A stretch of 64,000 bases of DNA. Origin: Brachyspira hampsonii (GTDB lineage: Bacteria; Spirochaetota; Brachyspiria; Brachyspirales; Brachyspiraceae). The DNA lies in NCBI RefSeq assembly GCF_002214805.1, contig NZ_CP019914.1, positions 3,100,001 to 3,164,000 on the forward strand. Reading direction: 5' to 3'. Numbering within the stretch: the first letter of the stretch is position 1; the number at the start of each line of letters is the position of its first letter. The notes under the pieces are model-generated. The model ran no database searches, was not told the origin of the DNA, and worked only from the letters and a program-made list of their open reading frames with translations. Of the stretch, positions 1-64,000 are shown piece after piece. Position numbers and translations under genes: made by a program.

Positions 1-710
1 AGGTTGCTATATTAGGCAGAGTTAATGCAGGTAAAAGCAGCATTTTTAATATGATATTGAATAGAGAAAGAGCTATTGTTTCAAATATTGCAGGAACTAC
101 AAGAGATTTTTTAAGTGAAAATATTTATATTGAGAATATACCTTTTTATTTAATGGATACTGCAGGGTTTCATAAAAATGCTGATAATGATATTGAACTT
201 GAAGGAATTGAAAGGGCAAAAAAATGTGCTTATGAATCTGATATTATACTTGCTGTGTTTGACGGAAGCGATATAGCAAATGAAGATGATATTAATTTAA
301 TAGAGTTTTTGAAAACATTGGAAAATAAAAATATTATATATGTACTTAATAAAAGCGATGAGAATAAAAAGTTTAATAAAGAAATAGAGTCAAATAATAT
401 TATCAATATAAGTACAAAAACAAAATCTGGAAAAGATGAATTGATATCAGCCTTGAAAAATTATGTTTCTGATTCTGATATGGATATTTTTAATAAGGAG
501 ACTTATGTTAATAATAGAGAAAGGGGATATTTAGAAAGAGGACTTAAACAGATTGAGGTGTGTATAAAAAAATCAATGGAATATTTTTCATTAGATGAAG
601 TTGCTGAAGAGATGAATATATTAAATAATATACTTGGAAATGTGAGCGGAAAAGTTGATGCTGAAGAAGTAATTAATGAAATATTTGCTAATTTCTGTAT
701 AGGTAAATAA
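1..710 (+). CDS. mnmE: tRNA modification GTPase MnmE, 3' part (5' end outside window)
   Basis: This is the C-terminal half of MnmE, which works with MnmG to place the (carboxymethyl)aminomethyl group on U34 of several tRNAs. The reading frame is open from base 3, so the gene continues upstream of the window and is not broken. The G domain is visible: GRVNAGKS (G1, bases 15-38), GTTRD (G2), DTAGF (G3) and NKSD (G4). The protein ends in FCIGK, the family's conserved C-terminal cysteine motif. A downstream helical domain precedes that tail. The following gene starts after a 135-base gap and has its own AAGGAG ribosome site, so a shared transcript is not required. Identification is by motifs and is firm. 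Confidence 0.95.
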   Translation, partial: VAILGRVNAGKSSIFNMILNRERAIVSNIAGTTRDFLSENIYIENIPFYLMDTAGFHKNADNDIELEGIERAKKCAYESDIILAVFDGSDIANEDDINLIEFLKTLENKNIIYVLNKSDENKKFNKEIESNNIINISTKTKSGKDELISALKNYVSDSDMDIFNKETYVNNRERGYLERGLKQIEVCIKKSMEYFSLDEVAEEMNILNNILGNVSGKVDAEEVINEIFANFCIGK

Positions 711-845
711 TAAGTTCATATCATGTAAAATAAGTAATTATTTACGATAATAGATATAGTCATATTTGATAAATTTAAAAAAAAATGTATATTTAAATTG
801 ATGATAATATTATAATGAAGAGTATACAAGGAGTTAGTTGCCAAT

Positions 846-1568
846 ATGAAAAAATTATTATTAATTATAAGTATATTTATATCCATTAACTTATCACTTT
901 TGGCAGCAAGCGGATTTGAAGGAATAATTAATATACCTTCCGGACTATCTGTTGGAATACCTATGGGAGAATTTGAAGGGGCTGAAAGAAAAATAGGTTT
1001 AGGTTTTGATGTTGGTATTACAGCACTTTTTGGGTATGTAATAGATTTTAAAAATAATATAGGGCTTAGTATATTAGCTGAAACAGGATATAGTTATGAT
1101 ACTTATTCTTCTTCAGTATATTCTGATAGTTCAAGCTCAGTTATTACTACTTCGGCTTTTCATAGCTTTCAGATAGGTATTCTTCCGAAAATAAATATTA
1201 AAGATTTTTCTATAGGTATTGGCGGAGGATTGAAAATACCTGTATCAGGGATTGAAGAAGAAAAAATAGTTACATACGGCACTAATTATACAGCGGTAGG
1301 AAGTACAATGAATATGACGGATATTGTAAATAAATATGATAAAATGAATGTTATACCTTATGTTAAATTAACATTAGATTATTCTGTATTTAATAATTAT
1401 AATATAGGAGCGAATTTCGGATTGTATTTTGATTATGAATTTGGTTTAAGAAAAAAAATTGATGAGACAAAATACATATCTACAGATGCATTTGGTGTTG
1501 GTTTGCAGGTGGGTTTAAGATTTAGTCCTTTTAATAGCAGTCAAAATATTGCATACAAAAAAGAATAA
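846..1568 (+). CDS. Putative outer membrane beta-barrel protein
   Basis: A 240-residue protein with a clear Sec signal peptide (Lys-Lys followed by a long Ile/Leu/Phe stretch, likely cleaved after about residue 21). The mature part is rich in Gly, Ser and aromatic residues and shows alternating hydrophobic/polar strands such as GIGGGLKIPV and IGANFGLYFDYEFG. The last strand, VGLQVGLRF, resembles a barrel-closing strand, but a short tail follows it. These traits suggest an outer-membrane barrel of spirochaete type; no specific family is recognised. The start ATG is preceded by AAGGAG at about 828-833. It stands alone between mnmE and a convergent minus-strand operon. Confidence 0.6.
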   Translation: MKKLLLIISIFISINLSLLAASGFEGIINIPSGLSVGIPMGEFEGAERKIGLGFDVGITALFGYVIDFKNNIGLSILAETGYSYDTYSSSVYSDSSSSVITTSAFHSFQIGILPKINIKDFSIGIGGGLKIPVSGIEEEKIVTYGTNYTAVGSTMNMTDIVNKYDKMNVIPYVKLTLDYSVFNNYNIGANFGLYFDYEFGLRKKIDETKYISTDAFGVGLQVGLRFSPFNSSQNIAYKKE

Positions 1569-1644
1569 TATATTATTTAATTAGTATAATTTAAATTTTT
1601 TGTTATTATATTGGTTTTTAATTTAAATATATTTTTTATCTATT

Positions 1645-1655
1645 CTGCCCGCCCA
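1645..1655. repeat. GC-rich 11-mer, copy 1
   Basis: The sequence CTGCCCGCCCA sits in an otherwise AT-only intergenic stretch between two convergent genes and continues as further CCCAC runs. The same 11-mer occurs at 35896-35906, also in a gene-free stretch. Function is unknown. Confidence 0.4.
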
Positions 1656-1698
1656 CCCACCCCCATAATTTAGAAGGGCATGCATTTAGAAATAAGAA

Positions 1699-3597
1699 TT
1701 ATATTATATAATCATCAGCTATTTTTCTAAGTCTTTTGCTTCCGAGTACATGGAAATGTCTTAGCTTTCTTAAAGTTTCACTTGAAAAAGTAGTGAGCGG
1801 AACATAAACTACTTCAACAGAATTCTTTTTAGCAAATTCTTTTAATATATTTGAAGGAGGAGTATGAGCAACATAACCTAAATATTTGTCTACAGAGTAT
1901 ATGATGGCAGTGTATAGAAGTAAGTCTGCATAATTTCTAACTATTCCTTCTTTTTTTAATTGAGGATATATTCTCCAAACATCATGCGGAGCTTGAGGCG
2001 GCATTAAAGAAGCATAACCTCCAAAATAGCATTTGGATATTCCTGGTCCAACTAAAGTGTTTCCCGGTTCTGTGGAATAGAGTATTAAATCACTGTCATC
2101 ATGTGCTTCACTGTACCAAACTATATTCCAATCATAATCCTCATCATGCTCATCATCAAATATTACAACCATATGTCCGATATTTCCTTTGATTTTTGGA
2201 ATCTCTTTGACATATATTTCATTTTTATAATAGTTCCTTATAGTTTCACGCATATCAATACCGTCTTTAATGCTTACTGTGAAAGGTTCTATTTTTGCTT
2301 TATCCTCTGTAAGCATATTTCTTATTTTATCCCTAAGTATATTCATATGCTTTTCCATTAGTATATCTTCAGGTACATGAGAGAGAAGGTTTGTCCTTTT
2401 ATTCCAAACATCTTCCCATTCTCCTTCGTATTTTTCACTAGGACGCGTTGTAACATTAACTTTCTTGAAAGATGTTCTCCATATATTATCATATTTATGA
2501 AGTTTTATTTTTTTGTCTTTTAGCATACCTTCCATACCATTTGTACTTGGATCTCTATTTAACTTTATAGTAGGGTAGTTCTCATCTTCTTCAGTGTAAT
2601 GCGGATAATATTCCATACCTTCCATAACTTCTAAAGCATAATCATTATTTATCATGCATTTTGCTGCTGTAAGCATATCTATATAGTCTGGTATGATATA
2701 ATTATCAAGTAGGCATAAGTTTCTTAAATACTTCATCATGTTTTTTTGCTGAAGTAATGAGATTGGAAGTTTATATCTCATCTTTGCTTCTTTGAATATT
2801 GTTTCTATGATATTAATTTTATCAAAGTTTTCTAATTCTCCGTTTCTATATAGTTCATACATATAAGTTGTGAACGGGAATTCCCCAAGCATTTTATTTA
2901 ATGATTCTTTATGTACATTGTATATTTTAGGTTCTGAATATATATATTCTTCATTATCTTCTGAAAATTTTTTATTTATTATTTCTTCTTTTGCTTTATT
3001 ATCTAATTTTTCATCATCAAGTTTTTTTAATATAGATACGATATTTTCCCAATGAGACATTCCTATAACAAGAAGTATTTTATTATATTTTTTAGATAGT
3101 TCATGAAGATTTTTAGCCATGAATATTTCTCTCTCTTCATCTGCTTCATCTTTATGAAATATATAATTGTTTTTTACTTCAGTATAGAATTTTTCAAGTC
3201 CTATATTTTTCATAACATAATCATCAGGCATAAGATAATGAGAATTCGAGTTTATCGAAGTGATATCTTTATCTATAGGAAAGAATGGTATTTCCTCATC
3301 AATAGCAAGACGAACAGCCTCTATTATAGAATCAGACGGATCTATTGGTATATAAACTGCTTCATTTTCAATTTCTCTTATTATAAGACTTACAAATGGA
3401 AGTCTGCTTACAGCCTCTCTTAATGAATCGGCAAAATTAGCAGGATGTTCTATTGCTACAATATCTGGTTTAAATTTTTCAAAAGCCTCTCTTACAGCCA
3501 AAGAAAAATAAACTCTAGAATGTATTGAAGGTATTGCAAGTATATTTTTATATCTTAGAACCTTAGAATCTATATTCTCTATTAATTTTTTATCCAT
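1699..3597 (-). CDS. Uncharacterised 632-aa protein with TraB/Tiki-like N-terminal region
   Basis: Function not known. The N-terminal ~190 residues look like the TraB/PrgY/Tiki-like fold: an early pattern of IPSIHSR then a helix, FKPDIVAIEHPAN, and later KILLVIGMSHWENIV, where the family usually has a conserved Glu and a His near strand ends. The middle (about 230-400) is helical with no family I recognise. The C-terminal third contains an acidic stretch (FDDEHDEDYDW), EAHDDSDLILYSTEPG and a conserved-looking GPGISKCYFGGYASLMPPQ segment. There is no signal peptide or membrane segment. It lies 10 bases downstream of the penicillin-binding protein gene on the same strand, so the two are probably cotranscribed, which hints at a cell-envelope link but does not show one. 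Confidence 0.6.
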   Translation of the reverse strand: MDKKLIENIDSKVLRYKNILAIPSIHSRVYFSLAVREAFEKFKPDIVAIEHPANFADSLREAVSRLPFVSLIIREIENEAVYIPIDPSDSIIEAVRLAIDEEIPFFPIDKDITSINSNSHYLMPDDYVMKNIGLEKFYTEVKNNYIFHKDEADEEREIFMAKNLHELSKKYNKILLVIGMSHWENIVSILKKLDDEKLDNKAKEEIINKKFSEDNEEYIYSEPKIYNVHKESLNKMLGEFPFTTYMYELYRNGELENFDKINIIETIFKEAKMRYKLPISLLQQKNMMKYLRNLCLLDNYIIPDYIDMLTAAKCMINNDYALEVMEGMEYYPHYTEEDENYPTIKLNRDPSTNGMEGMLKDKKIKLHKYDNIWRTSFKKVNVTTRPSEKYEGEWEDVWNKRTNLLSHVPEDILMEKHMNILRDKIRNMLTEDKAKIEPFTVSIKDGIDMRETIRNYYKNEIYVKEIPKIKGNIGHMVVIFDDEHDEDYDWNIVWYSEAHDDSDLILYSTEPGNTLVGPGISKCYFGGYASLMPPQAPHDVWRIYPQLKKEGIVRNYADLLLYTAIIYSVDKYLGYVAHTPPSNILKEFAKKNSVEVVYVPLTTFSSETLRKLRHFHVLGSKRLRKIADDYII

Positions 3598-3607
3598 TCA
3601 TAAACCT

Positions 3608-6010
3608 TTAATAATTAAGGAATGAATCTATTATATTGTCAAGTTCATTAGAATCTTCCAAATAATGAGAACATACATTACAAGTTTCAGTAGGTACTTT
3701 ATCTTTTACAAATAAATCCGTTTGGAAACTGTAGCATGAAGGTCCAGGAAGTTTACCGCTTATAGCACAAACCTGCATACTGATAACATTTTCAGGTTTT
3801 GTATACCAAGTAGGCTTAACCTCTTTCAATGCTTCCACCATATATTTACCCCATATAGGAGCAGCAACTCTTCCTCCAACCTGATTATTTCCTAAAGAAT
3901 ATTTAAATGAGTCAAATCCTATCCATATACCTGTTGCAAGTTCCGGAGTATATCCTACAAACCAAGCATCTTTCCAATCATTGGAAGTACCTGTTTTTCC
4001 TGCCCCTCTTCTTGTAAATTTAGCTTCGTACATAGCACTTGTAGCAGTACCACCTCTTAATACTCCCATTAATATGTCGCTTATGATATATGCCACTTCT
4101 TTGCTTACAACCTGTTTAGGTCCTCCTCTCAATGTTACCTCTTTTTTAAGCTCCTCTTCGAAATTATCCATAACTATTCCGTATCTGTCAGTAACATACC
4201 TTATAAGTATAGGATTAACTTCTTTACCTTCATTAGCAAACTCAGCAAAACCTGTTGTAAGTTCCAAAGGAGTAAATAATCCTGTACCAAGCCCTAATGT
4301 TAAATCATGATTAAACATTCTTTTAGATTTATCAGAATCAGGCTCAGCTTTAAATATAGGCTCTACATATCTTATAGCATTCGTGATTCCTACATAGTTA
4401 AGTACATTAACAGTAGCTATATTTAATGAAGCAGCTAATGCATATCTTAAACTTACATCTCCTTTGAAATTTCCTGAATAGTTTTTAGGTATCCAAACTT
4501 CCCCGTCTTCACCTTCTTCAGGTACAAAACCTATAGGAGCATCGCTTACAATAGTAGAAGGACTGTAATTAGTAACATCCATTGAAGCAGCATATACGAA
4601 AGGTTTGAAAGCACTTCCAGCCTGTCTTCTTGCCTGAGTGGCTCTGTTAAATTGGTTTCTTGCTGTAAATCCTGAACCTCCAACCATTGAAACAATATAT
4701 CCGTTTCTAGGATCTATTGAAACCAAAGCTCCTTCAATCTGTCTTGAAAGTTCCGCTTCATCAGCTTTCATTACTTCCATAGTTATATCATTAACTTCTT
4801 CCATTCCGAATATATCAGACATTAATGCTAAAGGCAAAGTGGTATATTTATTTAAAGTATCTCTCACTGCAATATTAAATTTATTATAAGCTGTATTTTC
4901 AGGAAGATTAAATAATACAGAAAGCATTTTCATTTTGTCTATGGTTTCTCTATTATAGAGATTAATTATATCCATAGATCCGCCTTCGTATTTATTATTA
5001 TATTCTGTAAGAGCTTCTGTCAATAATTTCTGAGCAGCTTCCTGTTTTTCTATATCTATAGTAGTGTATATTTTAAGTCCGTCTTCTTTTAGTGCTTTTT
5101 CTCCGTATTTGTCTACTAATTGTCTTCTAACATATTCAGTAACATAAGGAGCCCTGTCTATTGAGGCACTATATGCTGTTGAGCCTCTTCTTCCGATTTT
5201 TCCTGTATAAGATTCCCAAAATTCTTTATGTGCTTTATTAGCTTCATCTCTAGTTATGAATTTTAAATCAGCCATTCTATTAAGAACAACTTTATGTCTT
5301 GCTATTGATATATTAGGATTATTAATAGGGGAGTATGCATTAGGAGCAGGCGGAAGTGTAGCAAGCATTGCACATTCTGCTAAATCTAAATTTTGTACAT
5401 CTTTATTGAAATAAAATCTGCTTGCCGCCTGAACACCGTATACAGAGTGTCCGAAATATATTTGATTGAAGTATAAAGTTACTATTTCTTCTTTTGTAAG
5501 TCTTTTTTCTATTTGGAAAGTAACCCATATTTCTTTTAATTTTCTTGTTATAGTTCTTTCTGTAGATTTTAATACTATGTTTCTAGCAACCTGCTGAGTT
5601 AATGTACTTGCACCTCTTGCTCTTTTTCCGGTTAATATGTTTCCTATTGTGCCTCTAAATATTCCTATAATATCTATTCCAAAATGAGACATAAAATTAT
5701 TATCTTCCATAGATATTATTGCTTCTATTAATTGAGGAGGTAAATCTTTATATTCAACTAATGATCTTTGTTCTGTGAAAAATTCAGATATTACTTCGCC
5801 TTTTATATCATATATTTTTGTTGGTATTGTAGGCTTGTATAATTCCACAGCTTGAACATCAGGCTGCATAACTATATCAGCAACTAAAAAAGAAAATATT
5901 ACAGTTATTACTAAAAATATTAATGTCATTGATACTATATAAAATTTCTTGAACTGCTCTATATTTATGCTGTTATATTTATCAGATATTTTTTTTAATA
6001 GTTTTTTCAA
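3608..6010 (-). CDS. Class A penicillin-binding protein 1A (bifunctional transglycosylase/transpeptidase)
   Basis: An 800-residue bifunctional peptidoglycan synthase. One membrane anchor lies at about residues 25-48. The GT51 transglycosylase domain shows MEDNNFMSHFGID (catalytic Glu about 102) and GASTLTQQVARN. The transpeptidase domain has all three penicillin-binding motifs: SAFK near 466, SLN near 528 and KTGTS near 671. A short C-terminal tail holds four cysteines (CAISG, GPSC, CNVC pattern), as seen in other PBP1A proteins, possibly metal-binding. The start is TTG at 6010-6008, supported by AGGA about 8 bases upstream; no ATG occurs in frame until residue 28, which would cut off the cytoplasmic tail. 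The gene for the TraB-like protein follows at 10 bases. Confidence 0.93.
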   Translation of the reverse strand: MKKLLKKISDKYNSINIEQFKKFYIVSMTLIFLVITVIFSFLVADIVMQPDVQAVELYKPTIPTKIYDIKGEVISEFFTEQRSLVEYKDLPPQLIEAIISMEDNNFMSHFGIDIIGIFRGTIGNILTGKRARGASTLTQQVARNIVLKSTERTITRKLKEIWVTFQIEKRLTKEEIVTLYFNQIYFGHSVYGVQAASRFYFNKDVQNLDLAECAMLATLPPAPNAYSPINNPNISIARHKVVLNRMADLKFITRDEANKAHKEFWESYTGKIGRRGSTAYSASIDRAPYVTEYVRRQLVDKYGEKALKEDGLKIYTTIDIEKQEAAQKLLTEALTEYNNKYEGGSMDIINLYNRETIDKMKMLSVLFNLPENTAYNKFNIAVRDTLNKYTTLPLALMSDIFGMEEVNDITMEVMKADEAELSRQIEGALVSIDPRNGYIVSMVGGSGFTARNQFNRATQARRQAGSAFKPFVYAASMDVTNYSPSTIVSDAPIGFVPEEGEDGEVWIPKNYSGNFKGDVSLRYALAASLNIATVNVLNYVGITNAIRYVEPIFKAEPDSDKSKRMFNHDLTLGLGTGLFTPLELTTGFAEFANEGKEVNPILIRYVTDRYGIVMDNFEEELKKEVTLRGGPKQVVSKEVAYIISDILMGVLRGGTATSAMYEAKFTRRGAGKTGTSNDWKDAWFVGYTPELATGIWIGFDSFKYSLGNNQVGGRVAAPIWGKYMVEALKEVKPTWYTKPENVISMQVCAISGKLPGPSCYSFQTDLFVKDKVPTETCNVCSHYLEDSNELDNIIDSFLNY

Positions 6011-6098
6011 TTTAGTTATCCTAATATATATTTATGATATTATACAAATAATTATTCAATTAATCAACATATTTTTTTACTATATTTTTCATAAAAAA

Positions 6099-6127
6099 CA
6101 CTCTATGAAATTTGACTTCATAGAGTG
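6099..6127 (-). terminator. Rho-independent terminator of the META lipoprotein gene
   Basis: A perfect 11-bp stem (CACTCTATGAA with TTCATAGAGTG) and 7-base loop is followed on the minus strand by six T. It lies 100 bases after the stop of the META lipoprotein gene and before the penicillin-binding protein gene, so it separates the two transcripts. Confidence 0.8.
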
Positions 6128-6226
6128 AAAGTAATGGGTTTGTATATATATATCTTAAGAGCGCAACAAATGACGTTTGTAGCTATACTATATATAACAT
6201 AATAAATAACAAACAGTAAAATATAT

Positions 6227-7603
6227 TTAATTTACCATGCTAAATATGAGTATATCATCATCAGATGTTTTTATGCATAATGTATTATTATTATAAGATA
6301 TATAATTTGCTTTATTAAGAAGTTTTAAATATTCATCTTCAGCTTTCATATCAGTTTCAGTACCAGACATTAAGGTAGATATTCCATTTTGAGATATTGT
6401 TATTTTACTGTCTATTATTTCAAATGGTATATTATAACTATTGATTCCGGATTTTCCTACAAATGAATTATTAGTTATAGATAAAGTTATTTCTGTGCCT
6501 TCAAGCATATTTGATAATTTGAATTCTTTTCCTGAATACTCATTAATATCAAAATAATCTTCTATAAATCTTAATATTGCAGAGTCATTAGCTATTATAT
6601 ATAATTCTTTACCTTTTAAGTACATATATTTAGCATTTTCTATATATTTTGAGAAATCAGCTTCAGCATTCATATTTTCTTCATGACCTGCCATTCTAGT
6701 CATTGCTAAACCATTAAATTTAACTTCATCAGAATTTATATTAGTATATGAGGTTTTGTATGTATTAACTCCGGAAAAGCCATTTACCTGATTATCTTTT
6801 CCATAAAAAGACATAGTTATTTCAACATTAGGGTATTTATAGAAATTTCTCAATAAAAATGTTCTTCCTAATAATTTATTGCCTGATATAGAATCATCTT
6901 TGAATATTAATTTTTCACCTGATTTTGTAGTTATTTCTAAATTTGTTATTGATAATCTGATGTCTGATGCTTCGGAAAGCAGTTTAGTAAATTCCTGTTC
7001 TGCTTTCATATTATCTTCAGGGCCTGTCATCATAGTTGATCCTAATGAGTCTATATTAATTATATTGCCATTAGTTAAAGTGTATGCTCCGAAATATCTA
7101 TTAACACCAGAAAAACCATAAACTTTATTTGTATCAAAAGCAATTGTTATACCTATTTCAGGGTATTTATTCTCGAGAATGAATTCTCTTCCGTATAAAT
7201 CATTGTAATTTAAACTTCTTTTTGTGAAAGATAATTCTTTGTTTTCAGAAGTTTTTATTGTTAATTTATCATTTTCTAATGAAACAGAATTAGCTTTGCT
7301 TAAGTCATTTAAAAATTCTTGTTCACTTTTCATATCTTCTTCGTTTCCAGCCATTAAAGTTGCTCCTACATTTGTACCTAAAATTATTTGATTATTGCTT
7401 ATGCTGAATGATGTAAAATATCTGTTTATACTGCCATTTCCATAAACATTGCTGTTTTCAAATCCTATTGTTATTTTAGGGTTGCTTGTAAGATAGTATT
7501 CGTTTCCATTTAATTCCTCAAATATGTTTGTTTTTTTATTATTTTTTTCAGAGCATGAAAGTAATAATAAAAAGGATAATAGTAATAATAGTGTCTTTTT
7601 CAT
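6227..7603 (-). CDS. Lipoprotein with four tandem META (HslJ-like) domains
   Basis: A 458-residue lipoprotein. The signal peptide ends in a lipobox, LLSC, with Cys at residue 17, so it should be membrane-anchored by lipid. The mature protein is four copies of a ~100-residue META/DUF306 domain, beginning near residues 29, 138, 243 and 354. Each copy carries the family hallmark: a fold-start such as GREFILEN, a FSGVNRY-type turn, then an M-(A/T/S)-G-x-E-x-x-M-x-A-E-x-(E/D)-(F/Y) segment. Single META domains occur in HslJ and in various lipoproteins; four in one chain is unusual. The role is not established (HslJ is linked to stress and novobiocin resistance in E. coli). It has its own leader and terminator. 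Confidence 0.85.
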   Translation of the reverse strand: MKKTLLLLLSFLLLLSCSEKNNKKTNIFEELNGNEYYLTSNPKITIGFENSNVYGNGSINRYFTSFSISNNQIILGTNVGATLMAGNEEDMKSEQEFLNDLSKANSVSLENDKLTIKTSENKELSFTKRSLNYNDLYGREFILENKYPEIGITIAFDTNKVYGFSGVNRYFGAYTLTNGNIINIDSLGSTMMTGPEDNMKAEQEFTKLLSEASDIRLSITNLEITTKSGEKLIFKDDSISGNKLLGRTFLLRNFYKYPNVEITMSFYGKDNQVNGFSGVNTYKTSYTNINSDEVKFNGLAMTRMAGHEENMNAEADFSKYIENAKYMYLKGKELYIIANDSAILRFIEDYFDINEYSGKEFKLSNMLEGTEITLSITNNSFVGKSGINSYNIPFEIIDSKITISQNGISTLMSGTETDMKAEDEYLKLLNKANYISYNNNTLCIKTSDDDILIFSMVN

Positions 7604-7969
7604 TTCTGCATCCTTAAAATAAATCTATTATATATTCAAATAAAACAATGGGCTTATGATTAGGAAAATCACAAGCCCATCAATAATAGTGTTAGGAGTC
7701 TGATAATAATGAATAATTGCTTTATTTAAATAATAACTTATCTTTTCTGCTTTAGTAAAATAAGTTCACAACAAAAATACATATACAACTATTATAACCA
7801 AATATAATATTTTTAGTAAAATTAATCATATACGAATTATCAAAAAATATATTTTTATAATTTTTGTATATATATTAAAAATAATATAAAATTATAAAAA
7901 TTCAATTGAAAAATAAGAAAAAATAAGTTATCATATTATAGTTTACATAATAAAATCCGATAACTAATA
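7604..7969 (-). promoter_or_regulatory. Structured leader / intergenic region upstream of the META lipoprotein
   Basis: This 366-base gap holds no open gene. Reading the minus strand, a -10-like TATAAT lies at 7796-7791 without a good -35, then a hairpin (AACTTAT at 7766-7760 with ATAAGTT at 7741-7735), then the terminator-like hairpin at 7680-7648, then AAGGA just before the ATG. The order promoter, hairpin, terminator, ribosome site resembles a transcription-attenuated leader. No known riboswitch consensus was recognised. Confidence 0.35.
7648..7680 (-). terminator. Terminator-like hairpin in the leader of the META lipoprotein gene
   Basis: On the minus strand, ATGGGCTTGTGATT pairs with AATCATAAGCCCAT (one mismatch) and is followed by TGTTTTATTTG. 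It lies 45 bases before the lipoprotein start codon, with no gene upstream on that strand for it to terminate. It could be an attenuator in a leader RNA or the end of a small RNA. Confidence 0.5.
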
Positions 7970-7981
7970 TTGCAGGTGTTT

Positions 7982-8482
7982 ATGTGTAATATAAGAGAAG
8001 CACATATAGAAGATGCTGAAAATGTTATAAATTATATTGTAAAAGTGTCTGAAGAAACAAATTTTATGATGTCTGATTCTAAAGAAAGGGAATTGGATGT
8101 TAAAAAAGAGGAGGAGTTTTTACAAAATATACAAAAAAGCATAACAACTAAGATGTTCTTATGCGAAATAGACGGTGAAATTATCGGAATATGTAATCTT
8201 AGAGGTATGGATAAAAAAAGAGTAAGGCATAGAGTAAATTTAGGAATAAGCGTATTAAAAAAGTATTGGGGTAATGGAATAGCCAAAAGACTTATTAATT
8301 ATGCTTTAGATTATGCTAAAGAAAATTCTATAAAAAAGATAGAATTAACAGTTAGAACTGATAATGAAAGGGCGTTAAAACTGTATAAATCGCTTGGTTT
8401 TTTTATAGAAGGTGAGATAAAGAGCTTTTTTTGTATTGATAATGTTTATTATGACTGTTATATAATGGGGTTATTTATTTAG
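7982..8482 (+). CDS. GNAT-family N-acetyltransferase
   Basis: A 166-residue acetyltransferase of the GNAT fold, nearest in style to RimJ/RimL-type or ribosomal/small-molecule acetyltransferases. The acetyl-CoA binding core is clear: LGISVLKKYWGNGIAKRLI (motif A, with the Q/R-x-x-G-x-G/A pattern), then IKKIELTVRTDNERALKLYKSLGF (motif B). An in-frame TTG lies 12 bases upstream, but ATG at 7982 is preferred because the AGGTG at 7974-7978 precedes it and the TTG has no ribosome site. The substrate cannot be told. It is a single gene between the lipoprotein leader and the flagellar operon. Confidence 0.85.
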   Translation: MCNIREAHIEDAENVINYIVKVSEETNFMMSDSKERELDVKKEEEFLQNIQKSITTKMFLCEIDGEIIGICNLRGMDKKRVRHRVNLGISVLKKYWGNGIAKRLINYALDYAKENSIKKIELTVRTDNERALKLYKSLGFFIEGEIKSFFCIDNVYYDCYIMGLFI

Positions 8483-8570
8483 TTTGATACTGTATAAAAA
8501 AATTTGTATACTGTATTGATACTGTAAATATTATATGATTGATAAAATTTATTATAATGGATTGTAAATT

Positions 8571-8612
8571 AGTTAACATAATACTTGACTATTTTATAAT
8601 AATATGTTAACT
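8571..8612. promoter_or_regulatory. Inverted repeat upstream of fliP
   Basis: AGTTAACATA (8571-8580) and TATGTTAACT (8603-8612) are perfect inverted repeats separated by 22 bases, 76 bases before fliP. The spacer contains TTGACT and TATAAT but only 4 bases apart, so it is not a normal promoter. Two-turn spacing fits an operator for a dimeric regulator, or a long hairpin. Three ATACTGTA-type words lie just upstream (8485-8526). Confidence 0.4.
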
Positions 8613-8687
8613 TTATTGAAGCCGTAAATATTATCGTTTTTAGAAGAAAAAAGATTAGAAAAAATTTATAAAATTGGAGTTCTTAAG

Positions 8688-9476
8688 ATGCGAAAGTTAC
8701 TAATGGTATTTTTGGTATTATGTTTACTTGTACCGGCAGCAGCTTACGCTCAAGATAATACTCAGATACCAATACCAACAATAGGATTAAATGTTGCTCA
8801 AGCTCAAACACCTCAGCAGGTTAGCTTGGGACTTCAAATATTATTTCTTTTAACAATATTGTCATTATCTCCATCTATCATAATAATGACAACAAGTTTT
8901 ATAAGAGTTTCAATAGTACTAAGTTTTGTTCAAAGGGCATTGTCTTTACAAGAGACTCCGCCTAGAGCATTAATAATGGGACTTTCACTATTTCTTACAT
9001 TTTTCATAATGATGCCCACATTGACGCAGGTAAATAATGAGGCACTTCAGCCGTATTTAAATGGTACTATAGGTGTTAATGAATTATACAGCAGAGGCAT
9101 ACAGCCTATAAGAATGTTTATGTTTAACTCTTTACGCGGTGAAAATGGTATGAAGAGTTTAGATTTGTTCTTAAGTATAAGTAATACAAATATAAGACTT
9201 AGAGAGATTCAGACAGTTGATGATTTAAATAGAATTCCTACTATAGTCGTCATACCGGCATTCATCATTAATGAGCTTACAATAGCATTCAAAATGGGAA
9301 TATATTTATTTATACCATTTATAGTTATAGATTTGGTAGTTGCTTCCATACTTATGGCAATGGGTATGATAATGCTTCCGCCTATTATGATATCTTTGCC
9401 GCTTAAAATAATTTTATTTGTTGCGGTAGACGGATGGAAACTTTTGATACTTCAGATAGTACAGAGTTTTCAATAA
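8688..9476 (+). CDS. fliP: Flagellar export apparatus protein FliP
   Basis: FliP forms the core of the export gate in the flagellar basal body with FliQ and FliR. The 262-residue product starts with a cleavable signal peptide (ends near AYAQ, residue 22), as FliP usually does. Typical segments follow: LSLSPSIIIMTTSFIRVSIVLSF, LGLQ, then the periplasmic loop with LREIQTVDDL, and the C-terminal pair of membrane helices with LPPIMISLPLKIILFVAVDGW, the family signature. GGAG precedes the ATG by 8 bases. It opens the export operon; no fliO-like gene is visible upstream. Confidence 0.97.
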   Translation: MRKLLMVFLVLCLLVPAAAYAQDNTQIPIPTIGLNVAQAQTPQQVSLGLQILFLLTILSLSPSIIIMTTSFIRVSIVLSFVQRALSLQETPPRALIMGLSLFLTFFIMMPTLTQVNNEALQPYLNGTIGVNELYSRGIQPIRMFMFNSLRGENGMKSLDLFLSISNTNIRLREIQTVDDLNRIPTIVVIPAFIINELTIAFKMGIYLFIPFIVIDLVVASILMAMGMIMLPPIMISLPLKIILFVAVDGWKLLILQIVQSFQ

Positions 9477-9529
9477 ATATAAAAATATATTTGGCACTTT
9501 ATATAGTTAATAAATTTTAAGGGAATTTT

Positions 9530-9799
9530 ATGAGTGATACTTCGATTATTGTTTTGGTTCAGGAAACTTTATGGGTATTTATGCTGCTTTCAGCTCCTGT
9601 TTTGGGAGTATCAATTATTGTAGGTTTGATAATCTCAATACTTCAGGCTACTACAAGTATTCAGGAGCAGACTTTAACATTTGTTCCTAAAATGATAGCT
9701 ATGTTGGCAGTGATATATATTCTGGCTTCTTGGATGCTTAATTATACAAGTGCGTTTACTGTTAGATTATTCAGCATACTTCCTAGTATAGCTAGATAA
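9530..9799 (+). CDS. fliQ: Flagellar export apparatus protein FliQ
   Basis: An 89-residue protein with two membrane helices, the standard FliQ size and layout. VQETLWVFMLLSAPVLGVSIIVGLIISILQATTSIQEQTL matches the first helix and the conserved Q-A-x-T-x-I-Q-E-Q-T-L segment; the second helix is VPKMIAMLAVIYILASWML. FliQ packs around the FliP-FliR core of the export gate. It lies 53 bases after fliP and 39 before fliR. Confidence 0.96.
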   Translation: MSDTSIIVLVQETLWVFMLLSAPVLGVSIIVGLIISILQATTSIQEQTLTFVPKMIAMLAVIYILASWMLNYTSAFTVRLFSILPSIAR

Positions 9800-9838
9800 T
9801 CAATATTTATAATAGGTTAGGGATAATAGGAATAAAAA

Positions 9839-10642
9839 ATGGATAATTTTGTGAATTTCTTTCAAATTTACCTGCTCATTATGGTAAGATTTGCTGCTAT
9901 ACTTATGGTAGCACCATTGTTTTCTTCTAATGTTATTCCTAATAGTATAAAAATGGCTTTGGCTTTTATTGCTACAGCAGCCATATTTCCATTAGTTGCT
10001 AATATTAATGTTCAGGCGGCCCCTACTTTTGTTGAATATTTTTTAACATTGGTAAATGAGGCTTTAATAGGAATATTAATAGGATTTTTAATGGCGATTA
10101 TATTTGCTGCATATCAGGTTATGGCAAATTTCTTTGAAATACAGATGGGATTCGGTATATCAGAAACTGTTGATCCTATATCTCAGGTTACAGTACCTGT
10201 ATTAGGACAATTACAGTCATTAGTTGTTATATTGTTATTTATAGCTATAGACGGTCCTAGCTGGGTAATTAGAACTTTATTTTACAGTTTTAAAGCTATG
10301 CCTGTATTAAGTGATGCTTCAAAGGCAGTATTCACTTCATCATTTAACGGCGTTATAGATAGAATGATATACTATATGAGTTCTTTATTTTCTGTTGCTC
10401 TTTCTTTAGCATTGCCTATAATGCTGACTTTATTTTTATTATCATTAAGTTTGGGGCTATTAGCTAAGGCAGCACCTCAGATGAATATTTTAATGCTTGG
10501 TTTTCCTATGCAGATAGCTGTAGGTATAGCTGCTTATTATATTTTGATACCTGTACTAGTTTCTAATTTTATGAAGGTATTGGAAACTACTATAGCAGAT
10601 GTTAATAATATAATAACTTTCTTATCTGGAGGAACGGTATGA
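9839..10642 (+). CDS. fliR: Flagellar export apparatus protein FliR
   Basis: A 267-residue FliR with about six membrane helices. The conserved EALIGILIGFLMAIIFAAYQVMANFFEIQMGFG region and the NILMLGFPMQIAVG segment near the end are visible. FliR completes the helical FliP5-FliQ4-FliR1 gate. Its stop codon overlaps the start of flhB by four bases (ATGA-type overlap), which suggests translational coupling of the two gate proteins. Confidence 0.96.
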   Translation: MDNFVNFFQIYLLIMVRFAAILMVAPLFSSNVIPNSIKMALAFIATAAIFPLVANINVQAAPTFVEYFLTLVNEALIGILIGFLMAIIFAAYQVMANFFEIQMGFGISETVDPISQVTVPVLGQLQSLVVILLFIAIDGPSWVIRTLFYSFKAMPVLSDASKAVFTSSFNGVIDRMIYYMSSLFSVALSLALPIMLTLFLLSLSLGLLAKAAPQMNILMLGFPMQIAVGIAAYYILIPVLVSNFMKVLETTIADVNNIITFLSGGTV

Positions 10643-11841
10643 TTAAAAAAATACTTTCTTCTATATTTGAATTGTTCATTATATTCAAAGCTAAATTATA
10701 CAGAAAATATTTGCATCTTACAGGCAGAGGATATGTATTAACATTATTTGCTTCTCCTGAAGATGAGGGCAGAACTGAACTTCCTACAGAAAGAAAGAAA
10801 AGAAAAGCCAGAGAGGAAGAAGGACGCGTAGTTAACTCGGCAGAAATAAATCAGACTCTTGTTTTAGCGGTTTCAATAGCTGTGATAGCTCTTTTAACTA
10901 CATATTTTACTCATACAGTTGCACAGTTCTTTATTAGTATAATGAATAAGATTTCTAATGCTGACGCTTCAATAAATAATGCAGCTTTCACAGATATGCT
11001 GCTAGAAATATTTGCTCTTCTAGCAAAAACTGCAGGAATAATCATGGCAGTTGCTTTGGTAGTTGGTGTTGGTGTTAATTTAGCTCAGACTCAGTTTTTA
11101 TTTACTACAAAGAAATTAAAACCTAATTTTAAAAGAATAGCACCTACTTGGTCTAACTTCAAAGAAAGAGTATTTATATCATCTCAGAACTTAATGAACT
11201 TGGCAAAAATACTTTTTAAAATGATTGTAATATCGCTTCTTACTTTTACTACTATATATGGAAAACGTTCTGAATTATTTAATATGATTAATATGGGTTT
11301 GAGTCAGGCTATGAATTTGTTTTTCTTTATAGTTTTAGAGATGCTTGCCAAAGTAATTATATTTATGATAATAGTTTCTGCTTTCGATTATTTTTTCCAA
11401 AAAAGACAATATATTAATAGTTTGAAAATGACAAAGCATGAGATGAAAGAAGAGTTTAAAGAGATGGAAGGAGATCCATTGGTAAAAAGTCAGCTGCAGG
11501 ATATGGCAAGAAAGATTGTAAGCAGAACAATGCTTAAATCTGTACCTGAAGCAGATGTAGTTATTACAAACCCTACTCACTTTGCGGTCGCTTTGAAATA
11601 TGAAAATGGAGATTATGCTCCTGTAGTAACAGCTAAGGGAGTTGATCATATAGCTTTAAAAATAAAAGAAATAGCTAAGGAAAATGATGTACAAATAGTA
11701 GAGAATAAACCTTTAGCCCGTGAATTATACTATAATGTTGAGATAGGACAGTATATACCTGAGAAACTATTTCATGTTGTATCAAGAATACTTGGTGAGG
11801 TATATAGAATACGAAATGAAAAAATGGCAAGGGCTATATAG
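10639..11841 (+). CDS. flhB: Flagellar export substrate-specificity switch FlhB
   Basis: FlhB controls the change from rod/hook to filament export. The 400-residue product has four membrane helices and a cytoplasmic C-terminal domain with the self-cleavage motif NPTH (in VVITNPTHFAVAL, near residue 312). EDEGRTELPTERKKRKAREEEG is the usual motif before the first helix. There is a ~35-residue N-terminal extension with a hydrophobic start before this motif, longer than in many FlhB proteins. The gene overlaps fliR and is followed by flhA after 12 bases with a strong GGAGG. Confidence 0.96.
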   Translation: MIKKILSSIFELFIIFKAKLYRKYLHLTGRGYVLTLFASPEDEGRTELPTERKKRKAREEEGRVVNSAEINQTLVLAVSIAVIALLTTYFTHTVAQFFISIMNKISNADASINNAAFTDMLLEIFALLAKTAGIIMAVALVVGVGVNLAQTQFLFTTKKLKPNFKRIAPTWSNFKERVFISSQNLMNLAKILFKMIVISLLTFTTIYGKRSELFNMINMGLSQAMNLFFFIVLEMLAKVIIFMIIVSAFDYFFQKRQYINSLKMTKHEMKEEFKEMEGDPLVKSQLQDMARKIVSRTMLKSVPEADVVITNPTHFAVALKYENGDYAPVVTAKGVDHIALKIKEIAKENDVQIVENKPLARELYYNVEIGQYIPEKLFHVVSRILGEVYRIRNEKMARAI

Positions 11842-11853
11842 GAGGAATAAAAA

Positions 11854-13974
11854 GTGGCAACAATGAATGGTGCTAAATCAATTTTAGATAATATAAAGCT
11901 GCCTTCAAATTTAAGCAGACATAGTGATATAATGTTTGCTATTGGTGCAGTTATGGTAATTATGATGCTTATCATACCTTTACCATCTATAATATTGGAT
12001 TTCTTACTTATAATAAATATCATAGTATCATTATTGATATTGCTTATGGTTCTTAGTATAAGAAGTGCCAATGATTTCAGTGTATTTCCTTCTGTACTTC
12101 TTGTAATGACTGCTTTCAGACTTGCTTTAAATGTATCTACAACTAGGGCAATTCTTACTGAAGGAGCTAACTTTAACGGTAAAGTAATAACTTCATTTGC
12201 TGACTTTGTAGTTGGAGGAAATATAGTTGTAGGTGTTGTAATATTCATCATTCTTATAATAGTGCAGTTTGTTGTAATCACTAAAGGTGCCACAAGGGTA
12301 TCAGAAGTAGCAGCAAGATTTGCATTAGATAGTATGCCTTCTAAGATGATGGCGGTTGAAAGCGAACTTCAGGCTGGAGCTATCACAGATAAAGAGGCAG
12401 AAGAAAAGAGAAAAAAGATTAGAGGTGAAAGTGATTTCTACGGTACTATGGACGGTGCTTCAAAGTTTGTACAGGGAGATGTTATAGCCGGTATTATAAT
12501 CACTGTTATAAATATAGTAGGTGGACTCATCATTGGTATGACAATGAGAGGGGAGGCTTTTAATCAGGCTGTTAATGCTTATACTCGTTTTACTGTTGGT
12601 GATGGTTTAGTAAGCCAAATACCTTCTTTCTTTATGAGTTTTGCTACAGGTTTATTGGTAACTAGAAGCAGCAGCGAAGATAATTTGTCTACTCAGATTG
12701 CCGTTCAGGTTTTTGCTAAGCCTAAAAACTTATTTATAGGTGCTGGTTTTGCATTCTTCTTAATGCTTTTACCGGGATTCCCAAAAATTGCATTATTTGT
12801 AATAGCTTTGGCTTTATTCCTAGCCGGATATGCTTTGAAAAAAGAACAGCAGGAGCTTGGACTTAATGAGGACGGTACAAAAACAGATGCAGGTGAACAG
12901 GTACATCAAGGACCTTTAGATGTTACCCCTTTCTTAAAAGTAGAAAAGATAGAGCTTTCGGTTGGTGCATCTCTTATACCTTTGGCATTGGAATCTGAAG
13001 GAGGAGATTTAATCAATAGAATAAGTCAGATTCGCAGAGAGCTTGCTTTAGAAGTTGGGCTTGTTGTTCCTCCTGTTCGTATTGTTGACAACAGCGTAAT
13101 AGAACCTGATGAATATACAGTAAGTATAAATGGTACTGAAATGGCTAAAGGATTCGTTCGTCCTAATATGCTTTTGGCTTTGAATGCCAATTCTCCGGAC
13201 GGACCTTCTCCGGACTGTGAGAAAGTAAGAGAGCCTGCATTCGGACTTCCTGCATATTGGATTAAAGTTGATGAAAAAGATATGGCTGAGAAAAAAGGCT
13301 TTATGTTATTTCAGCCTACTTCTGTTATTGCTACACACTTCAGTGAAACTATTAAAAGAAATGCTAGTCTTCTTATTGGTCGTGAAGAGGTACAGAATAT
13401 GCTTGATCTTATCAAAGATGATCATAAGGCTCTTGTATCTGAAGTGCTTGCAGCTAAGCCTCATAATGAAAGCCCTCTTGGATATATACAGAAAGTACTT
13501 CAGAATCTTCTTCAGGAGGAAGTGCCTATCAGAAACAGTGTTGCTATATTAGAGGGGGTTGCTGATGCTATAGCAATTATGGGAAGCGAACAGGCTACTG
13601 AACTTGTAAGAAGCAGACTTGCATCTCAAATATCTCAGATGGTTGCAGATCAAGACAGAAATATTAGAGTTATTACTTTAAGCCAGCAATTACAAAATAA
13701 TATAGCTCAGAATCTTGCTAATACAGGTAATTTACAAGGTTCTCAAATGATAGCTATGAGTTTTGAAAGTATGCAGAACTTAATTAAGAATATAAAAGAT
13801 GCTGTTAAACTTGTAAGCGATTCGGGAGTTGATGATATAGTATTTTTGACTTCTCCTATAATAAGAAGACCGCTTTATCAGTTTATAGCCAAAAATATTG
13901 GTAAGTATAAGGTTATAGCAACTACTGAAATAGCACAGGGTTATAATGTACAGGGTATTGCCAGCATAAAATAA
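11854..13974 (+). CDS. flhA: Flagellar export gate protein FlhA
   Basis: FlhA forms the nonameric export gate and docks chaperone-substrate complexes. The 706-residue product has eight N-terminal membrane helices, the signature AFRLALNVSTTRAIL, the conserved cytoplasmic loop with ALDSMPSKMMAVESELQAGAITDKEA, and a large cytoplasmic domain from about residue 345. The start is GTG, eight bases after GGAGG (11841-11845); an ATG three codons later has worse spacing. Length and domain order are normal for the family. Confidence 0.96.
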   Translation: MATMNGAKSILDNIKLPSNLSRHSDIMFAIGAVMVIMMLIIPLPSIILDFLLIINIIVSLLILLMVLSIRSANDFSVFPSVLLVMTAFRLALNVSTTRAILTEGANFNGKVITSFADFVVGGNIVVGVVIFIILIIVQFVVITKGATRVSEVAARFALDSMPSKMMAVESELQAGAITDKEAEEKRKKIRGESDFYGTMDGASKFVQGDVIAGIIITVINIVGGLIIGMTMRGEAFNQAVNAYTRFTVGDGLVSQIPSFFMSFATGLLVTRSSSEDNLSTQIAVQVFAKPKNLFIGAGFAFFLMLLPGFPKIALFVIALALFLAGYALKKEQQELGLNEDGTKTDAGEQVHQGPLDVTPFLKVEKIELSVGASLIPLALESEGGDLINRISQIRRELALEVGLVVPPVRIVDNSVIEPDEYTVSINGTEMAKGFVRPNMLLALNANSPDGPSPDCEKVREPAFGLPAYWIKVDEKDMAEKKGFMLFQPTSVIATHFSETIKRNASLLIGREEVQNMLDLIKDDHKALVSEVLAAKPHNESPLGYIQKVLQNLLQEEVPIRNSVAILEGVADAIAIMGSEQATELVRSRLASQISQMVADQDRNIRVITLSQQLQNNIAQNLANTGNLQGSQMIAMSFESMQNLIKNIKDAVKLVSDSGVDDIVFLTSPIIRRPLYQFIAKNIGKYKVIATTEIAQGYNVQGIASIK

Positions 13975-14029
13975 AGCCTAATTGGGCAATTTAAGATATA
14001 AATAATAACATATTACTTGGAGTTATAGT

Positions 14030-14203
14030 ATGAAAACTATTAAAATTTTTGGAAAAAACAGAGAAGAAATTGAAAAACAGGCCAGAGACAAATACGGTGA
14101 AAGCTATTTTATAATCAGCGTTAGAGAGAGCAAAAGAAAAAACATATTTGGAATGATTAAAAAAGAGTTTGAAGTTTCTATTGGTATATTAGAACAGTAT
14201 TAA
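14030..14203 (+). CDS. Small stand-alone FlhF N-domain-like protein (57 aa)
   Basis: A 57-residue reading frame with a good ribosome site (TTGGAG, 14018-14023). Its sequence pattern, MKTIKIFGKNREEIEKQARD, KYGESYFIISVRESKRKNIFGMI and a final Glu/Val strand, matches the small N-terminal domain that begins FlhF proteins (and the related Jag-N/FapA start), but nothing follows it. It lies 55 bases after flhA and 40 before a second such mini-gene. It may be a free domain that modulates FlhF or the basal body, or a remnant. It is too distant from the true flhF at DNA level to be a recent copy. Confidence 0.6.
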   Translation: MKTIKIFGKNREEIEKQARDKYGESYFIISVRESKRKNIFGMIKKEFEVSIGILEQY

Positions 14204-14243
14204 TAAAAGATTAAGAGATATAAATATTTATTAGGAGTATTAT

Positions 14244-14498
14244 ATGGCTGAAATATATAGTATAAAAGGTAAGAATAAAACTGATGCTATTATTGATGCT
14301 GAATATGTCAGAAATTTCTTTATGTTATCAAATAAAGATGTAAAAGCAGATGCTTTTTTAGGATTTGGAATGCAAACAGAGCATAAACTTGGAATAATGC
14401 TTAGCAATGTTAATGTTATGAAAGAAGTACTATGTGATGAAAATAAAAAGTATACTCTAATAAATAATATCGTTAAATGCATAAAAAAATCTAATTGA
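14244..14498 (+). CDS. Truncated FlhF N-domain paralogue (84 aa)
   Basis: An 84-residue product whose first ~55 residues align with the start of the downstream flhF: IKGKNKTDA against IRGKDKTDA, SNKDVKADAFLGFGMQTEH against TSKDVKVGGFLGLGMKTEH, and LGIMLSN against LRIMLNN. The GTPase part is absent and the C-terminal 30 residues are unrelated and Lys/Asn-rich. A TAGGAG ribosome site precedes the ATG as in flhF, so the ribosome site was copied too. It is a partial tandem duplication of flhF that has kept an open frame. Whether it is made and works is unknown. Confidence 0.6.
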   Translation: MAEIYSIKGKNKTDAIIDAEYVRNFFMLSNKDVKADAFLGFGMQTEHKLGIMLSNVNVMKEVLCDENKKYTLINNIVKCIKKSN

Positions 14499-14525
14499 TA
14501 GAATGATGATTATAGGAGATATAAA

Positions 14526-16496
14526 ATGGTAGACATACGAACTATTAGAGGAAAGGATAAAACTGATGCCTTTGCCAAAGCGAGAGTAGAATATGGCGGT
14601 AACTTTGTTATTTTAACTAGTAAAGATGTAAAAGTTGGCGGCTTTTTAGGTCTTGGAATGAAGACTGAGCATGAGCTTAGAATAATGCTTAATAATTCTA
14701 TTTATGATAGAAAAAATAATCCTATGAATGAGGACAAAGATTCTTATTCAGAAGATGAAGATGATATGCATAGAGGCAAACTTTTAAGTGATAGGATAGA
14801 GATGAAAAAACATTCATCTGAGACTATAGATGCTAGTGAAATGGCAGACAGAATAGTTTCTATAACTAAAGCCTTAAAAGAAAAGAGTGCAAATAGAAAT
14901 AATAATTCTTCTAATAATAATTCATCTCGTTCTGCCGTTCAGGAAAATTCTTATGGTATAGAAAATGAAAATATTCCTGAAGAATTGTTAAATGATAATG
15001 GCAGTAATAATAGTTCAAATGTTAATGTTATTGAAGAAAAAATAGAAGATAATAATATCAGAGAAAAAAGTGCTGATAATTTTATCCCATTGCCTAATTT
15101 TAGTAATAATCAGTATTCTAGTTTTCAAGGTTCTACATTTGCTAATATGAGAAATCCGATGCTTTCAGATTATTCCAATAATAATAGTTTTTCTCCTATT
15201 AATAATTACAGCAATTTTACTAATAATGATAATAGCTTTATGAATAACTTTAATAATAATGCTATGTATAATCATAATAATACATCTAATAACAATATTA
15301 ATAATAGTCAGAATAATATTAATAACTCTGTAGATGATAATGTAAAAAAATTAGTTCAGGAACAGATAAGAGATATTATAAAAGAATATTTAGAAACTAA
15401 TATCCCTAATATAAATTTAAATAAAAATAACTCCAATAATTCTAATATTTATGAGGATTCAAAACATCAAAATAAAACTTCTTATTCTATTTCTTCTGAG
15501 GAAGATGAAATTAAAAATGCAATAGAAGAAATAAAAGAAAATAGAAGAGAACTAAGGGGAATGAGAGAGCATAGAGAACTCAATATTGAAGAAAATAATT
15601 TAAAAGAAAATAAAAATACTGTCAGAGATTATTTTAATGATGATATAAAAGATACAAATTATAATGATGAAGAAAATGATATTGAAAGCAGCTCTGATAC
15701 AAGTATTGCTGACGGAATGGAAGAAAGTTTTAATTATTTAAGAGACAGAGAGTTTCCGGAAGAAGTATTACTAGAATTGAGAGAATATTTACTTACATCA
15801 AGTAATGCAAGATTTTTTCAATCTAAAGATGTTATCAGAGAAGAGGTAGAAAAATATTTTGCTGAGAGATTAATACTTGCTAATGGTATAGAAGTTGGAG
15901 CAAAGAAAAAAATCATAGTATTTGTAGGACCTACAGGTGTAGGAAAAACTACTACAATACCTAAAATAGCAGCACAGTATATGAAATCCGGTAAGAAAGT
16001 TTCTTTTGTAACTATAGACAATTATAGAATAGCAGCAGTGGATCAGCTTCAAAGATATGCAAGCATAATGAAAGTACCATTTACAAGTGCAAGTACTCCT
16101 GAAGCTTTAAGAGCAGAGATTAGAAAGATGGATAATTCTTCATTGTTATTTATAGACACTATGGGAAGATCTCCTAAAGGGGCTGAAGATATAGTTGCTA
16201 TGTCAAAATATTTCACTACGGTTGGAAGATTTGATATGGATATTCAGCTTGTTATGAGTGCAACAGCTAAATATAAAGATGCTTTAAAAATTTTAAACGG
16301 ATTTAAACCTACAAATTATAAAGGTGTAATACTTACAAAAGTTGATGAAACAGATTATTTAGCTTCTTCAATTTGTGCTATTACAAAAAAGAAATTACCT
16401 ATTACTTATATAACTCATGGGCAAGGTGTTCCTAAGGACATATCTACGGCTAAAAAATATGGTTATAAAATAATAGAAGGTTTATTCGGACATTAA
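14526..16496 (+). CDS. flhF: Flagellar biosynthesis GTPase FlhF (SRP-type)
   Basis: FlhF is an SRP-family GTPase that sets flagellum position and number. The 656-residue product is long for FlhF (usually 380-480) because of a low-complexity linker of roughly 280 residues, very rich in Asn and Ser (about residues 100-390). The G domain near the C terminus is complete: VGPTGVGKTTTIPKIA (P-loop), TIDNYRIAAVDQL, FIDTMGRSP and LTKVDET. An N-terminal domain of about 60 residues is the source of the two upstream mini-genes. It is followed by flhG, its usual ATPase partner, 50 bases later. Confidence 0.95.
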   Translation: MVDIRTIRGKDKTDAFAKARVEYGGNFVILTSKDVKVGGFLGLGMKTEHELRIMLNNSIYDRKNNPMNEDKDSYSEDEDDMHRGKLLSDRIEMKKHSSETIDASEMADRIVSITKALKEKSANRNNNSSNNNSSRSAVQENSYGIENENIPEELLNDNGSNNSSNVNVIEEKIEDNNIREKSADNFIPLPNFSNNQYSSFQGSTFANMRNPMLSDYSNNNSFSPINNYSNFTNNDNSFMNNFNNNAMYNHNNTSNNNINNSQNNINNSVDDNVKKLVQEQIRDIIKEYLETNIPNINLNKNNSNNSNIYEDSKHQNKTSYSISSEEDEIKNAIEEIKENRRELRGMREHRELNIEENNLKENKNTVRDYFNDDIKDTNYNDEENDIESSSDTSIADGMEESFNYLRDREFPEEVLLELREYLLTSSNARFFQSKDVIREEVEKYFAERLILANGIEVGAKKKIIVFVGPTGVGKTTTIPKIAAQYMKSGKKVSFVTIDNYRIAAVDQLQRYASIMKVPFTSASTPEALRAEIRKMDNSSLLFIDTMGRSPKGAEDIVAMSKYFTTVGRFDMDIQLVMSATAKYKDALKILNGFKPTNYKGVILTKVDETDYLASSICAITKKKLPITYITHGQGVPKDISTAKKYGYKIIEGLFGH

Positions 16497-16546
16497 AATA
16501 AGATTTTATAAAAAAGAAAAAATAATTAGGAAATTTATATTATATT

Positions 16547-17410
16547 ATGAAAGATCAAGCTGATGAATTAAGAAAAATGATGAGTGTAAAAGATAAACGT
16601 CCTCAGCGTATAATAAGTATAGCTAGCGGTAAGGGCGGCGTAGGTAAAACTAATATAGCAATTAATTTATCCATAGCATTGCAGCAGCTTGGGCAGAATG
16701 TGCTTTTAATTGATGCAGATCTTGGATTGGGTAATGTTAATGTTATACTTGGAAATATGCCTGAATATAATTTGTATCATGTTATTAAGGGTGTGAAAAA
16801 AATACATGAGGTTATACTTGAAACAGATTATGGCATAAGATATATAGCAGGAGCTTCTGGATTTTCCTCTTTGGCTAATCTTTCAGGAAGGGCTTTGACT
16901 AAATTAGTTAATAGTATGGATTCTTTAAATGATGCTGACATAATAATAGTTGATACGGGTGCTGGAATTTCTGATAATGTTTTGTATTTTTTGCTGTCTT
17001 CGGATGAAAGTATAGTAGTTACAACTCCTGAACTTACAGCTATATTAGATGCGTATGGCGTAATAAAATCTATGGCACCTGAAAATGCAAATGCTGATAT
17101 AAAAATATTAGTTAATAGAGTTACTAAGGCTTCAGAAGGTAAAGAAGTAAGCGACAAAATTATTATTACAAGCAAAAAATATTTAGATATGGATGTGAAG
17201 TATTTAGGGCATGTTATGGAAGATAAAACAATTCCTTATGCAGTTTCTCAGCAGCTTCCATTCTATAAGTATGATAATAAATGTCAGGCTTCTATGTCAA
17301 TATATAATATAGCAAAAAGAATAATTGATATGGAATACGATGAAAATAGAGAAGTAAAAGGATTCGGAGGGTTTATGGAATCTTTATTATCTTTTGTAAG
17401 TAAAAAATGA
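16547..17410 (+). CDS. flhG: MinD-like ATPase FlhG (YlxH/FleN)
   Basis: A 287-residue MinD/ParA-type ATPase that pairs with FlhF to limit flagellar number. The deviant Walker A motif ASGKGGVGKTNIAINLS (with the signature lysine) is at residues 25-41, LLIDADLGLGNVNVILG gives Walker A', and IIIVDTGAGIS gives Walker B. The N-terminal stretch DQADELRKMM is the short FlhG-type activator helix that contacts FlhF. Position directly after flhF agrees. The C-terminal membrane-targeting region is short. Confidence 0.95.
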   Translation: MKDQADELRKMMSVKDKRPQRIISIASGKGGVGKTNIAINLSIALQQLGQNVLLIDADLGLGNVNVILGNMPEYNLYHVIKGVKKIHEVILETDYGIRYIAGASGFSSLANLSGRALTKLVNSMDSLNDADIIIVDTGAGISDNVLYFLLSSDESIVVTTPELTAILDAYGVIKSMAPENANADIKILVNRVTKASEGKEVSDKIIITSKKYLDMDVKYLGHVMEDKTIPYAVSQQLPFYKYDNKCQASMSIYNIAKRIIDMEYDENREVKGFGGFMESLLSFVSKK

Positions 17411-17432
17411 TAAATGTTTGCAGAGGGAATTT

Positions 17433-18041
17433 ATGAATAATATAGCAGAAAGAGTAAAACAGTATTTTTCATCTAATTTTGGAAAATTAGACGGCATAAT
17501 ATCTATTTTATCATTTATTGTAACATTTATACTATCTGTCCTCTATAAGAATAGAATAGATATATCTTTACTTAAGGGACTGCTCTCAGGTATCATAACT
17601 TTAGGAATATTGTTTTTAATAGGAATGTTATTAAAAAGATATTTAGGAGATGTTATAGAAAGCAGTAATAGCAGTACAAATATGGATATAGATTACAATC
17701 CAATAGATGATAATTCTATAACAAATACTAATGCTGTTCCTAATGCGGATAATGGCAGCGGTGATTTTAATCCTGACAATATTAGTATATCTCCAGATTC
17801 AATAAATGTTGATAAAAAGCCTAAAACGGATTATCATAGTTCCGGAGGTGATATAGGAGATATAATATCAGGCAAACCTTCTTTTAGCAGCAGTACAAAT
17901 TATAGCAGCAGTACAAGCAGTATGTTTGCTGACAAAAAAGTTTCTGATAATGAAATGAGAAAAGAAGTTCAGGAGGATCCTGAAAAAGTGGCTAAAGCTG
18001 TTAGAACTATGATGGCTAAAGATGAAAAAGATGATAAGTAA
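17433..18041 (+). CDS. Membrane protein with two TM helices and Ser/Asn-rich tail
   Basis: A 202-residue protein not assigned to a family. Two adjacent membrane helices lie at about residues 19-37 and 45-65, then a long hydrophilic region full of Asn, Asp and Ser, and a charged C-terminal segment ending KAVRTMMAKDEKDDK. That tail, with a V-A-K-A-V-R-x-M pattern, resembles the ends of some flagellar-operon proteins in spirochaetes. The ATG at 17433 is preferred over an upstream TTG because AGAGGG (17422-17427) sits at the right distance. Its place between flhG and fliA suggests a motility role; this is inference from position. Confidence 0.6.
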   Translation: MNNIAERVKQYFSSNFGKLDGIISILSFIVTFILSVLYKNRIDISLLKGLLSGIITLGILFLIGMLLKRYLGDVIESSNSSTNMDIDYNPIDDNSITNTNAVPNADNGSGDFNPDNISISPDSINVDKKPKTDYHSSGGDIGDIISGKPSFSSSTNYSSSTSSMFADKKVSDNEMRKEVQEDPEKVAKAVRTMMAKDEKDDK

Positions 18042-18077
18042 AATATATTAAAATAAAAAGTAGTTAGGGTAAATATT

Positions 18078-18251
18078 ATGAGCGACAAATATAAAATACC
18101 AAATATTACTAATGATAATAAACATGAATATTGGCAGGAGTTTGAAAATATTCAGTCGCCTTATATAAGAGAAGTTTTCATTCTTAAATATTCTCCATTG
18201 GTAAGGTATACTGCAGACAAAATATCTGTTAATATGGGGTTTCAAGGATAA
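18078..18251 (+). CDS. Truncated FliA (sigma-28) N-terminal copy (57 aa)
   Basis: A 57-residue reading frame that aligns with the first ~55 residues of the fliA gene 246 bases downstream: K-x-P-N-I-T-N, EYWxEF, SPxIREx, KYSPLVxYxAxKIS, NMG. It stops where sigma region 2 should begin, so it lacks the -10 recognition and region 4 domains. The upstream bases and start also align with those of fliA, so this is a partial tandem duplication with its translation start. After the stop, the sequence degrades but still loosely resembles a later part of fliA in another frame, pointing to an internal deletion. It may be a decaying pseudogene or a small anti- or co-factor. Confidence 0.5.
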   Translation: MSDKYKIPNITNDNKHEYWQEFENIQSPYIREVFILKYSPLVRYTADKISVNMGFQG

Positions 18252-18323
18252 AATAGATAAATCTAAATAAGAAATTATTTAGAAAAATTATATAGTAAAA
18301 AATTAATAACTAGAGTGAATATT

Positions 18324-19136
18324 ATGAAGATGAATAAAAAAGATAAAGTACCAAATATTACTAATGAGAATGAGCAGGAATATTGGTTGGAGTTCAAAAA
18401 GACTCTTTCGCCTCATATAAGAGAGGCTCTAATTATTAAATATTCTCCTTTAGTAAAATATGTTGCAAACAAGATCTCTTTTAATATGGGGTCTCATAAG
18501 CATATTGAATTTCAGGATTTAGTAGGATTCGGATCTTTCGGGCTTATGGATGCTATTGATAAGTATAATCCAAACAGAGATATTAAGTTCAAAACTTATG
18601 CAGTTACTAGAATCAGAGGGGCAATATATGATGAGCTTAGAAAATTAGATTATCTACCTAGATCTATTCGTAAAGATGTTAAAGAAATAGAAAAAGCAAG
18701 GGAAATATTAGAAGCTAGATTAAGCCGAAATATTAAGCCTCAGGAAATAGCAGATATGCTTGGAATACCAATAAGCAAATATAATGAAACTATGAAAAGG
18801 TATATAGAGGCTTCTCCTACTTCTTTAAGCGATGTTTGGTATGTTGGTGATGATTCCAATGAAATATCAGTAATAGATACATTGAAATCTAATGATAAAA
18901 CTAATCCGGAATATTTAGCAGAAAGAGAAGATGTTAAAAATAAAATAATAGCAGCATTAAAAAAACTTCCGGAAAAAGAACAGCAAGTTCTAATACTATA
19001 TTATTATGATGATCTTACTTTAAAAGAGATAGGCAAAGTACTAGATGTTTCAGAAAGCAGAATATCGCAGATTCATACAAAAGCTATACAGCAGTTAAAA
19101 TATAGTCTTTCTGAGATAAAAAAACAATTATTATAA
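18324..19136 (+). CDS. fliA: RNA polymerase sigma-28 factor FliA/WhiG for flagellar genes
   Basis: A 270-residue sigma-70-family factor of the FliA type. Region 2 is clear (KYSPLVKYVANKIS, DLVGFGSFGLMDAIDKY, FKTYAVTRIRGAIYDELRKLDYLPRS, the last being typical of FliA/WhiG), and region 4 has LPEKEQQVLILYYYDDLTLKEIGKVLDVSESRISQIHTKA. The start at ATG 18324 is preferred to an upstream GTG because the truncated copy aligns from exactly this codon. It should direct transcription of late flagellar and filament genes. It is followed by FapA after 15 bases. Confidence 0.94.
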   Translation: MKMNKKDKVPNITNENEQEYWLEFKKTLSPHIREALIIKYSPLVKYVANKISFNMGSHKHIEFQDLVGFGSFGLMDAIDKYNPNRDIKFKTYAVTRIRGAIYDELRKLDYLPRSIRKDVKEIEKAREILEARLSRNIKPQEIADMLGIPISKYNETMKRYIEASPTSLSDVWYVGDDSNEISVIDTLKSNDKTNPEYLAEREDVKNKIIAALKKLPEKEQQVLILYYYDDLTLKEIGKVLDVSESRISQIHTKAIQQLKYSLSEIKKQLL

Positions 19137-19151
19137 AATAGGTGATTTTTT

Positions 19152-21128
19152 ATGAATGAATTAAAAAGAAAAATATTGCAAAGTGATTTTTATAAAGATA
19201 TTTATAATAATAAAAATACCCGTTCAGTAGAATTATCGGTTGCTTCTTTAGAAAGAGGTATGCAGGAAGCGGCTGCTATATTTCAATGTCCTATTTACGA
19301 ATTAAGCTACAAAGTTCTTGAAGACGGCAGCAAGGGTTTTTTCAATATAGGAGCTAAGCCTTTTTTGGTAAGATATACTCATATTACTTATGATAAATCT
19401 GATATGGGAATCAGTAATCCTAATGGTTATGAAGAAATATATGAAGGAAATTCACAGAAAGAAGTAGTATTAAATAAAGATACAGAAATAATTGTAAGAG
19501 TTAAGAGAGACGGAGTATTTTTAAAAGTTAATCCTCCTGTAGCAGAGGGTAAAAAAATAGAAGATATTACAGTATTGGAAGAAAAGTTAATAGATGCCGG
19601 CATAAAAGAATATGATTCTCATCTAGCTAAAAAAATGCTTCATGAACAAACAGGAGAATATGAAAAAATAGCTGAATGGGATATATCTAAATCTGTTAAT
19701 AATGCCAAAATTAGCTATACAGTAACAGAAGATAAAATGCGTGCTTATGTTACAGTTACTAAGCCTAATAAGGGCGGAAGAGAAATGGATTTACAGGATG
19801 TTAAAGAACTTCTTGAAAACAGCGGTGTAACTTTTGGTTTTCAGGAAGAAAATGTAGAAAAATGTTTAGAAGAAGGCTCTTTTAATGTACCTATACTTGC
19901 TGCAGAGGGCCGTCCGCCTGTGAATGGACAGAATGCAAAAATAGAATATTTGGTAAATGTAAATAAAAAAGTTATACCTAAATTTATAGGTGAAGATCAG
20001 AGTATAGATTATAAAGATTTAACTATAGTTGAGAATGTAGAGCAAGGTCAGAAATTAGCTAGAAAAACTCCTGCTACAGACGGAGAAGCCGGAAGAACTG
20101 TATTAGGTGTAAAAATAGAAACAAAAAGCGGAAAAGATATTGAAATCAAAGAGATAATTGGTGATAATGTTGAGCTTTCAGAAGACGGCGAATATGTAAT
20201 AGCTTCTATAAGCGGACAGGTTGTGCTTAAAGGAAAACTTTTAAGTGTAGAACCGATATTTGAAGTATCAGGAGATGTAGGTCCTGAAACAGGAAATATT
20301 AATTTTATAGGAAGCGTTGTTGTTAAAGGAAGTGTAAACGATAATTATTCTATTAAGGCAGAAGGTAATATTGATGTGCATGGAACAGTCGGCAAATGTG
20401 AGCTTGAAGCTAAGGGAGACATTATGGTTAAACTTGGTATTCAAGGAAATGAAAATAGTCATGTAAAAGCCGGAGGAGATGTTATTGCTAAGTTTATACA
20501 GTTTTCTAATATTCAAGCAGGAAATAATGTTGTAGTTACTGAGGCGATACTTAATTCTAATATTGATGCTGATAATAGAATAATACTTATAGGTAAGAGA
20601 GCATCAGCAAGCGGAGGAAGATTAAGAGCTTTAAGAGAGGTTAATGGTAAAGTATTAGGTTCTCAAGTAGGTGCTAAAACATATATAGAAACAGGAATAA
20701 GCCCAGCCAAAAGACGGGCAGTAGATGATTTAGATAATGAAAAAGCAGAATTAGATATTTCTATAGAAGAAACCGAAAGAAATATAAAATCTCTTGAGCA
20801 GGCAGGAAAACTTAAAAAACTTGATGATGAAAAAAAAGAGCAGCTTCAAAGTTATAAAGAACAGTTAGAACAGGCCAACACTAGAAGAGAAGAAATAGTA
20901 TTAAATAGAGAAGCCTTAATTCAGGAAATGGAAATAGAAAAAGTTGAATCTACAGTAAGTGCCGGTAAAGAAATGCTTCCAGGTGTAGAACTGCTTATAG
21001 GAAATGCTGAGTTTTCTATAAGACAAAGTTATAAAGCTATTACATTCTTTGAGCAGGACGGTATGATTCAAACTGAAAAATATAGAGGCGAACCTAAAAA
21101 TGAAAGAAAGCAAGATGATGAAGAGTAG
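19152..21128 (+). CDS. FapA/DUF342 family protein (flagellar assembly protein A)
   Basis: A 658-residue cytoplasmic protein. Residues ~25-75 form a Jag-N-like domain (VELSVASLERGMQEAAAIF ... GFFNIGAKPFLV). The middle has DUF342 (FapA) features: PxVAEGK, ATDGEAGRTVLG and a long right-handed-repeat stretch with GDVGPETGNINFIGSVVVKGSV and VHGTVGKCELEAKGDIMVKLGI. The C terminus (about 520-600) is a coiled coil of Glu/Lys/Leu. DUF342 proteins often lie beside fliA in spirochaetes, and the role in flagellar assembly is inferred from that context. AGGTGA precedes the ATG. Confidence 0.85.
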   Translation: MNELKRKILQSDFYKDIYNNKNTRSVELSVASLERGMQEAAAIFQCPIYELSYKVLEDGSKGFFNIGAKPFLVRYTHITYDKSDMGISNPNGYEEIYEGNSQKEVVLNKDTEIIVRVKRDGVFLKVNPPVAEGKKIEDITVLEEKLIDAGIKEYDSHLAKKMLHEQTGEYEKIAEWDISKSVNNAKISYTVTEDKMRAYVTVTKPNKGGREMDLQDVKELLENSGVTFGFQEENVEKCLEEGSFNVPILAAEGRPPVNGQNAKIEYLVNVNKKVIPKFIGEDQSIDYKDLTIVENVEQGQKLARKTPATDGEAGRTVLGVKIETKSGKDIEIKEIIGDNVELSEDGEYVIASISGQVVLKGKLLSVEPIFEVSGDVGPETGNINFIGSVVVKGSVNDNYSIKAEGNIDVHGTVGKCELEAKGDIMVKLGIQGNENSHVKAGGDVIAKFIQFSNIQAGNNVVVTEAILNSNIDADNRIILIGKRASASGGRLRALREVNGKVLGSQVGAKTYIETGISPAKRRAVDDLDNEKAELDISIEETERNIKSLEQAGKLKKLDDEKKEQLQSYKEQLEQANTRREEIVLNREALIQEMEIEKVESTVSAGKEMLPGVELLIGNAEFSIRQSYKAITFFEQDGMIQTEKYRGEPKNERKQDDEE

Positions 21129-21143
21129 TGATTGGGAGATAAT

Positions 21144-22109
21144 ATGTCTTTAAAAATAAATGATTTTTACAGAGCTGCTATAGATTGTGCAATTGATGCT
21201 GATCCTAGAGGAAGGGAAACTGTAGAAAAAGAGCTTAACAATATAAAAAAGTATTATGATAAATTAGATGATAAAAATAGAGAATATTTTGATAAAGATA
21301 CTCTTTTTAATCCTTATTCAGATACTAGAATTTTGAATATTGCTGAGGATAGAGATATAAAAAAGATTATCTGCGGTATAGATATGCAGACATCTGAATT
21401 GCTTTTGGCTGACAGATTAAATGAAAAAAATTATAATATAGATTTAGTTATAACACATCATCCAAACGGATATGGATTTGTTAATTTTTATGATGTTATA
21501 TCTATGCAGGCTGAAAAAAATGCTTTGCATGATGTTGCTATAAATGTTTCTGAAAGTTTAACTAGTAAAAGACTTAATGAAGTAAGCCGTTCTGTTTTTC
21601 CTTCCAATCATTATAGAGATGTTGATTGTGCAATACTTCTTAAATTAAATTATATGTGTATGCATACCGTTGCTGATAATTTTGTAGAATCTTTTTTAAC
21701 TGAAAAGATTAAAAAAGAAAATCCATATACATTATCAGATATTATTGATATTTTATATACTATAGACGAATATAAAATATCTGCTAAAAGATTTAATCCT
21801 CCTAAAATATTTAATGGTTCTGATAAATCTAAAGTAGGAAAATTTATAGTGGATATGACAGGAGGGGCTTCTTTTGATGTAGGAATGATTGATGCTTTAT
21901 CAAAGGCTGGAGTAAGTACTATTGTTATGATGAATATATCAGACAGACTTTTAGATGAGTGCAGAAAATATTATATTAATATTGTATGTGCCGGTCATAT
22001 ATCAAGCGATAGTTTGGGAATAAATTTATTATTTAAAGCTATAAAAGATAAAACTAAAGAAGATTTTGAAGTTATACCTGCTTCAGGATATATTTTTGCA
22101 GAGAAATAA
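21144..22109 (+). CDS. NIF3-like (DUF34) protein
   Basis: A 321-residue protein that resembles the NIF3/YbgI family. The metal-binding motif VITHHP (near residue 101) and the late AGHISSDSLGINLL, whose His is the usual second metal ligand in a GH-x-x-(S/T)-(D/E) setting, are both present. A domain insert separates them, as in longer NIF3 proteins. Family function is poorly understood; a hydrolase with two metal ions is the common view. ATG at 21144 is chosen over an upstream TTG because GGGAG lies five bases before it. It follows fapA closely. Confidence 0.7.
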   Translation: MSLKINDFYRAAIDCAIDADPRGRETVEKELNNIKKYYDKLDDKNREYFDKDTLFNPYSDTRILNIAEDRDIKKIICGIDMQTSELLLADRLNEKNYNIDLVITHHPNGYGFVNFYDVISMQAEKNALHDVAINVSESLTSKRLNEVSRSVFPSNHYRDVDCAILLKLNYMCMHTVADNFVESFLTEKIKKENPYTLSDIIDILYTIDEYKISAKRFNPPKIFNGSDKSKVGKFIVDMTGGASFDVGMIDALSKAGVSTIVMMNISDRLLDECRKYYINIVCAGHISSDSLGINLLFKAIKDKTKEDFEVIPASGYIFAEK

Positions 22110-22136
22110 AGTTAATATAAAAAGAGAGACTTATTT

Positions 22137-22805
22137 ATGCCGAAATATATTAATGTATTATTTGATCTTGACGGAACGATTACTGATTCAGCACCGGGCA
22201 TAATAAATGGTGTTTTATATGGAATAAAAAAAATAAATGAGGTATATAATTTAAATATAAATATTCCTGATAATGATACTTTAAGAAAATTTATTGGTCC
22301 TCCTCTTGATGCTAGTTTTAAAAAATATTGTTTAGATGATGAAAAATTATCTTTTGATTTTATAAAGTTTTACAGAGAAGATTACAATGGTAATGATGGT
22401 TTATTTAACTGCAAACTTTATGATGGTATATATGATCTGATTAAAACTTTGTATGAAAATAATTATAGAGTATTTTTGGCTACTGCTAAACCCAAAGAAT
22501 CAGCTTTGAGAATAATTGAACATTTTTCTATGACAAATTTTTTTACTAATTTTTATGCTCCTATACTAGGAGGAAAAATTAAAACTAAATTAGATGTATT
22601 GAAAGAAGCGTTGAAAAAAGAAAATTTTGAAAAAGACAAAACTATAATGATAGGCGATAGGATAGATGATATAGATGCTGCCAAGAATGTAGGTATTGAT
22701 TCTATTGCTGTTAAATATGGTTTTGGAAATGATGAAGAGTTTAAAAATGCTTCATATATAGTAAATAATACAAAAGAAATATTTGATATATTAAGTATTA
22801 AGTAA
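22137..22805 (+). CDS. HAD-family phosphatase, phosphoglycolate phosphatase-like
   Basis: A 222-residue HAD hydrolase with the full set of motifs: LFDLDGTITDSAPGI (nucleophile Asp, residues 8-22), FLATAKP (motif II), the Lys in KENFEKDKTIMIGDRIDDIDAAKNVG (motifs III-IV). A helical cap between motifs I and II (GPPLDASF) is typical of the Gph/PpaX group, so phosphoglycolate or pyrophosphate are likely substrates, but specificity cannot be read from sequence. Its 3' end overlaps convergent recO by 8 bases. Confidence 0.85.
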   Translation: MPKYINVLFDLDGTITDSAPGIINGVLYGIKKINEVYNLNINIPDNDTLRKFIGPPLDASFKKYCLDDEKLSFDFIKFYREDYNGNDGLFNCKLYDGIYDLIKTLYENNYRVFLATAKPKESALRIIEHFSMTNFFTNFYAPILGGKIKTKLDVLKEALKKENFEKDKTIMIGDRIDDIDAAKNVGIDSIAVKYGFGNDEEFKNASYIVNNTKEIFDILSIK

Positions 22806-23583
22806 GTAAAATTTCTTCTAATACTTTCCTGCTTTTTATTATTCTGTTTATATGATTAAATATTGATTTATTCATTATGTCTTTTACATTATCTATAGAA
22901 TTATTATATATGTTTTTTAAATCTTCATTGTATATTATTTCTATGAGAGGTGTATGCTTTATTATTTTCATAAAGACTATATCATGTTCTGTTATATTTA
23001 TATAATCTTTAATTAGATTTCGGCATTTTCTGCATATTAATCCGCCTTCCAATATAGAATAATATAATAAATCATTATTGTTTTCGCATATTGTACATTT
23101 ATCCAAATGAGGAGATATTCCCGCTATATGCAAAGTTTTCATTTCAAATGCCCGCATTAAAATATCGATATACATTTTTTTTATTTTATCATTATTGCTG
23201 TAATTTTCTTCCAAACTTTCCAAAGCATTTAATGTTTTTTCCATTAAAATGAAATATCTATTATCAAAGTCTTTAGCACAGTATAGCAGCACTTCTCTGA
23301 TATAGAATACGGCTAAAGATGAATATATAGATTTTTCTAATAATTTATAATTTTTTACAATAGAAGATTCTTTTAATATAGACAGCTGATTGTCTTTTTT
23401 TTCGTATATGTTTATATTTAATTTTGATATGCTTTCCAAATCTGATCCGAATGCTTTCGAGTTATTTTTTGCTTTATGGCATATTGCCTGCATTATTGAA
23501 TTATCTGTGAGAAAAGATGCTATTATAGATGAAGTTTTATATATGTTATATGACAGTATAAATGCTTCTTTATTTTTTATCAA
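22798..23583 (-). CDS. recO: DNA repair protein RecO
   Basis: RecO loads RecA onto SSB-coated gaps with RecR. The 261-residue product has an N-terminal OB-fold region (AFILSYNIYKTSSIIASFL, then FGSDLESISKLNI) and a helical C-terminal domain with a four-cysteine zinc motif (CTIC at about 174 and CRKC at about 198). The start is TTG at 23583, supported by AAGGA six bases upstream; no ATG lies nearby in frame. The gene converges with the HAD phosphatase and overlaps its end. Confidence 0.87.
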   Translation of the reverse strand: MIKNKEAFILSYNIYKTSSIIASFLTDNSIMQAICHKAKNNSKAFGSDLESISKLNINIYEKKDNQLSILKESSIVKNYKLLEKSIYSSLAVFYIREVLLYCAKDFDNRYFILMEKTLNALESLEENYSNNDKIKKMYIDILMRAFEMKTLHIAGISPHLDKCTICENNNDLLYYSILEGGLICRKCRNLIKDYINITEHDIVFMKIIKHTPLIEIIYNEDLKNIYNNSIDNVKDIMNKSIFNHINRIIKSRKVLEEILLT

Positions 23584-23606
23584 TATTATTCCTTAAAATA
23601 TAAAAT

Positions 23607-23640
23607 AGGGCAGGTTTTAATATTATTAAAAACCCGCCCC
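23607..23640 (-). terminator. Terminator after the ferredoxin gene
   Basis: On the minus strand GGGCGGGTTTT pairs with AAAACCTGCCC (one mismatch), followed by TATTTTATATTTT. It lies 20 bases past the ferredoxin stop and ahead of recO. Confidence 0.75.
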
Positions 23641-23660
23641 AAATATGCCGTCAGCAGCAA

Positions 23661-23828
23661 TTAAGCTGGATGTATAGCATTGCTTGGACAAACAGCTTCA
23701 CAAGCAGCACAATCAGTGCATTTGTTAGGATCTATCACATAGATATTTCCTTCACTAATAGCATCGAATGCGCATTCAGGAATGCATGATCCGCAAGCTA
23801 CACAATCATTATTTATAATACGTGGCAT
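23661..23828 (-). CDS. 2[4Fe-4S] ferredoxin (55 aa)
   Basis: A 55-residue clostridial-type ferredoxin. It carries two complete cluster motifs, C-x2-C-x2-C-x3-C: CVACGSCIPEC at residues 9-19 (with the second-half Cys partner CPSNA later) and CTDCAACEAVCP at 37-48. The overall length and the two-fold repeat match small anaerobic electron carriers that serve pyruvate:ferredoxin oxidoreductase and hydrogenase. A strong GGAGGT precedes the ATG by 6 bases. Three 11-bp direct repeats lie 73 bases upstream of the start. Confidence 0.93.
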   Translation of the reverse strand: MPRIINNDCVACGSCIPECAFDAISEGNIYVIDPNKCTDCAACEAVCPSNAIHPA

Positions 23829-23900
23829 AATTGACCTCCATAAAAATTAAACTGTTTGGTAATTATAACATATCTTAATAATGAAATCAATATCTATTTC

Positions 23901-23938
23901 TATGCAATTTTTATGCAATTTTTATGCAATTTCTATGC
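23901..23938. repeat. Three 11-bp direct repeats between ferredoxin and TPR genes
   Basis: TATGCAATTTT occurs three times head to tail at 23901, 23912 and 23923 (the third with one change), and a partial TATGC follows at 23934. The 11-bp period equals one helical turn, which suits a protein binding one face of DNA. It lies between the divergent ferredoxin and TPR genes. The rest of this 258-base gap is plain AT-rich DNA. Confidence 0.45.
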
Positions 23939-24086
23939 TATGATTATTTTAAACTTTACAAATAATATATTTTTAATATAATACTTTACATAATTTTTTT
24001 ATTAAAGTTTTAGTTAAAATATATTGAGATTTTTACATTATAAATATACAATATATAAACAATCAAATATATATTAGGGAGTATAT

Positions 24087-24776
24087 ATGAGTATAGGCTC
24101 TAGCAGAAGTAAATTAGAAGACGGAATAAAGTTTTTTAGAAATGAAAATTATAAAGAGGCAATAGACTCTTTAGAAAAAATATTTTCAGAAAAAAATGAT
24201 GTTGAATCCGGATACCACTTAGCATTAGCCTATGCACAAATTCAGGATTATGATAATACTCTGCAGGTATTTGATAAAATTATGAGAAGACTTGATAATC
24301 CTTTAAGACTTATGCAGGCCCATATAATCGTAGGATATATATATGCCGTTAAAGAGATGTATGATTTAGCCGAATTTGAACTTATAGATGCATTATCTTC
24401 CGGTGTTGAAAATACTCAGATACATGCTGCTTTAGGGTATGTTTATTATAAAAAAGGAAATATAAGAAAAGCCATAGAGCATTTGAAAAAAGCTGTAAAT
24501 CTTGATCCTAACAGTGCAAATGCAAGAAACTCTTTGGGTTTTATTTTGGCAGATACTGAAACAAATATAGAAGAAGGAATAGAAGAAATTAGAAGGGCAT
24601 TAGCAATAGATCCGAATAATCCGGCTTATTTGGATTCATTAGGCTGGGCTTTCCTCAAAAAAAATGATTTTGAAAGAGCTAAAGAATTTTTAACAAAGGC
24701 TTTTGAGCTTGCTCCTACAAATAGAGATATAAAAGAACATTTATTAAAATTAGATAAGTCTTCATATAAAAAATAA
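24087..24776 (+). CDS. Tetratricopeptide repeat protein
   Basis: A 229-residue soluble protein built of about five or six TPR units: EAIDSLEKIF, YDNTLQVFDKI, YDLAEFELIDAL, IHAALGYVYYKKGNIRKAIEHLKKAVNLDPNSANARNSLGFI, NPAYLDSLGWAFLKKNDFERAKEFLTKAF. There is no signal peptide. TPR proteins act as scaffolds; no partner is known. It heads a plus-strand run with two M23 peptidases and a beta-propeller protein; AGGGAG precedes its ATG. Confidence 0.8.
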   Translation: MSIGSSRSKLEDGIKFFRNENYKEAIDSLEKIFSEKNDVESGYHLALAYAQIQDYDNTLQVFDKIMRRLDNPLRLMQAHIIVGYIYAVKEMYDLAEFELIDALSSGVENTQIHAALGYVYYKKGNIRKAIEHLKKAVNLDPNSANARNSLGFILADTETNIEEGIEEIRRALAIDPNNPAYLDSLGWAFLKKNDFERAKEFLTKAFELAPTNRDIKEHLLKLDKSSYKK

Positions 24777-24817
24777 TTATATAAAATAAATAATAGAATA
24801 ATAATTTCGGAGGTTTT

Positions 24818-25999
24818 ATGAAATATATTATCAGCATCGTATTTTTAATTTCATTAACTTTATATTCTCAAAATACTATTCAATATTTGGGAAATACTTC
24901 TCTAAGCAGAGGAGGAAAAAATATTGATATAAAAACTTCTAATGAAATATTAGTAAATGATATTATAGAAACTGAAAAAAATGCTTTTGCTGAAATCAAA
25001 ATAGGAAATAAATATTATTATCTTGCCCCAAATACAAAAATTAAAGTAAGCAATAATAATGCTGTTCTAATAAACGGAGCTATGTATACTAGAAATAATG
25101 CTTTTAATTCTTTAGAAGATTTCAAAAAATATGATAATGATATAAAAATATATGCAGATCCTTTTCCATTCTATGCAGGTAAAGTATCTACTATATTTAT
25201 AGCTTCCAAAGATGAAATAAAAATAGAAAATTCAAAACTTATGGGAAGTGCAAGACCTATAGTGAAGTTTTTTGAAGTAAAAGATGCTGACAGGAACATG
25301 AAAGTTTATAAAAGTATATTCGGTATATATGTAGGTGCTCAGGATAAAAAATATCAGTTTCTATCTGACATAACATTAAAAGATAAAACATTATTGAATG
25401 TGGCAATAGATATACAATTAGATTTTACTCCTCCGCCTCCAAAACCAAAGCAAATACCGGGAGTAACTTCTACTATGAAGAATATTATAAGCAATCCTCA
25501 GAAATCTAGAGAAGAAAGAGAATTATTAAATGGAAATATTTATATAAGTTATACACCTACTAATTATGCAGATAAAGTATATATAATGCCTTCTCAAGGC
25601 AGATATTCATCAGGTTTCGGTGCTTTCAGAGGATACACTAAAGACTATGCAAGATATCATCAGGGATTTGATATAGCAAATACAAACGGAACCCCTATAA
25701 TAGCTGCAAATAATGGAGTTGTAAGAGTATCAAGAGAATTATTTGTTAGAGGCAACTGCGTAGTTATAGATCATGGAGAAGGAGTATACAGCTCATATTT
25801 TCACATGTCAAAATTAATAGCAAAAGAAGGACAGTATGTTAAAAAAGGCGAAGTAATAGGATTGATTGGTTCTACAGGAATGTCTACAGGTCCTCATTGT
25901 CATTGGGAAATGAGGGCAGGAAATATGACATTTGATCCTTTAAGCATTTTAGAAAAGCCTGTTTCATTTAATACTAAAACTCTTACTCAAATAAAATAA
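24818..25999 (+). CDS. Secreted M23 peptidase with FecR-like N-terminal domain
   Basis: A 393-residue exported peptidase. After a signal peptide (to about residue 19), a FecR-type domain follows (RGGKNIDIKTSNEILVNDII ... FAEIKIGNKYYYLAPNTKIKV). The C-terminal LytM/M23 domain (about 265-380) keeps the zinc-site residues: YHQGFDIA (His and Asp) and CHWEM as HCHWEM, i.e. H-x-H. So it should be an active endopeptidase on peptidoglycan cross-links. A Pro-rich hinge (PPPPKPKQ) lies between domains. CGGAGG precedes the start. Confidence 0.87.
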   Translation: MKYIISIVFLISLTLYSQNTIQYLGNTSLSRGGKNIDIKTSNEILVNDIIETEKNAFAEIKIGNKYYYLAPNTKIKVSNNNAVLINGAMYTRNNAFNSLEDFKKYDNDIKIYADPFPFYAGKVSTIFIASKDEIKIENSKLMGSARPIVKFFEVKDADRNMKVYKSIFGIYVGAQDKKYQFLSDITLKDKTLLNVAIDIQLDFTPPPPKPKQIPGVTSTMKNIISNPQKSREERELLNGNIYISYTPTNYADKVYIMPSQGRYSSGFGAFRGYTKDYARYHQGFDIANTNGTPIIAANNGVVRVSRELFVRGNCVVIDHGEGVYSSYFHMSKLIAKEGQYVKKGEVIGLIGSTGMSTGPHCHWEMRAGNMTFDPLSILEKPVSFNTKTLTQIK

Positions 26000-26036
26000 A
26001 AATATTAAGTTATAATTTATACAGCTGCGGTGATAG

Positions 26037-27212
26037 ATGAAAGTAAAAGAGAAATCAATAATAGAATCAGAAAATATACATAAAATAGAACCCTTATTCA
26101 TTAGGTATTTAACTATAATAAGTGCTTTGGCTTTTATATTTCTATTTGTATTTTTCTTTGGTACTCATAGACTTAATGATGAATATAGTACGGTAAATGT
26201 TTGGAGTAAAAAAAGTGATTCATTAGATTCTCCATCTCATGATGAAAATTTTTATATAGACGGAATATTCAAACATAACTTTTTTACAAAGCCTGAAGGT
26301 ATAATTCATTATTTTGATTTTAATGGAGACACTATATACAGTACTAATTTATCAAGAGGCGAATTGGCAACTTTAAATAATCAGAATTTTATCATATATA
26401 AAAGGTACGGAAATTATATAGATGCATATAATAATATGGGCGGAATTATATGGCGTACTAATACTTCAATTTATCCTGAAATAGCTCCTTATGCTGAAAG
26501 GATAATATACCATTCAAGCGACAATTCAAAGATACAAATGTTTGATTTTAATAATAATCCGCTTAGCAGACATATACAATATGGAGAGATAATAACTGAC
26601 GGAGCTTTTGCTTTGTATACAGGCGATTATATAGCAGGTTTTTCAAGTGGAGATATAGCATATATAAATAGAAACGGAGAGTTATCTTTTGCAATATCTA
26701 GTATTCTTAGTGAAATAAATATAGTAAAGTCTGTGGCAATAAGCGAATACGGAAGTTTTGCTTTAGCTGTAAGCGGAATAAGACCTGAATACATAACTCT
26801 TTATGATGCTTCCGGTAATACTATATGGTATTCAGACACAGGACTTAATAGGAGAAGGCATGTATCTAGTTATATAAGCGAAAAATCAATGACAGCTTTT
26901 ATGCTTGCTGACAGGGATATTATATTGTATTCTTTAAATAAAGGTAATGAAATAAAAAGAATTAATTTAGAAAAATATAATATGCAGAATGCAATCAATA
27001 TGAAATTAAATTCTGAAACTAATTCTACTATTATGAGTATATCTAAAGATGCAAAAAGTGTAGTTTTAATATACGATAATCATACTAAAGAGATTGTATT
27101 TGAAAAATATTTAGACGGTTGGGTATACAATCTTGATATATCAAATTTAGAAAATGAATATATGATTGTAACAGACAGAATGATTTATACATACAAGAGG
27201 GTTAAGCTATGA
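26037..27212 (+). CDS. Membrane-anchored beta-propeller-like protein
   Basis: A 391-residue protein with one N-terminal membrane helix (about residues 27-46) and an extracytoplasmic region of repeated short strands, such as GIIHYFDFNGDTIYST, GGIIWRTNTSIYPEI, SDNSKIQMFDFNNNPL, EYITLYDASGNTIWYSD. The repeat of D-x-x-G-x-x-(I/L)-W/Y suggests a PQQ/WD40-like beta-propeller. The function is unknown. It sits between two M23 peptidases and overlaps the second by 4 bases (ATGA), so it is probably made with it and may regulate or localise the peptidase. Confidence 0.7.
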   Translation: MKVKEKSIIESENIHKIEPLFIRYLTIISALAFIFLFVFFFGTHRLNDEYSTVNVWSKKSDSLDSPSHDENFYIDGIFKHNFFTKPEGIIHYFDFNGDTIYSTNLSRGELATLNNQNFIIYKRYGNYIDAYNNMGGIIWRTNTSIYPEIAPYAERIIYHSSDNSKIQMFDFNNNPLSRHIQYGEIITDGAFALYTGDYIAGFSSGDIAYINRNGELSFAISSILSEINIVKSVAISEYGSFALAVSGIRPEYITLYDASGNTIWYSDTGLNRRRHVSSYISEKSMTAFMLADRDIILYSLNKGNEIKRINLEKYNMQNAINMKLNSETNSTIMSISKDAKSVVLIYDNHTKEIVFEKYLDGWVYNLDISNLENEYMIVTDRMIYTYKRVKL

Positions 27213-28063
27213 AAAAATATATATTATTATTATTTATAATATCTTCATTTTTATTTGCAAGAGTGCCTATAGATCCTAATAGAATAAGAGTAACAAGTAC
27301 ATTCGGAGAGTTCAGAACGGATCATTTCCATAACGGAGTTGATTTCGGCGGACATAAAATGGAAATATATCCTGTAAAAGACGGAGAAATAGTTTATTAT
27401 ATTGATGAAGATGAAGATCCTACAAGACCGCTTTACGGTGTTGGAAATGTACTTATGATAGAACACCCTGATAATTTAAGAAGTTATTATTATCATATAG
27501 AGCCGGGTAGTATAGAAAAATCCTATGCCAAAGTAACAGAAAAAGATGTTGTAGCTCTCACAGGCAACAGCGGAAGATCCGGAGGAGCACATTTGCATTT
27601 AACTATAGAAAACATGAAAGAGGGATTAGTAGTAGATCCATTAGAATATTTAAGTATAGATAAAGGATCAACTCAAGCACCTCTAATTCATGGTATATAT
27701 TTAAGAACTGAAAACAGACTTATACAGATAAAAGATAAAATGCCTATGAGTTATAATGGAGAAATAAAATTATTTGTTAAAGCTTATGACTTATTGGGCG
27801 GAATACCTATGGGACTTAAAAGAGTAAAAATATTTATGAATGATGATTTAGTAAGAGATTATGATTTTACATATTTCATAAAAAGAGACAATGTATATTA
27901 TATATCTCCGAATTATACTTTTGAAGAAGTGTACGGAGTAGATTCGCATTTTTATAGGGGCGGCGTTTTTGTTCCTAAAAGAGGAAAATATATATTTAAG
28001 GCTGAGGTTACCGACTTTGATAATAAAACTGTAGTATTGACTAGAACTGTTAATTTTTATTAA
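27209..28063 (+). CDS. Secreted M23 (LytM) peptidase
   Basis: A 284-residue exported zinc peptidase. The signal peptide covers about residues 1-17. The LytM domain follows almost at once (residues ~25-150): HFHNGVDFGG supplies His and Asp, and HLHLTIE the H-x-H ligand pair, so the site is complete. The remaining ~130 residues are beta-rich (MGLKRVKIFMNDDLVRDYDF) and unassigned. Overlap with the beta-propeller gene implies coupling. It ends 12 bases before uvrB. Confidence 0.87.
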   Translation: MKKYILLLFIISSFLFARVPIDPNRIRVTSTFGEFRTDHFHNGVDFGGHKMEIYPVKDGEIVYYIDEDEDPTRPLYGVGNVLMIEHPDNLRSYYYHIEPGSIEKSYAKVTEKDVVALTGNSGRSGGAHLHLTIENMKEGLVVDPLEYLSIDKGSTQAPLIHGIYLRTENRLIQIKDKMPMSYNGEIKLFVKAYDLLGGIPMGLKRVKIFMNDDLVRDYDFTYFIKRDNVYYISPNYTFEEVYGVDSHFYRGGVFVPKRGKYIFKAEVTDFDNKTVVLTRTVNFY

Positions 28064-28074
28064 TATTATTAAAT

Positions 28075-30126
28075 ATGAATTTTAAATTAGAATCAAATTT
28101 CAAGCCTTCAGGAGATCAAATAACAGCAATAGACTCACTAGTTAAAGGACTTGAAAATAAAAATAAATATCAAACTCTGCTTGGAGTTACAGCTAGTGGA
28201 AAAACTTTTACAATAGCAAATGTAATAGAAAAAGCTAATAGACCGACATTAGTAATGTCGCATAATAAAACTTTGGCAGCTCAGCTTTATAGGGAGCTTA
28301 AAGATTTTTTTCCTAATAATGCTGTTGAGTATTTTGTTTCATACTATGATTATTATCAGCCTGAAGCTTATGTACCGGCTAAAGATTTGTATATTGATAA
28401 AGATGCATCTGTTAATGATGAAATTGACAGATTAAGACTTAAAGCAACTACATCGCTTCTTGAAAGGAGAGATGTTATAATTGTTGCTTCTGTTTCATGT
28501 ATATACGGATTGGGTTCTCCTGAAGATTATAGAAAACTTTATATAGCAATAGAAAAAGACGGAGAATATGACAGAGATGAGATAATAGAAAAATTAGTAT
28601 CTATTCAATATGAAAGAGTTAAAGATGTGCTTGAGAGAGCAAGATTTAAGGTTATAGGCGATACTATAGAAATAATGAGTGCTTATTCTGATGAGGTTAT
28701 CAGAGTAGAGTTTTTCGGTGATACTGTTGAGCGTATAATAAAAATTAATCCTATAACAAGACAAAAATTAGCAGAACAAGACAGAGTTGTAATATATCCT
28801 GCAAAGCACTTTGTTACAGGAGGAGACAAGTTGGCTGCAGGTATAAAATTAATAGAAGAAGAACTTGAAGAGCAGTATAATAAATTTAAATCCGAAGGAA
28901 AATTGGTAGAGGCAGAAAGAATATACGGAAGAACAAAATATGATTTGGAAATGCTTAGAGAGGTCGGATACTGTGCAGGAATAGAAAATTATTCCCGTCC
29001 TTTATCCGGAAGAAAAGAAGGAGACAGACCTGCTTGTTTAATAGACTATTTTCCTGAAGACTTTTTAACTATTATAGATGAGTCGCATGTAAGTGTTCCT
29101 CAGATTAGAGGAATGTTTTTCGGAGACAGAAGCAGAAAAGAGACTTTAGTAAAGTATGGTTTCAGACTTCCTTCAGCTCTTGATAACAGACCTTTATTTT
29201 TTGAAGAGTTTGAAAAACTTACTAATGATACAATATATATTAGTGCCACTCCGGCAGAATATGAATTAAAGAAAAGCAGTCAGGTTGTAGAGCAGATAAT
29301 TCGTCCTACAGGATTGCTTGATCCTATAATAGAAGTATATCCTATTGACGGACAGATAGACAGAATACTAGAAGAGATAAAAAAGACTGTATCAAACAAT
29401 GAGAGAATATTTATAACAACACTCACAAAAAAAATGGCTGAAGACCTTACAAAATATTTAAATGAAAACGGAGTAAGAACTCGTTATCTTCATTCTGATA
29501 TTCAGACAGTTGAACGCGTTGAAATTATAAGGGATTTGAGGCTTGGGGCATTTGATGTACTTGTAGGCATTAACCTTTTGAGAGAGGGGCTTGATGTACC
29601 AGAAGTTTCTTTAATATTAATACTTGATGCTGACAAGACAGGTTTTTTAAGAAATACAACTACCTTAATACAGACTATAGGACGCGCCGCAAGAAATGCA
29701 AATGGCAGAGTTATAATGTTCGCTGATACTATAAGCGATGCTATGAAAGTTGCAATAGATGAAACAGAGAGAAGAAGAAAAATACAGATGGAGTACAACA
29801 AAGAGCATAATATTACTCCTAAAACAATCATCAAAAAAATACAGGATATAATAGAAAGAGAAGAGAAAGTTGAAACATCTTATGAGCTTCATTTCGATTT
29901 CAGACGATTTAATGAAAGAGTAAAAATTGACCCTCAACAGAAAAGTGATGATTATATAAAAGAGCTTGAAAAAGAGATGAAAAAAGCATCAGACAGCTTA
30001 GAATTTGAAAAAGCTATTGAGATAAGAGAAAAAATTAATCAATTAAAACAATTAAAGCCTCAAAAGAAAAATGTACATAAAAATATAACTTCTAAAAATC
30101 CGAATGGAAAAAGAAAAAATAATTAA
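28075..30126 (+). CDS. uvrB: Excinuclease ABC subunit B (UvrB)
   Basis: UvrB is the damage-verifying helicase-like subunit of nucleotide excision repair. The 683-residue protein has the Walker A GVTASGKTFT, the beta-hairpin YYDYYQPEAYVPAKD that clamps DNA, the DEAD-like IIDESH, motif V/VI with INLLREGLDVPEVSLI and QTIGRAARN, and the C-terminal UVR domain (DYIKELEKEMKKASDSLEFEKAIEIREKI) that contacts UvrC. Length is normal. No clear ribosome site precedes the ATG, which lies 12 bases after the peptidase stop. Confidence 0.97.
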   Translation: MNFKLESNFKPSGDQITAIDSLVKGLENKNKYQTLLGVTASGKTFTIANVIEKANRPTLVMSHNKTLAAQLYRELKDFFPNNAVEYFVSYYDYYQPEAYVPAKDLYIDKDASVNDEIDRLRLKATTSLLERRDVIIVASVSCIYGLGSPEDYRKLYIAIEKDGEYDRDEIIEKLVSIQYERVKDVLERARFKVIGDTIEIMSAYSDEVIRVEFFGDTVERIIKINPITRQKLAEQDRVVIYPAKHFVTGGDKLAAGIKLIEEELEEQYNKFKSEGKLVEAERIYGRTKYDLEMLREVGYCAGIENYSRPLSGRKEGDRPACLIDYFPEDFLTIIDESHVSVPQIRGMFFGDRSRKETLVKYGFRLPSALDNRPLFFEEFEKLTNDTIYISATPAEYELKKSSQVVEQIIRPTGLLDPIIEVYPIDGQIDRILEEIKKTVSNNERIFITTLTKKMAEDLTKYLNENGVRTRYLHSDIQTVERVEIIRDLRLGAFDVLVGINLLREGLDVPEVSLILILDADKTGFLRNTTTLIQTIGRAARNANGRVIMFADTISDAMKVAIDETERRRKIQMEYNKEHNITPKTIIKKIQDIIEREEKVETSYELHFDFRRFNERVKIDPQQKSDDYIKELEKEMKKASDSLEFEKAIEIREKINQLKQLKPQKKNVHKNITSKNPNGKRKNN

Positions 30127-30254
30127 TATAAGTAAACTCAATACTTAAAAATATATTTATACTAATTTTATATTTATATTTTTTATAAATTTATAATGCA
30201 TTTACTTTATAAAAACAATTATAAATTTTACACTATAGTATTTTTATATAAAAA

Positions 30255-31859
30255 TCAAATATAAAAATCTGAGCTTTCATCTGATGAATATATTAAAGTA
30301 AAATTTTCTCCATTATCTATATATGGAACATAAGCTATCTTTATATGCTCGCAATTTATATCATCTTTAATATCTCCTATAACTTCATTTAATATAAGCC
30401 TAAAAGCAATATCAATATCTACAACCACAGAAAAGAAATTAATAACATATTTTCCTTTTATGTTTTCAGTTTCACCAGCATTCCAAGAATTTAAATAACC
30501 AACTCCATTCCAACTCAAAACTGAATTTAAAATATTTACTATTTTATTTAAAGCATCAGAATATTTTTCAGGCAGTTCATTTTCAAAAGGTTCTGTTTCA
30601 AATTGCAAAATCAAATAATAGCAATCATCATTATCAATTTTTTTATAATCATTATACTCTTTATAAAAATCATCTAAAAAAATTTTATATTCTCTTGGAT
30701 TACCGCATTCATATTCTTTAACCTCTCCGCTGCTTCCAACTATTCCGGTATGCTTTACTATAGTTCCTTCATCTATCCAGCATTCAGCATAATACATAAA
30801 TCCGTATTCTTCTTTATACAAAGTAACAATATTAGGCAGCTCCTCTAAATATGGACTTAAAGGCATTCCGTAAGAATCAAAAATTTCATCTGCAACTTTT
30901 TTATATTCAGAATCTTTATTAAACATTTTTCTAATTGAAAAAGTTTTATCGGTCTCTTCATTTTTAAATTCGGCTTCAATAGTATAATCAATACTGAATC
31001 TTACAGATGTTAATTTTGATTTTTCTTCATATTTTAATTTCTCTTTTACATCTTTTAATTCTTCTAAAGATTGCTTTATTAATTCTTTATCTAATTTTGA
31101 TATAGCAGCTTCATTCATTAAAAATATACCGTCTATCAAATCATCATCAAAATAAAATTTAAAAGTACAATAAGGATTATCAGCTTCCCAATCTATAGGA
31201 TTAATAATATCTTTAATAGCCTGCAATTTTTCTCTATCGCATAATATATAAGCTATAGCATTTAATTTCTCCTCTCCGTAATCGAGACCTTTAAGTAAAT
31301 TTTTATCGCTTTCTTCATTGATATAATGATATTCTAATGCTTCTATAGAATAATAATTTTCTATCTCCTCAGCCTGTCTTAAAAACTCATAATCACCCGG
31401 TACAAGTTCCAATCCCTTATTATTAGCTTCCACAGCACCTTCTTTATTTCCGAAATGAAGTCTTAATTTAGCAAGTTCAAGCCAGCCCCAAGGATAATCA
31501 GGCTCTTCAATAACACCATGTTCAGCATATTTTAAAGCCTCATCTAATTTACCGCAATATATAAGAGCAACAGTATATCTATAGTACCAAGTTCCGCATC
31601 CTTTGGCATTTTTCTCAGAGTATTTCATGAACTCTTTAGACATATAATAATGTTCATAATCGCCTATATTATTGCAGGCATAAGAATACCATAATGCTAT
31701 ATCTAAATCCTCTTTAGCCTCTTCTAATGTAAACTTATTTTCTTTTACACCATTTTCAATAAACTCTTGCAAATAATTGAGCATTTTATAAAAATATCCG
31801 CCGCCATCTGTATTAAATGATTCCAATGTTTTTATATCTTCATTATTAAGTAATCCCAT
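30255..31859 (-). CDS. TPR-containing protein of unknown function
   Basis: A 534-residue soluble protein. Residues ~40-160 hold three or four TPR-type helix pairs (ALWYSYACNNIGDYEHYY, GTWYYRYTVALIYCGKLDEALKYAEHGV, WGWLELAKLRLHFGNKEGAVEANNKGLELVPG). The remaining two-thirds is acidic and not assigned; it may be a domain of the DUF type seen fused to TPRs in Brachyspira. The start at 31859 is chosen because GGAG lies six bases before it; an ATG 12 bases upstream has no ribosome site. It is divergent from nothing and lies 41 bases downstream of the csaA stop on the same strand. Confidence 0.6.
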   Translation of the reverse strand: MGLLNNEDIKTLESFNTDGGGYFYKMLNYLQEFIENGVKENKFTLEEAKEDLDIALWYSYACNNIGDYEHYYMSKEFMKYSEKNAKGCGTWYYRYTVALIYCGKLDEALKYAEHGVIEEPDYPWGWLELAKLRLHFGNKEGAVEANNKGLELVPGDYEFLRQAEEIENYYSIEALEYHYINEESDKNLLKGLDYGEEKLNAIAYILCDREKLQAIKDIINPIDWEADNPYCTFKFYFDDDLIDGIFLMNEAAISKLDKELIKQSLEELKDVKEKLKYEEKSKLTSVRFSIDYTIEAEFKNEETDKTFSIRKMFNKDSEYKKVADEIFDSYGMPLSPYLEELPNIVTLYKEEYGFMYYAECWIDEGTIVKHTGIVGSSGEVKEYECGNPREYKIFLDDFYKEYNDYKKIDNDDCYYLILQFETEPFENELPEKYSDALNKIVNILNSVLSWNGVGYLNSWNAGETENIKGKYVINFFSVVVDIDIAFRLILNEVIGDIKDDINCEHIKIAYVPYIDNGENFTLIYSSDESSDFYI

Positions 31860-31900
31860 ATTGTTCTCCATTTCTATATTATGATTTATATTAACAAATA

Positions 31901-32257
31901 TTATCCTATAACTGTACCGTTTTCACATTCCTCTTTTGTAGTTAATAATACAACTTCACCATTATCTTTGACAGCACCTAAAACCAAGCATTCTGAGAAA
32001 AAATTAGCTATCTGTTTTTTAGGAAAATTAACTACAGCAATTATTCGTCTTCCTATCAAATCTTCTTTTTTATATAATTTTGTTATTTGTGCTGATGATG
32101 CTTTTATACCCAATTTGCCAAAATCAATTTTTAATTTATAAGCAGGTCTTTTAGCTTTTGGAAAATCTTCTGCTTCTATTATAGTACCTGTTCTGATATC
32201 CAATGCCAAAAAATTATCAAAATTCGATTCCGGCTTAACTTCATCTTTAATATCCAT
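31901..32257 (-). CDS. csaA: CsaA-like tRNA-binding domain protein
   Basis: A 118-residue single-domain protein of the Trbp111/CsaA class: FLALDIRTGTIIEAEDFPKAKRPAYKLKIDFG, SSAQITKLY, LIGRRIIAVVNFPKKQIANFFSECLVLGA. This is the OB-fold that binds the outside corner of tRNA; CsaA of Bacillus also has chaperone and export activity. Length is right for a stand-alone CsaA dimer. The start at 32257 follows GGAGA and removes a 20-residue hydrophobic extension without a ribosome site. Confidence 0.88.
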   Translation of the reverse strand: MDIKDEVKPESNFDNFLALDIRTGTIIEAEDFPKAKRPAYKLKIDFGKLGIKASSAQITKLYKKEDLIGRRIIAVVNFPKKQIANFFSECLVLGAVKDNGEVVLLTTKEECENGTVIG

Positions 32258-32385
32258 TTTTAATCTCCAAAACATTTTTATATATTTTATGATATTAATA
32301 AAAATTTTAAAGTGCATTTTTTATATATACATATAATATTATAATGTTTTTATTATAATATACCAATACCATGTATGCTAAAAAA

Positions 32386-32414
32386 TTGACATAAAGTAAA
32401 AATTAATATATCAT
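32386..32414 (+). promoter_or_regulatory. Sigma-70 promoter of the selC-selA-selB cluster
   Basis: TTGACA (32386-32391), 17-base spacer, TATCAT (32409-32414). The predicted start of transcription is about 7 bases before the tRNA, which is the usual spacing for a tRNA promoter. Confidence 0.65.
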
Positions 32415-32426
32415 ACTAAAATATAT

Positions 32427-32515
32427 GGAGGCTGATGAGTCCCGGTGGGCTCCGCGCTCTTCAAAAGCGTTGGATGCTATAGCAGCATCGGCAGGTTCAA
32501 CTCCTGCCTCTTCCG
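32427..32515 (+). tRNA. selC: tRNA-Sec (anticodon TCA)
   Basis: The region folds as a selenocysteine tRNA: a 6-bp D stem (GAGTCC with GGGCTC) around a CGGT loop, an anticodon arm GCGCT-CTTCAAA-AGCGT with TCA, a long variable arm GATGCT-ATAGC-AGCATC, and a T arm GCAGG-TTCAACT-CCTGC. The long D stem and variable arm separate it from ordinary tRNAs. selA and selB follow directly, which confirms the call. Oddity: the 5' GGAGGCTG and 3' CTCTTCC pair with one G-T and two mismatches in the long acceptor stem. No CCA is encoded. Confidence 0.85.
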
Positions 32516-32561
32516 ATAAAATTTTTATAAAATATCATTTCATTTTTTACGGACATTAATT

Positions 32562-33908
32562 ATGAATAATAAATTTAATCTAATACAAACTAATGCGGTA
32601 TTAGAAGATGAATCCATAAAACCATATCATAAAATTATTTCTCGTCCGATTGCGGCAGATATTATAAGAGAAACTTTAGAAAGATTAAGAACTCAATTAA
32701 AAAATAATTCTGAATTAAAATATGATAAAAAAGATATAATTAAATTATGCGAAGTTGAAATAAAAAAGAAAGCAAACCTCACAATAAAAAAAGTCATAAA
32801 TGCTACAGGAACTATAATGCATACTAATTTAGGAAGATCTCCAATAGACGCAGAAATTTGGGATAGTGTAAGAGAATTGAATATAAACAGCAATAATCTT
32901 GAATATAATATTAATAATGAATCAAGAGGAATGAGAGGAGAGTTCATATATTCACTTTTAAGAAAAATAACAGGTGCAGAAGATGCTTTAGTGGTTAATA
33001 ATAATGCTGCAGCAGTATTTCTAATATTAACAGCTTTGGCATCTGATAAAGAAGTCATAGTTGCGAGAGGAGAGCAGGTACAAATTGGAGGAGGATTTAG
33101 AATACCTGATATATTAAAAGAAGCATCTGCCAAACTTGTAGAAATCGGCACTACAAATATAGTAGATATAAAAGATTATAAAGAAGCTATAACAGAAAAT
33201 ACTGCTATGATATTAAAAGTACATACTTCAAATTTTAAAATAAGAGGCTTTGTAAAATTTCCTTCATTAAAAAAGTTGAGAGAAACTATACCTGATAATA
33301 TACCATTAGTTTATGATGAGGGTGCTGGAATATTTGATGAAAGTATTAGCGAAGAAGAACATATAAAATCTGCATTAAAAAGCGGCGCCGATTTAGTATG
33401 CTTTTCAGGCGATAAAATGTTTTCAAGTGTGCAGGCTGGAATCATAGTAGGAAAGAAAAAATATATAGAAAAAATATACAAACATCCTTTAATGAGAGCT
33501 TTCAGATGCGGAAAAACAGTACTGTCAATATTAGAAAAAAGTATCATAAAAAGATTGAATACTGAAGGCAATTTCAAAGGATACTGTGAAACTTTATTGA
33601 GTATAGACAAGGAAATGATAAAACAAAAGGCTTTAAAAATCATAGAAAATATTGAAGGTTTTGAAGTTGTTGAGGAAGATATAGAAACAGGAGGAGGTGC
33701 TATGCCTGATACTTTTTATCCTTCTTATGCAATAAGTTTTAAACCTAAGGATATAAAAGTCGTAATTAAGTTTATGCATAATTTAGATGTGCCTATTATA
33801 CCAAAAGTAAAGAAAGATTCAGTACTTATATATGTAATAACTATAAATGATGAAGATATAAATTATATAAAAGAAGTTTTAAAAAAGATAAAAGATACTA
33901 GTTTTTAA
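32562..33908 (+). CDS. selA: L-seryl-tRNA(Sec) selenium transferase SelA
   Basis: SelA converts seryl-tRNA(Sec) to selenocysteinyl-tRNA(Sec) with selenophosphate and PLP. The 448-residue product shows IKKVINATGTIMHTNLGRSP, NNAAAVFLIL and the PLP-lysine region FSGDKMFSSVQAGIIVG (Lys near residue 286). The N-terminal ~60 residues match the tRNA-binding segment of bacterial SelA. It follows selC by 46 bases, so tRNA and enzyme probably share one transcript. selB follows after 80 bases. Confidence 0.95.
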   Translation: MNNKFNLIQTNAVLEDESIKPYHKIISRPIAADIIRETLERLRTQLKNNSELKYDKKDIIKLCEVEIKKKANLTIKKVINATGTIMHTNLGRSPIDAEIWDSVRELNINSNNLEYNINNESRGMRGEFIYSLLRKITGAEDALVVNNNAAAVFLILTALASDKEVIVARGEQVQIGGGFRIPDILKEASAKLVEIGTTNIVDIKDYKEAITENTAMILKVHTSNFKIRGFVKFPSLKKLRETIPDNIPLVYDEGAGIFDESISEEEHIKSALKSGADLVCFSGDKMFSSVQAGIIVGKKKYIEKIYKHPLMRAFRCGKTVLSILEKSIIKRLNTEGNFKGYCETLLSIDKEMIKQKALKIIENIEGFEVVEEDIETGGGAMPDTFYPSYAISFKPKDIKVVIKFMHNLDVPIIPKVKKDSVLIYVITINDEDINYIKEVLKKIKDTSF

Positions 33909-33988
33909 TATTTAAATATATTTGAAATATATAGATTTAATAATAAAGTTACAAGCAAATTCATCACTAGCAATAATAGGATTTAATT

Positions 33989-35797
33989 ATGAATAAAATA
34001 ATAGGAACTGCTGGGCATGTTGACCATGGTAAATCTCAATTAATAAAAGCATTAACAGGAATTTCTATGATGAGGCTTCCTGAAGAAAAACAAAGAGGGA
34101 TGACTATTGATTTAGGTTTTGGTTTTTTCAAGCCTAATGATGATATTACAATAGGAGTAATAGATGTACCCGGACATGAAAGGTTTATAAGAAATATGGT
34201 TGCTGGAATGTGGAGTTTGGATTTAGTTATGCTTGTGGTTTGTGCCAATGAAGGTTGGATGAATATGACTGAAGAGCATGCTAAAGTAGCTTTATCTCTT
34301 GGTATAAGAAATATAATATGCGTAATTAATAAAATAGATTTGGTTGATGATGATAAATTAAAAGAAAGCGAAGAAGATATTAAAAAAAATCTGTATAGAA
34401 TATTCAATAAAGATATGGAAATAGTAAAAGTGTCGGCTTTAAATGGTACTAATATAGACTTTTTAAAAGATAGAATAACTGATATATTATCAAATGAAAA
34501 ATATGAAGATGATATAACAACTTATATTTATGTGGACAGAGTATTTTCTATAAAGGGAGCAGGACTTACTGTTACAGGAAGTATTAGAGGCGGTAATATA
34601 AAAAGAGATGATACTTTGATACATTATCCAAGCGGAAAAGAAATTTTAATAAGAAATATTCAGTCGTATCATGAAGACAAAGAAATTGTTTACCCAGCTT
34701 CAAGAATAGCTATCAATATCAAAAATATTAAAAAAGAAGAAATAAGAAGAGGGCATTTATTATCCTGTAAGGAAGAAAAAATATTTTCAACAGATGAAAT
34801 AATATTGGAGCTTATTAATAAAGATGATATTCAATATTTAAAAAAAATAAAGAATGCTGAATTTGCAGTAGGAACTGAATGCTTAATTGCACAAATAATA
34901 CCTATTTATAAAACATATTCAAATGATAATACTGACAAATATAATAAAAATAATAAAGAAATAGACAGCAGATTTATAAGATTAAAATTTAATGAGCCTA
35001 TATCAGCATTTTGGAAAGAAAGAGGAATATTAATAAGCCAAGGCGGAAGTAAAATAATAGCTTCTGGGAATGTATTTTGGGGAGAAAAAACTACTCCTTT
35101 TATTAGAAAAAGAATTATTGATAATGCCGGCAGTATTTTAGGAGAAGTAAAAAGAGAAAAATATAATGATTTATTTATGTCAGTTAATGGTTATTGTGAA
35201 GCTAAGGGAGAGATTCCTGATTATTCTATTAAAGTTTCAAATTTTTTTGTTAAAAAGGATTATTTAAATAGTTCATTAGAAAAATTAAAAAATCTAATAG
35301 AAAACAAAAAAGAGGGTATAAGTTTTGAAGATATAAGAAATTATTTAAATATTAATAATTCATTTACAAAAGTATTTATAGCTTATTTAGTTGAAAATAA
35401 AATAATAATGCCTTTTAATAACATATATAAAAAATATAGTGAAAACATTGATTTAAATAATTCTCAGAAATTATTATTAGAAAAATTAAAAAAAGAAGAT
35501 TTAAACGGATTGGATGAAAAAATTATAAAAACATTTACTAATGGAATGAAAGATATAAAAGTATTATCCTTATCAAAAAAAGCTGTGTATCTTGATGAGG
35601 GTATATATTATCATATAGATGTTTATAATAGAATAAAAAAACTTATTATGCAAAATACAAAAACTAATGATATAATAACTATAGCATCTGTACGAGATAA
35701 GACAGGACTTTCAAGAAAATATGTGCTTCCTATATTAAATGCATTAGAAAGAGAGAAATTAGTAAGAAGAGAAGGAAGTGAAAGAATAGTGCTTTAA
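33989..35797 (+). CDS. selB: Selenocysteine-specific elongation factor SelB
   Basis: SelB brings Sec-tRNA(Sec) to in-frame UGA codons marked by a SECIS hairpin. The 602-residue product has G-domain motifs GTAGHVDHGKSQLIKALTG, DVPGHERFIRNMVAG and INKID; two beta-barrel domains follow; and C-terminal winged-helix domains end in VLPILNALEREKLVRREG, the mRNA-binding part. Length is normal for SelB. An AGG lies before the ATG. The Sec machinery is complete except for selD, which is not in this window. Confidence 0.95.
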   Translation: MNKIIGTAGHVDHGKSQLIKALTGISMMRLPEEKQRGMTIDLGFGFFKPNDDITIGVIDVPGHERFIRNMVAGMWSLDLVMLVVCANEGWMNMTEEHAKVALSLGIRNIICVINKIDLVDDDKLKESEEDIKKNLYRIFNKDMEIVKVSALNGTNIDFLKDRITDILSNEKYEDDITTYIYVDRVFSIKGAGLTVTGSIRGGNIKRDDTLIHYPSGKEILIRNIQSYHEDKEIVYPASRIAINIKNIKKEEIRRGHLLSCKEEKIFSTDEIILELINKDDIQYLKKIKNAEFAVGTECLIAQIIPIYKTYSNDNTDKYNKNNKEIDSRFIRLKFNEPISAFWKERGILISQGGSKIIASGNVFWGEKTTPFIRKRIIDNAGSILGEVKREKYNDLFMSVNGYCEAKGEIPDYSIKVSNFFVKKDYLNSSLEKLKNLIENKKEGISFEDIRNYLNINNSFTKVFIAYLVENKIIMPFNNIYKKYSENIDLNNSQKLLLEKLKKEDLNGLDEKIIKTFTNGMKDIKVLSLSKKAVYLDEGIYYHIDVYNRIKKLIMQNTKTNDIITIASVRDKTGLSRKYVLPILNALEREKLVRREGSERIVL

Positions 35798-36117
35798 TAT
35801 TTATTGACTTATTTTATAATCCCACCCTATAGGCTTTCTACTATTTATAGAATTATAATATTATTTTTCTTTTAAATTATAAACTCATATTTTAGCTGCC
35901 CGCCCAATTTGTTTTAAATTTATAACATACATTTCCGCACGGTAAATGAAATTATGAATGTAGCTTAATCAATAATTGCAATTTAAATTATAAACTAAGA
36001 TTTTATTTAACGTGCGTTAAAGAGATCAAAATATATAATAAAAATTTGTTTGTGAATAAATCACAAAATATTAAAAATTTTTTATTAAAATTATAAAGTT
36101 GTTATTTAAAATAAAAA
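35798..36117. other. Gene-free stretch with degenerate repeats
   Basis: No supported gene. The 15-mer TTTAAATTATAAACT occurs at 35871-35885 and 35982-35996, each followed by a similar A/T stretch and then a GC-rich word (CTGCCCGCCCA at 35896; ACGTGCGT at 36010). CCGCACGGTAAAT (35935-35947) and ATTTAACGTGCGT (36005-36017) form an imperfect inverted pair (11 of 13). These look like remnants of a duplicated intergenic element. Confidence 0.4.
35896..35906. repeat. GC-rich 11-mer, copy 2
   Basis: CTGCCCGCCCA, identical to 1645-1655. Both copies lie in long A/T intergenic DNA downstream of genes. Confidence 0.4.
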
Positions 36118-36160
36118 ACAAATAATGTATATATAATTATCTTTATATAACATTATTTGT
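36118..36160 (-). terminator. Terminator of homoserine dehydrogenase gene
   Basis: ACAAATAATGT (36118-36128) and ACATTATTTGT (36150-36160) form a perfect 11-bp stem with an AT loop. On the minus strand it is followed by TTTTTTATTTT, 17 bases after the hom stop. On the plus strand it is followed by TTTTATATATTTT, so it may work both ways. Confidence 0.7.
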
Positions 36161-36176
36161 TTTTATATATTTTAAC

Positions 36177-37430
36177 TTATTTTATTTTCGCTATAAATAT
36201 ATCCTCTATTTTTTCAACACTTTCTATTGCTTTAATTATAGAATTAATATTAACATCTTTAAGAACAAACATGAAATTTCCATTTCTTTCTACGCTTTTT
36301 TCAATATTAATATCATAAAAAGCCTCATTGAATACAAGCAGATTATTATTATCTGATTTAAATCTTACATAAAAAGTTTCATTTTTTTCTTTAAAATCTT
36401 TTACTTTAAGCTCTTTATTTTCTTCTACAAAACCAAGTATCGGTATTCTAAGCTCATCAGTAATTAAACTATTTCTAGCCAAAGTAACAGCATCAGAAAC
36501 TATAGCACTGCTTGTAGGTCTTCCTCCAGCACCTGAACCATAGAATACAGTATCTCCGGAACGATCCCCAACTACAGTTATGGCATTAAATGCATAATCA
36601 ACTTTAGAAAGCATATTCTTATCATTAAGTAATGTAGGTATAACATATATATAAGCATTATCATTATTATCTAATGCAGCTTCTGCTATTAATTTAATAG
36701 TAAGTCCAAGCTCGGAAGCAAAAACAATATCATCTAATATAATATTTCTTATACCTTTTATAAATATTTTGTCAAAACTTATAATGTTGCAGAAAGCTAT
36801 AGATGAAAGTATGCATAATTTATGAGCGGTATCTATTCCGTCAATATCAAATGTTGGATCAGCTTCAGCATATCCTTTATCCTGAGCATCTTTTAGAACA
36901 TCCTTAAAATCTAAATTATTCTTAGTCATATTAGTTAAAATATAATTACAAGTTCCATTTAATATTCCATAAACATTTTGCATTCTATCTGAAACTAAAC
37001 TCTCTTTCATAGCTTTTATTATAGGTATAGCACCTGCCACAGAAGCCTCAAAAGCTATATCTGTCTTTCTATTTTTTATAAGTTCTCCAAAACAATTAGC
37101 AAGCAATGCTTTATTAGCTGTAACTACAGGTTTATTTGTCTTCATAAGAAGCTCTTTTGCTGTATCCATTCCGCCAAGTACTTCTATAACTATATCAATA
37201 TCATTATCATTTAAAATATCATTTAAATCTTTAGTTTTTATTTCTATTTTGTCTAAAAATTTGTCATCTTTTACTTTATCAATATTTCTGCTAAAAATGG
37301 TTTTAATGGTTAATTTTATTCCGGTTCTTTTTTCCATTATAGAATTATTTTCTATAATAGTTTTTACTGTGTCTTTTCCGACATGTCCATATCCTGCAAC
37401 AGCAACTTTAAATTCTTTTTTCTTAACCAT
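36177..37430 (-). CDS. hom: Homoserine dehydrogenase
   Basis: Reduces aspartate semialdehyde to homoserine, the branch to threonine and methionine. The 417-residue product has the N-terminal nucleotide-binding VAGYGHVGKDTVKTI, VIEVLGGMDTAKELL, the conserved VTANKALLA, FEASVAGAIPIIKAM, and the substrate/catalytic region GILNGTCNYILTNM ... GYAEADPTFDIDGIDTAHKLCIL. The last ~80 residues look like an ACT-type regulatory domain, so feedback by threonine is possible. AGGAG precedes the ATG by 7 bases. It stands alone with its own terminator. Confidence 0.95.
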   Translation of the reverse strand: MVKKKEFKVAVAGYGHVGKDTVKTIIENNSIMEKRTGIKLTIKTIFSRNIDKVKDDKFLDKIEIKTKDLNDILNDNDIDIVIEVLGGMDTAKELLMKTNKPVVTANKALLANCFGELIKNRKTDIAFEASVAGAIPIIKAMKESLVSDRMQNVYGILNGTCNYILTNMTKNNLDFKDVLKDAQDKGYAEADPTFDIDGIDTAHKLCILSSIAFCNIISFDKIFIKGIRNIILDDIVFASELGLTIKLIAEAALDNNDNAYIYVIPTLLNDKNMLSKVDYAFNAITVVGDRSGDTVFYGSGAGGRPTSSAIVSDAVTLARNSLITDELRIPILGFVEENKELKVKDFKEKNETFYVRFKSDNNNLLVFNEAFYDINIEKSVERNGNFMFVLKDVNINSIIKAIESVEKIEDIFIAKIK

Positions 37431-37715
37431 AACTTTTCTCCTTAAAATTTAATTAAATATAAATTTGTTTTAATAAAATTAACCTAAAAAACAATTACAA
37501 AAGCTAGTAATATTGTAGTTTTATTTTAAATGAATTTCTAAATACGATATTACTGTATTAAATTATATTATAACATTTATTCAGAAATTTACAATAGATA
37601 TAATAAAATTTAATTGTTTAATATAATATCTATTTTATTAAATTTTATAAATAAAAATGTATTATGATGAATTAATATATTATTTTTTAATTGAGTTTGT
37701 AATAAAAAATAATTA

Positions 37716-38612
37716 TTAATCGTCATCATTTAATTTCAAACTATCTATTGCTTTGTTTAATCTATTTCTAATTTTTTTTCTTTCTGCTTTATTTTCATTT
37801 TCATACATATAAAGCATATTATTATTTTGCAAATTGTCTAATTGTATTTTTCCCATTTTAAATATTTCTTTGAGCATATTTTTGGCATCATTATAACCTT
37901 CTTCAATACGAATTTTAGCTCCTTCCAGCGAGAAATCCATAGCTCCGTTAAAGAAGTTTCCTATATCATGACTTGGTACTATTTCATAAACTTTGCAGTC
38001 ATTGAATTTTTCTCTGGTGCTTTCTTTGTACAAATTAATAGCTATTATTTCATCGCATTTTTCTTCATATAGCGGTTTTAATGGAAGATTATTTCCTTTT
38101 AATATCTCAACTCCGCCGTCTATATAATCAACTCCTTCTATTGTCTGCCTTCCGAATATAACAGGTATTGCACTTGTGGCCATCATTATTTCTTTTATTT
38201 CTTTTGCTGATTTATGATTTAATTTGAAATATTCAGCATCAATATTTTTTAAATTTACCGCTGTAGCATATATTGGATATTCATAATTGATGATGATATC
38301 AATATTTAAATATTTTTCTATTATCTCTATTAAGCCTTTTCTGCTGAATATACCATTTGAAGATATATAATTATTGTCTGTATCCATTTTCTTTTTTGAA
38401 AGTATTTTATCTTCTATCTCATTAGTCCAAATATATTCTGCTATATCATAATTATTTTGTGCTATTAAACATGCATTAAGAACTCCTACAGAAGTACCGG
38501 ATATCGCTTTTATCATTTTATCGACTTCATATTCTCTTAAAGCTTTCCATACTCCTATTTGATAGCTTCCAAGTCCGCCGCCGCCGCCTAAAACTAAACC
38601 TAATTTTTTCAT
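37716..38612 (-). CDS. Patatin-like phospholipase
   Basis: A 298-residue patatin-family serine hydrolase. All three family elements are present: the oxyanion motif GGGGGLGSYQIG (residues 8-19), the nucleophile elbow GTSVG (Ser near 41) and the catalytic Asp in DGGV (near 165). No signal peptide is present, so it is likely cytoplasmic, acting on membrane lipids or lysophospholipids. The C-terminal ~70 residues are charged and helical. GGAGATTTT precedes the ATG. The 285-base gap downstream to hom has no gene. Confidence 0.88.
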   Translation of the reverse strand: MKKLGLVLGGGGGLGSYQIGVWKALREYEVDKMIKAISGTSVGVLNACLIAQNNYDIAEYIWTNEIEDKILSKKKMDTDNNYISSNGIFSRKGLIEIIEKYLNIDIIINYEYPIYATAVNLKNIDAEYFKLNHKSAKEIKEIMMATSAIPVIFGRQTIEGVDYIDGGVEILKGNNLPLKPLYEEKCDEIIAINLYKESTREKFNDCKVYEIVPSHDIGNFFNGAMDFSLEGAKIRIEEGYNDAKNMLKEIFKMGKIQLDNLQNNNMLYMYENENKAERKKIRNRLNKAIDSLKLNDDD

Positions 38613-38632
38613 AAAATCTCCAAATATGAAAA

Positions 38633-38746
38633 TTAAATTTTATTTAAATACACTCCCCAAAAATCATTTATAAACTCTAAATAATCTCTCTTATTCTTAT
38701 CTGTAATTTTTTCAAGCTTCTTATTAGTTTTCTCTTCATATTCCAT
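38633..38746 (-). CDS. Possible small coupled ORF (37 aa) after the 459-aa gene
   Basis: The stop of the preceding gene and an ATG overlap as TAATG, and the new frame stays open for 37 codons with a charged, helix-like product (MEYEEKTNKKLEKITDK then YLEFINDFWGVYLNKI). It could be a translationally coupled mini-gene. Alternatively the 459-residue gene lost its original C terminus through a frameshift just before its stop, since this frame stays open upstream of the ATG as well. The two cannot be told apart here. Confidence 0.3.
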   Translation of the reverse strand: MEYEEKTNKKLEKITDKNKRDYLEFINDFWGVYLNKI

Positions 38747-40125
38747 TATTTTTTGTATTGGAATTGAAGCTTCTCTTTGTATTTAAATATTTCTTTATTC
38801 GATGAGTATGAATCAAAATATTTATTTAAATATTTTAATGTGTTTTCATAATCTCTTTTAATTAAATATATTTTAGCTATTTCTTTATAGCATAAAGGCG
38901 ATTCAAAATTTTTTACCTCTTTAATTAGAAGCTGGTATAAACTTTCTATTTTTATATGATGTGCTTCTTTATTATTTTTATTTTTTGATAATATTAAATC
39001 GCATTCCATCATTGCCTTTTTATATTTTTTTTGTTCAAAATATTTATTGGCTGATTCCATAGATTTTTTTTCATCTGAATATTTTATTGGGGTATTAAAA
39101 TTTTTGTATATCATTTTAAGCTCATTTATAATAAGCACAATGATATCATAATTTGTAATTTCAGAATTATAATCAAAATTAGATATGTTTATTCCGTATT
39201 CATTTATTAAGTCAATTTTTATATCTTTTATATTTATAGTAGGATTAATTTTTATCATAGTGTTTATTATATAATTTTCTTCTTTATCCAATTTTTCTAT
39301 CTTTTTTATTCCGCTTAATATAGGTGTAATATATTCATAAGTATTGATATTGCTATGTGTATTTAAAAAAAGTTTGTTTATAAAATTAGGTTTTTCTATT
39401 AATTTATAGTATATATCATTTACTTTTATTTTTTGATTCATATCAATATTAAAATCAAATAATATAGATTTTATCATGTAAATATTTTCTTTTGGTATAT
39501 TATTGTCTGCATTATTTACATTTGATATTTTTGTAAATAGATCATTGCTTAAACATATAATCTTTTCTATATTATCCATATCAATATATTTTATATTATC
39601 AAATTCAAGAATATTGGATGCTGCTTTAAACTCTAGTAATTGAACTTTTTTTTCTAATGAATCTATTCTATTTGATTCTTTATTAATTTTATTAAGTATT
39701 ACATTGAATGATTCTCTAACATTATTGCATATTGCGATTAATTCTTCTTCAATATTTTTTTCTATATTGTTTAATTTATTATTTAAATATATAAGCCCTT
39801 CATAAGTAATTTTATTTTGATTAGCTAAATATTCTATCATTTTTAATGAGGCATTTTTCACTATAGCATAATTATAATCTATTTCTCCTCTTATTTTTCT
39901 GTTTTGTCCTGTCATAGAGTTAATTATATTCTGTAAAAAACCTTGCTTGGCTAGATACTCAGTTCTGGATTTTCCTGCACTTAAAGATGATACAGCTTCT
40001 ATAATAAGTTCTGTTAATTTAGTTGAATTATTTTCATAATCCTTTATATTGTTAAGTATATATTCTTGTATTATAGTTTTATCTTTTTCATCAATTTCAT
40101 TTTCATAGGGTATAGTAAAATCCAT
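38746..40125 (-). CDS. Uncharacterised 459-aa protein with C-terminal TPR-like region
   Basis: Not recognised. The protein is very rich in Ile, Asn and Lys and largely helical. The first half contains a long helical stretch with a coiled-coil pattern (LNNKLNNIEKNIEEELIAICNNVRESFNVILNK). Residues ~365-455 form two or three TPR-like pairs (ANKYFEQKKYKKAMMECDLILSKNKNNKEAHHIK, then EIAKIYLIKRDYENTLKYLNKYF). No signal or membrane segment. GGAGATATC precedes the ATG. The last residues overlap a possible coupled ORF, which raises the chance of a frameshifted C terminus. Confidence 0.6.
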   Translation of the reverse strand: MDFTIPYENEIDEKDKTIIQEYILNNIKDYENNSTKLTELIIEAVSSLSAGKSRTEYLAKQGFLQNIINSMTGQNRKIRGEIDYNYAIVKNASLKMIEYLANQNKITYEGLIYLNNKLNNIEKNIEEELIAICNNVRESFNVILNKINKESNRIDSLEKKVQLLEFKAASNILEFDNIKYIDMDNIEKIICLSNDLFTKISNVNNADNNIPKENIYMIKSILFDFNIDMNQKIKVNDIYYKLIEKPNFINKLFLNTHSNINTYEYITPILSGIKKIEKLDKEENYIINTMIKINPTINIKDIKIDLINEYGINISNFDYNSEITNYDIIVLIINELKMIYKNFNTPIKYSDEKKSMESANKYFEQKKYKKAMMECDLILSKNKNNKEAHHIKIESLYQLLIKEVKNFESPLCYKEIAKIYLIKRDYENTLKYLNKYFDSYSSNKEIFKYKEKLQFQYKK

Positions 40126-40366
40126 GATATCTCCAACTATATAATATCATTATATATTATACAATTTATTTTGTTTTAGTACAATTATTAAAAATTATTA
40201 ACTTTAATATTTATTAGTAATATAATATCTTGTTATTAGTTTTATGCCTTTAATTTGATTTTTATATATAATTTTTACTATCAAATCAAGCATTGGAATG
40301 AAAAATATAATTGGGTTATTATCTTATATGTTTTTTATGCAATAAAATAAATTCATTTATATATTC

Positions 40367-40394
40367 TTGACAAAAAATATATATAATATATAAT
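40367..40394 (+). promoter_or_regulatory. Promoter ahead of the AACTCAG repeat
   Basis: TTGACA (40367-40372), 16-base spacer, TATAAT (40389-40394). Expected transcription start is about 40401, eight bases before the first repeat unit and next to an ATG at 40404. Confidence 0.6.
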
Positions 40395-40408
40395 AGTTTA
40401 AATATGAA

Positions 40409-40504
40409 AACTCAGAACTCAGAACTCAGAACTCAGAACTCAGAACTCAGAACTCAGAACTCAGAACTCAGAACTCAGAACTCAGAACTCAGAACTCAGA
40501 ACTC
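40409..40504 (+). repeat. AACTCAG heptanucleotide tandem repeat (13 perfect copies plus partial)
   Basis: AACTCAG is repeated without error from 40409 to 40499, then AACTC. It lies between a strong promoter and the glycosyltransferase gene. An ATG at 40404 opens a frame through the tract (heptapeptide TQNSELR repeated) that stops at 40509-40511, 35 codons in all, without a clear ribosome site. Because 7 is not a multiple of 3, copy-number change alters the frame and the leader length. The 260 bases from there to the gene hold no other gene; a 10-bp hairpin (40514-40523 with 40535-40544) follows the tract. Confidence 0.95.
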
Positions 40505-40776
40505 TCATTAATATACTATAAAATATATTCTATTTTTTATAGTACAAAACCTCTATTGTCATTGCAAGATTTAGTTTTAATAAAGATTTTATTAGACAAT
40601 CAATTTCTGCTTTCAATTAATTATTTGATTATAAAAAATAAATTAATATTTTTTTTAGTTTACTTTAAAAATAAAAAAATAATAACTCTTTTAAGCAAAT
40701 ATATAATTTGATGAATATTCCTTTAATACAAATATATTTAAATATTTTTCATAATTATAAAATTAAAGGAGTTTTT

Positions 40777-41703
40777 ATGTACTTAGCACCTGTAGGTTTA
40801 GTAGTTTATAATAGAATTGAACATACAAAAAGAGTTATTGAAGCTTTAAAGAAAAACACTTTGGCTTCAGATACTGATTTATATATATTTTCAGATGCAC
40901 CTAGTAAAAAAGAAGATGAAGAAGCTGTTTATGAGCTTAGAGAATATTTAAAAACTATAAAAGATGGTTTTAAAAATGTTTATATATATGAAGCTCAAAA
41001 AAATTTAGGTATAAAATATTCCACTGTTAATGCAGTAAACACAATATTTGAGCATCATGAATATTTTATAGGTTTGGAAGATGATATTGAGACAAATAAA
41101 CATTTTCTTGAGTTTATGAATAATGCTTTGAATTATTATAAAGATGATGAAGATGTAATTGCTATAACAGCATTTTCTCATAAACATGCTACTAAAAATC
41201 ATAAACATGATGTTATATTTACATACGCTTTTCATAGTTGGGGTTGGGGTACTTGGAAGAGTAAATGGAATAATATAAATTGGGATACTTGCGATACTTC
41301 TTGGTATAATAAAAGTATTAAGCATAAAATATTAGGAGGTGTTTTTTCTTGGTTTCATTTACTTGCTATAAAAAAGTCTGTTAAGGATAATCTTTATGTT
41401 CAAAATAATTTATGGGATATTTATTATTCATTTACAATGTATAAAAATAAAAAATTATGTGTTTGGCCTTCAAAAAAATCTTTTACAAATAATTTTGGTT
41501 TTGATGGTACAGGCTATCATAAATTCGATTTTCATCATGGCTACTTTGAAAAAAATTTAGATGATGATAATATGAATATAGAGTTTTCATCTGATAAAAA
41601 AATGAATTTCTTTGAGTATCTAATTATATCAATAAAGATTGGTATATTCAGTTGGGCTAATGGATTTATAAGTATGTTTTTTAGTAAATTTCTTAAAAGA
41701 TAA
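40777..41703 (+). CDS. Glycosyltransferase, GT2/GNT-I-like
   Basis: A 308-residue glycosyltransferase. The first ~110 residues carry a GT-A fold: APVGLVVYNRIEHTKRVIEAL, DLYIFSDAP, IYEAQKNLGIKYSTVNAVN and the metal-site DxD-type GLEDDIE (near residue 100). A Trp-rich segment follows (YAFHSWGWGTWKSKWNNINWD), typical of a family of sugar transferases in capsule/LPS loci. The last ~25 residues are hydrophobic and may anchor the protein. The start at 40777 follows AAAGGAG; an in-frame ATG 69 bases upstream has no ribosome site. Regulation may involve the upstream repeat. Confidence 0.78.
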   Translation: MYLAPVGLVVYNRIEHTKRVIEALKKNTLASDTDLYIFSDAPSKKEDEEAVYELREYLKTIKDGFKNVYIYEAQKNLGIKYSTVNAVNTIFEHHEYFIGLEDDIETNKHFLEFMNNALNYYKDDEDVIAITAFSHKHATKNHKHDVIFTYAFHSWGWGTWKSKWNNINWDTCDTSWYNKSIKHKILGGVFSWFHLLAIKKSVKDNLYVQNNLWDIYYSFTMYKNKKLCVWPSKKSFTNNFGFDGTGYHKFDFHHGYFEKNLDDDNMNIEFSSDKKMNFFEYLIISIKIGIFSWANGFISMFFSKFLKR

Positions 41704-41707
41704 AAAA

Positions 41708-42328
41708 TTAAATCTTTGCCCACTTTTCTACTTTTATAACCCAAGCATTAGTTTGATTAGCAGCTTCAAGTCCTACTTCGCTGTCTTCAAATATAATGCT
41801 TTCTTCTTCTTTTACATTGAAATGATTTATACATTTAAAAAATATTTCTGGGTGAGGCTTCTTATTTTGTATATCATTTCCTGTTAATACTAAATCAAAT
41901 AATTTTTCAAGATTGAATTCTTTTAATATAGCATAAACTCCTTTTGGAGATGAGGTTGTTGCTAATGCTGTATGTTTTTTATTATCTTTTTTATTATAGT
42001 TATCAATTAAAGTATATAATATAAAAGGGTGAATTTGTATGAGATTAAGATTTGCTAAATATATTTTTTCTTTTAAATTATGAATGGATTCTATTAATTC
42101 ATTATTTTTATTTTCATCTTTCGTAATTTTATTATTTAATTCTAAAATATTTTCTGTAAATATCTTATAATGAAGTCCGAAGCATTTGTTATAATAGTAA
42201 TCTTTATCTAATTCTATATTAAATTCTTTGAATGCATTGTAATAAGAGTAATAATTTAAGTATGCACTATCTATAAGAGTGCCGTCCATATCGAATATGA
42301 GTAATTTTATATTATTATTGTTTAACAT
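41708..42328 (-). CDS. HAD-family hydrolase, beta-phosphoglucomutase-like
   Basis: A 206-residue HAD protein: LLIFDMDGTLIDSAYLN (motif I, residues 9-25), LATTSSPKGVYAIL (motif II), KKPHPEIFFKC (motif III Lys) and IIFEDSEVGLEAANQT (motif IV). The helical cap and the E-D-S-x-x-G-x-x-A-A motif fit the beta-phosphoglucomutase/phosphatase subgroup. The substrate is probably a sugar phosphate. It converges with the glycosyltransferase, four bases from its stop. Confidence 0.85.
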   Translation of the reverse strand: MLNNNNIKLLIFDMDGTLIDSAYLNYYSYYNAFKEFNIELDKDYYYNKCFGLHYKIFTENILELNNKITKDENKNNELIESIHNLKEKIYLANLNLIQIHPFILYTLIDNYNKKDNKKHTALATTSSPKGVYAILKEFNLEKLFDLVLTGNDIQNKKPHPEIFFKCINHFNVKEEESIIFEDSEVGLEAANQTNAWVIKVEKWAKI

Positions 42329-42470
42329 TTCTGAAACCTTTTTTCATAAATATTTTTTATTATAACATATAAAATAAGTAATTCCAATTTATATTAAAAA
42401 TGATATAATATTTTTACAAATTTACTGCTTAAAGTAAAGATAAGGTAATATTTAAGAGAAATATATATTT

Positions 42471-44057
42471 ATGAAAAATATGAAACATAGAATAGAAAAA
42501 ATTATTAAACTTCTTTCAGAGGGGCTTTATGAAAGGGAAGAAATAGTGTCTTTAACTCTGCTTAGTGCCATAGCAGGAAAGCCGATATTTCTATACGGTC
42601 CTCCGGGAACTGCTAAAAGTTTTATAGCTAAAAGAGTGTCATCAGCATTTAAAGATTCAAAATATTTCGGATATTTGATGCAGAGATTTTCTACGCCGGA
42701 AGATATATTCGGTCCTATTAGCTTGGAAGAATTAAAAAATGATAAATATATAAGAAAAACTGAGGGATATTTACCGGATGCAGATTTTGCATTTTTAGAT
42801 GAAATATGGAAAAGTACGCCTGCTATACTTAATACACTTTTGACTATAATAAATGAAAGAGTTTTTAAAAATGGAAATGAAGAAATAAAAGTACCATTAA
42901 AGGCTTTAATTTCAGCAAGCAATGAAACTCCGCCTGAAGGTCAGGGGCTTGAGGCTTTATATGACAGGTTTATTATTCGTTTAATGGTTAATAATATAAA
43001 AAGCAGAGATAATTTTGAGAAGATACTTGAAAATACTCAATTAGATTCTTATATAAATATAGATGATGAATTGAAAATATCAAATGATGAATGGGTTAAT
43101 ATAAGAAAAGAAGTAAATAATATAAAACTCTCAAAATCAGTTATTGATATAATTCATAATATAAAACTTTCTATAGAAAAATTTAATGAGGATAATAGAG
43201 ATATAGCAATATATGTTTCCGACAGAAGATGGCAGCATATTTCATATTTGCTTAAAACTGCCGCGTATTTAAATGGGAGAAATGAAGTTGATATTTATGA
43301 AAGCATTTTAATTTATAATTGCTTATGGAGTTTGGAAGAGCATATTGAATCAGTAAAGAAAATAGTAGAGAATGCTATAAGTTTATGCTATGATTTGAAT
43401 AATCAGAATATTAATGAATGGAGAGAAAGTTTTAAGAGTGTTCAGAAAAATATAGATGATGAGTTTTATAATTTAGAAAAGACTTATAATACGGAAAATA
43501 TAGATGATAAGCCTCATATGGCAAAAACTTTATTCATTAATATTGATGAATACGGAAATAAGGGTGAAACTATAATATATATACCAATAAAACAATTAGG
43601 TAAAAAAGGTTATTTTTATCCTTTAGATATAGGAAGGAATCAGACAAGAAAATTCAGATGCAATTTTAACGGTACAGATAAATGTACTATTGAAATAAAT
43701 TCTGCCACTGCGGCAAATGGTTTTGTATCGGGGATGCTTTCTAAAAATTATGAGTTTCTTACCGAAGCTGAACCTGATTTTTATATGAAAAAGGTTAGTC
43801 CTAAAAAACTTGAAAAAGAAAAAAAAGATTCCTATTTAAAATTAATCAATTCTTTAATATCAAGCATTGAGAATATTATAGTGAATTTTAAAAATGACTT
43901 TAATAAGGATAAATATTCAAATAAAAGTGTATTCATCTCAGATGATAATTTCAATTTTTTCACAGAAATGTTTAATTCTTATATAGAAAATCTTGAGAGT
44001 GAGAAATTGGATGCACAAAGACTTAAAAGTGAAATAGAGCAGCATGAAACAATTTGA
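42471..44057 (+). CDS. ravA: MoxR-family AAA+ ATPase, RavA-like
   Basis: A 528-residue AAA+ ATPase with Walker A FLYGPPGTAKSFIAKRV (residues ~38-54), Walker B FAFLDEIWKS, and Sensor 1/Arg-finger segments (LISASNETPPEGQGLEALYDRF). The RavA-type arrangement, AAA+ core then a helical LARA-like region, fits, and the next gene is a viaA homologue. In E. coli RavA-ViaA is a chaperone-like system linked to respiratory complexes and aminoglycoside uptake. Here the function is inferred by homology. The 3' end overlaps viaA by 14 bases. Confidence 0.85.
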   Translation: MKNMKHRIEKIIKLLSEGLYEREEIVSLTLLSAIAGKPIFLYGPPGTAKSFIAKRVSSAFKDSKYFGYLMQRFSTPEDIFGPISLEELKNDKYIRKTEGYLPDADFAFLDEIWKSTPAILNTLLTIINERVFKNGNEEIKVPLKALISASNETPPEGQGLEALYDRFIIRLMVNNIKSRDNFEKILENTQLDSYINIDDELKISNDEWVNIRKEVNNIKLSKSVIDIIHNIKLSIEKFNEDNRDIAIYVSDRRWQHISYLLKTAAYLNGRNEVDIYESILIYNCLWSLEEHIESVKKIVENAISLCYDLNNQNINEWRESFKSVQKNIDDEFYNLEKTYNTENIDDKPHMAKTLFINIDEYGNKGETIIYIPIKQLGKKGYFYPLDIGRNQTRKFRCNFNGTDKCTIEINSATAANGFVSGMLSKNYEFLTEAEPDFYMKKVSPKKLEKEKKDSYLKLINSLISSIENIIVNFKNDFNKDKYSNKSVFISDDNFNFFTEMFNSYIENLESEKLDAQRLKSEIEQHETI

Positions 44058-45441
44058 TAATGATTCTTACAAAGATGAAATAAAAAAAACAGAGATAATG
44101 GCTAAGGGAGTATTTAATAGTGCTTTTAATAATCTCAGCAGCGATGAAAGATTGAGTGAAGAATTAGAAATAAAAATTACTAAATGGAAAAAAGATTTAA
44201 ATGTATTTATAAATGATAATAATCCGTATCAGGACAATAAAACAGAATTAGATATAGCATTAAAAAAATTGAAAAATACAAGCAGAGAAGATATATTTAA
44301 TGATTTAAATAGCTTAGATGCTTTATCTATTGATACAAAGTTTTGGAGATATAGATTATCAAATTCAGATGATTTAAATATATTAAAAAAAAATGTAATT
44401 TCAGTATGGGAAAAAACTTATAATAAAAAAAATAATGATTGGCTTGTTTCTACTGTAAAAGAGAGAAGGGATAAATTTATTTCTGATATAGAATCTTGGA
44501 TTAATTTGCTTAAAAAATTAAAATATATGTCAAATATACTCAGAATAAAAACGGGAGTATTATGGGATTTTAGAGTAGGGGAGTTGGAGGAAGAAGATAT
44601 ATCTTTATTAAAGAGATGGGTTGATTTTATTAATAAATATAAAGATATAGAAATAATTTGCGACAGTATAGGAAGAAGAATTGATATAGAAAAATCATTG
44701 AGAAATGTTGAGTTTAAAAATACCTACAGTAATACAAATAAAAAAATAAGTTCTAAAGAAGAGATAGTTGGAATATACTTTGCCAAAGATATAGAAAATG
44801 TTATACCAGAGGAGCTTTCTTTATTATGCAGCAAAGAAAGTGAAAAATTATTTAAACTAAAATATATAGAAAATAGGCTTATGTGCTTTGATAAGAGTGC
44901 TTATGTATTTAATGATGATATGGATTATATAGTAAGGGCAGGATATAGGGAAGGAAAAGGCGATATGATTATATGTATAGATACAAGCGGTTCTATGAAA
45001 GGTATTAATGAATATATTGCAAAAGCTGTTATGTTTAAAATGGTTATGCAGGCTTTATCCGAAAATAGAAATGCCTATCTTATCAATTTCAGCACTGAGA
45101 TATATACATGCAAATTCACTAAAGAAAATGGAATTGAAGATTTAATAAAGTTTTTGAAGTTAAGTTATCATGGCGGTTCGGATATATATAAAGCACTTTA
45201 TGAGGCAAATAGAATGATGAATACATCTAGCTTTAAAAATGCCGATGTTTTAGTTTTATCCGATTTTATAATGGAGGATATGCCTAATAATTTGGTAACT
45301 ATGTGCAGCAGACAAAAAAATAATGGGAATAAATATTTTGCTGTATCTATAGGAAAATTTCCATTCGGCTATTCATACAGGAAAGTATTTAACAAACATT
45401 GGATATTTGATATAGATAATGGTTTAAAAGAAATTTATTAA
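44044..45441 (+). CDS. viaA: VWA-domain protein, ViaA-like
   Basis: A 465-residue partner of the upstream RavA-like ATPase. The N-terminal ~280 residues are helical. The C-terminal VWA domain has a complete MIDAS: MIICIDTSGSMKG (D-x-S-x-S), a Thr/Ser in GGSDIYKAL and D in VLSDF. ViaA-type proteins stimulate RavA and bind substrates through VWA. The overlap of genes suggests equal, coupled synthesis. Confidence 0.85.
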   Translation: MKQFDNDSYKDEIKKTEIMAKGVFNSAFNNLSSDERLSEELEIKITKWKKDLNVFINDNNPYQDNKTELDIALKKLKNTSREDIFNDLNSLDALSIDTKFWRYRLSNSDDLNILKKNVISVWEKTYNKKNNDWLVSTVKERRDKFISDIESWINLLKKLKYMSNILRIKTGVLWDFRVGELEEEDISLLKRWVDFINKYKDIEIICDSIGRRIDIEKSLRNVEFKNTYSNTNKKISSKEEIVGIYFAKDIENVIPEELSLLCSKESEKLFKLKYIENRLMCFDKSAYVFNDDMDYIVRAGYREGKGDMIICIDTSGSMKGINEYIAKAVMFKMVMQALSENRNAYLINFSTEIYTCKFTKENGIEDLIKFLKLSYHGGSDIYKALYEANRMMNTSSFKNADVLVLSDFIMEDMPNNLVTMCSRQKNNGNKYFAVSIGKFPFGYSYRKVFNKHWIFDIDNGLKEIY

Positions 45442-45463
45442 TTATTATATATTATGTTTATAA

Positions 45464-48238
45464 TTATTTTTTTTGTGTCCAGTTAGTTTTAATAAAAATA
45501 TTATTTTTTATGTTATAACGACCTATATAATTAAAATTTTTCTCAAGATTAGCATTAGGATCTGCATTTGCTGTTATAATAACATCAATACCATTAATAT
45601 TTTTGTAATCATTAGTTATAATTTTCCCAGTAAACGGATTTGTAGGGTTATTTAGATGCTTAACAGCTAAATATGGAACATCTGCTATAGTCATAAATGT
45701 GTTGTTAGATACTATATCACCTCTTGAGTCAAAATCTTTAAAATAAAGCATAGAATTAAATACTTTGAATCCTTCCATATCATTTTCATCAAATATAGAC
45801 GGCGAGAAATATCCTGAATGATCTGAAACTATTATTATTTTTGTATTATCATAAACTTTATTTTGTTTTAAGTATTTAAAAAAGTTTGCAAGTTCTCTAA
45901 AAGAAGCAACTGTGGCGTAGTAGCTTCTTGCCGAAAATTCACTTCCAAAATATTTTACTTCTTCTTCCGGAAGAGTTTCTATATTTAATGATGGGATAAA
46001 ATTAGTATTATAATTAAATGGTTCATGAGTACTGTCGCTATGCATAATATTAAAATAATTACCTTTTTCATTTATTACAGTTAGATTAGTTAATGCTTGT
46101 AATAGAGTATATTCTTGTATGCTATTACCAACTATAGCTAAATTTCTTCCGGAGTTAGGTATGAACCAATCATTTTTTGCATATAATTTGTTCCTTAAAA
46201 AAACAGGAAGCATTCTGAATAATGAGAATCTTACAGCTCTGTTTTTATTATTTTTAACTATGTCATTTGTATAAATATTATTATCTGCATTGTTATCAAG
46301 CAGATTGTTCAATTCTTTTTCCATCATACTGTTGTTTTGATTATATGCTTTTATATTTGTATAATTTTTAAATATAGTTAAATCAGGAGTCCAAGAAAGA
46401 TTAGCAAAAGAAGGATCAAATGTTACAGAATCATATCCTGCCTTATAAAATAATTGAGGCATCATAATGAGTGATTCATTATGCTTATCTTTTAAATTGT
46501 ATTTTCCATCTATTTCAAATGGAGCATATTCATATCCTCCATATAATGCTTGTATGCTTCCAAAAGTAGCAGCTCCAAAAGCAGCAGTATTTGGATACCA
46601 TACAAAGCCCTCAAATTCCTTTTTTATATCTTCAAATCTGTCAAATACTAAATTACCAAATTCGGGATTTCCTCTGTCTAATATTATAATAAATATGTTT
46701 GTTCCTGTTTTAGAAAAATTAAATATATCGTATTTGTTATTAATATTTTTATTAATGGAAGATATTTCTAATAATTTTTTCTGCTCACTGCTAATTTTTG
46801 TAAAATTGAATATTGATACAGCAGATAAACTTATTATTATAATTATAAATATATTGAATATCAAATTTATTAATTTCTTTCTTATTACCAAAAATGTTAA
46901 GAATAAAGCTAATAATATTAAAATGCTATTTATTATTATTTGTTTTAAATTGGGTATTAGTAAATACTCTAATTCAAATTTAAAATTACTAGATATATAT
47001 CCGTAATCCATTACCATTATAAAAGTATTAATTAATGATGTTATTGCTATGAATATAAATAGAAAAGTTATATTATTTTTAAATTTTTCTGAAAATAGAA
47101 AATATAAAAATATTGGATAGACAAAAAATATACCAATATATTTAAAAAATACACTGAATATTATATTAAATGGATCTTGAAATTCCTGTCCTGAAGATGC
47201 TATCAATGAAGTTAAAATGAATAAACCGGATAGTACTGTTATAATTATAGATGATGATATAAATATTTTTAATCTTAATTTACTTTCTATTTTTATCAAA
47301 TCTGATATTTTATTTTTAGCTATGAATATTATTAAAATAAAAATTGAAATAATAAACCAAATTAATAACAAATCTCTATAAGTTTTTACATGTATGATAA
47401 ATATTTTTAAAAATGGATATTCTACAGCCGATTTATTTATTAATGTATTTCTTAAAAAATATAAAATAGTCATTATGAATATAAAAATAGTATATAAAGA
47501 ATATATTATTTTAGCAGCTAATATGAATATTTTATTATTTGATATGTTATTTATTATATTTTTTATTTTATCAATATTGATTAGAACTATATTTTTAAAA
47601 AATGAAAATGCACAGTTAATAGTCCAATATAGTAAAAGTATAGAAGGAGAATTATATAAGAATACTAAGAAGAATAAACTCATTAAAAATATAGGTATTG
47701 ATTCTTTAAATGTTAATTTTTTAGAATATACAAATGTTGATGCAAGAGAAAAAGATGTCATTACAAACGGCAGTAAATTTATATAATAATTTCCTATATG
47801 AATTATTTTATCTGGTTCTCCTAAACTTTTTATAAGCCAAAAACTTTCTGTATTTGTACCTGTTAAACTAGTAAAAAAATTATATCCGGCTAAAAAGAAA
47901 GGTATTTGTATTAATAATCCTAATACTCCTCTAAAAGCATAAATGGTTTTATATTTGTTGATTCTTTGACATGTTCTTATTAATAAATAAGCCTGATCTC
48001 CTTTATATACTGCTTTTATATTATCTATCATAGGCTTCATTTTGTTCTGTATATCTCTTTCTTTCTGCTGCCATTTTTCGGCTATATTGTATAAAGGGAG
48101 CGATAATATATTTATAATCAAACTTACTAAAATGACACTTACTGTATAGCTGCTCTGAGTTGATACTTTAAGATAGTAGAATATTATTTCTAAAATAAAT
48201 TCTATAGGGTATATAGTTAAATTATATATTATATTCAT
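45464..48238 (-). CDS. Fusion of YidC/Oxa1-like membrane domain and sulfatase/LTA-synthase-like domain
   Basis: A 924-residue membrane protein of two families not normally joined. Residues ~1-220 look like YidC/Oxa1: a periplasmic-side helix, SVILVSLIINILSLPLYNIAEKWQQKERDIQNKMKPMI (the first core helix and the cytoplasmic coiled-coil hairpin), then RGVLGLLIQIPFFLAGYNFF and FLYNSPSILLLYWTINCAFS. Residues ~230-480 add about six more helices. From ~510 comes an extracytoplasmic alkaline-phosphatase-fold domain: IIILDRG (metal-binding Asp), GAATFGS (candidate Thr nucleophile), IMHSDSTHEPF and IIVSDHSGYF, like LtaS/sulfatases. It probably transfers or hydrolyses a phospho- or sulfo-group on a surface polymer. 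It follows murI. Confidence 0.8.
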   Translation of the reverse strand: MNIIYNLTIYPIEFILEIIFYYLKVSTQSSYTVSVILVSLIINILSLPLYNIAEKWQQKERDIQNKMKPMIDNIKAVYKGDQAYLLIRTCQRINKYKTIYAFRGVLGLLIQIPFFLAGYNFFTSLTGTNTESFWLIKSLGEPDKIIHIGNYYINLLPFVMTSFSLASTFVYSKKLTFKESIPIFLMSLFFLVFLYNSPSILLLYWTINCAFSFFKNIVLINIDKIKNIINNISNNKIFILAAKIIYSLYTIFIFIMTILYFLRNTLINKSAVEYPFLKIFIIHVKTYRDLLLIWFIISIFILIIFIAKNKISDLIKIESKLRLKIFISSSIIITVLSGLFILTSLIASSGQEFQDPFNIIFSVFFKYIGIFFVYPIFLYFLFSEKFKNNITFLFIFIAITSLINTFIMVMDYGYISSNFKFELEYLLIPNLKQIIINSILILLALFLTFLVIRKKLINLIFNIFIIIIISLSAVSIFNFTKISSEQKKLLEISSINKNINNKYDIFNFSKTGTNIFIIILDRGNPEFGNLVFDRFEDIKKEFEGFVWYPNTAAFGAATFGSIQALYGGYEYAPFEIDGKYNLKDKHNESLIMMPQLFYKAGYDSVTFDPSFANLSWTPDLTIFKNYTNIKAYNQNNSMMEKELNNLLDNNADNNIYTNDIVKNNKNRAVRFSLFRMLPVFLRNKLYAKNDWFIPNSGRNLAIVGNSIQEYTLLQALTNLTVINEKGNYFNIMHSDSTHEPFNYNTNFIPSLNIETLPEEEVKYFGSEFSARSYYATVASFRELANFFKYLKQNKVYDNTKIIIVSDHSGYFSPSIFDENDMEGFKVFNSMLYFKDFDSRGDIVSNNTFMTIADVPYLAVKHLNNPTNPFTGKIITNDYKNINGIDVIITANADPNANLEKNFNYIGRYNIKNNIFIKTNWTQKK

Positions 48239-48248
48239 AAAAAGAATT

Positions 48249-48268
48249 ATCCTAAAAAATATTAGGAT
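48249..48268 (-). terminator. Weak hairpin between murI and the fusion gene
   Basis: On the minus strand ATCCTAA pairs with TTAGGAT and is followed by AATTCTTTTTATG. It could terminate murI or be part of the leader of the fusion gene, whose ATG is 10 bases further. Confidence 0.35.
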
Positions 48269-48314
48269 ATTATATTATAATTACATAATTTTTTCAAATT
48301 ATATATGTTATATT

Positions 48315-49172
<858 letters not shown>

Positions 49173-49283
49173 ATAATTTCACCCTATATAATATAATTAA
49201 AATCATTTCTAGTTATTATATGTAGTATTTCTATAAAGTCAATGATATTGTGAAATAAAAGTTATATTTTGTAATAAAATTAC

Positions 49284-49312
49284 TTGTATATAAGTAAAAA
49301 ATATAGTATAAT
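49284..49312 (+). promoter_or_regulatory. Promoter of the oad operon
   Basis: TTGTAT (49284-49289), 17-base spacer, TATAAT (49307-49312), 36 bases before oadG. The -35 box lies in a near-palindrome ACTTGTATATAAGT. Confidence 0.6.
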
Positions 49313-49348
49313 GCAGTATTAAAAAAATTAGAGAATAGGAGTATTTTG

Positions 49349-49594
49349 ATGAATAGTAGTATCATGGAAGCATTGCAAATAATGATCATTGGTATGGGCG
49401 TTGTTGTATTGTTTTTAATTATATTAGTTTTCGTTATGAAGATTGTCAGTGCTGTTGTAGCTCAAGTAGACAAATTAATGCCTCCTCCTCAGGAAGCAAT
49501 TTCGTCTTCTCCGGCACCGGTGCAAACAACTAATAATGATAAGATGGTAGCTATAGCAATAGCTTTAGCACATGTTCATAGTAATAAAAAATAA
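49349..49594 (+). CDS. oadG: Oxaloacetate decarboxylase-type gamma subunit
   Basis: An 81-residue protein with one membrane helix (MEALQIMIIGMGVVVLFLIILVFVMKIVSA) and a short Pro/Ala-rich, soluble tail (PPPQEAISSSPAPVQ), the usual form of OadG. The gamma subunit holds the soluble alpha and membrane beta subunits together and stabilises the sodium pump. ATG at 49349 is seven bases from AGGAG; a TTG just upstream is not needed. First gene of a three-gene operon. Confidence 0.85.
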   Translation: MNSSIMEALQIMIIGMGVVVLFLIILVFVMKIVSAVVAQVDKLMPPPQEAISSSPAPVQTTNNDKMVAIAIALAHVHSNKK

Positions 49595-49631
49595 GATTAT
49601 ATAGTTTATTAAGATTTAAGGAGAAATGATA

Positions 49632-51440
49632 ATGGCTAAAAAAGAAGTAAAATTTATGCTAACAGCATTCAGAGACGGATTTCAATCTGTTTATGGTGCT
49701 AGAGTATTATCTAAAGATTTTATGCCTGCTGTAGAAGCATTTGTTAAGGCAGGAGTTACATATTTTGAATCAGGCGGCGGTGCAACTTTCCAAAGTGCAT
49801 TTTTTTATAACCAAGAAAATGCTTTTGATGTAATGGATACTTTCAGAAAAACAGTAGGTCCTGACGTTAATTTACAAACATTAGCAAGAGGTGTCAATGT
49901 TGTAGGTTTGGAATCTCAGCCTAGAGAAATGATTAAATTACATGCCCAATTATTCAAAAAACATGGTATTACAACAATTAGAAACTTTGATGCTTTAAAT
50001 GATGTAAATAACCTTATATTCAGCGGTAAATGTATTAAAGAAGCAGGACTTAAACATCAGGTATGTGTTAGTATGATGGCTTTGCCTCCTGGATGCGAAG
50101 GTGCCCATGATGCAGCTTTTTATGCAAAAGTATTAAAACAAATTAAAGATAATGTAGATTTTGATTCTGTATGTTTCAAAGATGCTTCAGGTACTTCAAC
50201 TCCTCAGGTTGTTTATGATACAGTTAAAGAGGCTAGAAAACTTTTGGGTTCTGATATGCATATACAAGTTCATAGTCATGAAACTGCAGGTATAGGTGCG
50301 GTTCAGTACAGAGCTGCTTTGGAAGCAGGTGCTGATTGTATAGACCTTTCAGCTGCTCCTGTGTCTGGCGGTACTTGTCAAACAGATGTTATAGTTATGT
50401 GGCATGCTTTAAGAGGAACTGAATATGAATTAAAAATTGATATAGATAAAATCAGAGAAGCTGAAGAAGTATTTAAAGATTGTATGAAAGATTACTTCTT
50501 ACCACCTGAAAGCAGAACAGTGGAACCTATGATTCCATTTGCTCCAATGCCGGGAGGTGCTTTAACAGCTAATACTCAAATGATGAGAGATATTAATGTA
50601 ATGAATAGATTCCCTGAAGTTATAAAAGCTATGACTGAAGTTGTAAAAAAAGGCGGTTTCGGTACTTCTGTAACTCCTGTATCTCAATTCTATTTCCAAC
50701 AGGCATTTAATAATGTAATGCAAGGTAATTGGAAAAAAATAGCTGACGGTTACGGTAAAATGGTATTAGGATATTTTGGAAAAACTCCTTCTACTCCAGA
50801 CCCAGAAATAGTAAAAATAGCAAGCGAGCAATTAGGTTTACAGCCTACAACTGAACTTGCTATGGATATAGATGATAAAAACCCTAAAAAAGGAAGAAAA
50901 GCTGCTGAACAGGCTTTAAAAGATGCTGGTATCACAGATCTTTCAGATGAAAATGTATTTATAGCTGCTGCTTGTAAAGAAAAAGGTATACAGTTCCTTA
51001 AAGGCGAAGCTAAACTTGGTATTAGAAAAAATGCTCCTAATACTGCTTCTTCTGGTGCTTCTCAATCTACAAGCAATGAAGTTACAGTTACTGTAGGCGG
51101 TTCAAGCTATGGAATAAAAATAGAAAATGGAAAAGCTATAGTTGACGGAGTAAGCTATGACTATACTATCAAAGATGGTATAGTTGCTGGTGCTTCTCAG
51201 TCTGCTGCTCCTGCTTCTTCAGGTTCTGCTACTCCAGTTACAGCTGGTTTACCTGGTACAGTTGTAAAAATAGTAGCTCCAGTAGGAACACAAGTTCAGG
51301 ACGGTTCTACAGTATTGATCGTAGAAGCTATGAAAATGGAAGTAGAAATAAAATCTTCTGCTAATGGTGTTGTTAAAGAAGTTAAAGTTAAACCAGGAGA
51401 CGCTGTAGTTGCTGGTCAGGAATTGGCTATTGTAGGCTAA
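49632..51440 (+). CDS. oadA: Biotin-dependent decarboxylase alpha subunit (oxaloacetate decarboxylase type)
   Basis: A 602-residue carboxyltransferase. The N-terminal domain has the pyruvate carboxylase/OadA pattern ([35 protein letters not shown]), with metal and substrate residues. The middle is a PYC/OADA-type conserved region, then an Ala/Ser/Pro-rich linker and a C-terminal biotinyl domain with the biotin lysine in EAMKMEVEI. It moves CO2 from oxaloacetate or a related acid to biotin for decarboxylation by the beta subunit. The substrate (oxaloacetate versus another acid) is not fixed by sequence. ATG at 49632 is 8 bases from AAGGAG. Confidence 0.9.
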
Positions 51441-51471
51441 TGATGATGCTTGTTGTAAGGAGATAAAAATA

Positions 51472-52848
51472 ATGAGAAAAATATTTTTAGTATTTGCACT
51501 TGTCTTTATGACTGCATCAATGGTACTTGCTCAGGAAAGTACTCAGAAACCTCTTAATATAAAAGATTCGCTTATTTCTTTGGCTAGAAATACAGCTTTT
51601 GGAGGACTTTTTCCTAGAAGCGAACAGGAAATAGCAGAAGCTCAGGCTAAAGCTGAAAATAGTAAGCAGGAAAAATATCAAACTAAATTAAATGATATTA
51701 AAGTAAAATCTGTACCACTATGGCAGAATCTTATAATGATTTGTGTAGGACTAGTTTTAGTTTATCTTGCTATAGCTAAAGGATTTGAACCATTACTTCT
51801 TATTCCTATAGGTATGGGTGGTATTTTGGCTAATATTCCTATTGCTAATATTGCAGCACTTCCTGTAGTTGAAGTTATGAACGGTATACCAGTAACTTTA
51901 AGTAGCGGAGGTTTTTTGGGTCAGATATACACTTTTGGTATTGAATCTGGATTGTTCCCATTATTCATATTTATAGGTGTTGGTGCTATGACAGATTTCG
52001 GACCTCTTATTGCTAACCCTAAAACTGCATTATTAGGTGCTGCTGCTCAGATAGGTATATTCGGAACTTTGCTTGGTGCTATGATATTATCAACTTATGT
52101 TCCTGTAATTTCTTTCACTTTGAAAGATGCTGCTTCTATAGGTATTATAGGCGGTGCTGACGGTCCTACTGCTATATTTACAGCTTCAAGACTTTCACCT
52201 TCTTTATTGGGTGCTATTGCTGTTGCTGCTTATTCATATATGGCTTTGGTTCCTATTATTCAGCCTCCTATTATGAAATGGCTTACTACTGAAAAAGAAA
52301 GAAAAATTGAAATGAAACAGTTACGTCCTGTAAGCAAAAGAGAAAAAATTATTTTCCCTCTTAGCGTTATAATACTTGTAGCTTTACTTTTACCTGATGC
52401 TGCTCCTCTTATTGGTGCTGTTATGTTTGGTAATTTGCTTAAAGAATCTGGTGTTACTGACAGACTTTCAAAAACTGCTCAGAATGAATTAATAAACATT
52501 GTTACAATTATGTTAGGTTTATCAGTTGGAAGTAAATTAGCTGCTGATAAGTTCTTACGTTTTGAGACACTTGGTATATTGGTATTAGGTTTAGTAGCAT
52601 TCTCTATGGGTACTGCAGGCGGTGTTCTTCTTGCTAAATTAATGAATTTATTCAGCAAAGATAAAATCAATCCGCTTATTGGTGCTGCCGGAGTATCTGC
52701 TGTTCCTATGGCTGCAAGAGTTGCTAACAAAGTAGGACAAGAGGCTAACCCTCATAACTTCTTACTTATGCATGCTATGGGACCAAACGTTTCTGGTGTA
52801 ATTGGTTCTGCAGTTGCTGCTGGAGTGCTTTTGGCTATACTTGGTTAA
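51472..52848 (+). CDS. oadB: Sodium-pumping decarboxylase beta subunit
   Basis: A 458-residue polytopic membrane protein that decarboxylates carboxybiotin and exports Na+. It has a signal-like first segment, then about ten membrane helices and the family motifs [56 protein letters not shown] and [18 protein letters not shown]. Conserved Asp, Asn and Ser residues of the Na+ site are in these segments. The N-terminal ~75 residues form an extra charged region not seen in short OadB proteins. A strong terminator follows. Confidence 0.93.
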
Positions 52849-52872
52849 TGATTAAATTATTTATAAAAAATT

Positions 52873-52910
52873 AAAAGGTGTGAATCTTCAAAATGATTTG
52901 CACCTTTTTT
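52873..52910 (+). terminator. Terminator of the oad operon
   Basis: AAAGGTGTGAATC (52874-52886) pairs with GATTTGCACCTTT (52895-52907) over 13 positions with two G-T pairs, followed by TTTTTT-rich DNA. It lies 25 bases after the oadB stop. Confidence 0.85.
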
Positions 52911-52933
52911 ATTTATTCTATATTGATTTTTTT

Positions 52934-52961
52934 TTGATATATATTATACTATAGATATACT
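52934..52961 (+). promoter_or_regulatory. Promoter ahead of the CAGCAAA repeat
   Basis: TTGATA (52934-52939), 16-base spacer, TATACT (52956-52961). Expected start about 52968; AAGGA at 52966-52970 and an ATG at 52979 precede the repeat. Confidence 0.55.
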
Positions 52962-52982
52962 ATTCAAGGAATGATTTGATGT

Positions 52983-53199
52983 CAGCAAACAGCAAACAGC
53001 AAACAGCAAACAGCAAACAGCAAACAGCAAACAGCAAACAGCAAACAGCAAACAGCAAACAGCAAACAGCAAACAGCAAACAGCAAACAGCAAACAGCAA
53101 ACAGCAAACAGCAAACAGCAAACAGCAAACAGCAAACAGCAAACAGCAAACAGCAAACAGCAAACAGCAAACAGCAAACAGCAAACAGCAAACAGCAAA
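52983..53199 (+). repeat. CAGCAAA heptanucleotide tandem repeat (31 perfect copies)
   Basis: CAGCAAA is repeated 31 times without error. An ATG at 52979, eight bases after AAGGA, opens a frame through the tract (heptapeptide SKQQTAN) that ends a few codons after it, 75 residues in all. The tract has no stop in any frame on either strand, so long ORFs seen here in other frames are artefacts. It lies between a promoter and the glycosyltransferase at 53309. A copy-number change of one or two units would shift the frame. Confidence 0.97.
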
Positions 53200-53308
53200 A
53201 TTCTAAATTAATCAGTCAAAACTTTTTCTTTTTTATTTTAATCAAAAGTAATTTTATCTCTTCATTGCAAATTTTTTTATATAATATTTGTTTTATAGGT
53301 GCTTCATT

Positions 53309-54247
53309 ATGAAAATAAGTGTAATAGTACCTTGTTATAATGAAGAGCTTGTTATAGAAATATTGTATAATAGATTGATTAATGTACTTTCTAATTATAA
53401 TGATTATGAAATAATTTTTATAAATGATGGAAGTTATGATAATACAGAATATATAATCAATAAATACAGAAAAGAAAATAATAATATAAAGCTTTTTTCT
53501 TTTTCAAGAAACTTCGGTCATCAGGCTGCCGTAAGCTGCGGTATTCTTAATTCTTCAGGTGATATAGCTATAATAATAGATGCTGATTTACAAGATCCTC
53601 CAGAGCTTATACCTTCTATGATAGAAGAGCATATTAATTCAAAAGCTAATGTTATATATGCATGCAGAACTTCAAGAGAAGGGGAGAGTTTTATTAAAAA
53701 AATTACTGCTAATTTATTTTATAGATTAGTTAATTTATTATCGGATGTGAAATTTCCTCTTGATACAGGAGATTTTAGATTAATAGATAGAAATGTAATT
53801 AATGCATATAAACAATTTAAAGAAAAGCCCAAATATATACGCGGATTAATTAGCTGGATGGGATTCAAACAAAAACCATTTTTATATAATAGAAAACCTA
53901 GAGAAGCTGGTAAAACTAAGTATACATACAAAAAAATGTTTAATCTTGCTTTAACTGCTGTAATATCATTTTCTACAAAGCCTTTAAGAATATCTTTAAT
54001 TTTAGGTATTTTATCTATGGTTTTGGCTCTTATATTGTCTTTATATGTATTTATAAAATATTTCTTTTTTAATTCTGATATTATAAAAGGCTGGTCTTCT
54101 ATAATGATAACTGTTATTTTTATGGGAGGTGTTCAGCTTTTAAGTTTATCTGTAATTTCTGAATATTTAGCAAAAATATATGAACAAATAAAAAACAGAC
54201 CTGAGTTTATTATAAAAAATAGTGAGGATGAAAATTATGAAAAATAG
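53309..54247 (+). CDS. Family 2 polyprenyl-phosphate sugar transferase (DPM1/GtrB-like)
   Basis: A 312-residue GT2 enzyme of the type that loads a sugar onto polyprenyl phosphate. The GT-A domain has VIVPCYNEELVIEILYNRL, IFINDGSYDNT, FSFSRNFGHQAAVSCGI, and the DxD motif in IIDADLQDPPELIP. Two membrane helices at the C terminus (about 230-255 and 265-290) match the GtrB/ArnC-like group. ATG at 53309 follows AGGTG. The 110 bases before it hold only the end of the repeat region. The next gene, an overlapping GT39 protein, is the expected lipid-sugar user. Confidence 0.87.
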   Translation: MKISVIVPCYNEELVIEILYNRLINVLSNYNDYEIIFINDGSYDNTEYIINKYRKENNNIKLFSFSRNFGHQAAVSCGILNSSGDIAIIIDADLQDPPELIPSMIEEHINSKANVIYACRTSREGESFIKKITANLFYRLVNLLSDVKFPLDTGDFRLIDRNVINAYKQFKEKPKYIRGLISWMGFKQKPFLYNRKPREAGKTKYTYKKMFNLALTAVISFSTKPLRISLILGILSMVLALILSLYVFIKYFFFNSDIIKGWSSIMITVIFMGGVQLLSLSVISEYLAKIYEQIKNRPEFIIKNSEDENYEK

Positions 54248-55766
54248 TATTAAAAGATTTATAAATATAATAATAAAAAATAAAGTTTTTCTCATTTCAT
54301 TTATATTCATCATATTGTCTTATATATTAAGAACAATACTATTAACATTTACAACTTTAATAGATGATGAAGCTCATTATGCATTATGGACAAAGCATTT
54401 ACCGTTCGGATTTTTTGACCATGGCGGTGGTATAGCATTTTTTATGAAACTAAGCATGATCATATTTGGAAATACTGGATTTGGTGTTAGGTTTGGAAGT
54501 ATTTTATTTAGTATATTAGTATCTGTTTTTATTTATATATTTGTAAGTAAAGAAAAAGATGAAAACGCTGCTGTAATATCTGTTATACTCTTTAATACAA
54601 TACCTTTTTTTGCCGGTCTTTCGCTTATTGTAACAATAGATACACCTATGTTTTATTTTTTACTTTTTTCTATAATGGCATATTATAAGGCTATATATTC
54701 AAATAAAAATTATTTTTATTTGGCCGGATTTTTATTTGGATTTAGTTTGCTTTCTAAAGAGGGTGCTATTTTTGTAGGTTCTTCAATATGTTTTTTTATA
54801 TTAATTTCAAATAGAAGAAAAGAGATTTTTTTATACAAAGAGTTTTATTTATCATTTATAGCTGCCGCTTTAGTTTATTTGCCTTTTATAATATATAATT
54901 TTCAAACGGATTTCACATTCATAAAATATGCATTAGACAGACAGCTGCAAAAGCCGGGAAGTATTAATAGAACTTTGGACTTTTGGGGGGCACAAATAGG
55001 TTTATACAGTCCTTTATTTTTTATATTATTTTGTTATTTGATTATAAAAACAACTTTGCAATTTTTTAATAAAAAAGAAACAGAAAATAATTTTTATTTT
55101 GCTTTTATATCTTTAATACCTTTTATTTATATAGTTCAAAAATCTTTCAAAAATAAATTGGAAGCTAATTGGGCTTTATTTATGTATGCTGGAGGTTTAT
55201 TTTTAGTATCGTATTATATATCTAAAAACTGGAATAAAAAATATATAAGAAATCTTTTTCTTTCCAACATTTTACTTTGCAATATAGCTATTTTTATAAT
55301 AATACTTCAATATTTTGTGCCTATTATACCAATAAAAGGAGACCCTACTGATAGATATTATAAATATAATGCTATAAGGTATGATTTAAAAGAATATTAT
55401 AATTTAAATATGGATAAGAATATTAGAATGTTTGCATTAAATTATCAAATTCCTTCAATGATTAATTTTTATATAAATCCGGAAAATGAAGCAGTATGTT
55501 TAAATTGGAATACATATCACCCTACAGTATTTGATTTTTGGTATGATGATAATAACTTTATAGGAGATGATTTATATTATATAACTACTTCTCCTGATAC
55601 AAATTTAGCTTCTAAGTATTTTGATAGTATTGAATATATAACAAACTTTCAATCATATAGAAAACAAATTAATGGAGATAAAAGGTATTTAGATAATTAT
55701 TATATATATTTATGCAGAAATTATAATGGTAAAAAACAGACTATATTTATAAAAGTGAAAAAATAA
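54237..55766 (+). CDS. GT39/ArnT-like membrane glycosyltransferase
   Basis: A 509-residue integral membrane protein with about eleven helices. It has the PMT/ArnT-type start: a first helix, then a periplasmic loop with the catalytic acidic pair in LIDDEAHYALW (near residue 42), and HGGGIAFFMKLS. It probably uses the polyprenyl-linked sugar made by the preceding gene to decorate a surface glycolipid or protein. The start at 54237 overlaps the previous gene by 11 bases. GAGGA lies before it. The acceptor is unknown. Confidence 0.85.
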   Translation: MKNSIKRFINIIIKNKVFLISFIFIILSYILRTILLTFTTLIDDEAHYALWTKHLPFGFFDHGGGIAFFMKLSMIIFGNTGFGVRFGSILFSILVSVFIYIFVSKEKDENAAVISVILFNTIPFFAGLSLIVTIDTPMFYFLLFSIMAYYKAIYSNKNYFYLAGFLFGFSLLSKEGAIFVGSSICFFILISNRRKEIFLYKEFYLSFIAAALVYLPFIIYNFQTDFTFIKYALDRQLQKPGSINRTLDFWGAQIGLYSPLFFILFCYLIIKTTLQFFNKKETENNFYFAFISLIPFIYIVQKSFKNKLEANWALFMYAGGLFLVSYYISKNWNKKYIRNLFLSNILLCNIAIFIIILQYFVPIIPIKGDPTDRYYKYNAIRYDLKEYYNLNMDKNIRMFALNYQIPSMINFYINPENEAVCLNWNTYHPTVFDFWYDDNNFIGDDLYYITTSPDTNLASKYFDSIEYITNFQSYRKQINGDKRYLDNYYIYLCRNYNGKKQTIFIKVKK

Positions 55767-55782
55767 AGTTTTAAATATCGAT

Positions 55783-55809
55783 ATATGCTCATTAATAAAA
55801 TGAGCATAT
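55783..55809. terminator. Bidirectional terminator between GT39 and DUF2156 genes
   Basis: A perfect 11-bp stem, ATATGCTCATT with AATGAGCATAT. It is followed by TTATTTAATTTTTTATT on the plus strand and by ATTTAAAACTT on the minus strand, between convergent genes. Confidence 0.7.
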
Positions 55810-55826
55810 AATTATTTAATTTTTTA

Positions 55827-56783
55827 TTAAAACTCTGCACAAAATCCCTTATATTTCTCCACATAACCTACTGGATTGTATGATAATTTTGCTTTTCTAA
55901 GTCCCAAATCTCCTACGTCCTGCTCTCTATTAACAAATTTAAATCTTTCATAATCGATTACATAATTTTTTAAATTTTCTAAGAACATCCTGTTTATAGC
56001 CTGATAAGTACCTTTATAATTTCTATCCCCTCTTTCAGAATGAACTACTATTGTATCTCTCATACTCAAATCAGCTATTGTATATGCTACTACTTTTTTA
56101 TCAATATATATTGCACCGCCTGCTATATTGCTTATAATATCCCAATTATCAAGTAAAGTTCTTATCATTATTGTATCAGCTTCTGCTCTTACTTCATGTG
56201 ATAATAATTTATTACTGTCGAAAGCTTCACATTCTTCGGCATTATTTTGAGATGCATCATTATTCTTCTTTTCTTCTTCTTCCCATTTGGCTTCAAAATC
56301 AAGTATATCTTTTACAATAGTTTTATCTATAGGCTTGTACTCAAAATCATTTTTTATAAATTGATTATAAAGATTCTTTTTATTATGGAATTTTTTTCCG
56401 GGTAGTGTAACAAGTTCATTAAAATCATATAGATATTCCCATTCATCTCTGCTTTCTCTTATTTTTATTTTAGTAGTTTTCTCCCAAAATAAAGCGAGTT
56501 CTTTAGGTATTCTTATAATAGCCTCTCCTGATATTTCACAAGGTCCCATATCATTGCAGAAATTAGTATTAAACCAATCTCCTACAGGTGCCCAATAAGT
56601 AATATATGGTGATTTCTGTCTTATCCAAACTAATTTTTCTGTGAATGCCCACTCAAGCATGTATATATCTTTAAGTCCTAGAAGATTCATAAATGTATAA
56701 TCTGCTGACTGTTCTGGTGTTATAGAAAAATATTTATGATATAGTTCCTGTTTATCTAAACTAATAGGCTCAAAATTAAGCAT
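55827..56783 (-). CDS. DUF2156 protein (phosphatidylglycerol lysyltransferase-like C-terminal domain)
   Basis: A 318-residue protein of the DUF2156/MprF-C group, a tandem GNAT-like fold. Signature parts: an N-terminal FTFMNLLG-like element (TFMNLLGLKDIYMLEWAF), KKNLYNQFIKNDFEYKPI, IAGGAIYIDKKVVAYTIADL, VVHSERGDRNYKGTYQAINRMFLE, and a final FVNREQDVGDLGLRKAKLSYNPVGYVEKY. No membrane part is present, unlike full-length MprF. It may aminoacylate a lipid or act on another acceptor. Confidence 0.85.
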   Translation of the reverse strand: MLNFEPISLDKQELYHKYFSITPEQSADYTFMNLLGLKDIYMLEWAFTEKLVWIRQKSPYITYWAPVGDWFNTNFCNDMGPCEISGEAIIRIPKELALFWEKTTKIKIRESRDEWEYLYDFNELVTLPGKKFHNKKNLYNQFIKNDFEYKPIDKTIVKDILDFEAKWEEEEKKNNDASQNNAEECEAFDSNKLLSHEVRAEADTIMIRTLLDNWDIISNIAGGAIYIDKKVVAYTIADLSMRDTIVVHSERGDRNYKGTYQAINRMFLENLKNYVIDYERFKFVNREQDVGDLGLRKAKLSYNPVGYVEKYKGFCAEF

Positions 56784-57028
56784 ATATTTTTATCCTTTTT
56801 TTAATTTTATTGACTACATATTATATATTAAAATTAATTAATGTAAATGTTGTCAATTTAGCAATTTCAAACATGTACTGCCATTTGTACTTCTATTATT
56901 TTTTTGTTTTTTACTCCTATTACTATAAATTATTATTGATATTATTATTATAGTATTATATATTATTATAATCAAGTACTAACAAATATGTTATATACTA
57001 ACTATAAGTAAAGTATAAGGATAGTTTT

Positions 57029-57361
57029 ATGAAAAAAGATAGCTTGAAAGAAAAATATATGGAAGATACAGGTTTTGCATATACTATGTCATTGATATCT
57101 GGTAAATATAAAATGATAATATTATATATATTGTCAGAATTAAAAGTTGTAAGATATAATGAATTAAAAAGAATAATATCAGCAATATCTCATAAAACAT
57201 TAAGCCTGACTTTAAAAGAATTAGAAAAAGACGATCTAGTAATTAGAAAGGAATATCCTCAAATACCTCCTAAAGTAGAGTATAGTTTATCAAAAAGAGG
57301 AAAATCTTTAATACCTATACTAGATGCTATATGTGTATGGGGAGAGAAAAACAGAAAATAA
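57029..57361 (+). CDS. HxlR-family transcriptional regulator
   Basis: A 110-residue winged-helix regulator. MSLISGKYKMIILYILSEL, VRYNELKRIISAISHKTLSLTLKELEKDDLVIRKEYP and VPPKVEYSLSKRGKSLIPIL match HxlR: GKWxxxIL, RFxEL, IS.KxLxxxLxxLxxxGLIxR, V.YxLT.xG. An upstream pair of TACTAAC words (56977-56983 and 56996-57002) may be its operator. HxlR proteins often respond to thiol or aldehyde stress; the signal here is unknown. A start at ATG 57029 follows AAGGATAG. Confidence 0.92.
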   Translation: MKKDSLKEKYMEDTGFAYTMSLISGKYKMIILYILSELKVVRYNELKRIISAISHKTLSLTLKELEKDDLVIRKEYPQIPPKVEYSLSKRGKSLIPILDAICVWGEKNRK

Positions 57362-57898
57362 TTAATTATTTTTATTTTTTTTATTAATAAAACTTCTTAC
57401 CCTTCTAAAGAAGTCATTTTTACCATTTTCATCTATAAGTACATATTTCAGCATAAATCTTAAATATGGATGATATACATACATTGTTTCTTTTATTGTT
57501 AGTCTTGTTCTGCCATTTTCAGTATCTTCTAATATATATGTCCATAAGGCTGTAAATTCATTTTCCATTTTTACTATTGATATTTCGCTGTTTTCTATTC
57601 TTCTTACTTCTATTAATTCCTGATATGTTCTTCTATTTGAATATGTCTGCATTATTTTTAATTTATCATTATCTAGTTTTTCTACGCGAACTATTGATAT
57701 ATATTTTAACCAAGCAGGGTAGTTTTCATAATCTATAAGCAAATTATATAGTTCATCTCTTTTAATATTAAATACTTGAGTTTTTTCTTTTGAGAAAGCA
57801 GGCGGGATATTCTTTCCTATCAATGTTGGAAGAAATATCATTATAGCCATTAGTAGTAATGGAAGTATTATAAATATTGGTACTAAGTAAACTAACAT
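57362..57898 (-). CDS. SRPBCC-fold (START/polyketide cyclase-like) protein, membrane-anchored
   Basis: A 178-residue protein with one N-terminal membrane helix (residues 5-27) and an SRPBCC domain: FNIKRDELYNLLIDYENYPAWLKYISIVRVEKLD, then beta strands with RRTYQELIEVRRIENSEI and FTALWTYILEDTENGRTRLTI. SRPBCC proteins bind lipids or other hydrophobic molecules. It begins one base after the stop of the permease gene upstream and is therefore likely cotranscribed with it. A role is not known. Confidence 0.75.
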   Translation of the reverse strand: MLVYLVPIFIILPLLLMAIMIFLPTLIGKNIPPAFSKEKTQVFNIKRDELYNLLIDYENYPAWLKYISIVRVEKLDNDKLKIMQTYSNRRTYQELIEVRRIENSEISIVKMENEFTALWTYILEDTENGRTRLTIKETMYVYHPYLRFMLKYVLIDENGKNDFFRRVRSFINKKNKNN

Positions 57899-59206
57899 TT
57901 ATTCGCCTCTTTTATTTAAAGTATAAAATTTTGAATGATAATATTTATTAAAAAAGTTTTTTATTATTATAAGTATAATTCCACAGAATGGAACGGCAAA
58001 TAACACTCCCAGAAAACCGAAAAGAACTCCGCCTATAATAGTACTGAACATTACAGCTATAGGGTGTATCTTTACTGATTTACCTAATATTTTAGGAGCC
58101 ATTATTCCTGAATCTATTACTTGTATGATTCCGTATATTATACACATTTTTAAAGCTCCGTACCACCATATTTGTTCTGTAATGATTCCTATAAATAATG
58201 CTGAGATAAATGCTGCAAATGGACCTATAAATGGTATATAATTTAAAATTCCTCTAAGTAAAGCTAATATAAATGCATATTTAGTATTTGTTACAGAGAG
58301 AAATATATAAGTTATTATAAAAAATGATATAGCTAATATAGTCATTCCAACTACATAGCCGTTTATTATATAATTTGAATTTTTTATTATATTACTTACA
58401 GAATTTTGCCATCTCATAGGAACTAATTTTATAATTCTTTCCTTGATATTTTGAAAATCAAGCATCAGATAAAAAGTTACAAATGGAAGTATTACAAAAT
58501 ATGAAAATATTATGCTGAATATTTTTGTTATGCTGTTTATATTCTGGAATCTAAAATCTATAATTTTTTTATACATTAAAGTTATTACGCCGCTATTTCC
58601 AAATAAAAAGTCATTTATAGCTTGCGAATCTATTTCTAAATTTACATCAAAACTTTTTCCTATAGTTCTATTTAATTTTTCAGATAATGTTATAAGCATG
58701 CCTGATATAGAGCTGTATATTTTATCTACATACTGCGGCAATGTTTTAAATATTACTTCAATCTGTTCTATAGTTCTAGGAAGTATGAATATAAAGAATA
58801 TTATAGCCAATATCAGTAATGGTATATATATTAATAGTACGGCTGCTATTCTAGGAATTTTTTTCTGCATTTTGGTTATTAATGGGTCAAACATATATGC
58901 AATGAATATACCCCAAATGAACGGGGCTACTAAATATCCGGCTTCTTTAATTACCCATAAAGTGAATAGTGCTAATATTAATACTATTGAAGTTTTTGCC
59001 CATATATATTTCCAAAATGGTATTAAAGCTGCTATAAGTATAAGAAATAGTATAATAGGATTGATTATTTCTTTAATTAAATAACAAAAATAAAAAAATG
59101 CCATAAATACTATAGCGACTAATAGTATTTCTCCGCCAATAATGAAAATTTTATTATGTATTAAAGAATTATTGTCTTTAGAAAAAAAATTATTTTTACT
59201 AATCAT
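57899..59206 (-). CDS. AI-2E family (PerM/YdiK) permease
   Basis: A 435-residue membrane protein with seven or eight helices. It shows the AI-2E family pattern: an N-terminal pair of helices, a middle extracytoplasmic domain (ISGMLITLSEKLNRTIGKSFDVN), and the C-terminal IPFIGPFAAFISALFIGIIT, then MAPKILGKSVKIHPIAVMFSTIIGGVLFGFLGVLFAVP, both signatures. Family members export AI-2 or Na+/H+ and other solutes, so substrate is not fixed. It is directly followed by the SRPBCC gene. Confidence 0.9.
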   Translation of the reverse strand: MISKNNFFSKDNNSLIHNKIFIIGGEILLVAIVFMAFFYFCYLIKEIINPIILFLILIAALIPFWKYIWAKTSIVLILALFTLWVIKEAGYLVAPFIWGIFIAYMFDPLITKMQKKIPRIAAVLLIYIPLLILAIIFFIFILPRTIEQIEVIFKTLPQYVDKIYSSISGMLITLSEKLNRTIGKSFDVNLEIDSQAINDFLFGNSGVITLMYKKIIDFRFQNINSITKIFSIIFSYFVILPFVTFYLMLDFQNIKERIIKLVPMRWQNSVSNIIKNSNYIINGYVVGMTILAISFFIITYIFLSVTNTKYAFILALLRGILNYIPFIGPFAAFISALFIGIITEQIWWYGALKMCIIYGIIQVIDSGIMAPKILGKSVKIHPIAVMFSTIIGGVLFGFLGVLFAVPFCGIILIIIKNFFNKYYHSKFYTLNKRGE

Positions 59207-59281
59207 ATCTTTATATTATAATATAAATAGCTTTTTTTACAACATATTTTATAAAGTTTTATAAAAATATAAAAAAAATAC

Positions 59282-59309
59282 TTGCTATTTTTTTTTAATA
59301 TGCTATAAT
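59282..59309 (+). promoter_or_regulatory. Promoter of the tRNA-Ile-tRNA-Ala transcript
   Basis: TTGCTA (59282-59287), 16-base spacer, TATAAT (59304-59309). Predicted start is about 24 bases before tRNA-Ile. Confidence 0.6.
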
Positions 59310-59339
59310 CTAGAACATATCATTGATGAATAATTTTAA

Positions 59340-59413
59340 GGGCCTGTAGCTCAGATGGCTAGAGCGTTCGACTGATAATCGAAAGGTCGGTGGTTCAATT
59401 CCTCCCAGGCCCA
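59340..59413 (+). tRNA. tRNA-Ile (anticodon GAT)
   Basis: A 74-base cloverleaf: acceptor GGGCCTG with CAGGCCC, D arm GCTC...GAGC, anticodon arm TTCGA-CTGATAA-TCGAA with GAT, T arm GGTGG-TTCAATT-CCTCC (with mismatch), discriminator A. No CCA is encoded. It is followed 25 bases later by tRNA-Ala. Confidence 0.97.
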
Positions 59414-59438
59414 CACGCTCAGGTTCCTTTCATATAAC

Positions 59439-59512
59439 GGGGGTTTAGCTCAGTTTGGGAGAGCGACTGCCTTGCACGCAGTAGGTCGTGGGTTCGATCC
59501 CCATAACCTCCA
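59439..59512 (+). tRNA. tRNA-Ala (anticodon TGC)
   Basis: A 74-base cloverleaf: acceptor GGGGGTT with AACCTCC (one G-T), D arm GCTC...GAGC, anticodon arm CTGC-CTTGCAC-GCAG with TGC, T arm GTGGG-TTCGATC-CCCAT, discriminator A. It is the partner of tRNA-Ile in a pair that in most bacteria sits inside rRNA operons. Confidence 0.97.
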
Positions 59513-59522
59513 CATCTTTATA

Positions 59523-59557
59523 AAACTATTCTTAAATTATTTAGGAATAGTTTTTGT
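59523..59557 (+). terminator. Terminator of the tRNA pair
   Basis: AAACTATTC (59523-59531) pairs with GAATAGTTT (59545-59553), with partial pairing inside, and is followed by TTGTTTTTTT. It lies 10 bases after tRNA-Ala. Confidence 0.8.
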
Positions 59558-59610
59558 TTTTTTAACTATAAATAATTTTTCTCCGATAATAAAATGAAAG
59601 GATATTTTTT

Positions 59611-59955
59611 ATGAAAAACCCTATACTTATATTATCAATAATTATATTTTTAGCTTTTATACCATTTAATAATCTCTATCCTCTTAGTCAAGATGAAGAA
59701 ACTTTTTTAGATGCTGCTATATTTGGAGATGAAGATGTCATAGAAAAAATTATTGCTAAAAATATTAATGTTAATATACAAGATGATGTAGGAAATACTG
59801 CTCTTATATTAGCATGCATGGAAGGGCATGTTAAAGTTGTAGAGTTATTAATTAAAGCAAATGCCGACAAGTCAATAGTCAATAAACATGGAAATGATGC
59901 TTTATTTTATGCTAAAAGAAACAATTATAATGATATAATAAAAATGCTTGAATAG
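59611..59955 (+). CDS. Exported ankyrin-repeat protein
   Basis: A 114-residue protein with a signal peptide (to about residue 25) and two or three ankyrin repeats: DEETFLDAAIFGDEDVIEKIIAKNINVNIQDDVGNTALILACMEGHVKVVELLIKANADKSIVNKHGNDALFYAKRNNYNDIIKML. It carries the ankyrin consensus (G-x-T-A-L-x-x-A, V-V-x-L-L-I, G-A-D). AAAGGA precedes the ATG. It may bind partner proteins in the periplasm or at the surface. Brachyspira genomes are rich in such proteins (general knowledge). Confidence 0.85.
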   Translation: MKNPILILSIIIFLAFIPFNNLYPLSQDEETFLDAAIFGDEDVIEKIIAKNINVNIQDDVGNTALILACMEGHVKVVELLIKANADKSIVNKHGNDALFYAKRNNYNDIIKMLE

Positions 59956-59957
59956 TT

Positions 59958-61750
59958 TTATTCTTTTATATTACTATCTATTATAATAACTAATTCATGT
60001 TCTCTATCAACCTGATAGTCATAATCAGGATTTAATATTATTTTTGATCTATGTTTTATTCCTATAGTAACTATATTTCTTTTAAGCAATTCCAAATATA
60101 GTTTATAGAAAAATATACTTTCAATATCTGAAAAATATTTTTCATAAGGAATCATAATAATATCATTACCGTTTTTTGTTAATAGATCATTAAATACATA
60201 AAGTAAATCTGCATTAGTAGAAGATGTCGCCATAAGCATTCCTATTAATCTTCCGCTTACTATGAAATCTTTTATATCATTTGAATCTATTAAATTCCTA
60301 TTTTCTATAGAACTTAGCAAAGAGAGAATAGGTATGTCATGATTTTCTTTGTCAATTTAACTATCTTCCTTACTATTAAAAGTATATTTATGGCTTTAAT
60401 ATCTGTTTCTAAATTTTCTGATATTAATACTATTTTTGTAATATTATTCTCATCTATTTTTGAAGCTATAAAATCTTTTTTTACTTCTGCATTTTCTATA
60501 TCTTCATAATATAGTTTTACTATCTTTTCTTTTCTAGTATATTCAGATATTTCTCTTATGATTTCATTTTCTTTTCCTTTATCCAATATAAGAAGCACTT
60601 GATGATCATAAATCATTTTATCTGACATATGAATGGAGGTATCTATATTTTTAAAATTATCATCTTTTTTATATAGAATTACTAATTTATTATTTTCTTT
60701 TATTTCTTCATCATAATCAGGTACTAATAAAGTTTTATTTATTTTTACAATTTCATCATCTTTAATAATTTCTTCTTTCACTATTCCCATCAGTATTTCT
60801 TTTCTTTTTAAATAAATTAAGGATAAATTTTTGAATGTTTTATTTTTATGATTATTTATTTCTATCTTTATATCTATGCCGCTTATATCAAATAGTTCTT
60901 GATAAATGCTGCTTAATCCTGTATATGTTATACTTTGCCCTATTAATTTGTAAAGAATTTCAGATTTATAAATTATATGTATATGAAATAAATCGCTGTC
61001 ATTTATAGATTCTATTATTTCTATGCTTTCTTTTTTATTTACTAATATACATATATCAATTTTTTTAGTATTAGGATTTCCTTTTAGTATCTTTTTTAAT
61101 GATAACAATATTTTAAGCGATTTTACATCATCATCATTAACAATAGAAATATTACTAGCTTTTTCTATATTCAGAAGCTGTAAGTTTTCAAATATGCTAG
61201 GATCTCCCTGTCTTATAACTATATTTGTTTTTTTGTAATTTTTGAAAAAAGAAATTCGTTTTTTTATTGCATACGAATTTTCTTCAGACAATAGAACTAT
61301 ATTTTTAGCCCTACCAGACATAAATTCATTTATAATAGTTAAAACTTCTTCTCCATATCCAAGTATAATAGAATGATTTCTTTCCATTATAAAAGCATTT
61401 CCATTGCTAAGATTTTGTATTCTTTCCTGTAATGAATTATTAATCATAGCTATCAAAAGACCCCAGCCGCATACCCCAAAGAAAGTTACAGCTAAAAATG
61501 TTATAACAATGCCGTTAAATCCTCTGTCAGCCTCAGCAGCAGATATGTTTCCTGTATCTATAAACTGCATTAAACTATCCCAAAATGCCTCTGAAATAGG
61601 GTAGTTAAATACTATTTTCATAAATAATGAAACAACTAATAATATTGAAACTATTATTATTACTAATATCATTAATTGATATAATAGACCTTTATTGAAT
61701 ACTCTATCTATCTTATATTTGATATATTTTAATAGCTTATTAAAAAACAT
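59958..61750 (-). pseudogene. Frameshifted CASTOR/POLLUX-like channel gene (copy A)
   Basis: This locus encodes a ~590-residue channel protein like the intact neighbour (copy B) but is split in two frames. The first part (61750 to about 60347) has the two membrane helices, a pore-like region ALMQFIDTGNIS, and the NAD-binding-like ILGYGEEVLTIINEFMSGRAKNIVLLSE domain. The second frame resumes with LLSSIENRNLIDSNDIKDFIVSG and runs to the end at 59958. The break lies at an A tract, AAGAAAATCAT (60343-60346 on the plus strand), where one extra A restores the copy B frame. It could be a recent loss, a sequencing error or a slippage switch. GAGGTG precedes its ATG. Confidence 0.8.
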
Positions 61751-61764
61751 AATGCACCTCTATT

Positions 61765-63501
61765 TTATATAGTTTCATAATTAGTTATTACAACTATTTC
61801 ATCTAGTATATTAATTATTGTATTAGGCATTGGATTCAATATAATTTTTGATACACTTTTTATACCTATTAATATAACGTCTTTCTGTAAAAGTTCTATA
61901 TGCACATCTATAAACTCTTTAGGTTCATTAAAATAATCTGAATATTTCTGCATAATAATATCTTTACCATTTTTACTTAATAGACCATTAAATACTGATA
62001 GTATATCCGGATTGAGAGAAGCATGTGCCATAAGCATTCCTATTAGTTTGCCGCTTACTATAAAATCTCTTACATCTTCTGAATATATTAAATCTCTGTT
62101 TTCTATTGAATTTATTAAAGATAATATTGGTATATGGTAGTCATTTTTTCTGATTATTTGTCTTATAATGAGGAGTATATTAATTGCTTTTACATCTGTT
62201 TCTATATTTTCGGATATGATTATTATCTTAGTTATATTTTTACTATTTATTATATCTAATAAATATTGATATTTTATTTTTTCATCTTTTATTTTGTTAT
62301 AATCTATCTGTATAATTTCGCTGTCATTATTATATATAGATATTATTTCCATAATTTCTGAGCTTATTATATCATTACATATTAATAATACTTTATGCTT
62401 ATACTTAGGCTCTACTCCGACATGAGAACTAATATTAATACTTGATTTTACTTTATTTTTAAATAATATGATTAAATCATCTTTTTCTTTAACTATGCTA
62501 TTACATCCCGGACTGAATAATGTTTTATCTTGATTATTAATAAACCCCAATAATATTTCATTTTTATTTAATACTTTTCTGCTTGCATCTATAAATTTCA
62601 TGTTATTTAAATTATGATCTTTTTCTATTTTTATGTCGTTTCCATCATAGGAGAAAAGCTCCTCATAAACACTGCTTAATCCTGTATACACTATACTTTG
62701 TGCTATGAGTTTATATAGAATTTCATATTTGTACACGGCATGTATTTTAAATGATGCATCTTCTATTGATTTTATAATTTCTATACTTTCCATATTATTT
62801 AGAAGAACACAAATATTCATGCTCTTATTTTTGCTATTGGATTCATCAGAGATTTTTTTTAGAGATAATAATATTTTTAATGAATCTGTATCATCATCAT
62901 TTATTATTGATATGCTATGAGATTTTTCTACATTCAAAAGTTTAAGGTTTTCCATTATATTAGGATTGCCTTCTCTTATTATAATATCAGCTTTTCCATG
63001 TTTGTTCATGAAGGCAATTCTTTTTTTGATGCTGTCAGCATTATGTTCTGAAAGTAAAACTATTTTTTTGGCTCTTCCTATAATAAACTCTTCAATAATT
63101 GTCAGAGCTTCTTCTCCATATCCAAGGATAATAGAATGATTATGCTCCATTATAAAAGCGTTTCCTTTACTTAAATTATATATTCTAATTTGTAAAGAAT
63201 TATTAATCATAGCAATCAAAAGCCCCCAAACACATACACCCACAAAATTAATAATCAAAAATATTATTACAACACCAATATGTCCGTCAACTGCTGATAT
63301 GTTGCCTGTAGCTACAAATTGCGTAAGACCTTCCCAAAAAGCTTTTTCTAATGGATAGTTAAATAAAAAACGCATAAATACAGAAGTTATTAAAAGCATA
63401 GATATAATGCCTATAATCAATATAATAAGCTGGTATATTATACCTTTATTAAATAGTCTATCTACTCTATATTTTATATACTTATGCATTTCATTAAACA
63501 T
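61765..63501 (-). CDS. CASTOR/POLLUX-like ion channel protein (copy B, intact)
   Basis: A 578-residue protein with two membrane helices (about residues 20-45 and 78-100) around a pore-like loop, GLTQFVATGNISA, then a large cytoplasmic region with two RCK/TrkA-N-like domains: HSIILGYGEEALTIIEEFI, VLLSEHNADSIKKRI, and KHKVLLICNDIISSEI. This architecture matches CASTOR/POLLUX and bacterial relatives, which act as ligand-gated cation channels. The ion is not known. It lies directly upstream (minus strand) of copy A, 14 bases away, and downstream of copy C. The three copies are similar. Confidence 0.8.
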   Translation of the reverse strand: MFNEMHKYIKYRVDRLFNKGIIYQLIILIIGIISMLLITSVFMRFLFNYPLEKAFWEGLTQFVATGNISAVDGHIGVVIIFLIINFVGVCVWGLLIAMINNSLQIRIYNLSKGNAFIMEHNHSIILGYGEEALTIIEEFIIGRAKKIVLLSEHNADSIKKRIAFMNKHGKADIIIREGNPNIMENLKLLNVEKSHSISIINDDDTDSLKILLSLKKISDESNSKNKSMNICVLLNNMESIEIIKSIEDASFKIHAVYKYEILYKLIAQSIVYTGLSSVYEELFSYDGNDIKIEKDHNLNNMKFIDASRKVLNKNEILLGFINNQDKTLFSPGCNSIVKEKDDLIILFKNKVKSSINISSHVGVEPKYKHKVLLICNDIISSEIMEIISIYNNDSEIIQIDYNKIKDEKIKYQYLLDIINSKNITKIIIISENIETDVKAINILLIIRQIIRKNDYHIPILSLINSIENRDLIYSEDVRDFIVSGKLIGMLMAHASLNPDILSVFNGLLSKNGKDIIMQKYSDYFNEPKEFIDVHIELLQKDVILIGIKSVSKIILNPMPNTIINILDEIVVITNYETI

Positions 63502-63573
63502 TATTACTACCTCTTATAAAATAAGATTTACATAAAGTATATATTTTATGTAAATAATTGTAAACAAAATATA

Positions 63574-64000
63574 TTAAAAAATTAATTCTTCATTTTCTTC
63601 TTCTAATATATAATTTGTTATAATTACAATCTCATCTTTATTATCAAGAAGGCATTCAGAATTAGGGTTTAAAATAATATCATTGTATCTTTTTATACCG
63701 ATTATAATTATTTTTTTCTTTAATAAGGTAAAATAAATATCTTTGAAGCTTTTTGATTCATTAAAATAATCAGAATATGGAGATATTATAATATCTTTTC
63801 CATTTCTGCTTAAAAGCCCATAGAAAACATATAATATGTTTGAGCTTATAGAAGCCTGAGCCATAAGCATACCTATAAGTTTACCGCTTACTATAAAGTC
63901 TCTTACATCATCTGAATATATTAAATTTCTTTTTTGTATAGAGTTTAATAATGATAATATTGCTATATTTAATTTTTCTTTTTTTATTATTTCTCTTATA
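63574..64000 (-). CDS. CASTOR/POLLUX-like channel protein, C-terminal part (copy C, cut by window end)
   Basis: The frame is open from base 64000, so the gene extends past the window. The visible 142 residues align with the end of copy B: ILSLLNSIQKRNLIYSDDVRDFIVSGKLIGMLMAQASIS, DIIISPYSDYFNESKSF, LLKKKIIIIGIKRYNDIILNPN. The tract aligned with the copy A break is intact here. It ends with an acidic tail, YILEEENEELIF. Copy B starts 73 bases downstream (minus strand) of its stop. Confidence 0.85.
   Translation of the reverse strand, partial: IREIIKKEKLNIAILSLLNSIQKRNLIYSDDVRDFIVSGKLIGMLMAQASISSNILYVFYGLLSRNGKDIIISPYSDYFNESKSFKDIYFTLLKKKIIIIGIKRYNDIILNPNSECLLDNKDEIVIITNYILEEENEELIF

Follow-up and report, generated by a model that had tools for sequence, protein, structure and literature searches.

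In the erm and cat leaders, whether ribosomes can reach the start signal of a gene depends on the translation of a short open reading frame (ORF) upstream of it. A short upstream ORF plays the same part in Escherichia coli iraD (PMC5574718). At the pil1 locus of Streptococcus gallolyticus, a leader peptide is longer or shorter according to the copy number of a GCAGA repeat, and the ribosomes translating it disrupt a premature terminator (Danne et al., 2014; PMC3894217). In E. coli K1, AAGACTC heptamers lie within the neuO gene itself, which is concerned with a surface polysaccharide, and every third copy number is ON (PMC13001214). Tandem repeats of variable copy number are also known in Brachyspira, as the VNTR loci that serve as typing markers (MLVA; as cited in PMC8116685). 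The Brachyspira genome papers that we examined mention no phase variation and present tandem repeats at most as such markers; our literature search, which covered few subscription journals and is therefore weak evidence, returned no paper joining Brachyspira, tandem repeats and phase variation.

Our analysis of a 64,000-base window (bases 3100001-3164000 of a one-contig Brachyspira genome of 3,189,639 bases; coordinates below are those of the window) points to a locus, with its promoter at 40367-40394, that would work like the pil1 attenuators but falls outside that class because it has no terminator. As in pil1 and pil3 (PMC3894217), where the downstream gene is a surface gene, a repeat array lies in a leader ORF that has its own promoter and start codon and precedes another gene; as in pil1, the copy number moves the leader stop towards the downstream gene or control element. 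The pil1 attenuator, our nearest precedent, has a 5-bp unit and an intrinsic terminator, whereas the Brachyspira locus has a 7-bp unit, no terminator, and a candidate anti-Shine-Dalgarno (anti-SD) sequence at the leader stop.

The promoter that the first-pass annotation had described as near-consensus, TTGACA-16-TATAAT (40367-40394, plus strand), in fact matches the consensus at 12 of 12 positions and is the sole such match in the 2.5 kb that we scanned. Weaker promoter-like matches (at least 9/12) occur there at chance level (25 versus 24.3 expected), so that the weight rests on the exactness of this promoter and on its conservation: a like promoter stands 9-11 nt 5' of the leader ATG in G009, G005, G020, G002, G015 and G017, and in G004 with TTAACA. 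The scan gave no promoter-like site on the plus strand between 40395 and 40776, and thus none in the interval 40512-40776, where a further promoter had been named as an argument against control by the repeat. The leader ATG (40404-40406, plus), whose position is common to the same seven related genomes, lies about 3 nt 3' of the expected RNA start, and the transcript would be nearly leaderless. The perfect 7-bp repeat reported between promoter and glycosyltransferase gene is borne out by TRF (period 7, 13.7 copies, 100% match): the (AACTCAG)13.7 array occupies 40409-40504 (plus), starts 14 nt 3' of the -10 hexamer and contains no stop in any of the three sense frames. Such perfect arrays are rare, with 3 found in 400 kb sampled evenly from the genome, and we do not attribute this one to chance. 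A transcriptional repeat switch, with the array between the -35 and -10 hexamers or 5' of the promoter, is ruled out by its position. The unit drifts between species, to AAACTCA, CAAAACT or, in G019, the 8-mer AACAAATC; despite this drift, the place of the array and its lack of sense-strand stops are kept.

The window holds a second module of the same design on the plus strand (52979-54247), in which an ATG (52979-52981) is followed by a (CAGCAAA)31 array (52983-53199, TRF) and an open frame (53200-53312) whose TGA overlaps the ATG (ATGA) of a family-2 glycosyltransferase gene (53309-54247; PF00535, E 1.1e-33). This module is predicted to be OFF at 31 units and ON at 30 or 33. The first-pass annotation had expected such repeats to mutate quickly, and array lengths do differ between related genomes: the window and G009 have 13.7 and 12.7 copies in the first module and 31 and 7 in the second, in modules otherwise about 99% identical. 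Slippage would account for these differences. The array modules resemble the Brachyspira MLVA loci in being variable tandem repeats in the same genus, those loci serving as typing markers. The ~99% identity to G009 extends over 40357-41970 and 51960-55700, versus an average of about 82% between the two genomes over sampled alignments and 79.6% for the genes 3' of the first module. Both array modules were apparently exchanged between species recently, and the arrays would have changed afterwards. A (TTA)16 tract at 48430-48477, between the modules, lies inside a glutamate-racemase-like ORF (48315-49172, minus strand) and encodes an asparagine run.

The ATG at 40404 opens a 35-codon ORF (40404-40511, plus), as had been noted, but this frame is only the product of the present OFF phase. 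Comparison of orthologous loci revealed a second conserved reading frame 3' of the array, a leader body of 68 codons ending in the TGA at 40709-40711 (40505-40711, plus), and the array very probably sits inside the coding part of this larger leader ORF, to judge from the aligned sequences. A profile of the leader body recovered the orthologous frame in 11 genomes (E<=1e-19) and no convincing match or paralogue elsewhere, including at other array loci; with no match in Pfam either, we rejected its assignment to a known protein family. Its length is equal, with zero indels, in six compared sequences, and the seventh carries a 27-nt in-frame deletion; the length of the spacer 3' of it varies among the compared sequences. 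Some of its residues are invariant across the compared genomes; the more distant pairs give a dN/dS of 0.24-0.71, and the closest pairs are uninformative in this respect. Identity in the same genomes is 44-59% for the leader body versus 86-91% for the enzyme. The leader body thus evolves far faster than the enzyme, and its best-conserved property is the openness of its frame.

The ATG is in frame with the leader body (ON) in G016, which has no array, in G005 (2 units) and in G004 (2-3 units), where an insertion separates the leader from the glycosyltransferase gene. It is out of frame (OFF) in G000, G009, G020, G002, G015 and G017, which have 4-19 units. This excess of OFF states (0/6 long-array relatives are ON) is not significant and cannot by itself show switching. 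Leader and enzyme are two separate ORFs even in the array-less G016. In the window, copy numbers of 11.7, 14.7 and 17.7 units put the frame ON and those of 12.7, 13.7, 15.7 and 16.7 put it OFF, a cycle with a period of 3; at the present 13.7 units it is OFF, and the gain of one unit or the loss of two would turn it ON. The ON-phase leader protein would have 97-111 aa in the window and 73-75 aa in genomes with a short array or none. Counted from 40777, the leader stop falls at -265, -255 or -65, depending on the phase; in the OFF phases it comes 7-17 nt past the array and leaves about 200 nt of leader untranslated. Translation would end short of 40777 in each of the three phases. No copy number would therefore join the leader ATG to the glycosyltransferase, and the locus is likewise not a classical contingency gene of the neuO or licA type, in which the switched gene carries the array within its own coding sequence. 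The locus is like neuO in having a heptanucleotide array near a start codon and, by prediction, in being ON at every third copy number, but unlike neuO its array lies in a separate leader ORF that is never fused to the enzyme. An ATG overlapping the leader stop (TGATG; 40711-40713, plus), in the frame of the glycosyltransferase, may be a coupled start; it is absent in some relatives.

The glycosyltransferase has a good SD of its own, with the region ATTAAAGGAGT at 40762-40772 (plus), which makes basal expression possible. This region is predicted to pair with an anti-SD sequence, ATTCCTTTAAT (40717-40727, plus), adjoining the leader stop (duplex of -14.8 kcal/mol, p<=0.01 against shuffles), and ATGAA (40711-40715) to pair with TTTAT (40774-40778), which would close both the SD and the start codon. 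A duplex of -14.8 kcal/mol is reached by 2.7% of control genes (n = 258). With a ribosome footprint on the leader stop, the predicted accessibility of the SD rises from 0.00 to 0.31. The SD-anti-SD pairing is kept in G000, G009, G005 and G015, and in G017 a different sequence takes the part of the anti-SD; the predicted pairing is significant in all five. In G020, G021 and G022 it is weaker, and its partner lies within the last part of the ORF. Pairing is not above chance in G016, which has no array, or in G002, whose leader stop was moved by a deletion to 16 nt before the gene. An intrinsic terminator is ruled out as a control element of the 40777 leader, none having been detected there, and folding of the whole leader was no better than that of shuffles (z -0.23), which speaks against the whole leader as a structured RNA. 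The anti-SD is likewise unsupported as a general rule of array leaders (mean z -0.7, with 7/30 below -1.64).

The predicted pairing of the SD, together with its accessibility under the footprint, led us therefore to propose translational attenuation. The RNA would begin a few bases before the ATG at 40404, where ribosomes would enter and go on to translate the AACTCAG array. With a unit of 7 bp, the gain or loss of one copy would shift the frame of the ribosomes beyond the array. In the ON class (11.7, 14.7 or 17.7 units), ribosomes would run through the 68 codons to the TGA at 40709-40711 and there cover the anti-SD, freeing the ribosome-binding site of the glycosyltransferase. In the OFF classes, including the present 13.7 units, they would stop about 200 nt sooner, the anti-SD helix would shut and the glycosyltransferase would be low or silent. 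Rho-dependent polarity could supplement or replace this attenuation. The predicted pairing of the SD with a segment at the leader end is what translational attenuation by a leader ORF calls for, and with iraD and the erm and cat leaders the locus would share the control of a start signal by an upstream ORF; in those systems a regulator or a drug is the trigger, whereas here control would lie with a hypermutable array.

The gene at 40777-41703 (plus) encodes a protein of 308 aa without a match above cut-off among the Pfam and NCBIfam models. Its AlphaFold2 model (pLDDT 78.5, pTM 0.83) has a GT-A fold, which Foldseek places near POMGNT1 (E 6e-11) and GnT-I (E 1e-10), and an acidic motif, E101-D102-D103, is invariant over 18 relatives. 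The modelled fold agrees with the surface-type glycosyltransferase named in the first-pass annotation; action at the surface is the part we infer, and a surface glycan is the likely product of the enzyme modelled here. Relatives occur in 22/26 genomes of the genus and are close in 14, some only as part of the gene; the closest named ones are in B. hampsonii 30446, Brachyspira sp. G79 and an uncultured Brachyspira. In related genomes (L013, L018/L031, L020 and L012/L050), the gene has an internal TGA (G022), looks frameshifted (G015) or shortened (G017), or is parted from its leader by an insertion (G004); errors of draft assembly may account for such defects.

We consider the locus a real and conserved, and probably functional, phase-variation device. 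That the array switches the 40777 enzyme, through either the anti-SD or polarity, seems to us quite likely, and a slippage-driven switch of the leader frame and the downstream gene, with opening of the anti-SD, is the best single explanation and one we hold to be reasonably probable. The anti-SD is our best guess for the link between leader and enzyme, and Rho polarity its main rival. If the same frame switch acted on transcription, leader RNA would be open to Rho in the OFF phases and protected by ribosomes in the ON phase, and the anti-SD would be incidental; the untranslated stretch of ~200 nt in the OFF phases fits this, as does a leader that is open yet fast-evolving, as expected if only the passage of ribosomes matters, and intrinsic terminators play such a part in S. 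gallolyticus and in three pentamer leaders of Brachyspira (below). The 40777 leader is, however, without an intrinsic terminator, and its anti-SD pairing surpasses that of 97% of control genes; we regard a purely transcriptional link as rather unlikely. Still less probable is that the small leader protein is itself the phase-variable product and the glycosyltransferase is expressed independently: the invariant residues and the dN/dS values in the more distant pairs would suit a functional protein, but its low identity beside that of the enzyme, its lack of a known family or of paralogues at other array loci, and the unrelated sequences encoded by other array leaders, which still end at the next gene, argue against it.

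The frame also bears on the reading of the first-pass annotation, that the repeat alters the length, structure or stability of the leader RNA, with graded effects and the frame irrelevant. The array is predicted to be transcribed and its length does vary, and a phase-variation target is plausible as had been suggested; the conserved frame, the period-3 design and a unit free of sense-strand stops in nearly all arrays that follow an ATG make the reading frame, with every third copy number ON, the likely switch and a length effect very improbable. We give just as little credence to a neutral microsatellite in a decaying region, with frames open by chance in A+T-rich DNA. Such decay could explain the stop in the G022 contig and the split or truncated gene in the draft contigs of G015 and G017, but hardly why rare arrays with drifting units are kept at orthologous places between a start codon and an open frame, why the promoter is conserved, or why the layout recurs as described below.

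To place the locus in the genus, we collected 31 distinct leaders from 0.8 Mb of the own genome, 0.4 Mb of G009 and the loci of related genes; some of these stretches were picked for known arrays or related genes, so that the set is a biased census. A frame from the array covers at least 90% of the distance to the next gene in 19 of the 31, whereas shuffled leaders would give 5.3 and upstream regions without arrays 5.8 (P=2e-8). An ATG lies within 8 nt of the array in 24/47 cases, versus 17% of random upstream positions, and nearly all arrays that follow an ATG have a unit without stops on the sense strand. Present copy numbers across the genus put 10 leaders ON and 33 OFF, compatible with one in three. 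In the other two frames, stops that follow closely on the array were not above the level of shuffles (18 versus 16.2), and we rejected selection for them. Among the downstream genes are glycosyltransferases and a lipoprotein family (MNKKILSIFVMVMALSLLGVSC); inspection by eye adds a chemoreceptor-like protein as well as membrane proteins. The sequences that the other array leaders encode are unrelated, yet they end at the next gene.

Several individual loci deserve mention. In three pentamer leaders, an intrinsic terminator (-15.8 to -21.2 kcal/mol) separates the array from the gene: arrays of ACAAC (L061:18149-18187), ACAGA (L162:1735-1810) and AGACC (L164:17374-17431) precede a methyltransferase-like, a glycosyltransferase-like and an oxidoreductase-like gene, respectively, and from their sequence look like pil1-type attenuators. 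At L001:1442-2405 (own genome 2215199-2216162), an (AACTCAG)8.7 array lies in the leader frame of a lipoprotein gene and is now OFF; in the right phase the frame would run unbroken into that gene, over 312 codons at 7.7 units or 319 at 10.7, and similar arrays precede members of this family in several species. Two adjoining GTCAACA arrays (18.9 and 9.9 units) share one leader before a transporter-like gene, predicted to be ON (L134:7952-8152). The word TTGCA occurs in 17/28 distinct leaders, versus 5.0 expected; it stands at 40562-40566 in the window, is absent from the array-less G016, falls in differing reading frames and sometimes forms an arm of a small hairpin, and we found no uniform explanation for its enrichment in leaders.

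Taken over the genus, it is fairly probable, from these sequences, that Brachyspira has a set of randomly switching genes in which hypermutable arrays of 4-, 5-, 7- or 8-bp units lie in separate, fast-evolving leader ORFs before glycosyltransferases, lipoproteins, a chemoreceptor-like protein and membrane proteins, and in which the distance travelled by ribosomes would act, depending on the locus, through opening of the start signal, overlap of start codons or read-through of a terminator. Repeat-based phase variation is itself well known; a repeat in a leader ORF with a 7-bp unit and a candidate anti-SD differs from the known systems. Compared with pil1, the Brachyspira loci belong to another phylum and are many more, and three pentamer leaders do have the terminator layout. 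The design tends to escape automatic annotation, since most assemblies have the leader ORF out of frame. If our reading is true, a design known experimentally from two pilus loci of one Streptococcus species would be used many times in another phylum, and the gut spirochaetes of this genus, among them the agents of swine dysentery and of intestinal spirochaetosis, would switch a hitherto undescribed set of surface and sensing genes at random, a possible reason why colonies and isolates differ.

Follow-up and report, generated by a model that had tools for sequence, protein, structure and literature searches.

Repeat number in a short leader frame probably decides whether ribosomes reach a glycosyltransferase gene in Brachyspira

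Two modules in which a start codon and a heptanucleotide tract precede a linker and a gene lie in the window, that is, the whole 64,000-nt stretch of Brachyspira hampsonii DNA analyzed here, which comes from a genome of one contig and 3,189,639 bp (G000). The CAGCAAA module, made up of the leader at 52979 and the GT2 gene at 53309, is called W2, and the AACTCAG module is called module 1 (Table 1). W2 is set apart from the upstream OAD_beta gene by the terminator-like hairpin that stands between them. The tract starts one base after the leader ATG (52979–52981), less than 60 nt from the promoter-like sequence, and the ATG is preceded by an SD, AAGGA, which is also present in the loci L010, L011 and L013. 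The SD of the GT2 gene is weak (AGGTG). The best NCBIfam matches of the GT2 product, PgfS with 280 bits (cut-off 500) and an ArnC-type profile with 139 bits (cut-off 529), both fall below cut-off. A sequence-only reading of the window had proposed the promoter, AAGGA, the ATG, the 31 copies and a GT2/GT39 pair. AAGGA, the ATG and the copies were confirmed in the sequence, the promoter agrees by consensus match, and profile matches give the pair as PF00535 and PMT_2; the reading was also right that the leader possesses a start and an SD and that the repeat number sets its frame and length.

Table 1. Features of W2 and module 1, in positions of the window.
Feature	Positions	Strand	Basis
Intrinsic-terminator-like hairpin, 3′ of OAD_beta gene	52873..52908	+	hairpin scan
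Promoter-like TTGATA-16-TATACT	52934..52961	+	10/12 matches, consensus match only
AAGGA ribosome-binding sequence of W2 leader	52966..52970	+	read directly
W2 leader ORF at 31 copies, 75 aa, OFF phase, stop TAA 53204	52979..53206	+	
31 x CAGCAAA, all exact	52983..53199	+	counted in sequence
W2 linker, 109 nt, one phase open throughout	53200..53308	+	
TCATTGCAA linker motif, common to other modules	53262..53270	+	
TGA ending W2 leader at copy numbers divisible by 3; ATGA overlap with GT2 start	53310..53312	+	
GT2 glycosyltransferase gene, ATG 53309	53309..54247	+	PF00535, E 1.1e-33
PMT_2 / GT-C type membrane glycosyltransferase	54237..55766	+	PMT_2, E 5.6e-27
Module 1 promoter-like TTGACA-16-TATAAT	40367..40394	+	read directly
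Module 1 leader ORF at 13.7 copies, 35 aa, OFF	40404..40511	+	
13.7 x AACTCAG	40409..40504	+	
Module 1 ON-phase stop TGATG, 68 nt before probable gene start 40777	40709..40713	+	
Module 1 downstream gene, weakly GNT-I/MGAT4-like, own AAAGGAG	40777..41703	+	

The three phases of the W2 leader can be read directly. With the present 31 copies the leader ends at 53204 and is OFF; with 29 copies it ends at 53209, so that in both of these phases the stop lies no more than 12 nt past the tract. With 30 or 27 copies, the leader stays open to the TGA that overlaps the GT2 start codon, a point absent from the sequence-only reading. A stop at or near the next start, the mark of translational coupling, is thus found in the ON phase of W2 and not at 31 copies. 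The GT2 frame upstream of its ATG is closed by the TAA at 53282–53284; therefore no copy number fuses the leader with GT2, an in-gene switch is not available, and the tract as a part of the GT2 ORF was rejected.

Relatives were sought among 26 genomes of the genus Brachyspira. GT2 orthologues, 88–99% identical, occur in five other genomes, all with a CAGCAAA tract, in 7, 11, 4.6, 10 and at least 11 copies (the last at a contig end). The presence of the same tract before the orthologous gene in five other genomes removes the concern of the sequence-only reading that the repeats might be an assembly artefact of one genome. The allele of genome G009 has 7 copies against 31, yet its flanks are identical at 998/1000 and 2526/2545 positions, and its leader start region and linker are the same as those of the window. 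Of the 12 complete loci listed for a GT2 paralogue, 61–65% identical, 5 carry a GAAATCA tract of 10–24 copies and 7 have no tract upstream. Two further tracts lie behind GT2 paralogues and before the next gene (L019:2537-2634, ACAAGCA x14; L021:1424-1495, TTCTG x14). In 11 of 12 loci first compared one phase ends between −13 and +8 of the gene start, the exception being module 1, at −68 from ATG 40777.

The second module repeats the layout with AACTCAG, as the sequence-only reading had claimed, whereas the glycosyltransferase nature of its product is supported weakly (MGAT4 and GNT-I matches with E 0.003–0.007, below the Pfam cut-offs). A stretch of 9 nt separates its TATAAT from the leader ATG, with no visible SD. 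TTGACA, TATAAT, a spacing of 9–10 nt from the −10 box to the ATG and the lack of an SD are common to module 1 and its five readable orthologues, which suggests that their mRNAs may be leaderless. With two units fewer, the leader would run from 40404 to 40711 and reach TGATG; otherwise it ends at 40509 or 40519. In this family, 7 of 8 loci have an ON phase that closes between −55 and −96, some way short of the strong SD that belongs to the gene itself; only L192 fits, at −19. Compared with its shuffles, the module 1 linker has a somewhat more stable fold (z −1.9). In the linker comparison, L195 has lost 27 nt inside the ON frame with the frame kept, and L206 has lost one base, which gives the early end at −96; insertions and deletions therefore appear to support the keeping of the ON frame only in part.

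The recurrence of this design was examined in 120 evenly spaced 20-kb stretches from five genomes (2.4 Mb). There are 24 tracts of at least 7 copies, with units of 4, 5 or 7 bp in 20 of them, against none in one composition shuffle of the 120 stretches. Their distribution is uneven: 11 in G000 (800 kb), 8 in G009 (400 kb), 4 in G010, 1 in G006 and none in the 400-kb sample of G008. By reading, 13 of the 24 tracts, belonging to 12 loci since one tract is compound, follow the plan of start codon, tract, linker and gene. The remainder comprise 5 at gene 3′ ends, 1 inside the 5′ part of a gene and 5 others (two 12-mers, two 3-mers and one of A/T only). The unit length of seven, which the sequence-only reading counted towards a shared strategy, is not special, because units of 4 and 5 bp serve the same design. 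For four downstream genes, orthologue searches gave 116 loci, 61 of which were scanned; 21 have a tract, among them 6 of 17 GT61-type loci, the other 11 having none. The final set holds 41 leader-type loci of 13 gene families, with units of 4, 5 or 7 bp.

The genes behind these leaders are of GT2, GT61, GT29-like, cNMP-binding and arylsulfotransferase type, and several have no family assignment. A clear glycosyltransferase match, or 65% identity to a GT2 relative, was found for 5 of 14 downstream genes in the stretches and the window, and one more match is weak. Conversely, only one of the 13 PF00535 matches in G000 has a tract of at least 4 copies in its 1.5-kb flanks, namely W2 itself. Glycosyltransferases are frequent targets and not the sole ones. 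The shared strategy proposed by the sequence-only reading thus holds insofar as the design recurs in the genus; its restriction to glycosyltransferases does not, given the cNMP-binding and two arylsulfotransferase-type genes.

Several choices define the set. The 61-locus scan skipped two-letter units and passed over the AAAC tracts of L240 (the same as L074) and L241; L241 is not among the 41 loci. In L241 (G005, reverse strand) the AAAC tract reaches almost to the SD of the gene, and the linker seems to be lost in that species. The octamer locus L196 was left out, its gene start being unclear, and loci reached twice (for instance L101/L214, L074/L240 and L088/L035) were counted once. "Family" is a loose term where the similarity of L292 and L299 to the GT29-like query is confined to about 40 N-terminal residues, and that of several members of the 897-aa family to an N-terminal domain. 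In L014, L015, L188 and L261 the tract is at a contig end; their copy numbers are minima, and they were excluded from the ATG and ON/OFF counts. No ATG enters the tract in L190 and L292.

The open phases were compared with a background of upstream regions of up to 1,150 genes from the stretches and the window, chosen regardless of tracts (445–1,096 per linker length). A phase ending at −30 or later is present in 34 of 41 loci (14.2 expected) and, by family, in 12 of 13 (4.79 expected, P 6e-6), and a phase ending within 15 nt of the gene start in 9 of 13 families (1.64 expected, P 6e-7), where both limits were set post hoc after the loci had been inspected, and the family representatives, the gene starts of L089 and L095 and the strand of L101 and L157 were chosen by the analyst. 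The 7 loci that miss the −30 limit all belong to the module 1 family. The open phase of the W2 linker alone is unsurprising (shuffle p 0.47, background rate 0.35), and shuffle tests of single linkers up to 130 nt are weak (p 0.17–0.79); the case therefore rests on the whole set. The six GT61-type loci with a tract have linkers of 94–195 nt, and all their ON phases end at +11 or +14. Overall, the ON stops cluster at +1, +8 and +11.

The repeat units and the position of the ATG also point to translation of the leader. Among the distinct units (19 in the 41 loci, plus that of L106), 20 of 20 are free of stops in the sense direction and 10 of 20 in the antisense direction (P 0.001). In 31 of 37 evaluable loci an ATG is found no more than 20 nt ahead of the tract, compared with a null rate of 27%. 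Only eight of 35 readable leaders are ON and 27 OFF, whereas about 13.7 ON would be expected if phases were random, given a single open phase in 29 loci and two in 6; OFF is commoner than chance, though many of the loci are related. In 8 linker pairs, which overlap, 3 stops were gained in the ON frame against 11.9 expected and 33 in the other two frames against 30.4, a test that is partly circular because the ON frames were chosen as the open ones. In the same pairs, synonymous changes (47, with 42.8 expected) and non-synonymous changes (128, with 124.0 expected) look neutral. A conserved leader peptide is not favored, since amino-acid change looks neutral and the motif shared by the linkers stands in all three frames.

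From these observations a switch can be proposed for W2. Ribosomes would start at ATG 52979 and translate the tract, whose unit contains no stop in any frame; we infer the translated position from this stop avoidance and the SD-preceded ATG. Slipped-strand mispairing in growing cells would alter the copy number and shift the frame by one base per copy. At copy numbers divisible by 3, the ribosome would cross the linker and end at the TGA, and ribosomes would be handed to the weak GT2 start, so that GT2 and PMT_2 proteins are made. With other copy numbers, translation would end just past the tract, with about 100 nt still to go to GT2, and expression would fall through loss of coupling and possibly also through Rho polarity on the naked linker. 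The OFF state may be leaky, because the GT2 start has some SD. The repeat count would in this manner probably decide whether ribosomes reach a sugar-transferring gene, and GT2 output, and presumably the surface phenotype, would vary with it.

By the features that can be tested in sequence, W2, which is real and looks functional, qualifies as an SSR contingency locus: it has a long perfect tract of a short unit not divisible by 3, and the copy number differs between near-identical alleles (31 and 7). Slipped-strand phase variation acting through the leader ORF and translational coupling is the best reading and, in our judgment, a fairly probable one. Against it speak the module 1 family, whose ON phases mostly end too early, the 7 of 12 GT2 paralogues and 11 of 17 GT61-type loci that have no tract, and the low share of ON leaders. 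Regardless of how the last step works, it is highly probable that switching resides in the leader frame. The stop/start overlap together with the weak SD suggests coupling at W2, and coupling at such overlaps is somewhat probable as the main last step.

The linkers also share a sequence element. TCATTGCAA, found in the window in the W2 linker and at 40559 in module 1, recurs between tract and gene in roughly half of the modules. Of 23 representative linkers, 12 contain ATTGCAA, compared with 27 of 1,125 background regions, and TCATTGC is enriched about 57-fold (8 against 0.14 expected), in linkers that are not fully independent and are longer than the background (mean 121 versus 106 nt). The element stands in different frames across linkers, and therefore acts, if at all, as DNA or RNA. 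TCATTGCAAR has 19 occurrences in the whole genome and its reversed control 1. In 60 stretches and the window, only 4 sites of TCATTGCAA are intergenic, and T[CT]ATTGCAA, in either spelling, has 29 more sites, inside ORFs. A dispersed intergenic repeat was rejected, as 3 of the 4 intergenic sites are in tract linkers, and so was a promoter −35 box, with no fitting −10 seen by eye. No Rfam match was obtained up to E 1, and no plasmid copies were present in the collection searched. In L121, on the minus strand near 9091, a module whose tract has apparently been lost was noted by eye, in which a promoter-like site, an ATG, two ACAAGCT units, a linker with TTATTGCAA and a lipoprotein-like gene follow one another.

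A more ambitious reading takes the module as a portable Brachyspira phase-switch cassette placed before many unrelated surface genes. Its order would be a promoter, a start codon, a stop-proof repeat, a linker with the conserved TCATTGCAA and an ON-phase stop overlapping the next start; switching would proceed by ribosome delivery, not by attenuation or in-gene frameshift. In this full form, with coupling as the switch and the element as an active part, the proposal is tentative and on balance doubtful.

Tracts of other kinds were observed as well. A second pentamer class, AGAAC or AGACC, lies at gene 3′ ends in polysaccharide and sialic-acid-type operons (L085:11499-11565, L085:14158-14197, L104:5602-5645, L104:8213-8261 and L104:10383-10431), in genes for a pyruvyltransferase, a cytidylyltransferase and a methyltransferase and in two without assignment. 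A hairpin of the ACAACCTATG..TTGC..CATAGG type follows 4 of these 5 tracts, which would change the protein tails or the way in which the following gene is coupled. One cNMP-binding gene has CAAGACA x19.6 directly in its 5′ part, now out of phase (L106:486-622, minus), and another lies behind a separate leader with compound GTTATCC x12 and TATC x13, now ON (L067:18462-18591). An arylsulfotransferase-type gene behind an ACAAC tract (L078:10129-11641) encodes 502 aa in G009, and in the window's genome 180 aa followed by a separate ORF of 262 aa. By eye, the genes behind the tracts at L095:6437-6488 and L089:10695-10915 (minus) look interrupted near their start, and they may be decaying or represent a second level of variation. 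Perfect 12-bp tracts of 6–8 copies in L113, L118 and L122 would not shift the frame. In the window, TTA x16 (48430-48477) lies inside the minus-strand ORF 48315-49172.

Alternatively, the leader may be the switch while the last step is transcriptional, as in pil1: a long leader would shield the linker and block Rho or hairpin termination, and the start-codon overlap would be a by-product. L104a (z −4.8) and L173 (z −5.5) have strong terminator-like hairpins beneath the ON frame, and weaker ones occur in the linkers of L292, L157, L230 and L258. Rho is encoded in this genome (646 bits), the z of the module 1 linker points the same way, and the leaders of that family, mostly ending 55–96 nt before a gene with a strong SD, fit polarity better than coupling. 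Such a mechanism has been shown for S. gallolyticus pil1, according to the passages available of PMC3894217. Nevertheless, scanning found no hairpin in 35 of the 41 linkers, including W2 and its five orthologues; for W2, fold and hairpin scans alike found no terminator hairpin. Nor does polarity require the clustering of ON stops at the gene start. As a general account the transcriptional last step is rather unlikely. We think that the lineage uses leader translation as the switch, with a last step that differs by locus.

The tract might instead remain untranslated and act as a spacer: the distance that it sets from promoter to gene would adjust transcription or the stability of the mRNA, as reported for H. 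influenzae hmw1A/hmw2A. The short distance to the promoter-like sequence agrees with this, and heptanucleotide promoter repeats are known (accessible part of PMC2651432). The spacer explanation is nonetheless improbable, for it predicts neither an ATG directly before the tract, nor stop avoidance on the sense strand, nor units that are mostly not multiples of 3, nor one phase that stays open up to the start of the gene. That the repeats are hypervariable and neutral, without influence on regulation, is less probable still. The tract is evidently not essential to such genes, as 12 of the 13 PF00535 matches of this genome, many orthologues and paralogues and the G008 sample lack one; the phase ends, the stop-free units, the ATG position, the unit lengths, the 31 versus 7 copies and the ON-frame stop counts all speak against neutrality. 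Classic in-gene phase variation, with the tract as the 5′ end of the glycosyltransferase ORF, has a counterpart in the CAAGACA tract just before the cNMP-binding frame of L106 and is refuted for W2 by the TAA closing the GT2 frame, which leaves it hardly any probability.

If leader-frame switching with coupling holds, many surface genes of intestinal spirochaetes would switch at random through one leader design, which would bear on serotyping, the choice of vaccine antigens and strain heterogeneity. Annotation would be affected, since the state of a gene must be read from an easily overlooked leader. The phase-variable leader peptide of the pil1/pil3 type would be extended to a genus-wide strategy, and the natural variants would make coupling versus attenuation testable.

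In H. influenzae, contingency tracts form part of the enzyme ORF itself, towards its 5′ end, whereas W2 has a separate leader; lex2A is located directly upstream of lex2B and controls it. The tetranucleotide contingency genes of that species (mod, lic1A, lgtC and others) resemble W2 in their perfect repeats, whose unit length is not a multiple of 3, and in their association with surface-glycan genes, as far as the passages available of PMC2651432 and PMC3116884 describe them. The same passages give CAAG as the lex2A repeat (a table in PMC2651432) and lex2B as a glycosyltransferase gene (PMC3116884), so that the pair is like W2 in having repeats in the first gene and a glycosyltransferase as the second. 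The heptanucleotide repeats of hmw1A/hmw2A likewise lie upstream of a surface gene and are reported to tune the promoter region (in the same part of PMC2651432), whereas the W2 tract is in a predicted translated leader, with the SD-preceded ATG beginning 4 nt before the tract and a stop-free unit.

Within Brachyspira, no description of repeat-driven phase variation was found in the open-access literature, covered mostly as titles and abstract starts, and one may exist elsewhere. Tandem repeats serve there for strain typing (PMC5763801). In the passages available, "phase variation" is a remark on Vsp proteins (PMC5415613) or occurs in the reference list (PMC4267127), and the terms "leader peptide", "attenuation" and "gallolyticus" are absent from a 2025 review (PMC11868660).

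The closest described case is Streptococcus gallolyticus pil1, and the statement of the sequence-only reading that no such system was described is partly wrong: in pil1/pil3, a repeat-filled, phase-variable leader peptide controls the next genes (PMC3894217, passages available). According to this source, a promoter, an SD-preceded ATG and repeats inside a short leader ORF are common to pil1/pil3 and W2, the unit being a pentanucleotide there and a heptanucleotide here; copy number moves the leader stop, the longer leader is ON, as in our reading of W2, and a surface structure lies downstream, comparable to the Brachyspira modules. W2 has the leader ORF with start and SD and a leader length set by copy number, yet by the fold and hairpin scans no intrinsic terminator between tract and gene that a long leader would reach, and is therefore not a strict pil1-type attenuator. 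Where pil1 has a premature stem-loop terminator (same source), the ON stop of W2 overlaps the next start codon. L104a and L173, with their hairpins, look like the pil1 version, and the Brachyspira set differs from pil1 in extending over 13 gene families with many different units.
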